From Rickettsiales bacterium (GTDB lineage: Bacteria; Pseudomonadota; Alphaproteobacteria; Rickettsiales; Deianiraeaceae), in assembly GCA_016735445.1 (NCBI GenBank), contig JAERRN010000017.1, positions 1-47,059 of the forward strand: a DNA stretch of 47,059 bases, in the 5' to 3' direction. Position 1 is the stretch's first letter. The number at the start of each line of letters is the position of its first letter. Below, in pieces: positions 1 to 47,059 of this stretch. The notes under the pieces were generated by a model. The model was not told where the DNA came from and ran no database searches. It saw only the letters and a program-made list of their open reading frames with translations. The position numbers and the translations under genes are program-made.

Positions 1-247
1 TCTTACAATCTAAAAACACAAGGTTATTTATTAACTTCTTTTAAAAATATTTTAAACTATAATTGAGTAAATACTTTACATACTAAACAGTAATAATGGT
101 AAATTTGCTTATTAACGATGTAAGAAAAACAATAAAGATTACACAAAATGGCAAAAATAAATAATCTTTACTTTTTTAATTTTTTTCACCTAATGTGATA
201 GATGTTTTAATTAAAGAATATTCTTTTTATTTTTATATATTTTTACC

Positions 248-556
248 ATGATGATATACATTGGCATTAGTTTATTAGTTACCGGTTTGGCGTTAGCTTT
301 TGCTGTTGGTATTGCAACGATGAAACAATCTAACTCTTATACTTTAATGCATATTAGTGCTATTACTGACGCTGTTGGTAGTGTGTTGGTAATTTTAGGA
401 CTGTCAATTTTATTATTTTATGAAGGAAATATAACGCAGGGAATAAAACTAATATTATTAGCTTTATTAATTTACGTTGTTAATCCAATGTCTAGTTACT
501 CTCTAACAAAGGCGCTTTATTTTTACGATAACGAAACAATGGATCATAAAGCTTGA
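248..556 (+). CDS. mnhG: Na+/H+ antiporter subunit G (MnhG/MrpG/PhaG family)
   Basis: 102-aa three-TM protein; TDAVGSVLVILGLSILLF and LLIYVVNPMSSYSLTKAL match the MnhG/PhaG pattern. Confidence 0.75.
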   Translation: MMIYIGISLLVTGLALAFAVGIATMKQSNSYTLMHISAITDAVGSVLVILGLSILLFYEGNITQGIKLILLALLIYVVNPMSSYSLTKALYFYDNETMDHKA

Positions 557-582
557 TTACGCAATCTTACTTTTATTTTTTT

Positions 583-1740
583 ATGTCAGCTAGTAACTTA
601 AACGTAGTAGATATTTTACGCAATCTAGTTGCTTTTAAAAGCATTACTCCTGCCGATGATGGTTGTTTAGATTATATTGCTAAAATATTAACAGACAGAT
701 CTTTTACGATCATCAAAAAAGAAATAAAAGGAGCTACTTGTTTGTATGCTCGCTTAGGCTCAAAGGGTAAAAATTTATGCCTTTCTGGTCATATCGACGT
801 CGTGCCTCCTGGTAGTTTGTCTTTTTGGGATAGTGATCCTTTTTTAATGATTGAAAAAAACGGTTTTTTAATTGGTCGTGGTGTTTGCGACATGAAGGGC
901 GGAATATCGGCCTTCATGTCCGCAATAGACTTAGCTTTAACTGCTAATCCTAATTTATGCGATAAAAATAGTTTATCTATTTTATTTACCAGTGATGAAG
1001 AGAAAGCGGGTGTTACAAGTTGTGAGAAATTTTTAAAAGAATTACATAGTGATGGCGAAAAAATAGATCATTGTTTAATTGGCGAACCAACATCTTATAA
1101 TAAATTTGGCGACTCTGTTAAGGTTGGCAGGAGAGGTAGCTGCACTGTTGAGGTTAAAGTTACCGGTCTTGGTGGTCACGTTGCTTATCCACGACTTTGC
1201 AATAATCCATTAAGAGTTTTAATTGATTGCTTAAGCGCTATTCAGAAATATCGATGGGATAGTGGCACAGAAGATTTTGAGGAATCTAATCTGGAGGTGG
1301 TTGGTATTTCTTCTTCTGACAATATTTCTAATTTGATATCAGGTTATGCAGTTGCTCAACTGAATTTAAGATTTAATGTTTTACATACGCTTGAAAGTGT
1401 TCAAGCTACAATTAGTGAGTTTTTTTATAAAAAAATAAAACATCCTTTTGTTTGTGAGTTAGATTTTAAAGGTGGAAATAAACCTTTTGTTTCTTCTGGA
1501 ACATTTTTACTTGCCAATGTTAGAGATGCTATAAAAAAAGTTACATCACTTGATAGCGATCAATCTACTGCAGGTGGTTGCTCGGATGGTTCTTATATAT
1601 CTGTTTACTGTAAAGATATGGTTGAGTTTGGAGTTATCAATTCAACGGCTCATAAAGCAAATGAATCAGTCAAAAAGGAAGATATACACGATTTAGTCAA
1701 AATTTATTTTAATGTAATTAATTCTGTCTTGGGACAATAA
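583..1740 (+). CDS. dapE: Succinyl-diaminopimelate desuccinylase
   Basis: M20 peptidase motifs LSGHIDVVPPG, GRGVCDMKGG, FTSDEE, GEPT, GRRGS; ATG at 583 preferred over TTG at 553. Confidence 0.93.
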   Translation: MSASNLNVVDILRNLVAFKSITPADDGCLDYIAKILTDRSFTIIKKEIKGATCLYARLGSKGKNLCLSGHIDVVPPGSLSFWDSDPFLMIEKNGFLIGRGVCDMKGGISAFMSAIDLALTANPNLCDKNSLSILFTSDEEKAGVTSCEKFLKELHSDGEKIDHCLIGEPTSYNKFGDSVKVGRRGSCTVEVKVTGLGGHVAYPRLCNNPLRVLIDCLSAIQKYRWDSGTEDFEESNLEVVGISSSDNISNLISGYAVAQLNLRFNVLHTLESVQATISEFFYKKIKHPFVCELDFKGGNKPFVSSGTFLLANVRDAIKKVTSLDSDQSTAGGCSDGSYISVYCKDMVEFGVINSTAHKANESVKKEDIHDLVKIYFNVINSVLGQ

Positions 1741-1923
1741 TTACATTAGCAAAAGTTTAATTATTTTTAACTATTAAAATTTCTGTTTTCAACAGTCAAT
1801 CTATCGTCTCTAATAGTTAGTGTGGTAGGTTTGTGAGTTATATTTTTTTATATTTTTAGTTAATTCTAGTTAATTGCGCTCTGTTTAGATTTGATTTAAA
1901 TTTACTATCGCTACGTTAAAAAG

Positions 1924-4900
1924 TTAATCTTTTTTTTCAGCTTCAGAACCCCAGACGGACTGAGTGCCAGATTTTGCTCTTGGTCGCTGACGTGTGTTCG
2001 GTGCCTGACTGGTACCACCTTGACCAACGCCACCTTGACCAGCTTGACCAACTTGACCAGCTCCACCTTGACCAACGCCACCTCTTCCAATATTTTGACC
2101 ACCTTGACCAACTCCACCTCTTCCAATATTTTGACCACCTTGACCAACTCCACCTTGACCAGCTTGACCAACTTGACCACCTTGACCAGCTTGACCAACT
2201 TGACCACCTTGACCAACTCCACCTTGACCAACTTGACCACCTTGACCAGCTTGACCAACTTGACCAGCTTGACCAACTTGACCAACTTGACCAACGCCAG
2301 CTTGACCAGTGCCACCTCTTCCAATATTTTGACCACCTTGACCAACTTGACCTTGACCACCTTGACCACCTTGACCAGCTTGACCAACGCCAGCTTGACC
2401 AGTGCCTTGTGTAACACCTTGTATAATACCTTTAGCAACACCACCTTTTTCAGCACCTTTACTGCCGTCTTTTCCGCTATCTTGACCGCCGTCTTTACCA
2501 ATATCTTTAGCAACATGTGCAATACCTTTAGCGCCTTGACCACCACTTCCGCCACCTTTATCAGCTCCATCTTGACCACCTTGAGCGCCTTGAGCGGCGT
2601 TACCCCTTCTATCACCTTGAGAGGCGCTAGAGTTGCTTCTTTTAGGATTGCTTGTATCGGGTTTTGAATCTTTTTCTTCTGTAGCTTTTTTTCTTTTCAT
2701 CGATTTATCTATTGCTTTGTTAGCTAAGCGGTCTATTGTGCTTGCCGCTTTAGTTACTGGATACATTACGGCATCTTGTGCTTTACCAGCGGCAGATCTT
2801 TTTAAATTATCTATTGTTCCTGTTATATCTTTGAAAAAATCATCCAAACCTTGCCGTTCTCCAAATAGTGGTTTGGATATAAATTTATCCATTGTTTCAA
2901 TAATAATTAATAAAACAATTAGCTCTGATACGGTTGGAAATGATCCTGTTTGATTTATACTTGCTCCGGTAATGTTGTTAAAATATGGTCTTAATGTTGC
3001 AGGTATTGAGTTTGCTACTGACCACCATCCTAGCACTGACACGTTTACTATCGGTATTGTTATGATAGATATGTAGCATATTTTAAAGTATAAAATTGCC
3101 TCTACTATATTTAAATATAGTAACGTGAATAGTGCTAATGTCGAGAATAGATAAAATTGTGATATAGCAAAATTTAATAAACCTTTCCACCAGTTAGTAA
3201 AGTATTGTGCTGTTTTTGAATGTAATCTAAACATGAAAAACAAAGGTCCGATTGTCATATACATTCCTATCATAATTAAACATGATAGATATTGTATCAT
3301 TGATCTGGAGAATATCATTACATAACTAAAGAAGCTGTAAAGTATGAATATAACATATATAAAGCCGGTCATATCGCTAATTAACACAGCAAGTACCCTT
3401 AACCATGTTGTTGCCTTTAGAAAAACTTGATCAAAAATTATATCCACAGGTCCAAACATATTTTTGCCCTCAATATCTTTTGGGTCTATTGCTTGAACAA
3501 CAATAGAATTAATACCGTCAGTTATTTTTAGATAATTTTCCACTATATAGTGTTGGTACATGTCCCATGCTTCTAGGTTAAAAAATGCAAATGTAATTGC
3601 TATATTCATGCTTTCTTTTAATAGCGTTGACATGTCTATTTTTCCTTCTCCTAAGACTACATTATATCCCTTCACTGTTATTACTAATATCAGCACAATG
3701 TAAACAATTGATTGTAGATGAAAATTAGTTGCAAATGATGAGAAAGATTGATAAACAATACCACTTTTCCAATCTCTAGATTTATCACAGATTAATTTAG
3801 TTTCATACAATGGGTCGGCATTGTTAGCTGGTGTAGTGTTTGTGTTATTGTTTGATGCTGAAGAGTCAGATATATCAATATTATGGCATGCTTGAATTAC
3901 ATTACATGAGTAGTTATCTGCGGATCTACTTTCGTCACTTGAATGTCCAAGTTTGGGGCCATCTTTTTTTGGCCCAACAAAAACAATTTCGTCACTTTGG
4001 CTAATATTTGTATTTGGATCACATATTGTAATTTCTGATCCAGAAGATGGTATTGTTACTCCGTTAACAGAAGCACCTTTACAAGCGTTTAACAATTGTG
4101 CGTCGCAATATACCCTTTTTGAATCTGCAAATTGACAATTAAATCTGTTTGATGATGGGGAATCTATTTGTAGCGATGAGCCGTTTATAATTGGGTTATA
4201 ACATTTAGCGCATTCGTTAGTTGTTACTCTCTTGCATGTTATTTCTACACTTATGTTGTTGTTTGCATCTCTAGTGCTACAATCAACATATTCAACTTTA
4301 TCTAAGTATCTATTTGCATTACAACTTGAAATTGACCCTGTAACAGTTTTTGCAAGTGCATCTGTAATTGGATCTGGGTTATTGACGTCTTGTGACCCCG
4401 AACCACCGCCAACAGGTGGCGGTGGGCTATTAACATCTATATATGTGTTTACTATAGATATGGGGGCTTTAACATTTGTTAAGTTTTTTGGCCCTGCTAC
4501 GCAGTTTCTTTGTAAGTCACATGTTGACACACCCACTGTTACAGTACGGTCTCTTACGGTGTAAATTTCTTTACTAGGTTGGCAATTGCTAAAAATTTTA
4601 AATGGCTTTGGGTCATTTGGTGTACATGTTGGTGTTACTGAGCTATCTACTACATCATTGTCTAATATATGTTCGGATGGGTATTTAAAGCTGTTATTTT
4701 TTTCTTCTCGTTTCCAACATAATGTATTTGTATAAGGTTGTTTTAAACACGTTATTGTAGGGTTCTCATCCTTACCTGTTTTACCAACAGAATATGATAG
4801 ATCCAATGATTTTATACCGTAGTAGTTAAAATTAATCCATCCAGCAGTAACGTCTTCAAATGAATCAAGATTATGACCCGTTTTGTAAAACATTCTTAAA

Positions 4901-7900
4901 ATTTTAAATTTAAGGTAACCACCTTCTTTAAAAAATTCTATTTCTATAGCTTTTGTTAAGTTACCAGCAATTGTAGATAAAAACCATTTATTTGGGTCTT
5001 GCTTGCTTCGTTTTCTTCTTGCCCAACTACCTGTATTGCCAAATGAGTAACCAAAGTATATTGCTTTATCTATGTTAATTGACAGTAAATCAACTGTATC
5101 AGATGGTATGTTTGTATTGAATGGTACATTTCTAAACTGTAAGTTAACGTTGTCAAGAAGCTTCTTTTTTACACTGGTTTTATATGTTTCTTTTATCATT
5201 GTATAGATATTACACAGTTTTACTTTTTCCTGTGGTTTACAGGTAATATTACTGCCAGGTTGGCTAATGTCTGTTTCACACATTTCTTTACAATCACCGT
5301 ATATTTGTGGTTTGATAAAAACTTCTTTTCCTTCGTATACAATGTTACCATCTGAAAATATAAAACCAGCCTCACATTTATGCAACATTTGTTCTTTGTT
5401 AAGAAACTTAAAAAATATTTGCACTAAATCTTTCTCTATAGGGTCGTCGTATACTTTAACTAGTTTACAGTTACCTTGTGAATGCGAAGCATGATGTACT
5501 ACGTGTTTTATTGCACTAAGATTGACATCTGCACCTACGTATATAAAGTCACTGTATTGTGGATGAGCCTTTACCGCTTCGCTATACATCATGTCCATAC
5601 ATTCTGCTCTAGCTAATTCTGGAGTGTTAAATCTAAAATGAAAATCACTTGTTCCAATAGCGATATATTTATAAGTAGATAAACATAAAAACGGATTTAT
5701 GCAATGTTGGAGATCTATGCCAGATGTTTGTTGGTAATTTATTCTATCACTATCAGTGTAAGGTATTAATAGAATTTTATTTCTTGGGTCGACTCTATTA
5801 AAATTAATTGATGGATAACATTTGCTGTAATAATTTTTATATTCTGTTGACCCACTGTTGCTTAATAAGTTAATATCGTAACCTGAGTTGCTAGGGTACA
5901 TTAACCTATTTACCCATATTTTGTGACCATAACCCGTAAGTTGTAAAGTTGTTAACAATTTAGATCGTTTTTCTTTTTGCGATATAACTATAATTCTATT
6001 GCCGCTGTTTAGTCTTAAAAATTTCTTAGAGACAAGGTTGTTATATATACTTAACATACGGCTAGTGTTTCCTTTTTGAACATAAGCATGTAAAATTGGA
6101 CCTTCGTATCCGTATCTTTGAGTACAAAGTTTAATACTTTCATTTGAAAACAACGGATTGCTAGCGGTTATTGTTGTTGCAAAATCATTTGCATTTTTTG
6201 TTGATACAAATTTTTCTTCATGAAAAACAAACTTTCCTAGCTCTTCTTTTTTGTATGTACATGCGTAAAACGGTAGACCACCCGCATTGCCAGCTGTTGG
6301 ACCATTATTGTCTGTACATATTGTTATTCTTTTTTGTTCGTTTTCGTTTTTTCCAATTAAAATTTTAAATGGGGTTTTACGAGATATTTTCATTTTACAT
6401 GCTGTAACTATGTTGTTAGTACATGTAAAAACATTATTATTTCTCACGTGTGTACATACTGTTGTATTTGTTTTTGGGTCTCTTGGACCTAAAAAACTAC
6501 TACTTAGTAACTTCGTGGTTGTTTGTGCAGGATCGTACGTTGTTGCAAGTTGTACTTGTTCGCACTGTGCGCAAAGTTTATTATCTATTGGATTAAAAGG
6601 CAGATCTACCGTTGCCTTTATTAAATTATTTTCATTGCATTTTTCTCCTTGAAGATTATCTGCTGGAGTTCCGATATCTATGTCAATTTTATCATCGGAT
6701 GGGTTATTTTGCGATGGTTTGTCTGGCATTACAATAATTGTTTTACAATTATTAAGGTCATCCGTTGATTTGCCAAAAAATATTGTTTTAATTGTTTCGA
6801 CAAATGCTATATTAATAGCGTTTGATATCCACCCATTTGTACTAACACCAAGGTTATTATTTGGTGTTTTTGCTTTTGCTGCAACCCTGTAATATCCTGT
6901 ATTATAATATAGGATATTTGAGTTATCGCTATTTGTTTTTGGTGCGATATTTTCTTCTATATACGATGGATTGAATGTTAGTATTTTTCCATCTGTTTTA
7001 TATGTACTTTTTGGTGGCGTTGTGTCTAGTATGCCAATCCACACTTTTCCAGAATGATTTGGTAACCATTCTGCCATCCCGTCGGCAAATCCATCACTCA
7101 TATCTAACGCTAAGAAGTCTAGCACTGGTAAGTTAGGGTTATTTTTTATTTTACGCAGTATATCGTCGTGGTGCGTTAGCTCTCCAAATATTTTAGAGGG
7201 GTGCTTTTGTTTATCTAGATCTTGAGTATAAGAACCTTTTCCGTCTTTTTTAAATTCTTGTATATAAATAAATGCTCTCTCACCATTTTTTAATTGCTGC
7301 CCCGAAGATATTATTATATTTGTCGCTTTATTACCAATTACCTCTCTGTGGGTGGCTGTAGTTTTGTCAGGATCTAATATTTCATTTGCTCTTTTGTCAT
7401 CATGCGAGAACATTGTTTTTATATTGTTACCATTTCCTGCGTACCCTATTGCCATAGTGTATCTTTTGCCATCATCTGGCACTCTTATCACACTGTTAAT
7501 GTTTTGCCCATTGTTTGAGAATATCCCGCCGTAATATAGCTCGCCTATTTTTTTGCTATAAAGTAAGTTAGTTAATGATTTTATTTTGTTATTTGATAAT
7601 TGTTTACTTTCTGAGTCACTACATGAAGAACCTAATATATTTGTTTTGTATTTATACATGTATATATTATCGCTTTTTTTGTCGTAATATTCTATTTCCC
7701 AAACATGGTCTTTTGAATATTCACAGTCAGATCTATGTTTTATTTTTGACGATATTACGTTGTCACTAAAATCGCTATCTGTTTCTACAGTTCTTAAATT
7801 TGATGTTGGTTCTATTTGTAAATCTTTTTTAATACAAACACCGCAGTGTCTATTTTGAATATTTTCTCCATCATTAAATAATACCCCTGTATCAATTAAC

Positions 7901-9954
7901 GTATTTACCCTAGGTGAGTGCGATTGTTGATATGTTTGTGTGACTTCTCTACTGTTATGGTTTGTTCTATTTTTATCAGTTACTACTTTTACACAAGAGC
8001 CGATAGGTATTATTTCTGCATTATCGCTAGTATCTATTTTTATTGTGCTAATACATTTTTCTACAGGCACTCTAACGTTGTTACATCCAGATATATATTT
8101 TTTAAAACATCCAACAAAACTAACTGGTTTAATAGCGTACGCCATTGCTGTTGAGCAATTTCTAAAGCCAACTATTTTTGAATATATTTCTGCCATTTGC
8201 GTACCAAAGGTCCACATAATTTTGCTACATTTATTTTGGTGACTTTCGTCATATTTTGCAACAGATTGTGCTGTTTCGTCTTTAATATTAAAATTAATAG
8301 TACTTCCATTTTCTAACAATACTGGGAAAGCTTTCCATTCTGATGACACTGCTGTTGACGAGTCCATTGCCAGATTGTACGTCTTTCCTGAGGTTGTCAT
8401 TTTTATCTGACATCTGTTTAAATCTCTAGTGTTATCACTTGTTGCAAGTGTTATATTTGCTTCTATAAATTGTAATGGCCAAGAAAGTTTAATATTGCTG
8501 TGGTTTGGGCATATTTTTGTTTTTATTTTTCTACTTTTAATCGGTGAGGTAAATTCTCTACAAACAGGTATATTGTTTTCACTTTCGTCACAAGTTACTT
8601 TTGGGTAATCGTAGCTTGTAGCCCAATAAACTTGTGAGTCTGATAGAACATAATTATAATAACCACCATATAGTCCGCCAAACTCTGTTATGTTATATTT
8701 GTCATCTATTTGCTTGCATGTGGTTCCTTGTGGGGTAAAATACCACCTTGAAACTGGTCCTAAATTGTACATTGTTGCTATTTGTGGTTTTGGATCATCT
8801 CGTGGGGTCATGTTTGTGGCCCAGTTTGGTAATTGATGATTATGCGTGCATAGTGCAAACTCTGGTAGGTTTGACCATGGCATGCTAAGAATAGAATTGC
8901 AACGTCTCAGGTAATCAATTGGAATGTTGCGTCTTCTTTTGTTTGTTGTTCCTGATGTAATGTTAACACCTTTGCAATAGCTATGTAGTCCATAAGCTTC
9001 TTTTACCTGATCTTTAGTTCTGGATCTTTTTATATAAAATGGGAATCTTAGAAGTTCTCTAGCGTTGTTAACGCACTGCGTTGCTTCATGTCCGGAAATC
9101 GCAAATTTATTACCGCAGGCCCCATATGCAAATACATTACCAGAACACCAAGCGTTTCTAGCGTCTGGCATACAGCTAATGTCATCTTTTATTTGATCGG
9201 TACAGCCGCTAATGTTGTCTCCTCGGCACTCATTTTTAAAAGGTGTTCCTGTATGGCATGACCATTTCTCGTTGTCCCCATAGCGACCTAGCGATGTATT
9301 GTATGTTGGTATTAAAACCGCATAAATACCTAGACAATTGTTTAATTTAATACCGCCAGCGTACTCACTTTCCTCTTCTTTGCCAGGGATATATTTTGGA
9401 TTTGGTATTGCGCCAATAACAGGTGTTTTATCTTGCTGCTCCATTATACATGATATCCGCATTTCTGATCCAGGTACTGTAAAAATTGGAGAAGGAATTA
9501 ATTCTGATGTATAAATGGTTTCAGAGGTTCCGCTGCTATCTATATACGAGATAGGTTTTATTTTAAACGGCACTTTTTGGGTAATTGTGTACCCAGCTAA
9601 GTTTACCTGACCTTTTATTGTCATTGAAACTCTAAAGCCTTGGTATATCATAAAATCTTTTTTTGGACCGTTATCGTCTTTTTGAGAGTTTGGCTCATCT
9701 TCGTTGTACTCTATGGCATACCAAGGAAATCGCATTTCTTCCTCTGTTTTGTTTGGCTTTGGAATTGCCAATATATTGTCATCTATATCGACATTAAGTT
9801 CGTTTAATGGCCATATTTTTTTTATGATAGATTTTATTTCACTTCCGTCATCGCCAGGGTCGTAACATCCTGCACCACTGCAAGAGCCAAGCAGTAAACA
9901 AATTACAACTAAACTTACTGTAAAATTTGAGCTTGAATTAGCTTTTTTACTCAT
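1924..9954 (-). CDS. Giant VirB6/TrbL-type type IV secretion protein, predicted lipoprotein, Gly-Gln-rich repeat C-terminus
   Basis: 2676 aa; N-terminal signal with lipobox LLLGSC; large Cys-rich ectodomain; multi-TM block near the C-terminus (IVYIVLILVITVKGYNVVLGEGKIDMSTLLKESMNIAITFAFF... FIYVIFILYSFFSYVMIFSRSMIQYLSCLIMIGMYMTIGPLFFMFRLHSKTAQYFTNWWKGLLNFAISQFYLF) typical of VirB6 paralogs in Rickettsiales; hydrophilic repeat tail. Confidence 0.85.
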   Translation of the reverse strand: MSKKANSSSNFTVSLVVICLLLGSCSGAGCYDPGDDGSEIKSIIKKIWPLNELNVDIDDNILAIPKPNKTEEEMRFPWYAIEYNEDEPNSQKDDNGPKKDFMIYQGFRVSMTIKGQVNLAGYTITQKVPFKIKPISYIDSSGTSETIYTSELIPSPIFTVPGSEMRISCIMEQQDKTPVIGAIPNPKYIPGKEEESEYAGGIKLNNCLGIYAVLIPTYNTSLGRYGDNEKWSCHTGTPFKNECRGDNISGCTDQIKDDISCMPDARNAWCSGNVFAYGACGNKFAISGHEATQCVNNARELLRFPFYIKRSRTKDQVKEAYGLHSYCKGVNITSGTTNKRRRNIPIDYLRRCNSILSMPWSNLPEFALCTHNHQLPNWATNMTPRDDPKPQIATMYNLGPVSRWYFTPQGTTCKQIDDKYNITEFGGLYGGYYNYVLSDSQVYWATSYDYPKVTCDESENNIPVCREFTSPIKSRKIKTKICPNHSNIKLSWPLQFIEANITLATSDNTRDLNRCQIKMTTSGKTYNLAMDSSTAVSSEWKAFPVLLENGSTINFNIKDETAQSVAKYDESHQNKCSKIMWTFGTQMAEIYSKIVGFRNCSTAMAYAIKPVSFVGCFKKYISGCNNVRVPVEKCISTIKIDTSDNAEIIPIGSCVKVVTDKNRTNHNSREVTQTYQQSHSPRVNTLIDTGVLFNDGENIQNRHCGVCIKKDLQIEPTSNLRTVETDSDFSDNVISSKIKHRSDCEYSKDHVWEIEYYDKKSDNIYMYKYKTNILGSSCSDSESKQLSNNKIKSLTNLLYSKKIGELYYGGIFSNNGQNINSVIRVPDDGKRYTMAIGYAGNGNNIKTMFSHDDKRANEILDPDKTTATHREVIGNKATNIIISSGQQLKNGERAFIYIQEFKKDGKGSYTQDLDKQKHPSKIFGELTHHDDILRKIKNNPNLPVLDFLALDMSDGFADGMAEWLPNHSGKVWIGILDTTPPKSTYKTDGKILTFNPSYIEENIAPKTNSDNSNILYYNTGYYRVAAKAKTPNNNLGVSTNGWISNAINIAFVETIKTIFFGKSTDDLNNCKTIIVMPDKPSQNNPSDDKIDIDIGTPADNLQGEKCNENNLIKATVDLPFNPIDNKLCAQCEQVQLATTYDPAQTTTKLLSSSFLGPRDPKTNTTVCTHVRNNNVFTCTNNIVTACKMKISRKTPFKILIGKNENEQKRITICTDNNGPTAGNAGGLPFYACTYKKEELGKFVFHEEKFVSTKNANDFATTITASNPLFSNESIKLCTQRYGYEGPILHAYVQKGNTSRMLSIYNNLVSKKFLRLNSGNRIIVISQKEKRSKLLTTLQLTGYGHKIWVNRLMYPSNSGYDINLLSNSGSTEYKNYYSKCYPSINFNRVDPRNKILLIPYTDSDRINYQQTSGIDLQHCINPFLCLSTYKYIAIGTSDFHFRFNTPELARAECMDMMYSEAVKAHPQYSDFIYVGADVNLSAIKHVVHHASHSQGNCKLVKVYDDPIEKDLVQIFFKFLNKEQMLHKCEAGFIFSDGNIVYEGKEVFIKPQIYGDCKEMCETDISQPGSNITCKPQEKVKLCNIYTMIKETYKTSVKKKLLDNVNLQFRNVPFNTNIPSDTVDLLSINIDKAIYFGYSFGNTGSWARRKRSKQDPNKWFLSTIAGNLTKAIEIEFFKEGGYLKFKILRMFYKTGHNLDSFEDVTAGWINFNYYGIKSLDLSYSVGKTGKDENPTITCLKQPYTNTLCWKREEKNNSFKYPSEHILDNDVVDSSVTPTCTPNDPKPFKIFSNCQPSKEIYTVRDRTVTVGVSTCDLQRNCVAGPKNLTNVKAPISIVNTYIDVNSPPPPVGGGSGSQDVNNPDPITDALAKTVTGSISSCNANRYLDKVEYVDCSTRDANNNISVEITCKRVTTNECAKCYNPIINGSSLQIDSPSSNRFNCQFADSKRVYCDAQLLNACKGASVNGVTIPSSGSEITICDPNTNISQSDEIVFVGPKKDGPKLGHSSDESRSADNYSCNVIQACHNIDISDSSASNNNTNTTPANNADPLYETKLICDKSRDWKSGIVYQSFSSFATNFHLQSIVYIVLILVITVKGYNVVLGEGKIDMSTLLKESMNIAITFAFFNLEAWDMYQHYIVENYLKITDGINSIVVQAIDPKDIEGKNMFGPVDIIFDQVFLKATTWLRVLAVLISDMTGFIYVIFILYSFFSYVMIFSRSMIQYLSCLIMIGMYMTIGPLFFMFRLHSKTAQYFTNWWKGLLNFAISQFYLFSTLALFTLLYLNIVEAILYFKICYISIITIPIVNVSVLGWWSVANSIPATLRPYFNNITGASINQTGSFPTVSELIVLLIIIETMDKFISKPLFGERQGLDDFFKDITGTIDNLKRSAAGKAQDAVMYPVTKAASTIDRLANKAIDKSMKRKKATEEKDSKPDTSNPKRSNSSASQGDRRGNAAQGAQGGQDGADKGGGSGGQGAKGIAHVAKDIGKDGGQDSGKDGSKGAEKGGVAKGIIQGVTQGTGQAGVGQAGQGGQGGQGQVGQGGQNIGRGGTGQAGVGQVGQVGQAGQVGQAGQGGQVGQGGVGQGGQVGQAGQGGQVGQAGQGGVGQGGQNIGRGGVGQGGQNIGRGGVGQGGAGQVGQAGQGGVGQGGTSQAPNTRQRPRAKSGTQSVWGSEAEKKD
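2012..2405 (-). repeat. Low-complexity array encoding (G-Q-x)n with interspersed GQGGQNIGRGGV units
   Basis: Many copies of 9-nt units ttgaccaac/ttgaccagc/ttgaccacc; longer unit ccacctcttccaatattttgaccacc occurs three times. Confidence 0.95.
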
Positions 9955-10489
9955 ATAGAAAATGCAAACTATTTGTTTTTGATTTGAAGCGATGTAATCT
10001 AAGTATCTTTATTATATAAACTTGTTTTTATTTCTCAATTATTTAATAAAATTACTGAATAAAAAAGTTTATATAGTTTGACTAACTAATTAATAGTTAT
10101 TTACCATATTTACCGATGTTAGTTATAAACTTACTTATTGCAATTAATGTACAAGCATATAAATGCAATTGGCAACTTAAACTTACTTATTAAAGTCTTG
10201 ACAAAAAACTAAAAAAGCAACTAAAAAGCTGTTAGTGTGTATTTAACACATTGTGCGTCGAGCAGTTATTACTATGTCTTAAATATAATAATGTGACGGT
10301 ATACTGTTTTAACTTTAAGTAATGCGGCAAAGCTCTGTTAAAATTTATAATTTATTAATAGAAATAGCTTACCTTATTATGGGTGTAGCTGTAAAATTAA
10401 TATTATCTATCAACAACTATTGGACAGAGTAACAAACTAATTTAAGTTTATTACTCTTATTTACAATTTTTTAATCGTACTACAATAAT

Positions 10490-12169
10490 ATGAGTTTTTC
10501 AAAGATCGGTATGCAAGTAATCCCAGTTGGTGGTTGCAATGAAATTGGCATGAATATGACACTATACCACCATAATAATTGCTGGTTAATGGTTGATTGC
10601 GGTATTGGCTTTGCTGGAGAAGGAGAAGCCCCCGGTATTGACATTAAAGTGTTAGATCTAAAATTTTTAGAGGAAAAAAATATTAAATTGTCTGGCATAG
10701 TTATAACCCATGTACATGAAGACCATGTTGGCGGTGTTTGTTATTTATTAAATTATTTAAAATGTCCAATATATTCTACTGTTTTTGTTGCTAATTTTTT
10801 ACGCAATAGGGCGCTTAGTTTAAAAATAGCCAGAGATTTAAATATAATTGAGATATTACCAACAAATCCTATTTTTCAAGTTGGCTCTTTTAGCGTTGAA
10901 ATGGTTGGTTTAACTCATTCCATTGTTGAGTCTCGTGGTTTATATATAAAAGCAGATGGAGTAAAAACGTTTCATACTGGAGATTGGAAATTTGACCCGA
11001 ATCCTGTTGTTGGCGAATTGTCGCAGAAAGATCGTTTAAAAGAGATTGGAGATGAAGGTCTAGATTTGTTAGTTTGTGATTCAACAAATGTTTTTAAACC
11101 AGGTCCAAGTGAAACAGAAGGTTCAATGGAGGACAGCTTGTTAAATCTTCTTAAGGGTGAAAAAAACAGAATTGTCATAGGTTTATTTTCGTCTAACATT
11201 GCCAGATTAACAACAATTGCAAAAATTGCTAAGGTTTTGAATAGAAAACTCGTTGCTGCTGGCACTTCTTTGCATAAAATTATTGGCATTGCTGTAAAAA
11301 GTGGTTATCTTACAGATCTAGACTATGTTGATTTAAAACAGGCCCGAGATATTCCTCGGGATGAAATATTGCTAGTTGCTACCGGTTGCCAAGGTGAACC
11401 AATGGCGACTATATCTAAATTAGCAAGTTGTCAACATCCATTATTAAAGCTGTCTACTGGCGATATGGTTGTTTTGTCTTCTAAAATTATACCTGTTAAC
11501 CATAATAGAATTTTAAAAATGGTAGACACGTTTATTACGAAGGGGATTAACGTTATAACCGAAAAAGATGCTTTTGTTCATGTTTCTGGTCACCCTAACG
11601 CATTGGAACTTAAAGAAATGTACTCTCTTTTAAGACCTACTAACGCACTTCCTGTACATGGCAATCCTTTATTGCTAAGAGAGCATTGCAGATTAGCTAC
11701 AGAATCTTTTGGCGCCGCTAAATCTCATTTTACATCTGATGGCTCTGTGTTCTCGGTTAATAAATCTGGAGAAATGACAGAGATTGACAAAATGAAAGTT
11801 TACGAACTTGGTGTTGATGGTTATATTTTAAGACCTTTGGACAGCATCGTAATGAAGGAGCGTAAAAAAATAGAACAAGCAGGCTCGATTTCTTGTTTTG
11901 TTTCTATAGATTCAAGCGGTAGGTTGTTTCATGATCCTAGTATTTTATCTGCCGGTTTGTTAGACGAAGAAGAGGATCTAGATTTAATTGATGAAATTAT
12001 TGGCTTAGTTATAAAGTTAATTCAACGGTGTAGTTACGATTTTAGCTCTGATGCGAGCCAAAGTAACAAACAAAAGCTTAGCTCAGATATTTCTCGCAGA
12101 ATACTACAGCATGTTAGGCATTTTACTAACAAAAGCCCATTGGTTAAGACGTCTATAACCATTGTGTAG
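10490..12169 (+). CDS. rnj: Ribonuclease J
   Basis: Metallo-beta-lactamase/beta-CASP motifs GGCNEIGMN, HVHEDHVGG, HTGDWKFDP, CDSTN, VSGHPN, PVHGN. Confidence 0.93.
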   Translation: MSFSKIGMQVIPVGGCNEIGMNMTLYHHNNCWLMVDCGIGFAGEGEAPGIDIKVLDLKFLEEKNIKLSGIVITHVHEDHVGGVCYLLNYLKCPIYSTVFVANFLRNRALSLKIARDLNIIEILPTNPIFQVGSFSVEMVGLTHSIVESRGLYIKADGVKTFHTGDWKFDPNPVVGELSQKDRLKEIGDEGLDLLVCDSTNVFKPGPSETEGSMEDSLLNLLKGEKNRIVIGLFSSNIARLTTIAKIAKVLNRKLVAAGTSLHKIIGIAVKSGYLTDLDYVDLKQARDIPRDEILLVATGCQGEPMATISKLASCQHPLLKLSTGDMVVLSSKIIPVNHNRILKMVDTFITKGINVITEKDAFVHVSGHPNALELKEMYSLLRPTNALPVHGNPLLLREHCRLATESFGAAKSHFTSDGSVFSVNKSGEMTEIDKMKVYELGVDGYILRPLDSIVMKERKKIEQAGSISCFVSIDSSGRLFHDPSILSAGLLDEEEDLDLIDEIIGLVIKLIQRCSYDFSSDASQSNKQKLSSDISRRILQHVRHFTNKSPLVKTSITIV

Positions 12170-12276
12170 GTATTATTGTTTTTGTATTCCCTCGGTTAGA
12201 TTTTAGTATTATTTGTTAACTAATATATTAATGTGCATTTTGGCATGTATTATGTATTTAATTTTAATTTTAGTAT

Positions 12277-12303
12277 TTGTTTAACCCTCGTCGAGGGTAT
12301 AAT
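12277..12303 (+). promoter_or_regulatory. Candidate promoter with operator-like palindrome in the spacer, upstream of rplY
   Basis: TTGTTT (12277-12282), 15-nt spacer containing palindrome ACCCTCGTCGAGGGT (12284-12298), TATAAT (12298-12303). Confidence 0.4.
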
Positions 12304-12434
12304 TTTATATATGGAGATGGATTTTTTGCCTTACTATTGCTATTTTGCAATAATACTTGACAATTAGTTATTGTGTCGGTACTAGTTTTTATATCCTGTT
12401 TACTATGGTTTTATAACATTATAGTAGTATAATT

Positions 12435-13082
12435 ATGTCAGAATTTAATTACAAACTTGAGGTCGAGCCAAGAAATGCTTTTGGTAAGGTTCTTGTCGCA
12501 AAGTTGAGGTTGAGCGGTTTTATTCCCGCTGTTGTGTATTCTAGGTTTGAGAAAGGTAAATCTGATAACATTAGCATTTTGGCCTCTGATGCCAATATGG
12601 TTGTTAGCGATTATCAGGCTAAGTCCCGTTTATTAGAGCTAGTTCTTGATGGAAAGGTAAGAAAGGTACTTTTGAAATCGGTTGATTTTGACCCAGTTAC
12701 CGATTTACCGGTACATTTTGATTTTATGGAAGTTGAACTTGGTGACGTTGTTACTGTTTCTCTACCTGTTAGGGTTATCCATGCAGATAAGTCTGTTGGG
12801 GTAAAGCGTGGTGGAGATATAATCATTCTTCGGTATAATGTTCCTGTCGCAATTAAGGTTTCCAAAAATCCGTCAGAGATATTGGTTGACGTTGCTGATT
12901 CTGTGATAGGTAGCAGATATAAGTTATCCAATGCTATAGTGCCAGAAGATGCAGTTATAGGTCAGGATTTACTTATTGTGAAAGTTGTTGGTCGTAGGTC
13001 TGGCGCCAAGGTTGGCAACGATGAAGCAGGAGGTGATCCTGCTGATAAGCAGAATGAATCTACAGAACAGAAGAGTTCTTAG
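12435..13082 (+). CDS. rplY: 50S ribosomal protein L25/general stress protein Ctc
   Basis: YKLEVEPRNAFGKVLVAKLRLSGFIPAVVYS and HFDFMEVELGDVVTVSLPVRVI match the L25/TL5/Ctc family. Confidence 0.92.
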   Translation: MSEFNYKLEVEPRNAFGKVLVAKLRLSGFIPAVVYSRFEKGKSDNISILASDANMVVSDYQAKSRLLELVLDGKVRKVLLKSVDFDPVTDLPVHFDFMEVELGDVVTVSLPVRVIHADKSVGVKRGGDIIILRYNVPVAIKVSKNPSEILVDVADSVIGSRYKLSNAIVPEDAVIGQDLLIVKVVGRRSGAKVGNDEAGGDPADKQNESTEQKSS

Positions 13083-13119
13083 TTTTACTGCTTGGTTGGC
13101 TGTTTATCGGTACAACTAT

Positions 13120-13195
13120 GGTGGCTGTAGCTTAGTGGGAGAGCTCTAGATTGTGGTTCTAGAAGGCGCCAGTTCGAATCTGGTCAGCCACCCCA
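13120..13195 (+). tRNA. tRNA-His(GTG)
   Basis: Acceptor GTGGCTG/CAGCCAC with G-1:C73, anticodon loop TTGTGGT, T-arm GTTCGAATC, encoded CCA. Confidence 0.95.
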
Positions 13196-13278
13196 CCAAT
13201 TTGTTGTTTTATTTTTTATCTTTAGCTATATATAGTGTGTCTGTGTGCTGTGTTAGTAAAATACTTAGTGGTAGCGAT

Positions 13279-14202
13279 ATGCGTGCGTTATGTACGTTTA
13301 TTTGTTACTCTGGTAAAAAAGCAATGGTATTGCTTTTAGTTTTTCAGTTATCAGGGTGTGGTTTTGTCCATAACGTGGCAAAACTAACTAGATCTAATGC
13401 TGTTACGTACTCTCTTAGCGAGTTATACATTGATAATAGCGAACCTAGTAAAACTTCTATTTTAGTAAAGATTGTTGACATTGGCTGCTTTAAGGAGAAA
13501 CAATTAGCAAATGTTAAGTTAGAATTAATAGATATAATAAAGGGAATGGGTTATAATATTGTTGATTCCATCTCTGATGCAAACATGATAATCACTCTAT
13601 CCTTTAAGAATTTTAGCCAGATATCTGATAAAATGTTAAACAGTGTAGAGAAATATGTTCATTATAAAGAGATTACTGGTTCTATTGTAACGTCTCATGA
13701 CAAGATGATACCAAACGATGTTAAACTTGCCATGGCTGGTAATGGTGTTTCTGTTTCTAGTTCATCCGGTAATACTGCTTATTCTGGTACTGTTGGTTTT
13801 TTCACAAGGTTATTACAGCGCGATTTTAGCAGTGGCTTGGCATTAGGTATGTTAGGTAGTTTTTTAATTGCAGGTTCTAACCCTGTTACTTTAATTTTAG
13901 GCGCTGCCGTTGGTGCTGTTATTACAGTTTTATTACAGATTATAACAATTACAAAAAGCTATAGTGGATCTGTGAGTATTAGAATTTCAAAAAGGTGTGA
14001 GAAGTACGATGTGAAAAGAAAATTCTTAACATTTGAATCGTCAAATATTATAAGAGAGTCTTTTTTAGAATCAAAGCATGATTGGGTTGATTATGATTCT
14101 GATTTACTAATTGTTGTTAATTCCCCATTAACAATGAATAGAGGCAGAAAACTATTTACAGAACAATCTATTAACTCTATTAAGAGTATATTATCACATT
14201 AA
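13279..14202 (+). CDS. Predicted lipoprotein, TraT-like (complement resistance/surface exclusion family)
   Basis: Lipobox LVFQLSGC; TSILVKIVDIGCFKEKQLANVKLELIDIIKGMGYNIVDSISDANMIITLSFKNFSQ parallels TraT [51 protein letters not shown]; Gly-rich helix midway and similar C-terminus. Longer ORF start at 13153 lies inside tRNA-His. Confidence 0.65.
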   Translation: MRALCTFICYSGKKAMVLLLVFQLSGCGFVHNVAKLTRSNAVTYSLSELYIDNSEPSKTSILVKIVDIGCFKEKQLANVKLELIDIIKGMGYNIVDSISDANMIITLSFKNFSQISDKMLNSVEKYVHYKEITGSIVTSHDKMIPNDVKLAMAGNGVSVSSSSGNTAYSGTVGFFTRLLQRDFSSGLALGMLGSFLIAGSNPVTLILGAAVGAVITVLLQIITITKSYSGSVSIRISKRCEKYDVKRKFLTFESSNIIRESFLESKHDWVDYDSDLLIVVNSPLTMNRGRKLFTEQSINSIKSILSH

Positions 14203-14298
14203 TTAAATAGGTTTTTGCCATATTGCTACCAATTGTGTTTAAGTTATATTTTAATTAAAACTAGTTGAGGTTATTTTTATACAATTTGCCTTGTACGG

Positions 14299-14320
14299 TG
14301 CTATTTTGTATAAAATAGCA
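14299..14320. terminator. Candidate bidirectional terminator hairpin
   Basis: TGCTATTTT-gtat-AAAATAGCA, perfect 9-bp stem between convergent genes. Confidence 0.5.
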
Positions 14321-14382
14321 GTTATATATTTAAGCTTAATTATGCATAATCACTATAAACAGCTATATCTTTGTTAAAAGGT

Positions 14383-15273
14383 TTAAAGGTTTTGCCAGAT
14401 TCCAAAAATTATTCCAGAACCTCTTTGATATCCCGATTGTGGCAATAAGTTTACATTACTACCTGCATCAAATACCAAACCAACAACAAGAGATGTATTT
14501 TTTGTTATGTGCGTTGCCACGTTAATGGTAAATATACCTATATGATAGGAAGTAATTTCTGTATCCATCCCTGATTGCGTATATAGATGAAATATTTTTC
14601 TAAATTGTAATATTATCGATATATCGCTAAGATGCACACCAATTCCGGCCTCAATTCTTATTTCGTCAAATGGAAGAAGTAGTCTATTTCTGTAGGCCGC
14701 TGATATATAAAAGAAGGCTCCTTCTGATTGTGTTACGCCCGGTATTCCGACTTGTGAGTCGTGTAGACTAAAACCTAAACTCGCTTGTATTTGAAAATCG
14801 GATTGCGATTGGTAGTTAAATAGCATATTTCCAAGTTCGTTTTTTTTATATATTGCTGGCGCTTTTAGTCTTGGCTCTATAGTAAAAACTACTCCTTTGT
14901 AATTAAAGATTTTTTGCTTGTAGTATAGTTCTGTTATTGGTATCCCAATTGTGGTTTCTTTCATTAAAATATTATTAGCTGTTCCGTAAAGAGAGGAGAA
15001 GATATCTACCCCAACTGTGCCCGTTTTAAACAATCCGTATTCTACAATCAAATTATGATGTAGCCCCAATAAATACGGCTCATCATTCGGGTTAATGTCT
15101 TTAATAAATTCTTTTGTCATAATAAAATTATTTATTATTTGGAAGGAGCCTTTCTTTTGTACCCAAGTATTTGCTTTGGTGTAATTATTTTTACAAGCTA
15201 GAGTTGTAAAAATAATACAATATATACTAATATATGTAACTAATCTTATAGTGCGCAGATAGTTTGTTATCAA
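14383..15273 (-). CDS. Predicted exported outer-membrane beta-barrel-like protein
   Basis: Hydrophobic N-terminus ending TTLAC; alternating amphipathic strands (IRIEAGIGVHLSDISIILQF, NTSLVVGLVFDAGS) and C-terminal aromatic strand GSGIIFGIWQNL. Confidence 0.45.
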   Translation of the reverse strand: MITNYLRTIRLVTYISIYCIIFTTLACKNNYTKANTWVQKKGSFQIINNFIMTKEFIKDINPNDEPYLLGLHHNLIVEYGLFKTGTVGVDIFSSLYGTANNILMKETTIGIPITELYYKQKIFNYKGVVFTIEPRLKAPAIYKKNELGNMLFNYQSQSDFQIQASLGFSLHDSQVGIPGVTQSEGAFFYISAAYRNRLLLPFDEIRIEAGIGVHLSDISIILQFRKIFHLYTQSGMDTEITSYHIGIFTINVATHITKNTSLVVGLVFDAGSNVNLLPQSGYQRGSGIIFGIWQNL

Positions 15274-15300
15274 ATTTGTTTTTTGATTTGTTTTTGGTTG

Positions 15301-15990
15301 TTAATCGTGTCTGGTTCTATGCAGACCGTTTAATCTTATTTTAAATATAGCCGTTTTCCCCTGATTAGGAGCATCTGGATTTTCATCTTCTAACTGGCAA
15401 GTAATTAATTGCCTTTCTCTTGATTTTAAAGAAGAAATTTTTGGATCTGTTTTATTTCTTGGATGGTTAGGGAATATCATTTCTAATTCGATTGTGTCAA
15501 AGTCACTATGCTCAACAATTATATGTATGTGAGGCGTTCTAAGACCATAAAACCCTGGCATAATTGTTGTAAATACATAATGACCGGTATTATCAGTTAC
15601 ACAATAGCCAGCCGATAGAAAATCGGGGTCATGCTTATTGTAGTCATCTTTATCTACTAGATAATTATAGTAACCAAAATGATTTGCCTGCCATATTTTA
15701 ATTTTTACATTTTCTATTGGCGCGTCAGCTAAGTCAACTACTTTACCATATATTACCAAAGGCTCACCTTTTGCTAAAAAGGGACTTCCGTTTTTTCTTC
15801 GTAAATTATTTGTTGTTGGAAAAGATAACGGTTTTGCGTGTTTATCTTTATAATTATTTGACGTTAAATAGCCTATGTTATATAGTATAATTTCTGGGGC
15901 TGTACCGTAAGTATTTTTATTGGTAACAAAAAAAGACAGGGTTAGTAATGCTATTATCTTGCTAAATTGCATACTAATGTAAATTAACAA
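15301..15990 (-). CDS. Exported intradiol ring-cleavage dioxygenase-family protein
   Basis: IYGKVVDLADAPIENVKIKIWQANHFGYYNY ... GHYVFTTIMPGFYGLRTPHIHIIVEH; Tyr/Tyr and HxH iron-ligand pattern retained; N-terminal signal-like segment. Confidence 0.82.
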   Translation of the reverse strand: MLIYISMQFSKIIALLTLSFFVTNKNTYGTAPEIILYNIGYLTSNNYKDKHAKPLSFPTTNNLRRKNGSPFLAKGEPLVIYGKVVDLADAPIENVKIKIWQANHFGYYNYLVDKDDYNKHDPDFLSAGYCVTDNTGHYVFTTIMPGFYGLRTPHIHIIVEHSDFDTIELEMIFPNHPRNKTDPKISSLKSRERQLITCQLEDENPDAPNQGKTAIFKIRLNGLHRTRHD

Positions 15991-16054
15991 ATGCTAGTAT
16001 ATTTTTATACCACTTTATTAACTATGCAGTACGTAAATTGCAAGTTTAATTATA

Positions 16055-16996
16055 TTAGGTAATTCTTTTTAAGCTAAATATTAAGTCTTGTTTTGCTATT
16101 TCTTTATTAATAAGAGCCTTTTTTAAGGGCTTTGTTTTATATGCGTTAAGTTTGTCATGAAATAAAAAAAGCTTTCTATGATTTGGCTTAATTTTAAGCA
16201 CAACTTTATCTCCAATACCTATTCTAAGTAGTGCTTGTTCAATTTGTATTGGTATTTGACCGTTACCAATGTTTATATTTTTTATTTGTCCATTAGTAAC
16301 CTTTTTACCGTCTATTGTTTTTATATCATATTTTAGTGAAATAATTTCGTTACATTTAGTTTTATATTTATTCTTTGCTGATATATATAGAATAATTGGC
16401 GGTTCTGTTATTACTTGGGGCATTACGTCTTTTATTTCTACAGACTGACAAGTAATCTCGGATGACAGTAGAATAGATTTAGTTTTAGGTATATTTTTAC
16501 AAGCATATATTACATCTCCTTTTCTTGCGTATGGTATTTCATTTTGTAGTTCCTCAAATATACCATGCTGCTGCTGTCCAGATATAAATAGTAGTATTTT
16601 TTCTGCTGATTTTACATTGTGGCCTGTATTATGTATTGGTGCAGAATTTATTTGATCAAGTGTTTCCTCTTTAAATTTTACTTTTAATTGCGTTCCGCAA
16701 AAAGCAATTGGCTCTTGTAACGATGGCTCTTCTTGGTATATTATAAAAGCTTTATTGTACATGTATAGATGATAGTCGACGGTTTTCATAAAAGGCATGT
16801 TTTCCCCAACAAAAAGTTGTTGATCTTGAACTATAATTTGCTGGGTATTGTTTTGTAATAAATTGTTATCCGCTTGTGAGGTTTGTAACATTTGCTCTAA
16901 TAAGTCTCTCTTATTATAAGATGTAAAAATTAAAAACATCACCGCAAGCATTTTTCCTACTCTATGTCTATTTTTGTGAAAACCTCCGTTACACAT
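16055..16996 (-). CDS. Predicted exported protein with C-terminal FKBP-like domain
   Basis: YDIKTIDGKKVTNGQIKNINIGNGQIPIQIEQALLRIGIGDKVVLKIKPN follows the FKBP order (DG.., G.G.IP.IE.AL..M..GDK..L.I.P). Confidence 0.45.
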   Translation of the reverse strand: MCNGGFHKNRHRVGKMLAVMFLIFTSYNKRDLLEQMLQTSQADNNLLQNNTQQIIVQDQQLFVGENMPFMKTVDYHLYMYNKAFIIYQEEPSLQEPIAFCGTQLKVKFKEETLDQINSAPIHNTGHNVKSAEKILLFISGQQQHGIFEELQNEIPYARKGDVIYACKNIPKTKSILLSSEITCQSVEIKDVMPQVITEPPIILYISAKNKYKTKCNEIISLKYDIKTIDGKKVTNGQIKNINIGNGQIPIQIEQALLRIGIGDKVVLKIKPNHRKLFLFHDKLNAYKTKPLKKALINKEIAKQDLIFSLKRIT

Positions 16997-17050
16997 TTTG
17001 TTGTTTGTTTAACTTATGATATTTAGTTATATTTAAATATAATTTTATAG

Positions 17051-17914
17051 TTAATTTAATGAACGTAATAGATCGTTTAATGCAACTTTATTACGAGATT
17101 GAAGATCTACTTTTTTTACAATTATTGCGGCAGACATATTTACGTTAGGATATTTTTGAGAAGGCACAGAGCCAGATACCACTACAGAGCCAGCTGGGAT
17201 AATTCCAAAAGATACATTTCCGGTTTCTCTGTCTACAATTCTGGTTGATGCACTAATTGAAACACCGTTTGATATAACACTACCTTTCTCAACGATAACG
17301 CCTTCAACAATCTGGCTACCAGCGCCAATAAAACAATCATCTTCTATAATAACGGGGTTTTGGTTTACTGGCTCAAGTACACCGCCAATACTTGCATTAC
17401 TTGACACATGACACCGTTTGCCAATCTGCGCACAACTCCCAATTGTTGACCAAATATCTATCATTGTTTCATTTCCTATATATGCACCTATGTTAACAAA
17501 AGAAGGCATTATAACGCAGCTCTTACCAATGTAAGAACCGTTTCTAATAAAAGATCCAGGTACGGCTCTAATTTGTTTATTTATAAATTGTTCTTCAGAC
17601 CAATTATTTGTTTTTAAGTCTACTATATCGTACCAAGTTATACTGCCTTTTGACGTTGGTATTTTTACTAGTTGGCTATTGTTTGTTTTGAAAGATAACA
17701 ATATTGCTTTTTTTACCCACTGGTTTGTTTGCCATTTATCGTTTATTTTTTCCGCCACTCTAATACTGCCATCGTTTAGTTTGTTAATAACAAAATCTAT
17801 AGTTTTTTTTATTTCTGGCTTTGTTGTGTCTAGTTTGTTTTGCAATAAAAGATTCCAACTGTCTTCTATTGTTTTACTTATTTCTGCTATTTTTATATTG
17901 GTGTCGTTTGTCAT
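17051..17914 (-). CDS. dapD: 2,3,4,5-tetrahydropyridine-2,6-dicarboxylate N-succinyltransferase
   Basis: Left-handed beta-helix hexapeptides; VPGSFIRNGSYIGKSCVIMPSFVNIGAYIGNETMIDIWSTIGSCAQIGKRCHVSSNASIGGVLEP. Confidence 0.95.
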   Translation of the reverse strand: MTNDTNIKIAEISKTIEDSWNLLLQNKLDTTKPEIKKTIDFVINKLNDGSIRVAEKINDKWQTNQWVKKAILLSFKTNNSQLVKIPTSKGSITWYDIVDLKTNNWSEEQFINKQIRAVPGSFIRNGSYIGKSCVIMPSFVNIGAYIGNETMIDIWSTIGSCAQIGKRCHVSSNASIGGVLEPVNQNPVIIEDDCFIGAGSQIVEGVIVEKGSVISNGVSISASTRIVDRETGNVSFGIIPAGSVVVSGSVPSQKYPNVNMSAAIIVKKVDLQSRNKVALNDLLRSLN

Positions 17915-18092
17915 TCTGGCTGATTATTAAATGATTTTAAACGCAGGCTATCTTGTTTGCAATATCGCGATTATTGATATTAAAGTTGTTATTTGTCAAG
18001 ATACTTAATTTTACCAGTTATATTTTATTGTCCATTACCCTTTTATTTTGTTTAAGCATGGATATAGGTAACTAAGTAATTCGTATGTTATC

Positions 18093-19616
18093 GTGTTTTA
18101 TAAAGTTTGTAAGATGTTTTATAGTGTATTGAGAAATAGAAATCTACGCAACTTGCTAGGTTTTTCGTTTTTTGCCGATTTAATGGTTTTCTACCCATTT
18201 TATAATTCTATGTTTATTAATAGCGGTTTGCGTATTAATGACATACTAACATTATTAGCTGTAATGCAAATTGGCAAAATACTATTTGATTTGCCAGTTG
18301 GTTTAATTGCCGATTTGTTCGATCGGAAATATATTTTTCTATGGTTACCAATATTACGATTTATTATGTTAGCGCTTTGGATTCTATTTTATAGTAAGTG
18401 GTCTTTTATGTTAGGAATGTTTTTATTTGGCGCGTCTATTAGTTGCTTATTTGGTAATATTGAGTCGTATGCTTATGATTTTTTGAAAACAGATAATTTT
18501 GTATACGATTTAGATTCAAACAATGACTCCGATAAATCTTCTATAAAAAAAAGTTATTTATCGCCAAAAGAAAAACAAAGAAATAACTTTGCAAGCTTTA
18601 TTAGTTTATTATATATTGTGCAAAATGGGTCTATATCTGTTGCTAGTTTATTAGGTTATTTATTATTTAACCATATTGGCTATAAAGGGATTCTTCTAGT
18701 AAGTGCCTTTTTTTGTTTAATTGCTTTTTATTTTGCTACTTTATCTTTACAGTATAAACCTTCACAACAAAAACCTTCACAACAAAATACAAATAGCAGG
18801 TGCGTTAATTATTCATTAATGCATAGGTTACGTTTAAATTTTATTTCTTCTGTAAAGGTTATATTTAACAATATTAATATATTTAGTGTAAATTATTTTA
18901 ATATTTTTAACAACCTGTATCGTATCTTAAAAGATGCAAAAGAGCTTCTTCAGGGTGCTGTTGCACAAATTGTAAAAAATACCGTCTTAAGGTATACTCT
19001 TTTATGGTTTTTAGTACATACAGCATTGTATATTTTTATGATAGATTTTCATTCTATTACTATGCTAAATATGGGTTTAGAGTCGCATAATGTTGCCATT
19101 ATTATTTCTATTTTGACGCTTATAAAATTTTTTGTCAATACACTTGTGCCAAGGTTGTCTAGGTGTTTTAGTTTTAAAAATATTTTATTAGTTGACGGTA
19201 TTGGTCTTATGCTGTTGTTTTTTTCTAGCCTTTTAGGCAATGTTAGTTTAATAGTTGCAATATTTGTTTTTTTAATACTTTTTTCTTTCTCTGATATTGC
19301 AATTATTTCTTTAATTCAAGAAGAGCTTGAATCAGAACATAGAACAGTTGTTATGTCTGGTGTAGGTGTAATTATTTCTTTATTTGTAATTATCTTCCAA
19401 CAGTTAGCAATAAGAAAATACAACTTTATGTTTAACCTTGCACCTAGTATTGCAGGGAGTGAAAAAAGCGCTAGTGGTGCACCAATTGTGTTTATATTCT
19501 CAATATTAGTTTTGCTTTATAGCGCTGCGAAAGTAGGACTTTTACATAAACATAAAAACCATAGAATTTTAACAAAGGTAAATGGCGTAAGTAAACAAAA
19601 TAAACACACTGTTTAA
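18093..19616 (+). CDS. MFS transporter
   Basis: About 12 hydrophobic segments; DLPVGLIADLFDRKYIF resembles the MFS loop 2-3 motif. Confidence 0.8.
   Translation: MFYKVCKMFYSVLRNRNLRNLLGFSFFADLMVFYPFYNSMFINSGLRINDILTLLAVMQIGKILFDLPVGLIADLFDRKYIFLWLPILRFIMLALWILFYSKWSFMLGMFLFGASISCLFGNIESYAYDFLKTDNFVYDLDSNNDSDKSSIKKSYLSPKEKQRNNFASFISLLYIVQNGSISVASLLGYLLFNHIGYKGILLVSAFFCLIAFYFATLSLQYKPSQQKPSQQNTNSRCVNYSLMHRLRLNFISSVKVIFNNINIFSVNYFNIFNNLYRILKDAKELLQGAVAQIVKNTVLRYTLLWFLVHTALYIFMIDFHSITMLNMGLESHNVAIIISILTLIKFFVNTLVPRLSRCFSFKNILLVDGIGLMLLFFSSLLGNVSLIVAIFVFLILFSFSDIAIISLIQEELESEHRTVVMSGVGVIISLFVIIFQQLAIRKYNFMFNLAPSIAGSEKSASGAPIVFIFSILVLLYSAAKVGLLHKHKNHRILTKVNGVSKQNKHTV
18756..18785 (+). repeat. Perfect 15-bp tandem duplication inside the MFS gene
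   Basis: aaaccttcacaacaa x2, encoding KPSQQKPSQQ. Confidence 0.95.
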
Positions 19617-19655
19617 CATAGCGTATACATTGCTTAAATGGTGCCGATTTGGGTA

Positions 19656-20069
19656 TTATATTCTAGACGGTATGTTGCTTTTTTCCGTTCCTTTTTTTTG
19701 TTCATTTTTAGCGAACGACATTACCTTATTTTTATTTTGCGATTTATTTATAGGTTTTGCTATTGCACTGGTGTTATGTTTTATGTTATCTTTTTGCATT
19801 TCGGTTTCTACAGCTATTATTTTAGATTTCACTTTTTGCGTTATATGCGTGATTTTTTTAATCGCAGAAGATATTAAACGTGAACTTTTTTCCTCGCTTA
19901 ATAGCTGTGCGGAAGAATACAGTTCTGTTCTTGGAGTCTGTTTGTTATCTGTTATATTGGTGTTATCTTTTAAAGTTGCACTGTTTGCAACTTGACCTTG
20001 TGTTTTTACTATATTGCTTGGTTTACGCAAAGCTTGTGGCATTAATGGTTGGTATTTTTTATCAATCAT
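19656..20069 (-). CDS. Hypothetical Lys/Ser/Thr-rich protein, uncertain
   Basis: ATG-initiated 137-aa hydrophilic ORF; overlaps TTG-initiated antisense membrane-like ORF 19630-19995. Confidence 0.3.
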   Translation of the reverse strand: MIDKKYQPLMPQALRKPSNIVKTQGQVANSATLKDNTNITDNKQTPRTELYSSAQLLSEEKSSRLISSAIKKITHITQKVKSKIIAVETEMQKDNIKHNTSAIAKPINKSQNKNKVMSFAKNEQKKGTEKSNIPSRI

Positions 20070-20193
20070 AAATATATATTATAAAACGTTATATAATAAC
20101 AAAATAGCTTTACTAAGGTAGTGTGTATAATTTGGACGGTAAGTTGTCAAGAAATTTTACCATAAATAATTAGTATAGTAGAATTTGTTGGGC

Positions 20194-20227
20194 TGCTAAA
20201 AAGGGTATTTTTAGATATTTTTTAGCA
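20194..20227 (+). ncRNA. Hairpin in the 5' region of the RNase D-like gene (possible leader RNA)
   Basis: TGCTAAAAA (20194-20202) pairs with TTTTTAGCA (20219-20227). Confidence 0.35.
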
Positions 20228-20307
20228 AAATTAATATTTTATATTATCTTCTTGACTGTAACCTTCTCAAGGTCTTGAGTATTTTACGGATCTCCTTTTA
20301 GCTATTT

Positions 20308-20341
20308 GGGGTGAACTTAGCTTTGTAAGGCGCCCCTTTTT
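20308..20341 (+). terminator. Intrinsic terminator just upstream of the RNase D-like gene
   Basis: GGGGTG/CGCCCC stem with inner CTTA/TAAG, followed by TTTTT. Confidence 0.7.
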
Positions 20342-20361
20342 AAATCTTATATTCTTGTACC

Positions 20362-20985
20362 ATGTCTTCTTCTAAACGTGTATTTTTACATTATAACGAT
20401 TTGCCAGATAATGTTGAATTAAAGGGCGACATTGCTGTCGACACAGAGGCTATGGGTTTGCAAATACATAGGGATCGTTTGTGCTTAGTGCAAATTTGCG
20501 ACTCAGAAAAGAATGTTCATCTTGTTGCTTTTGAAAATGGCAATAATTACTTAGCTACTAATTTGAAGTCATGTTTTGAAGACAAAAGTAGACAGAAGAT
20601 ATTTCATTATGCTAGGTTTGATGTGGCAATTATAAAACATTATTTAGGTGTTAATGTCTCTAATATTTTTTGCACAAAAATAGCATCAAAACTTGTTAGA
20701 ACTTATACAGATTATCATGGTTTAAGGTCGATTGTCAACGAACTACTAGGCGTTGATTTGCGTAAAGACCAGCAATGTACATATTGGGGCGCACAACAGA
20801 TAACAGAGGCGCAAAAGCATTACGCAGCTAACGATGTTATCTATTTACATGCTATAAGAAGTAAACTACAAGTGATGCTAAAGAGAGAAGGGAGAGTTGA
20901 TATTGCGCAAAGCTATTTTGATTTTTTAGATACAATTGTTGATATAGATTTACAGGGGTTTCGTGGTGATATCTTTTCACACTAA
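20362..20985 (+). CDS. rnd: Ribonuclease D-like 3'-5' exonuclease
   Basis: DEDD motifs DTEAMG, HYARFDVAIIKHYLG, AANDVIYL; short form lacking HRDC. Confidence 0.88.
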   Translation: MSSSKRVFLHYNDLPDNVELKGDIAVDTEAMGLQIHRDRLCLVQICDSEKNVHLVAFENGNNYLATNLKSCFEDKSRQKIFHYARFDVAIIKHYLGVNVSNIFCTKIASKLVRTYTDYHGLRSIVNELLGVDLRKDQQCTYWGAQQITEAQKHYAANDVIYLHAIRSKLQVMLKREGRVDIAQSYFDFLDTIVDIDLQGFRGDIFSH

Positions 20986-21006
20986 CTTAATGTTATTGCT
21001 GTGCAT

Positions 21007-21708
21007 ATGCCTCGTTATATTTTAATTGACACAGAGACAACTGGTTTAAGATGGGATGAAGGTCATCGTGTTTTTGAAATTGGAATGGTTGAAACTTTGG
21101 ATCTAAAAACTATTTCTAGGGAAATAAATATTCCTTTAAATCCCGATCATAAACTTTCCGAAGAGTCGATGATGATTTGCAAAGTTACGGATCATAAGCT
21201 TGCACAATACAAATTTTTTGCAGATGAAGCAGACAAGTTTTTAAATTTTATTTATAAAGGGCATACAGATGACGATCCTACCATTTTAATTGCTCACAAT
21301 GCTAAATTTGATATTGGTTTTCTAAATAATGAATTATCTTTATGTAATAAAAGTAATTTGTCTGATTTTCAAATATTAGATACTGTAAAGATAGCAAAAA
21401 AGCTTTACCCTGGTAGACCTGCAAGTTTGAATGAATTATGTAAAAGATTTAAAATTGACCTAAATGAGCGTGACGAAAAGGGTCATGGTGCTTTGCTAGA
21501 TGTAAAACTGCTGTACAAGATATTTCTTTTCTTAATTGATGGTAAAACTCATGATGAGATTGTAAATTTTAACAAGGAAGTGGAAGACTTTGTTGGCTTT
21601 AAAAAGAGAATAAAACCTTTAACTAAGAGGGTTTTTAAAAATATTATATTTGATGAAAAAATGCATTTGGATGTTTTAGAAAAAATTAAGTGCCAAAATG
21701 TTTGGTAA
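21007..21708 (+). CDS. dnaQ: DNA polymerase III epsilon subunit
   Basis: ILIDTETTGL, HRVFEIGMVE, LIAHNAKFDIGFLN, GHGALLDVKLL. Confidence 0.93.
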   Translation: MPRYILIDTETTGLRWDEGHRVFEIGMVETLDLKTISREINIPLNPDHKLSEESMMICKVTDHKLAQYKFFADEADKFLNFIYKGHTDDDPTILIAHNAKFDIGFLNNELSLCNKSNLSDFQILDTVKIAKKLYPGRPASLNELCKRFKIDLNERDEKGHGALLDVKLLYKIFLFLIDGKTHDEIVNFNKEVEDFVGFKKRIKPLTKRVFKNIIFDEKMHLDVLEKIKCQNVW

Positions 21709-21740
21709 ATTGTTACAATTAATTTTTATAAAAATAATTT

Positions 21741-21760
21741 ACTGTTATTAACAGTTTTTT
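21741..21760 (+). terminator. Intrinsic terminator after dnaQ
   Basis: ACTGTT-att-AACAGT followed by TTTTT, 32 nt after the dnaQ stop. Confidence 0.55.
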
Positions 21761-21969
21761 GTTTATCAACTAAATAGTATTATAAAAAAATTTACATTGG
21801 CGGAAGGCAAAAAACCATTGCAGAAGTAAGGTTTTTATATTGTCAATTGCTTTCTTTTGCTAATTTTGCACTAAATAACTTTTGTAAGAATTACCAAAAT
21901 ATTTAAATTAGTGGTCTTTTTAACTTTAGTACAAACCTATGTTTGTAAATATTTATAATTTATAAAATA

Positions 21970-22058
21970 AACCCCAAGTTGATTTACACAAGATGGCACT
22001 GTGTTGTTGCTACGGCTCTATAGCCTAGGGTTGTAGCACGTAAAAGCCTTGGAGGGTT
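21970..22058. ncRNA. Candidate structured intergenic RNA
   Basis: AACC+CCAAG (21970-21978) pairs with CTTGG (22048-22052) + GGTT (22055-22058); inner TGCTAC/GTAGCA and GGCT/AGCC hairpin. Confidence 0.35.
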
Positions 22059-22193
22059 GTTTTAAAGCACAAAAGCGTAACTAACCAAGAATAATATATT
22101 ACCCAATAGTTTTGTTATTAATGGTTTTAGTTTGCCATAATGCGACACAACGTTAAGTAAGTTATTATGATAAGATATTACCGCTGCAGCGTG

Positions 22194-22268
22194 TGGTGGG
22201 TGCACGTGGGATCGAACCACGGACAAACTGGTTAAAAGCCAACTACTCTACCACTGAGTTATGCACCC
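22194..22268 (-). tRNA. tRNA-Lys(TTT)
   Basis: Minus strand GGGTGCA/TGCACCC acceptor, anticodon loop CTTTTAA, T-arm GGTTCGATCC, encoded CCA. Confidence 0.95.
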
Positions 22269-22401
22269 GAAAACTGCAAAATTAACTTACGTACTATACT
22301 TTTAATAATCAAGCTATGTAGTATATATTTTAGCTTGATTTTCAAAAAAGTATATACTAGAGTTTTAATTGTTGCTTTACTTGGTTAAGCATACATTTTT
22401 T

Positions 22402-22488
22402 GCCCGGGTGGTGGAATGGTAGACACAGGGGACTTAAAATCCCCCGGGAGTAACTCCCGTAGCGGTTCAAGTCCGCTCTTGGGCACCA
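22402..22488 (+). tRNA. tRNA-Leu(TAA)
   Basis: Class II tRNA with long variable arm (cgggagtaactcccg), anticodon loop CTTAAAA, encoded CCA. Confidence 0.95.
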
Positions 22489-22990
22489 TCTTTATTTGCT
22501 GTATTTTTAAGCTTTCTTAAAGGTAAGGTATCGCATTTATACTATTGTTTTAGTTTTAAACCTAAGTGTGTGTTTAATATATTGTTTATGCAATATTTAA
22601 ATTTACAAAATTACTTGTTACTGTGTGTTTTAAGTGGCAAGTGGTTATAATTTTATCACCATATTGCTAGCATACTGTTTGTTTAGGTTATTTAAGTTAT
22701 TCTTGCGTTTATAGTAAAAGTAATAAATAATTATTTTCTTATTGAGGGTAGTAAGTTTAAGAAACTTTTATTACAAAAAGACGGATGGGGTTATTTTTAC
22801 GATACAGTGTTAGTTGTTAATAAAAGATTGGGGAGCTAAAAAACAATAAAGCAAAATAATTACTATAGAACTATAAAATATAAAAGTTGCTTACTGATAT
22901 AAATTTAGCTTTACTTTAAAAAGGCGTCACAATTGTAACTGCGGTATATTTGCTGTTTTTTACATTACTTCGATAAAGATCTTTATAATT

Positions 22991-23260
22991 TTGGCACAAC
23001 GGTTATGTATTATAAAAAATAGCAACAGTATTAATTATATTTATAATATATTTTTAATAGCCAATGGTTTGCTTATTGCTGTGTATATTTATTGTGCGGT
23101 AGCTATTAACAAATTAGCAATAGCACTGCAAGAGACGGTAATAACATATAGCGCAGAGAGTTTTGTATTTTTGCCGTATTTTGTGTTTATGTACTTTCTT
23201 TTTTACCTTCTTTTTTACCTCATTAAGTATTTAATTAATCCTAATTTAGGTCTAATTTAG
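22991..23260 (+). CDS. Hypothetical small membrane protein, uncertain
   Basis: 89 aa with two hydrophobic segments, TTG start; no recognised family. Confidence 0.3.
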   Translation: MAQRLCIIKNSNSINYIYNIFLIANGLLIAVYIYCAVAINKLAIALQETVITYSAESFVFLPYFVFMYFLFYLLFYLIKYLINPNLGLI

Positions 23261-23267
23261 AATTAGG
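23240..23267. terminator. Candidate terminator hairpin between convergent ORFs
   Basis: CCTAATT ... AATTAGG 7-bp inverted repeat upstream of the sodB 3' end. Confidence 0.3.
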
Positions 23268-23287
23268 CTAACTAAGTTTATATAGTA

Positions 23288-23896
23288 TTATAAATACTCC
23301 TCGATTTTAATAGATACCAAATTCCAGTTTAGAAGCTCTTTACAGAATGTTTCTATATATTTTGCCCTTAGATTTTGATAGTCTAGGTAATAAGCGTGTT
23401 CCCAAACGTCTATTGTTAACAATGGTATTAAACCTTCGGTTAGCGGATTTTCTGCATTACTTGTTTGCGTCATATTTAATTTTAATGTTTTAGGATCTAA
23501 GCATATCCACGCCCAACCAGAGCCAAATTGTGAAATTGCAAGCTTGCTAAAATTGCCGATACAATCTTCCATTGATCCAAAACTATCGTTTATTAATTTT
23601 AATAGTTTGTCATTTGGTTGTCTTGAGTTTTCTGGTGACATTGAAAGCCAAAACATATTATGATTATAAAACTGCGCTGCGTTGTTAAATATACTTCTGT
23701 TTGCCTTATATTTGTAGGAATCTTGAATAACCTTTGTTAGCGGCATTTCGGCGTATTCTGTATTTGCAATTAACTTATTTAAATTATTTAAATACCCTGT
23801 ATGGTGCTTTTTGTAATGATAAGAAACAGTTTGTTTTGACATATATGGCTCGAGAGCGGATATTGAATATGGTAAATCTTGCAACTTGAAAGACAT
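23288..23896 (-). CDS. sodB: Superoxide dismutase [Fe]
   Basis: LPYSISALEPYMSKQTVSYHYKKHHTGYLNNLN, FNNAAQFYNHNMFWLSM, GSGWAWI, DVWEHAYYLDYQN. Confidence 0.96.
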   Translation of the reverse strand: MSFKLQDLPYSISALEPYMSKQTVSYHYKKHHTGYLNNLNKLIANTEYAEMPLTKVIQDSYKYKANRSIFNNAAQFYNHNMFWLSMSPENSRQPNDKLLKLINDSFGSMEDCIGNFSKLAISQFGSGWAWICLDPKTLKLNMTQTSNAENPLTEGLIPLLTIDVWEHAYYLDYQNLRAKYIETFCKELLNWNLVSIKIEEYL

Positions 23897-24694
23897 AGTT
23901 TTTTGTATTTGAATTAGATTACGCCGATTGAGCGATATTTTTAGACTTACTTTTTATTAGTAAGTCGAATTTTACCAATATAGTAATTTACATATTAAAT
24001 GCAATTGCGATTTAGCAGCTGTATACTATATAAGTTTGCATAAGTTAAGAATTATAGTTACCTTTGCAAAGTTATATATTAGCCAGTTGTTATGTTTTTT
24101 TGATAAAAAATATAAGCTAAAATATTTATATAAACTTAGTTACAATACCAACATATTGCAAACATTAACTAATAAAGTTATTGTGTTTGAAAGCGAAATT
24201 TACATAAATTTTATAAACTCCTAATAATTTTATTATTATGATAAAGTTATTAGCTTTGATAAATAAATACCATAATGGGGCTTTAAAATACCTTAGAGGG
24301 TGTATAACGGAATTAATACTAATTTTATTAGCGCTGTGAAACAATGGTGACTTGCTTTAAAAATATTGCTTGGCTGTAATAGTGTATTATTTTACTTTAC
24401 TTGGCTTAATTAATGGAGCTAAAGACTTACATAAGTGATGCTATTTTAATATAGGTTATAGTAAATTAAATATATTTATATTGGTATAGTAACCATAGGG
24501 TTTTTTAGGTTTAAGTTTAAAATATAGGTTCAGCATTATGAGCTTGTGTTTTTAATCTATTATAATATCGCATGTATATATTTAGCTTTTATAATTGTAA
24601 TATTGCCGCAGAGTAGTTTACTAGCCTAGTAAGCAGTAATTAAAGATTACGCTGTTATAAATTGTTTAAGTTTTTTACCTAATAGAGTATAATT

Positions 24695-25678
24695 ATGGAT
24701 GTAAAAACACAAAAGACAACGAGAGGCTTATTCGTCAACATCACAGTTTTACTTTTTTATTTTACTTTTTTAGTATTTGTATTATCTGCGTCTATTTTTT
24801 ACTTTGTTCCTGTTGTTCTTACAACGACAATGGTTAAAATTAACAAGGGTGATGGACCTTGTAAAACATGTAACCAATTTTTACATAATCCTGCGTTTAA
24901 ATATCCAAAATTTACTTGTTTATCTTTAAGAATTTACAGTCTCTTTGGCAAGTCTTATTTTGTTGCCAATCATACAATTGACAAAGATATGACGAGTTAC
25001 CAAATTGTAAAAGCAATTCATACTTTAACATTACATAAAATATCTATTCCTGAAGGATTAACAGTTTATGAGGTTATGCAATTGTTAGACAAAGATAATT
25101 GTGTTACCAATAGCATTGTTGATAATGTCGAAGAGGGCAGTTTAATGCCAGATACATATTTGTTTACTTGTGGCACTAGTAAGGCTAAAATTATAAATAT
25201 AATGAAAAATGCTATGGATGACTTTATAGAAGTTGAATGGGATAAGAGGGATAAAAATATTAACTATTTATACAGCGCTCGCGACGCTGTTATCCTTGCT
25301 TCTATTATTGAAAACGAGGCAAAGCTAGACGCTGAACGTCCTTTAATTGCTTCTGTGTTTGTAAATAGGTTATCAAAAAAAAATATGCGTTTGCAATCTT
25401 GCGCAACTGTTGTTTATTGCTTAACAAATGGTCGTGGTTTTAGCAATTTTAGACGAACTGTAACTTACGAAGATTTACAATTACATTGTCCTCATAATAC
25501 TTATCGTAACGATGGTTTACCGCCAACGGCTATTTCTTCACCTAGTCGTAGCTCAATTTTAACTGTGTTACATCCAGTAAAAACAGACTACTTATTTTAC
25601 GTTGTCGATAAAGATGGTGGGCATAGTTTTTCGTCTAGCTTTAATAAGCATATTGCCAATAAAAATAAAAAACATTAA
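24695..25678 (+). CDS. mltG: Endolytic murein transglycosylase
   Basis: IPEGLTVYEVMQLL, EGSLMPDTY, VILASIIENEAKLDAERPLIASVFVNRL, PPTAISSPS. Confidence 0.93.
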   Translation: MDVKTQKTTRGLFVNITVLLFYFTFLVFVLSASIFYFVPVVLTTTMVKINKGDGPCKTCNQFLHNPAFKYPKFTCLSLRIYSLFGKSYFVANHTIDKDMTSYQIVKAIHTLTLHKISIPEGLTVYEVMQLLDKDNCVTNSIVDNVEEGSLMPDTYLFTCGTSKAKIINIMKNAMDDFIEVEWDKRDKNINYLYSARDAVILASIIENEAKLDAERPLIASVFVNRLSKKNMRLQSCATVVYCLTNGRGFSNFRRTVTYEDLQLHCPHNTYRNDGLPPTAISSPSRSSILTVLHPVKTDYLFYVVDKDGGHSFSSSFNKHIANKNKKH

Positions 25679-25737
25679 TTTGGTGTTAAATATTGTTATA
25701 ATGTTTAGTAGTTTATAGAATTTATTATTAATATATA

Positions 25738-26538
25738 ATGCCTAATAAATATGCGGGTATTCTTGAGTATGCTGGGTGTTATTTTTGCGGTATGCAATCG
25801 CAACAAGATTCTTTAACAGTTCAAGAGGTTACCCAAAGTGCATTATCACGTTTGTTTAACGAAAATATTATTATTAATTTTGCAGGTAGAACAGATTCTG
25901 GCGTCCACGCACTTGGTCAAGTTATAGATTTTTCTACACATAATATTAGGAGTGTTGACCAAATTTTAAGAGGTGCAAATTTTTACTTACCTAGAAAACA
26001 AATCTCCTTACTTAAGGTTAAAGAGGTGCCAATAGATTTTGATAGTAGATTTAACGCAAAAATGCGACACTATGTTTATAAAATTATAAATCGCCCTGTA
26101 GGTTTGTCCTTATATAGTGATACGCATCATTATATAAGAAAGAATATTGACATTGATTTACTTAAACTTGCTGGTGAGAAGTTGTTGGGTAAACATAATT
26201 TTACATCCTTTAGAAATCCTAAATGTGATAAAAACCCAGTTCGCACTTTATCTTTTTTTGATGTTAAAGTTGTTTATCAGCGTTCTTGTTTGCAAGAAAA
26301 AGAACTTCATATATATTTTTCTGCAAAGTCATTTTTACATAATATGGTTAGAAAAATGATGGGCGCAATTATTGAAGTTGGCATTGGTAATTGGCATCTT
26401 AACGATATAGACAAATTGTTAAATATTCATTTAGACTCAATCGCTTCAACGTTCTCAACCGCCCCAATAGCTCCAGCGAAGGGTTTGTATTTTCTTGGCG
26501 TTGATTATAATAATTTTGATGGTTTTTGTGACCATTAA
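25738..26538 (+). CDS. truA: tRNA pseudouridine synthase A
   Basis: EYAGCYFCGMQSQ, FAGRTDSGVHALGQVIDF, FNAKMRHYVYKI, FLHNMVRKMMG. Confidence 0.96.
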   Translation: MPNKYAGILEYAGCYFCGMQSQQDSLTVQEVTQSALSRLFNENIIINFAGRTDSGVHALGQVIDFSTHNIRSVDQILRGANFYLPRKQISLLKVKEVPIDFDSRFNAKMRHYVYKIINRPVGLSLYSDTHHYIRKNIDIDLLKLAGEKLLGKHNFTSFRNPKCDKNPVRTLSFFDVKVVYQRSCLQEKELHIYFSAKSFLHNMVRKMMGAIIEVGIGNWHLNDIDKLLNIHLDSIASTFSTAPIAPAKGLYFLGVDYNNFDGFCDH

Positions 26539-26542
26539 TGAG

Positions 26543-26565
26543 GCAAAAGTTATATGTTGTTTTGC
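26543..26565. terminator. Candidate hairpin between convergent truA and rlmE
   Basis: GCAAAA ... TTTTGC. Confidence 0.3.
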
Positions 26566-26596
26566 AATTAATATGCTAAGTTGCGACGCTAGAGAC

Positions 26597-27352
26597 TTAT
26601 TTTTTATTTTTGTAATTGATGGCAACAATGTATAATTCTTTAGAGTTTTTTCTAGATGCGGTTGGTTTAAATGGTTTTACCAGCTTAAAGTTTTTTCTTA
26701 GATCCGGTAATGCCAATCTTACACCATCTCCTTCAAGCACTTTATAAACCAAACTTCCATTTACCGATAGGTGTTTTTTAGCAAATTCTATTACTTGCTG
26801 GGATAACTCTTCTATTGCTAATTGGTCTGCTATACCACACCCTATTGTATTTGGCGCCATATCGCTTAATATTAAATTAATTTTGCCATTACTTAAATTT
26901 AATACTTTTTGTTGCACATTTTTGCTTGTAAAGTCCCCTTGTATTTGGTGTATATTTTTTTGACCTTTCTGAGGTTGAAAAATCATTTCTAATAAATCTA
27001 TACTAATTAATTTAGATTTTACGTTCTCAATCTTGTCCCATATAATTTGGCTCCAACTACCTGGCGCTGCTCCTATCTCAACAACATTCATAGGCTTAGA
27101 AAAAAGTTTATATTTATCGTTAATCTCGATTATTTTGTATGCCGCTCTTGATATAAAATTGTCTATTCTTGCTTGCTGAACAAAAGGGTCGTTTATATGC
27201 CTTTTAACCCATTTTTTAGATGATTCTTTTAATTTTTTATTTGCAACTTTGGTTATTTTAGCCTTGTGGCTAGACTGAATTTTATGCATATCTGTTTGAC
27301 CAGACTTATTTTTTTTTGATTTGGTTGATTTAATAATAAGGTGATATTGCAT
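26597..27352 (-). CDS. rlmE: 23S rRNA (uridine-2'-O-)-methyltransferase
   Basis: FtsJ motifs SRAAYKIIEINDKYKLF, VVEIGAAPGSWSQ, ILSDMAPNTIG, VYKVLEGDG, RKNSKELYIVA. Confidence 0.95.
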   Translation of the reverse strand: MQYHLIIKSTKSKKNKSGQTDMHKIQSSHKAKITKVANKKLKESSKKWVKRHINDPFVQQARIDNFISRAAYKIIEINDKYKLFSKPMNVVEIGAAPGSWSQIIWDKIENVKSKLISIDLLEMIFQPQKGQKNIHQIQGDFTSKNVQQKVLNLSNGKINLILSDMAPNTIGCGIADQLAIEELSQQVIEFAKKHLSVNGSLVYKVLEGDGVRLALPDLRKNFKLVKPFKPTASRKNSKELYIVAINYKNKK

Positions 27353-27474
27353 TTGTAATTATAAGGTTATTTTGTTTGTTATTATATAGCTTTTGCGTAT
27401 ATTATGTTAATTATAATAATGTTATACTTTGCACAGAACAAGATTAAGTACGTTATATATAAATATGTAGCCAA

Positions 27475-28641
27475 TTAATAGTGGAACTTAAATTGTACGG
27501 TTCTCCACTCTTTGTATTCTATTTGTTGCATGTTTTTCAGTGGTGTGCATTGGGATAAGGCTTTTATTGCATCTTTAGCTATCATTTTTCTAACACGAGT
27601 TTCTGCTCTTCCGGTAGTTATCGTTTCTTCTACTTCTAGTGCCGTAACAAGGTTGCCAGTTTTATCAAATTCTGCAACTACAGACACTGTGCCACGGAAT
27701 TTATTATCACCGTATTGTTGGTAATTTTGCCAGCATTTAACAATTTGTCGCAATATCTTATATTCGATAGACGAGACGCTATTTATATTATTTTTTACTG
27801 AGTAATCTGCAAACAAACTTGATAATGAATTTGCAAGATCTTTTTTATCTTTCCGTTCATCTTCGTTTATGTTTTCTGTCATGTTGTCAGATATTCTTGT
27901 GCCTTCTATGCTGCCAACGTCATCTTTTGCTTGATCTTGCTGTATATCTTTGTTGTCAGTTGCATTAGTTGCGTCAGTTTCTTCTTCATATTTTTGTTCC
28001 GCCATTACTATGTCAACATTGTCATCTTGTTGTTCCCGCAGTTCTGTTGCTTCTTCGTTTAGTAGTTCTTCCAATTGTTCTGCTTCTTCATATTTTTGTT
28101 CATTATCTTTTATATCTTCAGTTTCATCTACTATTTGTTTAATAATGTCATCTTTTACATCTTCAGTTTTATCTACTATTTGTTTAATAATGTTATCTTT
28201 TGTTATATTACTGTCTGTTTTGCTATTTTCTACAACGTTTCGCACAACCATTGGAATGATTATTGATGAACTAGGTTTGGTCTCATTAACATCTTTAAGG
28301 TGTTTTTTATCTACTATATGAAGCTCATTATGTTTGTTATTATCCAGTGCAATAGTTTTGTTTATTTGTTTAGTTTGCCCTGTTTCACTATTGCTTACCT
28401 TAGGGTTGTATTTTTGTAGTATGTCTTGATTTTTTATTTCTGCTAAAATTGCTTCATATTCCTCTACGGACATAGTTGTTGCCTTTATTAAGGTTGTGTT
28501 TATTTGTTCTTTATTATCTATTGCAATAACGCCTATTATACTTAAGTATATTATACCCGTGTGTAGCAAAATAGACAGCATCAACCCAGACACTTGATTG
28601 CCGTCTAGTGTTTTTACAGATATTTGATTAACTCCTGCCAT
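27475..28641 (-). CDS. tolA: TolA/TonB-like periplasm-spanning protein
   Basis: Single N-terminal TM, long acidic/repetitive middle, C-terminal TonB/TolA-like domain (FRGTVSVVAEFDKTGNLVTALEVE ... DAIKALSQCTPL); downstream of tolQ-tolR. Confidence 0.75.
   Translation of the reverse strand: MAGVNQISVKTLDGNQVSGLMLSILLHTGIIYLSIIGVIAIDNKEQINTTLIKATTMSVEEYEAILAEIKNQDILQKYNPKVSNSETGQTKQINKTIALDNNKHNELHIVDKKHLKDVNETKPSSSIIIPMVVRNVVENSKTDSNITKDNIIKQIVDKTEDVKDDIIKQIVDETEDIKDNEQKYEEAEQLEELLNEEATELREQQDDNVDIVMAEQKYEEETDATNATDNKDIQQDQAKDDVGSIEGTRISDNMTENINEDERKDKKDLANSLSSLFADYSVKNNINSVSSIEYKILRQIVKCWQNYQQYGDNKFRGTVSVVAEFDKTGNLVTALEVEETITTGRAETRVRKMIAKDAIKALSQCTPLKNMQQIEYKEWRTVQFKFHY
28105..28194 (-). repeat. 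Two imperfect 45-bp tandem units within the tolA-like gene
   Basis: Encode IIKQIVDKTEDVKDD / IIKQIVDETEDIKDN. Confidence 0.9.
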
Positions 28642-28658
28642 ACGGGACGATATTAATA

Positions 28659-29105
28659 TTATTTACTATTATAAGGCTCTGTTACAAGTATTGTATTATT
28701 ATACCCTCCATTTTGTATTTCTTCTATTAACATAACAACATTACCGTAAGTGTTTTTCCTGTCTGACCTAATAAAAATAGGGACTGTATTCTTGTTACCG
28801 GTATGTTTTTTTATTTCTTGCAGAAGGTGGTTTGGCATTACTTTAATGTCATTTACAAATAAATGTCCATTATTTGAATACGTAACAGTTACAGGATTTA
28901 ACGCGGCAAGGCGAGATACGCTTTTCTCTTGATTGCTGTTTGGAATACTTACATCTATTCCGGACATTGCAGATGGTGCAACGGATATAAACACAATTAA
29001 TAATACAAGACATATGTCCATAAATGGCATCATATTTATATCGGGACCATTTTTATACTTTTTTGATCTTCCTCTTCTTTCTAAAATATTTAGCATTTCA
29101 AGCAA
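28659..29105 (-). CDS. tolR: ExbD/TolR family protein
   Basis: INMMPFMDICLVLLIVFISVAPSA; PIFIRSDRKNTYGNVVMLIEEIQNGGY. Confidence 0.92.
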   Translation of the reverse strand: MLEMLNILERRGRSKKYKNGPDINMMPFMDICLVLLIVFISVAPSAMSGIDVSIPNSNQEKSVSRLAALNPVTVTYSNNGHLFVNDIKVMPNHLLQEIKKHTGNKNTVPIFIRSDRKNTYGNVVMLIEEIQNGGYNNTILVTEPYNSK

Positions 29106-29133
29106 CTTTTAACAAAAGATATAATAAAGAATA

Positions 29134-29853
29134 TTAAAAATCTCCCTCTTCGGGATTTTTCTGTTCTATAGGGTAATAGTCTAGCTCTCTAGATAATACG
29201 ACAAACAAGTCCGTCCTAAAGGCGTTTATTTTTTGAATACACTTTGCTACTTTGCTACTAAGGATGCTATATATAAATACCCCACATATTGCAACAAATA
29301 TACCTATAGCTGTTGTAATAAGCGCTTCTGCAATACCTGGCGCTATTGTGTTTAGCGTTACAGTTAAAGAGCCTGCAATTGCTTTAAATGTATTCATGAT
29401 TCCCCAAACTGTTCCAAATAAACCAAAAAATGGGGCAAGAGATGTTATAGTTGAAACAGATTCTATTTCGTCTATTAGATCTGCTTCTATTTTGTCGATA
29501 GCTTGGCTTGTTACTGCTGCTATTCTGTTTCTTAATGCATCTTTAGCGGAATGATCTGATAAAACTTTATTTTGTTGAGATGTTATCCATTCTTCCATTG
29601 CGGACGTAAATATTTTACCCATATAGTGAGCTAGGCGGTTATGATTTTTTGTATAAAATTCCTCTAACATTATGCCTGACCAAAATTTTTTCTCAAAAGC
29701 TTTCATTTTGTTTGCCGCCTTTTTAAATTGCCTTATCTTTGCGAAAAAAATAGACCAAATAAATATTGACATTCCTGCTAAACTTAAAACTATAAGCTGT
29801 ATAATTATGTCGGTTTTTGAAATAATATTACCAATAGAAGAGATGATGCTCAT
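29134..29853 (-). CDS. tolQ: MotA/TolQ/ExbB proton channel family protein
   Basis: SITSLAPFFGLFGTVWGIMNTFKAIAGSLTVTLNTIAPGIAEALITTAIGIFVAI. Confidence 0.94.
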   Translation of the reverse strand: MSIISSIGNIISKTDIIIQLIVLSLAGMSIFIWSIFFAKIRQFKKAANKMKAFEKKFWSGIMLEEFYTKNHNRLAHYMGKIFTSAMEEWITSQQNKVLSDHSAKDALRNRIAAVTSQAIDKIEADLIDEIESVSTITSLAPFFGLFGTVWGIMNTFKAIAGSLTVTLNTIAPGIAEALITTAIGIFVAICGVFIYSILSSKVAKCIQKINAFRTDLFVVLSRELDYYPIEQKNPEEGDF

Positions 29854-30619
29854 TGATATTATAATTAATAAATTAACAAATCACAATAGACATATTGCGT
29901 GCTTAAGTATTTAGCTTGTTAAACTTCCAATGTCAAGAAGTTGTATTTAATCAAAGTGTATTATCTTCTCTTTTGCGTAACACGCAAGTAATTCTAGTCA
30001 CTCTTTTTAATTTTATAATTAGCATTATTGGTAAATATATTAGACTGTATTAACGTAATTACATAGCTAAAGTCTTTAATATTATCTACTGCTGTTTGTT
30101 AGACCTGCGTTAAGGGTGGTAAATATTATGACAAGTTCACGGCAAGAATTACTTTAGTTTTTTATTTTTACACCTATAAGATGTATAAAAGCTATAAAAT
30201 ATTTAACTATTTGTTAATAAATTTATTAAAATGTAGTTGTTTGGTGATATTTTTGATAAATTACTGACCGTATATTATATAAAACCGCTTATTTTGTAAT
30301 AAATACACCTTAATTGTAAGGTGTTGTTATAGTAATTTTATTACGCAACTTAACCAAATTTTAACGGCGCTATCTTTTTAAAAGTAAATATTTTTTTGTT
30401 CGTCTTTCTTATTAAAACACATTTTGTGCCAGATAACCATTAAATGCCTTATAATTTGCATTTATAAATATTGCGTAAATTAGCAAACCATTAAGTAAAA
30501 AAATATTTACAAACTACAGCTGGCTTTGGTAATATTTTTTATTTTAATACTTTTTTATAATATTAGCTGATGTTTTTTAAAAAAATATTAAAGTTAACAA
30601 CCAAAAAAACAAAACAGAT

Positions 30620-30653
30620 GCCTTTATGTAAAAAATAAATCTTACACAAAGGC
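30620..30653. other. Long intergenic hairpin
   Basis: GCCTTT-a-TGTAA ... TTACA-c-AAAGGC (11 bp, one mismatch). Confidence 0.5.
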
Positions 30654-30992
30654 GGTATCGCCAAGCGTTATTTATCTTTTTATTTTTGCTTATATTGGTT
30701 TATAATAAATATACAGGTTAACTATTTTAGTTGGTTAGCTGGTATGCGAGCCATAACTGCTTACGGTATAGCCGTGCTAACTGATTATATTTGCTACATT
30801 GTTTTGCATATAGATGGTGTTTCTATTACAAGAAACGGCAATCATTGTTTTACTAGTTGGAAGGTTTAAAAAGATTATAACTAAGCATATGTAAAACTAT
30901 TACTTTTTTAATTTATTGTTGCCTTTGATTTTTTTTGTTTTATTATTAGATTAATCGTTAGCGTTGGCATTAATTTAATTAACATATTTCCC

Positions 30993-31529
30993 ATGTTGCT
31001 TGACAATATTAAAAAAGTATACCAAAAGCCACTTGTTTTTTTGGCTGTTGTTAATTTTACAACCATTATTGGTATTTTAGGTGCAAACCTTGCAACTTTT
31101 TTTGGATACGAGCCATGCATGTTATGCCATATACAGCGGTTTATTTCTTTCAGTATAGCAATTTTAAGCTCTTTAACTTTTGTTATGTACGGTATAACTG
31201 GTAACAAAAAACAAGTATCCTTTTTTGCAGTTTTTATTTGTTATAATGCAATTGTTTCTCATTTGTTTGCTTGGTACCAATTGCTTGTCGAAAAAGGCAC
31301 AATTCCGTTACCGTCAGTATGCCGGTATGGCAATTTAAACAGTATTGTAGGTATAAGTGTGCAAGATTTACTACAAAAAAAAGTTGCCGCTCCATGTAAT
31401 AAACCAGAATACATAATGGGCTTTTCTATTGCAGAAATAGCACTAATAGGGACTGGCTTGGTTTCTATATTAGCGGTTTTATTTTTATTTAACTATGGCA
31501 AAGATAGATTAAACAGAATTAAGAATTAA
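30993..31529 (+). CDS. dsbB: Disulfide bond formation protein DsbB
   Basis: Four TM, EPCMLCHIQR first Cys pair; second periplasmic loop Cys pair (VCRYG ... APCNKP). Confidence 0.88.
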   Translation: MLLDNIKKVYQKPLVFLAVVNFTTIIGILGANLATFFGYEPCMLCHIQRFISFSIAILSSLTFVMYGITGNKKQVSFFAVFICYNAIVSHLFAWYQLLVEKGTIPLPSVCRYGNLNSIVGISVQDLLQKKVAAPCNKPEYIMGFSIAEIALIGTGLVSILAVLFLFNYGKDRLNRIKN

Positions 31530-31914
31530 CGTTAAAATCAAATAAGCACTTTTGTAATATAAGTTTTTACATTGTATTGCGCTATTGTTGGTTGTTAATA
31601 ATGGTCTTTATTGTCCTTATACAAAACTGAGAAACTTCTTATTTATTCCTGTGCTAGGCCTTATATAGTTTTTGTGTTATTTATTTTTTAACAGATAATT
31701 AGCGTTTAGCAATTTTGGTACACTTGTGTAAATAAGTTACATTTGCAACAGCAATAAAGATGGTAAAAAATAAAGCATATACAGTATTTACAACTAAAAC
31801 TTAGTATACATTTAGCGATACTTTACTTGTGTTATAGCATTGTATAATTAACGTGGTGACTTTCTACAGCTTGTTATGCAACGTTGTATTACAGGATGTT
31901 TAGTTATAAGTTTG

Positions 31915-33381
31915 TTATACCGTTCCAGATAATATTATATCTGTTAAGTATGGCATAATAACAATTAAACAACACAGTATACCCATAACAATTAATATAC
32001 CAATTGGCAATTCTACTTGAAAATGTGTCGTTCTATGTTTTTTTGGTATAAAAAGAAAATTATATAGTATGTCAAAAACGTAATAAGCGCTAAGAAAACT
32101 CGCTATTATAACCATAGCGACAAGTGCGTATTCTCCGCTTTCTAATAATGTGCTAAAAATATTATATTTTGCATGAAAGCCAATTGTTGGCGGTAGGCCT
32201 AACACCGATAAACAACTTAACATAACAGCAAAAGACACTACGGGAGATTTGCGCCAGATAGAGCTTATGCTTTTAAGTTGGTAATTTCCATACACGGTAT
32301 ATGCTGCCCCAGTTGCAAAGAATAGTGTTATCTTGCCAACACTGTGTGCTACCAACTGTACAAGCCCTGCTTTTATACTGGTTTTTGTTAATATACTAAA
32401 CATTAACAAAGAATAACCTAACTGACTAATTGTTGAATACGCTAGCCTTTCTTTTAAATTAGACGTCATAATTGCTTTAGATATTGCAATAAAAATTGTT
32501 ATTAACGACACTATTGTGAATAAATTTATATTATTTATTTTGTACAGCTGAATTGATAGCAACTCTGAACCAAACACGCCTGTTATACTTTGTAAGATTA
32601 CAAATAGGCCACTTTTAACAACAATAACTGTATGTATTATTGCACTAACAGGCGCTGGCGCTATCATTGCTTTTAATAACCAGTTACCAAGCGGAAAAAT
32701 TGCAGTTTTTGCTATTCCAAATAGTATACAGAAAAACAATATATTAATACTTAGTTGCGACAAGTTCGCGCTATGTAAAATACCTAATGTTGAAAATGAC
32801 AACGTACCAACGGCACTATGTATTATTATTAAAGCTGGTACAACAAATATTGTTGATGAGCCTATTAAATATGATAAGTATTGTTTACCAACTAATCTAG
32901 ATTGTTTACTCATTGGATATATTACCAATGGGTAAGTTGTTACTGTGATTAACTCATAAAATATAAAACTTGTTACTAGGTTGTTAGATATTGCTATTGC
33001 GAAACATGCAAATATTGCAATATGTAAAAATGCCAGAATTTTTTTTGGAAAGGGTTCTTTTTGTGCGTTAAAATATGAAAGTGTATAGATAATTGATATT
33101 GGATACAATGTTGATACCAAACCAAGAAATACTAAACCATATTGATTAGTTAAAAAAGAGTATTTAACGCTATGAAGCACATACGGAATTGATACCTGAA
33201 TTCGCATTTTGCTTACCGTTAACACGTATATTGTGATTGTTGCGCATAACCATGTTAGAATTGACAAAACAATTGTGGCAATGTCGATGTACTTAGAATA
33301 TTTTTTATTACTGTATAAGCAAGATAGCATTGCCGATAGTAATGGAAAAATAAAAATTAATACGAAACCAAATATCAACAT
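31915..33381 (-). CDS. Proton-translocating antiporter/quinone oxidoreductase-type subunit (MrpD/NuoN-like)
   Basis: GIAKTAIFPLGNWLLKAMIAPAPVSAIIHTVIVVKSGLF; LAYSTISQLGYSLLM; LGLPPTIGFHAKYNIF. Confidence 0.88.
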   Translation of the reverse strand: MLIFGFVLIFIFPLLSAMLSCLYSNKKYSKYIDIATIVLSILTWLCATITIYVLTVSKMRIQVSIPYVLHSVKYSFLTNQYGLVFLGLVSTLYPISIIYTLSYFNAQKEPFPKKILAFLHIAIFACFAIAISNNLVTSFIFYELITVTTYPLVIYPMSKQSRLVGKQYLSYLIGSSTIFVVPALIIIHSAVGTLSFSTLGILHSANLSQLSINILFFCILFGIAKTAIFPLGNWLLKAMIAPAPVSAIIHTVIVVKSGLFVILQSITGVFGSELLSIQLYKINNINLFTIVSLITIFIAISKAIMTSNLKERLAYSTISQLGYSLLMFSILTKTSIKAGLVQLVAHSVGKITLFFATGAAYTVYGNYQLKSISSIWRKSPVVSFAVMLSCLSVLGLPPTIGFHAKYNIFSTLLESGEYALVAMVIIASFLSAYYVFDILYNFLFIPKKHRTTHFQVELPIGILIVMGILCCLIVIMPYLTDIILSGTV

Positions 33382-33506
33382 ATAAGTATAATAACTTAAT
33401 TTTTAAATAGATTAATACCGTTTACAATATACTAATTATATTGATAACTTACAAGATTAAAGGGGACAAAATAATATTGTTTATTGCCGTGATTTATTAA
33501 ATTTAC

Positions 33507-35171
33507 TTATAGCTTTGTTTTTGCACCTTCCTCTATTAGCTTAGTAAACAATGGATGTGGTTTAAAAGGGTTGCTTTTAAATTCTGGATGATACTGGACG
33601 CCTATAAAAAAAGGATGGCTTTGTGGGTATTTATTAGATCTTTGTAGTTCAAATATTTCTGGTAAATTTAATGTTGCAGATCTACCAGAGAAAACACCAC
33701 CTGTTTTCGCAAATTCTTCTTGTTTAGCTTCAATAATTTGGTATCTGTGTCTATGCCGTTCTGATATTGTATTGCTTTTGTAGATTTCTTTAGCGATGCT
33801 ATTATTTGCAATTGTTACCTTGCTTGCCCCTAAATGCATTTTTCCATCAAACTGACTTGTAGATTTTGTATTTATTAGGTCTTTATTTTCTTCGTCCTTC
33901 CATTTTTTTATTATTCCTACTATGCATGCTTCTGTATTTGCAACAGATGGGTTTATTTCGGTAGAGTTTGCATTTTTTACATTTAAAACATTTCTAAAAT
34001 ACTCTATAACTGCTAGTTGCATTCCAAAGCAAATTCCTAAAAATGGTATTTTATTTTCTCTTATATATTTAATGGCTTCTATTTTACCTTCTATTTGGGT
34101 TTTACCAAACCCAGCTGCGACAACAATTGCTTTAAAAGGTTTTAATTTGTTGGCAACGTTAGATTTATCAATGTTATCTGAAGACAGTATTGATAAATCT
34201 AATTTAAGGTTATTTGCAATACAAGCATGATTAATTGCTTCTACAAGTGATTTGTATTGGTCGGCATTTGTGTCGTATTTACCAATAATTGCAATTTTTA
34301 TTGTTTTATTTATATTTTGCATTTTTTTAACAAAATTTTCCCATTTTAATAAGTATTTTTTATCTACTTCACTGTTTATTCCTAATATCGATAAAACACG
34401 TGTATCTAGACCATTCTCGGCATATTTAGTAGGTGCTTGGTATACGCTGTCTAAGTCTGGTGCATTTATAACGTTACATTCTTCTACATTGCAAAACATA
34501 GATATTTTTTTACGGATTTGTTTATTTATTGGCATTTCCGTTCTGCACAATATTATATCTGGTTCAATTCCAAGCGACATTAATGTTTTAACAGAATGTT
34601 GTGTTGGTTTAGTTTTTAATTCTTGCGCAACACGTATATAAGGTAACAGTGTTACATGTATAAATACAATATTTTTTAGGTTAATTTTTCTAGAGAATTG
34701 GCGAACTCCTTCTAAAAACGCTACACCTTCAATATCTCCAATGGTTCCACCAATTTCACATATTGTAAAATCAAACTTACTTTTATCTCTGTCAATAAAT
34801 TCTTGTACAAGGTTTACAAAGTGTGGCACAACTTGCACTGTTTCCCCTAGGTATTTTCCTGATCGTTCATTTTCAAGTAAAGATTGGTACAGTTTACCGC
34901 TAGTTACATTGGAGTTTGCCGTTGTATGTTGTTCTAAAAATCTTTCATAGTGGCCAAGGTCAAGGTCGGCCTCTGCCCCGTCCTCTGTTACAAAAACCTC
35001 CCCATGTTGTGTTGGGCTCATTGTTCCGGGGTCTACATTAAGGTATGGATCTAGTTTTTTAATATTAACCTTATATCCTCTTGCCTTAAGTAAGGCACCT
35101 AAACTTGCAGCTGCTATTCCTTTTCCTAACGACGACACAACGCCACCTGTAACAAATATAAATTTTTGCAT
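33507..35171 (-). CDS. pyrG: CTP synthase
   Basis: FIFVTGGVVSSLGKGIAAASLGALLKARGYKVNIKKLDPYLNVDPGTMSPTQHGEVFVTEDGAE; glutaminase LGICFGMQLAVIEY. Confidence 0.98.
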   Translation of the reverse strand: MQKFIFVTGGVVSSLGKGIAAASLGALLKARGYKVNIKKLDPYLNVDPGTMSPTQHGEVFVTEDGAEADLDLGHYERFLEQHTTANSNVTSGKLYQSLLENERSGKYLGETVQVVPHFVNLVQEFIDRDKSKFDFTICEIGGTIGDIEGVAFLEGVRQFSRKINLKNIVFIHVTLLPYIRVAQELKTKPTQHSVKTLMSLGIEPDIILCRTEMPINKQIRKKISMFCNVEECNVINAPDLDSVYQAPTKYAENGLDTRVLSILGINSEVDKKYLLKWENFVKKMQNINKTIKIAIIGKYDTNADQYKSLVEAINHACIANNLKLDLSILSSDNIDKSNVANKLKPFKAIVVAAGFGKTQIEGKIEAIKYIRENKIPFLGICFGMQLAVIEYFRNVLNVKNANSTEINPSVANTEACIVGIIKKWKDEENKDLINTKSTSQFDGKMHLGASKVTIANNSIAKEIYKSNTISERHRHRYQIIEAKQEEFAKTGGVFSGRSATLNLPEIFELQRSNKYPQSHPFFIGVQYHPEFKSNPFKPHPLFTKLIEEGAKTKL

Positions 35172-35280
35172 TAGATTAATATATAAAATATACTTGCTAT
35201 TTTATTAATATTGTACAACAAAAAAATCAATCTATTTTGTATAAATTGTTAATTATTTTATTGTAAAGCTTTATAAACGT

Positions 35281-35976
35281 ATGCTACATAAATTGTATAA
35301 AATCTCTATTTCCTTTCTTGTTACTATATTAGTGTTAGCTTTTCTCACTAAAGGCTGGTCAATTATTTGTACTAAAATTGCAATTAAGCTGTATTACGGC
35401 TCTAGATCTTCTTGGGACAGAATTTATATTTTGTCAGATATGAACATGAATAACGCTATAGCCGAATTTATTGCAGATTTAGCGTATCATGTTGTTGACG
35501 AACCAACCTCTATTATTTACTTAACACCGCAAGAATGTATTTTAAATAAATGCAGACCAGATTTAATTTTATCCCAAGAGGTTTCTTTTTTTGTAGGGAA
35601 TAGTTCAAATTACCAAACTGGCAAGTTTAGCTCTTCAGTTATAGACTATGTTAATTTGGCAGATTATTCTATAGACAGTAGCGAGGGGATTATTGGATTA
35701 AACATATGGGGTGATAGAATTTTATTTGGTATACCTAAAAAACCACCTCATAAATTATTTGCGCCTATGATGGTTCGTTATATTGTAGAAGATGAGCTTT
35801 TTAAAAAAACATTGATGATACAAGATAGAGTTAGACAAATGGAAAAAGCAAAAACATTTAGAAGTAAGAAGGTAAAATCTATGCGCAACAAAGCGGTAGA
35901 GCATTATAATTTTGCCAGATTTAAAGATAATGCAAAAATTAATCAGCATTATTCGTTTAAACCTAACAATAAATAG
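35281..35976 (+). CDS. Hypothetical membrane-anchored protein, likely operon partner of the downstream giant ORF
   Basis: 231 aa, one N-terminal TM, stop 25 nt before the next ORF on the same strand. Confidence 0.6.
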   Translation: MLHKLYKISISFLVTILVLAFLTKGWSIICTKIAIKLYYGSRSSWDRIYILSDMNMNNAIAEFIADLAYHVVDEPTSIIYLTPQECILNKCRPDLILSQEVSFFVGNSSNYQTGKFSSSVIDYVNLADYSIDSSEGIIGLNIWGDRILFGIPKKPPHKLFAPMMVRYIVEDELFKKTLMIQDRVRQMEKAKTFRSKKVKSMRNKAVEHYNFARFKDNAKINQHYSFKPNNK

Positions 35977-36001
35977 TTGGTTTTGTTAATTTTTTTTAAT
36001 T

Positions 36002-39000
36002 ATGCAAAAAAGAGAACAAAAGTTATTATATAAATATAACGGCTGTTGTTATGTTTATTCTGCTTTCATTGCCTTTTCATCGTTTATTTTTATATTTTTT
36101 GGTTGCGTTTTTGCTGCTGAAACATTTGATCAGTCTGTAATAGCTGGGTGTACTCTTAAAACTTTACAAAACGAAGACGTAGTACAGATTTGTGAAGGTA
36201 CAGACATACCTCAGGTGGTTTTTAATAATAAGTCTGGTGGCTCTGCGTTTCCTAATGCCAAACGTGGCGCTATTACTGGCGCTTCTATGGTTGGCGATGG
36301 TATGGTTTGGGTACAAAACGCTACCCAGTTAGATGGTAGAGAAACGTTAGAAATTTGCGAGTCAAAAAGCACAGTGCTTGGCGTTATTGAGCAATGTAAA
36401 CGCTTCAATGTTGGCCACAATAGCATTACTTTGTCTGATGGTTTATCTATTGAAGTTGCAAAATTGAGGTTAAATTTGCTATCCGATAGTTCTTCATCGT
36501 ACAACGGACGTACGATAAAAAAAGGTGTTCATTCTAATGGTTATACATTTGTTTTAATGGGAGATGACTGCCCATATGAATCTGCTTCAAATGCGGTAAA
36601 TGGCGTTTGCAGTGTTTCTTCTGGTATAAAAAGTGGCTTTACAAGAGATAATAACTGTTATTTAAAAAAAGATTATATTTCTATGTCTTGCGGGTTGGAG
36701 ATAGAGTGCCCATGTGACAACAGTAATTATAAATGCGATAATAATTTTAACCCTACAGGTGACAACCCTTTTAAAGACGATGAAAATATTAAAACTTGTT
36801 ATCAGTGTTTTGCAAACGTAAGAAAGGCGTTAAAAAATTGCATTGCAGCCACAGCTGTAGACAGCAGTTTACTTAAAGCTTATAATGCTACTAATTTTTT
36901 AATTAGATCAAAACTTACTAGTAGCTATGGTGAGGGTACTTATTTGTGCGCTTTTGCTATAGTAGGTAAAAAAAACGCTAAGAGACTTGGCTGTTCTAAA
37001 TTTATACCTGGCTTAGGCCCTAGACCTTACCCTAGAATTGCAAAAGCAGACGATATGATGAATCTGCAAATGTACCCTGCTGCTCATTTGTTTTTAATTT
37101 ATCCCTTCGTTAAAAGTTTTAGAGATAACGATGAAAAACCTTCTATTTGCAGTGATGGGAAAGCGGAACTTGGAGAAAGCGAGAGAGGAACATTTTTTAG
37201 ACCTAAAATAAAAATACTTCTTTCTGACACTTTACGTGTTATTACTTTTAACCCAGATGTTAGAGCGGACATGAATGTCGTTTACGGTTCGACAAAGTAT
37301 AACGCTAATGGAAAAATGGTTTCTGGTTGGAATGAAAATATTCCATTAAGAATGGAATCTTCAGAATTAGATAAATCAACATGTACATATATTAATACTG
37401 GTTACAATACATATGTCTGCACTCGTCTTGAATACGATGATTCAAATGGTCGATCTGTATACGCCGCATATCATGTACCATCTTTAACAGGACAGACTTC
37501 CGTTAGTGAGACTTGTTTATCTTTAGGTAGCAGAAATGCCTTAGTTTTTTTAGGCTCTACTGATAGACCACCTTTAAAATACTCATTAGATAACAATGGC
37601 GCACCTTTGTTGCCAGTTTATATTAAATTAATTAACCCCCAAGACTCGGATAAAAGATATCCAGTTAGTGTTACGTTTGATCCTAAGCTTGTGTATTCTG
37701 ATATTGCCGGTTACCATGATGACATACCTGTCGTAAGTGTAAATCTTACACCATCCAGATACGAACCATTATCGGAAACTATTGTAGAAGGAGAGAGATG
37801 TACTATGTTGTTTAATTATAAAATTTGCATAGAAGAAGATAAATGTAATGCTTTAGATTACATAGATGAAAGGGTAAAGAATAAAGCTGATTTGTCATCA
37901 TGCGATACTGCTTTTTGCAGAATATATAAATCTTTATATATACCATGTGAAAGGAGGACGTATTGCAATAGAGATTATCAGACCGTTGCCAAGTGTCAGC
38001 AAAATTTTCATTATGCAAATTTACTAAAATTAGACGAGTCATTTAGCGGTTATACGGTTCAAGATCAATGGACTCCTTCTGTATGCCTTACTATGGATAC
38101 GGTGCCTATTCTTAACGCGGACACACAAAGACTGTATGGATTTTATGGGGATCCTGGTGTTGAAGTTGGCGTTGAAATGGTTGACCAAAGAACTGGTCGC
38201 AGTGGTAAGTTGTTAAAAACATTTGAAATGGACAATGTGTTAATTCATAACAATATATTACCAGTGCATAGTTCTTATTTTGAGAAAGGTGAATTGGGTG
38301 GTGTTGTGAATCAAATTAAAACTACAGAGTACGAATACGGTGACTCTGTCGCTGTTGCACATTTTGGCGCTAGTTGCGATGATAACTGTTTACAAAACAG
38401 CATTAGGGTTAGGCGCCGCAATATGAGAGAGCTTGGTGGATGTATAAATTTTAATCCAGCTAGTGACGCTTCTTCTTTGGTTGAGTCTTGGGATCCTATA
38501 TCTCAGTCTGGTACAATGTCTGTAAATACCACTGTTACAGATATTTATATCCCACTTGCTTGCAGGTATTTGGATTTACAGTTTCAAGGTCCTGGTGGTG
38601 GCGCGAGCTCACCAAGTAAAGGCTCTACTATTGCGTATCAAAACGATGGTTACGCCGTGTCTAGCGGGTCAACTGGTGGACACGGTACTCTTGTTTTTGA
38701 CTCTATGAGTCAGGAAGGAAATGATTTTTTAAGGATAGTTAGAGGAAATTCTGGCAATAATTATGGCTCTACAAATGCCTTTGGCGCTGTTTGTAGAAAC
38801 TGGGTTATTAGCAGTGGTGGTTATTCAATTCAAAACTGGGACTACAATGCCATTGGCATATTAACAGCGACACAGGAGATAGCGTATGCGTATGGTGGCG
38901 TTGGTAATGTTGATATGGGTTCTGTGTGTGGTATATATGACAGAGTTTGGATACCCTACGGTACTGCAACTCATAACGAAAATTATTTCTTTAAAGGGTC

Positions 39001-42000
39001 GTACTTAAATGCTAGCGATTTGTTTAAAAAGATGGGTTCGTTTAACGGTAAAAGCACTATTGCTGGTAAACAGGGTACAAGAGAGTACGGTATGAACAAC
39101 ATGTTTGGTAATCGGAATTTGTTTGGTTATTCTGGCATTACTAATACAAAATGTCGCAGAAAAGCTCTTGGGATTTGCTGGAGTAGGAGTTGGTCTATAA
39201 CACCTGGTGGCCCTAGTGGTGCGATAATAAATCCGTCTAGGGTTAGAAAAAATGGCAGCATTATTACTTTGGACGCAAATTCACCTAGAGATCCTGAATG
39301 CATATCAATGTGTCCTAGAATGAACATAAAAATGATGTTAAAAAGCAAAGATGTTGTTTGCGAATATGGTGCATCTCGTGTCTCAAATTTAGGTATACCT
39401 TTCGATGTTAAAAAGTACGATAATCAAGTTCCAGCTGGAGGATATGGGATTCCTAGTTATTGCACAGATAAAGATGGGATTGTTTACATATCGAGCTCTG
39501 ATATGAGTATACAAAAATGTCCAAATGGTAAAGTAATGTATACTGGTAACGATCGTTTGTATAGTTTATGTGTTGATACTAATTCACAAAGTAATGCTTT
39601 AAAAACAATTTTATCTTCTGATGCAACAGAAATGGCTGGTGCGGGTATATATTGTAATCCGCAGGACAAAGATTGTAGCGCCACCAGATATTGGGACGCA
39701 AAAAAAAGTAGAGGAATTGTGCTAGAATCATCTTTGTCTAGTTTAAGTAAGTTTGGTCGTAAGTGCTTAGCTCACGGGATGTGGGCTACTAAAACAGGTC
39801 CAAATTCTAATGTTCCCATACAGGTGTTATCAAAAGCATCTTACCAAGTTATAAAGCCATATTTATATAGCAGAGATGTTAACCCTGGCGACGTAACCGC
39901 TGGTATTACTACTTTTCAACCAAATTCTCTACCTATATCGAATATTAGCGAAAAAGACCCAATTATTGTACGAGATGACGGTATTGTGCCAAGCGATCCT
40001 GCCGATTCTGGCTCAGGCAATTTATTAGATGATCTACTTGCTCCAGGAGGTGATGAGATGTTTAACTCTTTTTCCGCTGATTGCCCATATGTTGGTGGCA
40101 CGCCTAGCAATTGTCCGTCTGGCACTCTTAAAGACGGCGTTAACATAGGTAATAACTGTATATTATTTAAGGAGTCATTAATTGCAGAAGAGGGATGTCA
40201 ATTAGAAGATAAATGTTTATGTAATTTTGACGGTATTATTTGTGATAGTGATTATTTACCAATTACCAGTTCTTCTCGAATTCCAGATACCTTAAGAGGT
40301 GATACAAAAAATACCCATATTTCTTCAAATATATCTTTTGATAAAATCGATTTTTTATCTGCAGAGGCTAATGGTTCATCTATGATGACGCAATATCCTT
40401 GGAGTGTTGTGACAAAAGATAACGTTAATAAACGTTTTATACTTGCTCTCAACGACACTATTCATACTAAAGCTATCGATGTGTTTTTTTTCGTTCCTTC
40501 CTATGCTAATCAGTTTTGGCATGTTACCGTTGATAACGGTAGATACCGTGATGACAGTAGTGGTCTTTTTACATACGTTCCCCCGTACGGAAACGATAAA
40601 GGTTTTGTGTTAAATTTACTTGCTGAGTATGGTTTTAAAAATGCAATTATTCAAAGCGATAATGGTTTAATGATTCCACAGGAAAAAATAAATTGTTTTA
40701 ACTGTCTTTCTCGTATAAGAAGGGTGTTTGACAAATGCATGAATAAAGCTAATGAAGCTGCGATGAATCCTATTACAAATCCTTCAGAAGGTAATGTAAA
40801 TTCATCTATTGTACCGTATGGTTCTGCTCGTGGTTTAAGTATTAATAATTTTATTAACCAATCTTTTGGCACAGAAATAGAATTTAAATGTCCTGCCATT
40901 AATCCCGAAAATGTACCATTTGAAAGTATGTATTCTTTAAATGCCATTTGGCCAGAATCTGTTTCTGGTTCGCAGGTGGGTATGTTACGCTGTATGGCGG
41001 GTTTTGTACCAAATGTTAACGCTTCTTTAATGCGTCGTTTTTGCTCTTTTCTAGGTACTTGGAAAGGGGTATCTGTTAGCGGTGATAAGCCATGTTTATA
41101 TACTTGTGAAGAGACAGAGGATTCAGCGAATGCAATCAGGTGGGAAAGTCCGGTAAATTATTCAAACCCAATTAGCTTACCAATGTGTATGCCTGCAAAA
41201 GCATTAATATACGTTGGTGGCGTTCAAAAAGTTGTTGAAGTTGCAACTAGGTTACCAAATGGCGTAAACCCGTCAACATGGGCACGAGTTTGCCATATGC
41301 CTGCCGCACAAGATCCGGTTAAATATTCTTCAGTTAGTCAATTAAACCCAATGGGTAAAATGCCTTATTGGGGCGCACAGCCTTCAGGTTCAAAGTGCGT
41401 TCCGACATCCTTTCTTGGCGAATGCCGTGTTGATAGAAATTTATGCTACGACTCTGCAAACGACGGAGAGGACGCTGTTGGTTATTGCTCTGATGAGACA
41501 GAGTATGTAGTAAATTCAATTTCTACTAGCCCACCTACACCAACAATACAAAATGGCGTTCCTACCGATTACAACGCAAAGGATGTGTATATTTTTGCTA
41601 ACAATATAACAATGGAATGTATATTTGACAAAACGACAGCTTCAAGTTCGGATATAAGGGGATATTTGCCATTTTCTAGTTTTAGCACAACTGTTAACCC
41701 AAATACAGTTTTAGTTTGCACTACTTCTGTAAGAAAATCTTTCTTAGCTTCTTTTCCTAACGACTCTGACTACGGTATGTTCTATGAGTTTTCTGAAAAC
41801 AATACACCCGTAAGAGACCTTAGCGCTTTTAGCGCACAGTTAGCCTTAGATTTGGAAACAAAGGTTAAAAATGATATTGCGATTAAGGGTGAAAATTGCT
41901 TATTTCCTGAAAGCAATCCTGATTATGATAGACTTTCTTCTATTATGAGCGCGTACGCGTTATGTAGTTCTGTTTGTTTTGATGTGTCTACTTCTAGATT

Positions 42001-43393
42001 TGTTAAGTATTCTTGTGAGGATAAGATTCCAGAGTCACAAAATGTTTCTAGATGTTTACAGTTGTGCTCTACAGATGAAAAGGAAGTTTACTTCTCTTAT
42101 GAATTAGGTATTACTTTTAATCATATTCCTGCGGGTTATAACATATGGAACATATCCTCTTCCAACACATCGCGTTGCGTTGGTAAAGCAATTCCTGTTG
42201 CTGTAAACAACTTACGCTCTTCTGATCCAAGTTATTCTTTAAGAGCGGGTCATTATTGCGATAAAGTATTTTTCTCTGTTACCGGTAATATAGAAAATGG
42301 AGTATTAAAATTACCAGCAAGTAATGCTATTTTTAATGGTGAGTTTGATGTAAATAAAAGAGGTTGTACAAAACCTAACAATTGCACATTGCCAAATGGA
42401 ACAGTGATTAACCATCGTGACACCATATGGATTGCCGTCGCAGATAGTTTATCATTTACCGATGATCAGTATCGTTTTCGCAATAGCGTTGTCGATGTCG
42501 GTTCAGTTTCTCCTGGGTATTCAATGTACGATATCACGGGTGATAATTTATTTGTAATACAAATTGGATGTGTCGATAGGGAGTTTTTTCTACTTGATAC
42601 AACAGGTAGTATAAGTTACTCAACAAGAACTGTACCTGTTGTATCACCTATTAGTATTGAGCAACAAGTAAGATATGGTTTATTAGCTAGTGAATCTAAG
42701 TTTAGCCAGCGGCAAATATGGAATTTTAGCGTTTTTGTTAACAGTATGCCGATCGACTCAACAACTCCAATGTCTTATTATTTGTCTATGGCAAGGTTAT
42801 ATAAAAGGAACGAAGGAGAGCAAACGGGAGATATATTAAATGATGAATTTGGTCGATCTAAAACTTTTGCTAATCCGCCACCAGCTCGTTCTAAGCAAAT
42901 TAGCGATTATATGACTATCAGGAATAATGCAGAAATGGCAGCAGTTTTTCCTAATCTTGATATGGGTAAATTAGTAAATATGCACAATGATTCATATTTA
43001 CACATTACTCTTGATGAGTTAAATATTTTGAGCGAAATATATGGTTTTGCTATTTGGAAAAATATTGGTAGCGATGTTTATAATTTAGAATTTATAGAAG
43101 AGAATCTTGAAATTTTTCAAAGAAACTCTATAGGCGATATAGTCCAAATTAGCATTGGGGATGAAAGTTTTAAAAATCTTAATTCTATACTTGATTTTGA
43201 CCAGACTAATACAAATTTAGGCAATGTTTTGCGTAGTAGATGGGTTTTAATGTGTAGTCCTAGGTTGAGAAACTGTGTTATAAAAAGTTTACTTACTGGT
43301 TACTATATTGACGATGCAATTAACAATGATACAAGAGTTAACGTTGAAACTGACGACATTAGTCGCGCCGCTAAGTTTGTTTTGTCAAACTAA
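36002..43393 (+). CDS. Giant secreted Cys-rich protein (2463 aa), unknown function
   Basis: N-terminal signal-like segment (YSAFIAFSSFIFIFFGCVFAAE); Cys-rich throughout; duplicated module near aa 189 and aa 1360; Gly-rich segment; no obvious C-terminal TM. Confidence 0.8.
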   Translation: MQKREQKLLYKYNGCCYVYSAFIAFSSFIFIFFGCVFAAETFDQSVIAGCTLKTLQNEDVVQICEGTDIPQVVFNNKSGGSAFPNAKRGAITGASMVGDGMVWVQNATQLDGRETLEICESKSTVLGVIEQCKRFNVGHNSITLSDGLSIEVAKLRLNLLSDSSSSYNGRTIKKGVHSNGYTFVLMGDDCPYESASNAVNGVCSVSSGIKSGFTRDNNCYLKKDYISMSCGLEIECPCDNSNYKCDNNFNPTGDNPFKDDENIKTCYQCFANVRKALKNCIAATAVDSSLLKAYNATNFLIRSKLTSSYGEGTYLCAFAIVGKKNAKRLGCSKFIPGLGPRPYPRIAKADDMMNLQMYPAAHLFLIYPFVKSFRDNDEKPSICSDGKAELGESERGTFFRPKIKILLSDTLRVITFNPDVRADMNVVYGSTKYNANGKMVSGWNENIPLRMESSELDKSTCTYINTGYNTYVCTRLEYDDSNGRSVYAAYHVPSLTGQTSVSETCLSLGSRNALVFLGSTDRPPLKYSLDNNGAPLLPVYIKLINPQDSDKRYPVSVTFDPKLVYSDIAGYHDDIPVVSVNLTPSRYEPLSETIVEGERCTMLFNYKICIEEDKCNALDYIDERVKNKADLSSCDTAFCRIYKSLYIPCERRTYCNRDYQTVAKCQQNFHYANLLKLDESFSGYTVQDQWTPSVCLTMDTVPILNADTQRLYGFYGDPGVEVGVEMVDQRTGRSGKLLKTFEMDNVLIHNNILPVHSSYFEKGELGGVVNQIKTTEYEYGDSVAVAHFGASCDDNCLQNSIRVRRRNMRELGGCINFNPASDASSLVESWDPISQSGTMSVNTTVTDIYIPLACRYLDLQFQGPGGGASSPSKGSTIAYQNDGYAVSSGSTGGHGTLVFDSMSQEGNDFLRIVRGNSGNNYGSTNAFGAVCRNWVISSGGYSIQNWDYNAIGILTATQEIAYAYGGVGNVDMGSVCGIYDRVWIPYGTATHNENYFFKGSYLNASDLFKKMGSFNGKSTIAGKQGTREYGMNNMFGNRNLFGYSGITNTKCRRKALGICWSRSWSITPGGPSGAIINPSRVRKNGSIITLDANSPRDPECISMCPRMNIKMMLKSKDVVCEYGASRVSNLGIPFDVKKYDNQVPAGGYGIPSYCTDKDGIVYISSSDMSIQKCPNGKVMYTGNDRLYSLCVDTNSQSNALKTILSSDATEMAGAGIYCNPQDKDCSATRYWDAKKSRGIVLESSLSSLSKFGRKCLAHGMWATKTGPNSNVPIQVLSKASYQVIKPYLYSRDVNPGDVTAGITTFQPNSLPISNISEKDPIIVRDDGIVPSDPADSGSGNLLDDLLAPGGDEMFNSFSADCPYVGGTPSNCPSGTLKDGVNIGNNCILFKESLIAEEGCQLEDKCLCNFDGIICDSDYLPITSSSRIPDTLRGDTKNTHISSNISFDKIDFLSAEANGSSMMTQYPWSVVTKDNVNKRFILALNDTIHTKAIDVFFFVPSYANQFWHVTVDNGRYRDDSSGLFTYVPPYGNDKGFVLNLLAEYGFKNAIIQSDNGLMIPQEKINCFNCLSRIRRVFDKCMNKANEAAMNPITNPSEGNVNSSIVPYGSARGLSINNFINQSFGTEIEFKCPAINPENVPFESMYSLNAIWPESVSGSQVGMLRCMAGFVPNVNASLMRRFCSFLGTWKGVSVSGDKPCLYTCEETEDSANAIRWESPVNYSNPISLPMCMPAKALIYVGGVQKVVEVATRLPNGVNPSTWARVCHMPAAQDPVKYSSVSQLNPMGKMPYWGAQPSGSKCVPTSFLGECRVDRNLCYDSANDGEDAVGYCSDETEYVVNSISTSPPTPTIQNGVPTDYNAKDVYIFANNITMECIFDKTTASSSDIRGYLPFSSFSTTVNPNTVLVCTTSVRKSFLASFPNDSDYGMFYEFSENNTPVRDLSAFSAQLALDLETKVKNDIAIKGENCLFPESNPDYDRLSSIMSAYALCSSVCFDVSTSRFVKYSCEDKIPESQNVSRCLQLCSTDEKEVYFSYELGITFNHIPAGYNIWNISSSNTSRCVGKAIPVAVNNLRSSDPSYSLRAGHYCDKVFFSVTGNIENGVLKLPASNAIFNGEFDVNKRGCTKPNNCTLPNGTVINHRDTIWIAVADSLSFTDDQYRFRNSVVDVGSVSPGYSMYDITGDNLFVIQIGCVDREFFLLDTTGSISYSTRTVPVVSPISIEQQVRYGLLASESKFSQRQIWNFSVFVNSMPIDSTTPMSYYLSMARLYKRNEGEQTGDILNDEFGRSKTFANPPPARSKQISDYMTIRNNAEMAAVFPNLDMGKLVNMHNDSYLHITLDELNILSEIYGFAIWKNIGSDVYNLEFIEENLEIFQRNSIGDIVQISIGDESFKNLNSILDFDQTNTNLGNVLRSRWVLMCSPRLRNCVIKSLLTGYYIDDAINNDTRVNVETDDISRAAKFVLSN

Positions 43394-43415
43394 CATTACT
43401 TGCGTTTGTAAAATA

Positions 43416-43448
43416 TAAACTATGTAAAACACAAAAGTGTTTATAGTT
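43416..43448. terminator. Candidate bidirectional terminator between the giant ORF and thrS
   Basis: AAACTAT-(gta)-AAACAC-aaaa-GTGTTT-ATAGTTT, 13 bp with a 3-nt bulge. Confidence 0.55.
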
Positions 43449-43591
43449 TGGATATATATTTTGCGATTTTAAGAGTTAAGACATATAGCTTTGCTGTTTT
43501 TATAACTAGCTATTTACTTCTTAATTTACTTATCAATAACTATAGCCATATTTAACCGATACCTTTACTATAAGGTGTTAATAGCTATATT

Positions 43592-45505
43592 TTACATAAG
43601 AATTTGTGGACGTTCTTCGTTTTTAAGCAACTCTAGAAATTCACTCACAGAGATTATTATAGTTTTATCAGAATCCCCCTTTCTAAGTGACACTGTTTTA
43701 TCTGATACTTCTCTTTTGCCTATAACAACAATGTATGGTACTTTTTGCCCTATATGACGTCTTATTTTATAATTTATAGTTTCTGTATTTGTATCTATTT
43801 TTGACCTAATATCATTTTCTAGTAAAGTTTTATTAATATCTTTTACCGCATCATTTTGTTTACTTGTTAAACTACAGACAACAACTTGTATTGGTGCTAG
43901 CCAAAACGGAAACCTACCTGTGTAATGCTCTATTAGTATCCCAATAAATCGTTCTATTGACCCTAAAATTGCCCTATGCAACATTACAGGGCATTTTTTT
44001 TGTCCATTTTTGTCAATATATTTAGCATCTAGCTTGTTTGGAAGAACTAAATCTACTTGCAAAGTCCCACATTGCCACTCTCTACCAATAGCATCTTTTA
44101 ATACAAATTCTAATTTTGGCCCATAAAAAGCTCCTTCTCCTTTGTTTATGGTGTATTTAATGTGCATTTTTTCTAATGCGTTAATAAGAGCTTTTTCCGC
44201 TATGTCCCAAGATTCATCTGATCCTTCTCTTTGTTTTGGTCTAGTGGATAATTTAATCATTATAGAATCGAAACCGAAATCTTTATATACGTTAAAAAGT
44301 AAGTCTATAAAAGTGCATGCCTCTTCTAATATTTGATCAAATTCACAAAAAATGTGTGCATCATCTTGGACAAAAGCCCGTAACCGCATAATTCCATGTG
44401 TAGAACCAGAAGACTCCCATCTATGACAGCACCCAAACTCCGCTAATCTAAGCGGTAAGTCCCTGTAGCTACGTGTGTTTTGTTTAAATATTTGCACATG
44501 TCCAGGGCAGTTCATGGGTTTAATTGCGTAGTTTGCTTCATCTATACTTAAGGTAAACATATTTGATTTAAACTTACTCCAATGTCCAGATTGCTCCCAT
44601 AGTTTTCTTTGTAGCAATTGTGGCGTTTTAACTTCTTGGTAAAGTTTAGATAACATTTTTCTTATGTAATTCTGTATTGTTATAAATATTGTGTAACCAT
44701 TTGGGTGCCAAAATATATCGCCTGGAGCTTCTTGTTGTTGGTGAAATAAATTTAAATCTTGCCCAAGTTTTCTATGATCTCGTAGATCTGCTTCTTTTAG
44801 CATTGTCATATACTGTTGCAATGAGGATGCTTTTGCCCAAGCTACCCCGTATATTCTTTGTAAAGGCTGGTTTTTGCTATTACCTCTCCAATAACTGCCA
44901 GAAACCTTTATTAGTTGAAAATGTTTTAAAAATGATGTATTTGGAACATGAACACCCCTACATATATCTGTAAAATCACCTTGAGAATATGTTGTAATTT
45001 CTTGATTATTTGGAATATCGTTTATAATAAGGTGCTTCAGTCCTTCATTTTCTTTTTCTGCTTGCAAAAGCGCTTCTGACCGAGAAATAACCTTTTTTAC
45101 AATGCTATATTTTTTTTTTGCTATTTCTTCCATCTTGGTTTGTATGGTTTTTAAATCTGAAGATGAAAATGGTTTTTCTGTTAAGAAATCGTAGTAAAAG
45201 CCATTTTCTATAACAGGACCAATACCAATTTGTACATTAGGAAATAACTCTTTTACCGTTTGTGCAAGCAAATGTGCTGTGCTGTGTCTGATAATTTCTA
45301 AACATTCGGGTGTCTCTTTTGACGCAGTAATTAACTCTAGCTTGCAATCAGATAAAACCTGCTCTGATATATCTGTTAGTTTTCCATTTATTTTTGCACC
45401 AATACAGGTAGCAGCTAATTTTACCGAAATGCTATTTGCTATTTCTATTGCGGTTGTATTTTGCGGATATTCTTTAACAGATCCATCTAGTAGTGTTATT
45501 TTCAT
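43592..45505 (-). CDS. thrS: Threonine--tRNA ligase
   Basis: TGS domain, HSTAHLLAQTVKELFP, MNCPGHVQIF, RLAEFGCCHRWESSGSTHGIMRLRAFVQDDAHIFC, anticodon-binding C-terminus. Confidence 0.97.
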   Translation of the reverse strand: MKITLLDGSVKEYPQNTTAIEIANSISVKLAATCIGAKINGKLTDISEQVLSDCKLELITASKETPECLEIIRHSTAHLLAQTVKELFPNVQIGIGPVIENGFYYDFLTEKPFSSSDLKTIQTKMEEIAKKKYSIVKKVISRSEALLQAEKENEGLKHLIINDIPNNQEITTYSQGDFTDICRGVHVPNTSFLKHFQLIKVSGSYWRGNSKNQPLQRIYGVAWAKASSLQQYMTMLKEADLRDHRKLGQDLNLFHQQQEAPGDIFWHPNGYTIFITIQNYIRKMLSKLYQEVKTPQLLQRKLWEQSGHWSKFKSNMFTLSIDEANYAIKPMNCPGHVQIFKQNTRSYRDLPLRLAEFGCCHRWESSGSTHGIMRLRAFVQDDAHIFCEFDQILEEACTFIDLLFNVYKDFGFDSIMIKLSTRPKQREGSDESWDIAEKALINALEKMHIKYTINKGEGAFYGPKLEFVLKDAIGREWQCGTLQVDLVLPNKLDAKYIDKNGQKKCPVMLHRAILGSIERFIGILIEHYTGRFPFWLAPIQVVVCSLTSKQNDAVKDINKTLLENDIRSKIDTNTETINYKIRRHIGQKVPYIVVIGKREVSDKTVSLRKGDSDKTIIISVSEFLELLKNEERPQILM

Positions 45506-45507
45506 AT

Positions 45508-45537
45508 TGATAAGACTAAATCTGATAAGACTAAATC
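45508..45537. repeat. Perfect 15-bp tandem duplication immediately upstream of the thrS start
   Basis: TGATAAGACTAAATC x2. Confidence 0.95.
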
Positions 45538-45800
45538 ATGACAATTTTATCAGTGGCAAAATTATTGTAACATGCTTTATATGTCAAGATAATTAACTTA
45601 CTAATATTTGCTAACGTTTACCATGTTAAGCATTTAATTTTAAATTGTTAACCTTATTTAGGTCTAATTAGCTTACACTTGCTTTTTAGTATATTTATGA
45701 CTTAGTTAATGTAATTGTTAACTGTTTGTTGTTTCCGCTGTGCTTACATGATATAGTGTTTATTGGTGGGTGCTTTTCAGTGTATATTTTGTTGATTTAG

Positions 45801-46358
45801 ATGTTGTTTTTTATGAAAAAAAGTATTTCCAAGTTTTTTTCAGTCCTATTTTTATTATGTATTGTTTGCGATTCTTCCGCATATGCAGCAGCTCATTTAT
45901 CTACATGTACTCCTCCTGGCACAGGTGGCTCCTCTGGTAATGGTTCTGGTTTAGATGGTAGCGATTGTGATGCTGGTTACTTATGCGATCGTAGCATGAA
46001 AGTTTGTATAAGCTCATTTGAGGTTCCTTGTAGGGCTAAAGGTTGTTCTGTTGGTACTATTTGCGTAGATTTAAGCGGCGATAGAGTATCTGGCGTTACT
46101 ATTGGTGTTTGCCAAGTGGACGGTGGTTCTTCCACAGAGGACAACGCTATAAGCGATATTTTATGTAACCTTTACAAATTTATCACTGGTAAAACTGGTA
46201 GGATTGTTATTGGTATTATATTTGTTGGCGCTGGTGGTACGTTTTTACTTGGTAAAATGCAATTGGGTACCGTTATTGCTATTGCATTAGGTTGTGGCTG
46301 TATATTTGGAGCTTCTGCTATTGTTAATGTGTTTGTTGGTCGTGGTTTTGCTTGTTAG
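45801..46358 (+). CDS. VirB2-like pilin with Cys-rich N-terminal extension
   Basis: Signal peptide; 8-Cys segment; C-terminal NAISDILCNLYKFITGKTGRIVIGIIFVGAGGTFLLGKMQLGTVIAIALGCGCIFGASAIVNVF matches the two-helix TrbC/VirB2 pattern. Confidence 0.75.
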   Translation: MLFFMKKSISKFFSVLFLLCIVCDSSAYAAAHLSTCTPPGTGGSSGNGSGLDGSDCDAGYLCDRSMKVCISSFEVPCRAKGCSVGTICVDLSGDRVSGVTIGVCQVDGGSSTEDNAISDILCNLYKFITGKTGRIVIGIIFVGAGGTFLLGKMQLGTVIAIALGCGCIFGASAIVNVFVGRGFAC

Positions 46359-47059
46359 TTTAGCATTCTGTTCTCAATTTTATACTATACGTTGGCAAGT
46401 AAAGCGTTATTACACTGTTTATAGTTAGGGCAAAGGGTTTTAAAAATATGTCTATATTGTTACAACGTTTTGCAAGGGTACAGTAAACGTGTGTAAGGTT
46501 TAATATTTTAGCATTATATAAGTATTTAGTTGTTAAAAGTTATTTGGTAATATTTTGGTATTATTATTTTAACAACAATTAGGGTACTGGGTTGTTTGTA
46601 TGCTTTAACGTTTTTTATCTTTTTGCGTACAGCACAATAATATATAACGCACAGTATAACAACGGCTATTTTTGTAGCCTTATGGATAGCGTTTTTTGAT
46701 TTAATAAGGTATACAGTAAAATATATTTACTTTATTGGCGCAATATGCTAGTGTGATATATAATTTTGTTATCTTTTAACGGTTATAGCATTTTATTAAA
46801 GATATAATTGTTACATGTTTGCGCTGTTAAAATACTTATTTACGCAGTAAAGTTGTTATAATTAGTTAGTTACTATTTTTTGGTTATTAAGTTGGTATTA
46901 TTATATAATTATTACTTGTAACTAATATAACAACATAAACCAACGCAATATTGTTATCAGCTTTTTGAAGATTAAATTGTAAAAACTATTTTTGGTTGTA
47001 CTGAGGTTACGTTTTTACATATTTTTGTGTTAATATTGTTACTATTTTCTTAGTAGTTT

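Follow-up and report, generated by a model that had tools for sequence, protein, structure and literature searches.

The window, which is the whole stretch of 47,059 nucleotides analysed here, contains a single open frame of 2463 aa at 36002-43393 (+), located between the CTP synthase and ThrS genes, both of which lie on the opposite strand. The encoded protein, which we call the giant, contains 85 Cys (3.45%), and nine further homologs are present in the same GTDB family. A hydropathy scan found a hydrophobic stretch at its N-terminus (aa 14-42) and predicted no further transmembrane segment. This sole hydrophobic segment marks a putative signal peptide of about aa 1-39 (36002-36118, +), with the cleavage site, between ...FFGCVFA and AETF, placed by reading the sequence. 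By reading of their translations, the N-termini of the homologs are hydrophobic and Sec-like, and no second transmembrane segment was predicted in the five proteins scanned. An earlier note on this DNA had described the product as secreted and Cys-rich, a description that the Sec-type signal peptide-like N-terminus and the Cys content support.

Immediately ahead of the gene lies a 231-aa ORF (35281-35976, +), whose N-terminus has a hydrophobic stretch and which ends 25 bp upstream. It is possibly co-transcribed with the giant's gene, and it is not a conserved neighbour of the homologs in other species. There, the genes flanking the homologs are mostly housekeeping genes that differ from genus to genus, with a few that recur: a DNA_pol_A_exo1 exonuclease, methionine synthase and MurJ. 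No neighbour is conserved beyond close relatives, and an operon or mobile-element context was rejected because conservation is confined to these relatives. The housekeeping neighbours speak for a stand-alone chromosomal gene over mobile-element cargo, and a search of a plasmid collection returned no match to the protein.

Within the GTDB family to which the window belongs, profile searches of 18 genomes detected a homolog in 10, distributed over five of the family's seven genera and present once per genome. Such searches, extended to 330 further genomes of the order and to a class sample of 386 genomes, detected none outside the family. Most of the searched genomes are incomplete, so absence from any single genome is weak evidence. 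The family comprises small-genome bacteria and includes a one-contig genome of 1,205,153 bases; extracellular Rickettsiales are the topic of two papers (PMC9352585, PMC10847448), and the family may be Deianiraeaceae. With contig-end cases excluded, the homologs range from 1882 to 3335 aa. The gene is split over two contigs in genome G011 and starts at a contig end in G012; the other ORFs are whole, with lengths of 1882-3190 aa.

The homologs are built of conserved blocks separated by insertions that vary greatly. The conserved N-terminal core (aa 89-880; 36266-38641, +) holds about 20 Cys that show little or no variation across 10 species; they lie within aa 119-854, and 9 or more of the 10 homologs share them. 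The core also carries the motifs YGxGxYxC, GPRxxPRIA, RGTFFxPKI and RPPLKY, and it encloses the first copy of a Cys module (aa 173-283; 36518-36850, +) that was found in all 10 homologs. A Gly-rich middle region (aa 845-1089; 38534-39268, +) varies in length, with insertions that differ between homologs. It is followed by a second conserved Cys block (aa 1096-1271; 39287-39814, +) with the pattern C...CPRI...CEY...C...C...LC...C...G.W, in which eight Cys, all within aa 1100-1255, are conserved among the nine homologs covering that stretch. Towards the other end, a Cys-rich C-terminal region (aa 1710-2225; 41129-42676, +) contains further conserved Cys and is conserved with orthologs of genus g7, conservation with the others being weak or nil. 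The Cys-poor C-terminal tail (aa 2226-2463; 42677-43390, +) does not align to the closest homologs.

The earlier note had recognised no family, which remains true of the whole protein: Pfam, NCBIfam and PDB contain no relative, and the full 2463-aa sequence gave no Pfam match at E≤1 and no match to a solved structure. For the N-terminal core, there was no convincing match to any Pfam or NCBIfam model or PDB sequence. Two AlphaFold runs on this core yielded mean pLDDT values of 38.5 and 57.6, too poor to use, and Foldseek with these poor models found no match. The middle Cys block, together with a possible second sushi-like unit, had no match in PDB. A cytidylate-kinase match of homolog P0003 (E 0.0011, in one of ten members) is weak and was taken as chance, and a search did not support assigning the Gly-rich region to a Pfam Gly-rich domain. 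The G007 homolog (L014 5018-14590, -) has large insertions in its middle region; an insertion of this homolog, YIESSGTQYIDTG...IGLYDTIGKTFYTNKGTGNF, looks like the lectin-type modules that bacterial surface proteins carry, a likeness for which neither Pfam nor PDB provided support. Judged by its sequence, the putatively exported, disulfide-rich giant is a member of a previously unlisted family that is confined to one bacterial family.

A resemblance to known domains did emerge at aa 1622-1709 (40865-41128, +), a segment with Cys at positions 1630, 1664, 1681, 1698 and 1702. A profile of this segment, compared with all PDB sequences, produced 22 matches, the best with an E-value of 1.6e-4 that adds up several stretches of one chain. 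All but one of these matches fall to complement-control (sushi) or class-B GPCR hormone-receptor domains, in chains of complement C2, factor B, CD46, CD55 or CRF receptor; the remaining one was to GAPDH. When fragments covering aa 1622-1840 were searched, the Pfam HRM model matched weakly in 3 of 7 members (E 0.0066-0.04), and fragments trimmed to about 80 residues improved the best E-value to 4.6e-4. HRM was the sole match among 24,736 Pfam models; the window's own sequence had no match to it. Reversed segment sequences matched nothing in PDB or Pfam. The segment shares with sushi/CCP domains and HRM (PF02793) the distances between its four Cys (32-35, 15-25 and 13-17 residues) and the RxC...GxW motif; this pattern is accompanied by a specific resemblance to the sushi/HRM fold class. 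Unlike those domains, it has an extra Cys four residues past the fourth and is set in a bacterial protein of more than 2000 aa. In the three longer fragments, the scores of 14.7-17.3 bits stay under the curated Pfam cut-off of 26.2, so we describe a resemblance and do not claim formal membership. What the profile comparisons point to at aa 1622-1709 is a resemblance to sushi/HRM domains with a specific control, short of formal membership.

Where the segment is found in genomes of the family, it is a single stretch within the giant's gene, the match of G011 lying on its second contig. A weak second stretch resembling it was seen in G012. Genera g3 and g5 gave no match to the domain, and it is therefore not the universal active part of the family. 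The segment may have originated by convergence or by transfer from a eukaryote, two origins that are indistinguishable here. In animals, domains of the sushi/HRM type serve extracellular protein-protein contact, and by analogy the presence of such a domain near the C-terminus suggests a function in contact with other cells.

Our best explanation, which we regard as evenly poised, is that the giant may be a single-copy, disulfide-braced surface protein for cell-cell contact. It would pass through Sec into the periplasm, where oxidation would make it a rigid chain of small Cys modules braced by disulfides. It would then be carried to the cell surface, its predicted place of display, where exposed modules, among them the HRM/sushi-like domain and the insertions that vary by lineage, would bind a partner cell. 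Variable insertions between conserved blocks are what is expected of exposed surface loops. A gene for the disulfide oxidase DsbB is present in the window (30993-31529). In genus g2, five of seven genomes encode the giant and DsbB (PF02600) was found in none of the seven, and it is present in g4 and g6, genera without the giant; its co-occurrence was therefore set aside as uninformative. Given its absence from the g2 searches, the oxidation step may use another disulfide oxidase. The giant has no matched barrel domain and no C-terminal transmembrane anchor, and autotransporter or two-partner (FhaB-like) domains gave no Pfam match at E≤1 in the 10 homologs, a search that distant barrels could escape. 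Of the extracellular adhesin guessed at earlier, export and a contact role are supported or plausible.

A different reading, in which the giant acts with a type IV secretion system (T4SS), is possible but on balance rather unlikely. In the five genera with the giant, VirB6 is 2028-3458 aa long and has 50-89 Cys (proteins read whole; VirB6 of G010 is split over contigs), and in the two genera without the giant, g4 and g6, it is 661-903 aa long with 7 Cys (three proteins read). VirB2-like genes are present in 18 of 18 family genomes, with 7.6% Cys in the one at 45801-46358 of the window, and surface exposure of the extended VirB6 of Anaplasma phagocytophilum (PMC7648143) also fits a partnership. 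However, g4 and g6, which lack both the giant and a large VirB6, cluster with each other in the ThrS tree (90/93), and a single event may therefore lie behind the co-occurrence. Outside the family, G129 encodes a 3172-aa VirB6 with 61 Cys and has no detected homolog of the giant, and T4SS genes are not conserved in the giant's gene neighbourhood. Comparison of the giant with the VirB6 extension by hhalign returned a probability of 0.3%, and with no detectable similarity a homology of the two was rejected. Like the extended VirB6 proteins of Rickettsiales, the giant is large, Cys-rich and, by prediction, extracytoplasmic, and it is found in the same genomes. Unlike them (TrbL, PF04610), it has one hydrophobic segment, no polytopic TrbL core and no sequence similarity, including no Pfam match to PF04610. 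The T4SS link of the giant, as in the earlier proposal of a T4SS mating/attachment factor, is only circumstantial, consisting of a genus-level co-occurrence with giant Cys-rich VirB6.

The suggestion of a TraN-like role, made in the same proposal, fared less well. PF06986, the model for F-type T4SS TraN, had no match in the window's genome at E≤1, with an E. coli control positive, and none in any of the 10 homologs, and TraN membership was rejected on these grounds. The giant is like F-type TraN in being Cys-rich and, by prediction, exported, with a contact role proposed. F TraN has about 600 aa, and the giant is several times longer. It also differs in its surroundings: no tra or mating-pair-formation cluster is found around the giant, whose neighbours are ThrS, CTP synthase and the 231-aa ORF.

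The T4SS genes themselves present several features. The window carries a VirB6 homolog at 1924-9954 (-) of 2676 aa with 70 Cys, in which a TrbL core (aa 2089-2279) comes after a Cys-rich N-terminal region of about 2000 aa and a long Gly/Gln-rich repeat lies at the C-terminus. Beyond ThrS, the VirB2-like gene at 45801-46358 (+) encodes 185 aa with 14 Cys, including a Cys-rich N-terminal extension of about 110 aa; most genomes of the family have several VirB2-like genes. The short VirB6 loci of g4 and g6 are L128 628-3339, L129 454-2904 and L130 1319-3304. In another family of the order, the 3172-aa VirB6 with 61 Cys at L133 3139-12657 (-) adjoins further large multi-spanning ORFs (1312, 936 and at least 801 aa), which are probably more VirB6 paralogs. 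VirB6 is carried by 127 of the 132 genomes of the order sample, mostly in several copies, and in this respect the order behaves like Rickettsiales.

That the giant is a disulfide-linked coat protein, S-layer-like or an outer envelope scaffold, which protects the cell and has no specific receptor, seems to us clearly unlikely. Other bacteria with an obligate host association, Chlamydia for one, have Cys-rich coat proteins, which offer a precedent for such a coat; the giant, for its part, is very large, disulfide-rich and encoded once per genome. Yet its conserved Cys and short motifs (PRIA, RGTFF, RPPLKY) are unlike regular lattice repeats, and the sushi/HRM-like domain suggests specific binding.

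The giant had also been described as made of two related halves, with copies of a Cys motif near aa 189 and 1360, about 1170 aa apart. DCPY motifs are indeed located at both positions, with a spacing of about 1171 aa, and CYQC...C at aa 266-280 has a counterpart in CFNC...C near aa 1565-1579. Aligned to each other, the first and second halves of the protein gave a BLASTP E-value of 0.001 over 67 aa, a self-similarity limited to the Cys module, and copy 2 aligned at E 2e-7 to the part of the G006 ortholog that holds its first copy. An HMM of the first copy, built from nine other species only and thus independent of the window protein, scored 28.7 bits at aa 1353-1425 (part A; 40058-40276, +) and 6.7 bits at aa 1560-1582 (part B; 40679-40747, +) on the stretch that holds copy 2, for which the maximum among 2000 shuffles was 8.2 bits. 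Part B is weak by itself, being below the best shuffle, and counts only through its position after part A. Whole-genome searches with family profiles also recover copy 2 (E 6e-7 and 1.6e-7). The similarity of the two copies, with a repeat unit of about 75 + 23 residues, exceeds chance. Within the window protein they share 24% identity and are no closer to each other than to the copies of other genera, so the date of the copying cannot be read from them.

The repeat of the Cys module is thus real, but the halves are otherwise unrelated, since a comparison between the profiles of aa 1-1090 and aa 1090-2463 found no similarity besides it. In the G006 and G010 orthologs, the BLAST block that stops near aa 1271-1286 of the window protein is followed almost without a gap by the one that starts at aa 1614-1625, so the roughly 335 aa between these positions, including copy 2, are an insertion relative to these orthologs. 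This insertion (aa 1281-1614; 39842-40843, +) is missing from orthologs P0002 and P0003, and the second Cys module is absent from the nine other homologs. The origin proposed in the earlier note, by ancient duplication or fusion of half-length proteins, would account for a module found twice about half the length apart, but it is almost certainly wrong and was rejected, because copy 2 occurs in the window species only and inside an insertion, the ortholog alignments lack it, the halves have no profile similarity to each other, and no half-length homologs were found. That the spacing of about 1171 aa comes close to half the length is an accident of the insertion site. The Cys module is a building block with a second occurrence in a variable stretch of this lineage, and the giant is not a fused dimer.

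The reading that we prefer remains that of a surface protein for cell-cell contact. In a bolder version, the bacterial family would have taken up, or converged on, a hormone-receptor/complement-type domain on a giant disulfide-braced surface protein, which together with the giant Cys-rich VirB6 would serve a lineage of ectosymbionts or predators as a device for recognising the host; this version is speculative and we consider it improbable. If the lineage lives outside hosts, like some relatives of intracellular pathogens, it would need a hold on its host, and the proteins by which such bacteria hold their hosts are largely unknown. A giant, disulfide-rich, predicted-exported protein, restricted to one family and encoded in 10 of its 18 genomes, is a concrete candidate for such attachment. 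Its animal-like domain of the sushi/HRM type makes the idea of binding directly testable.
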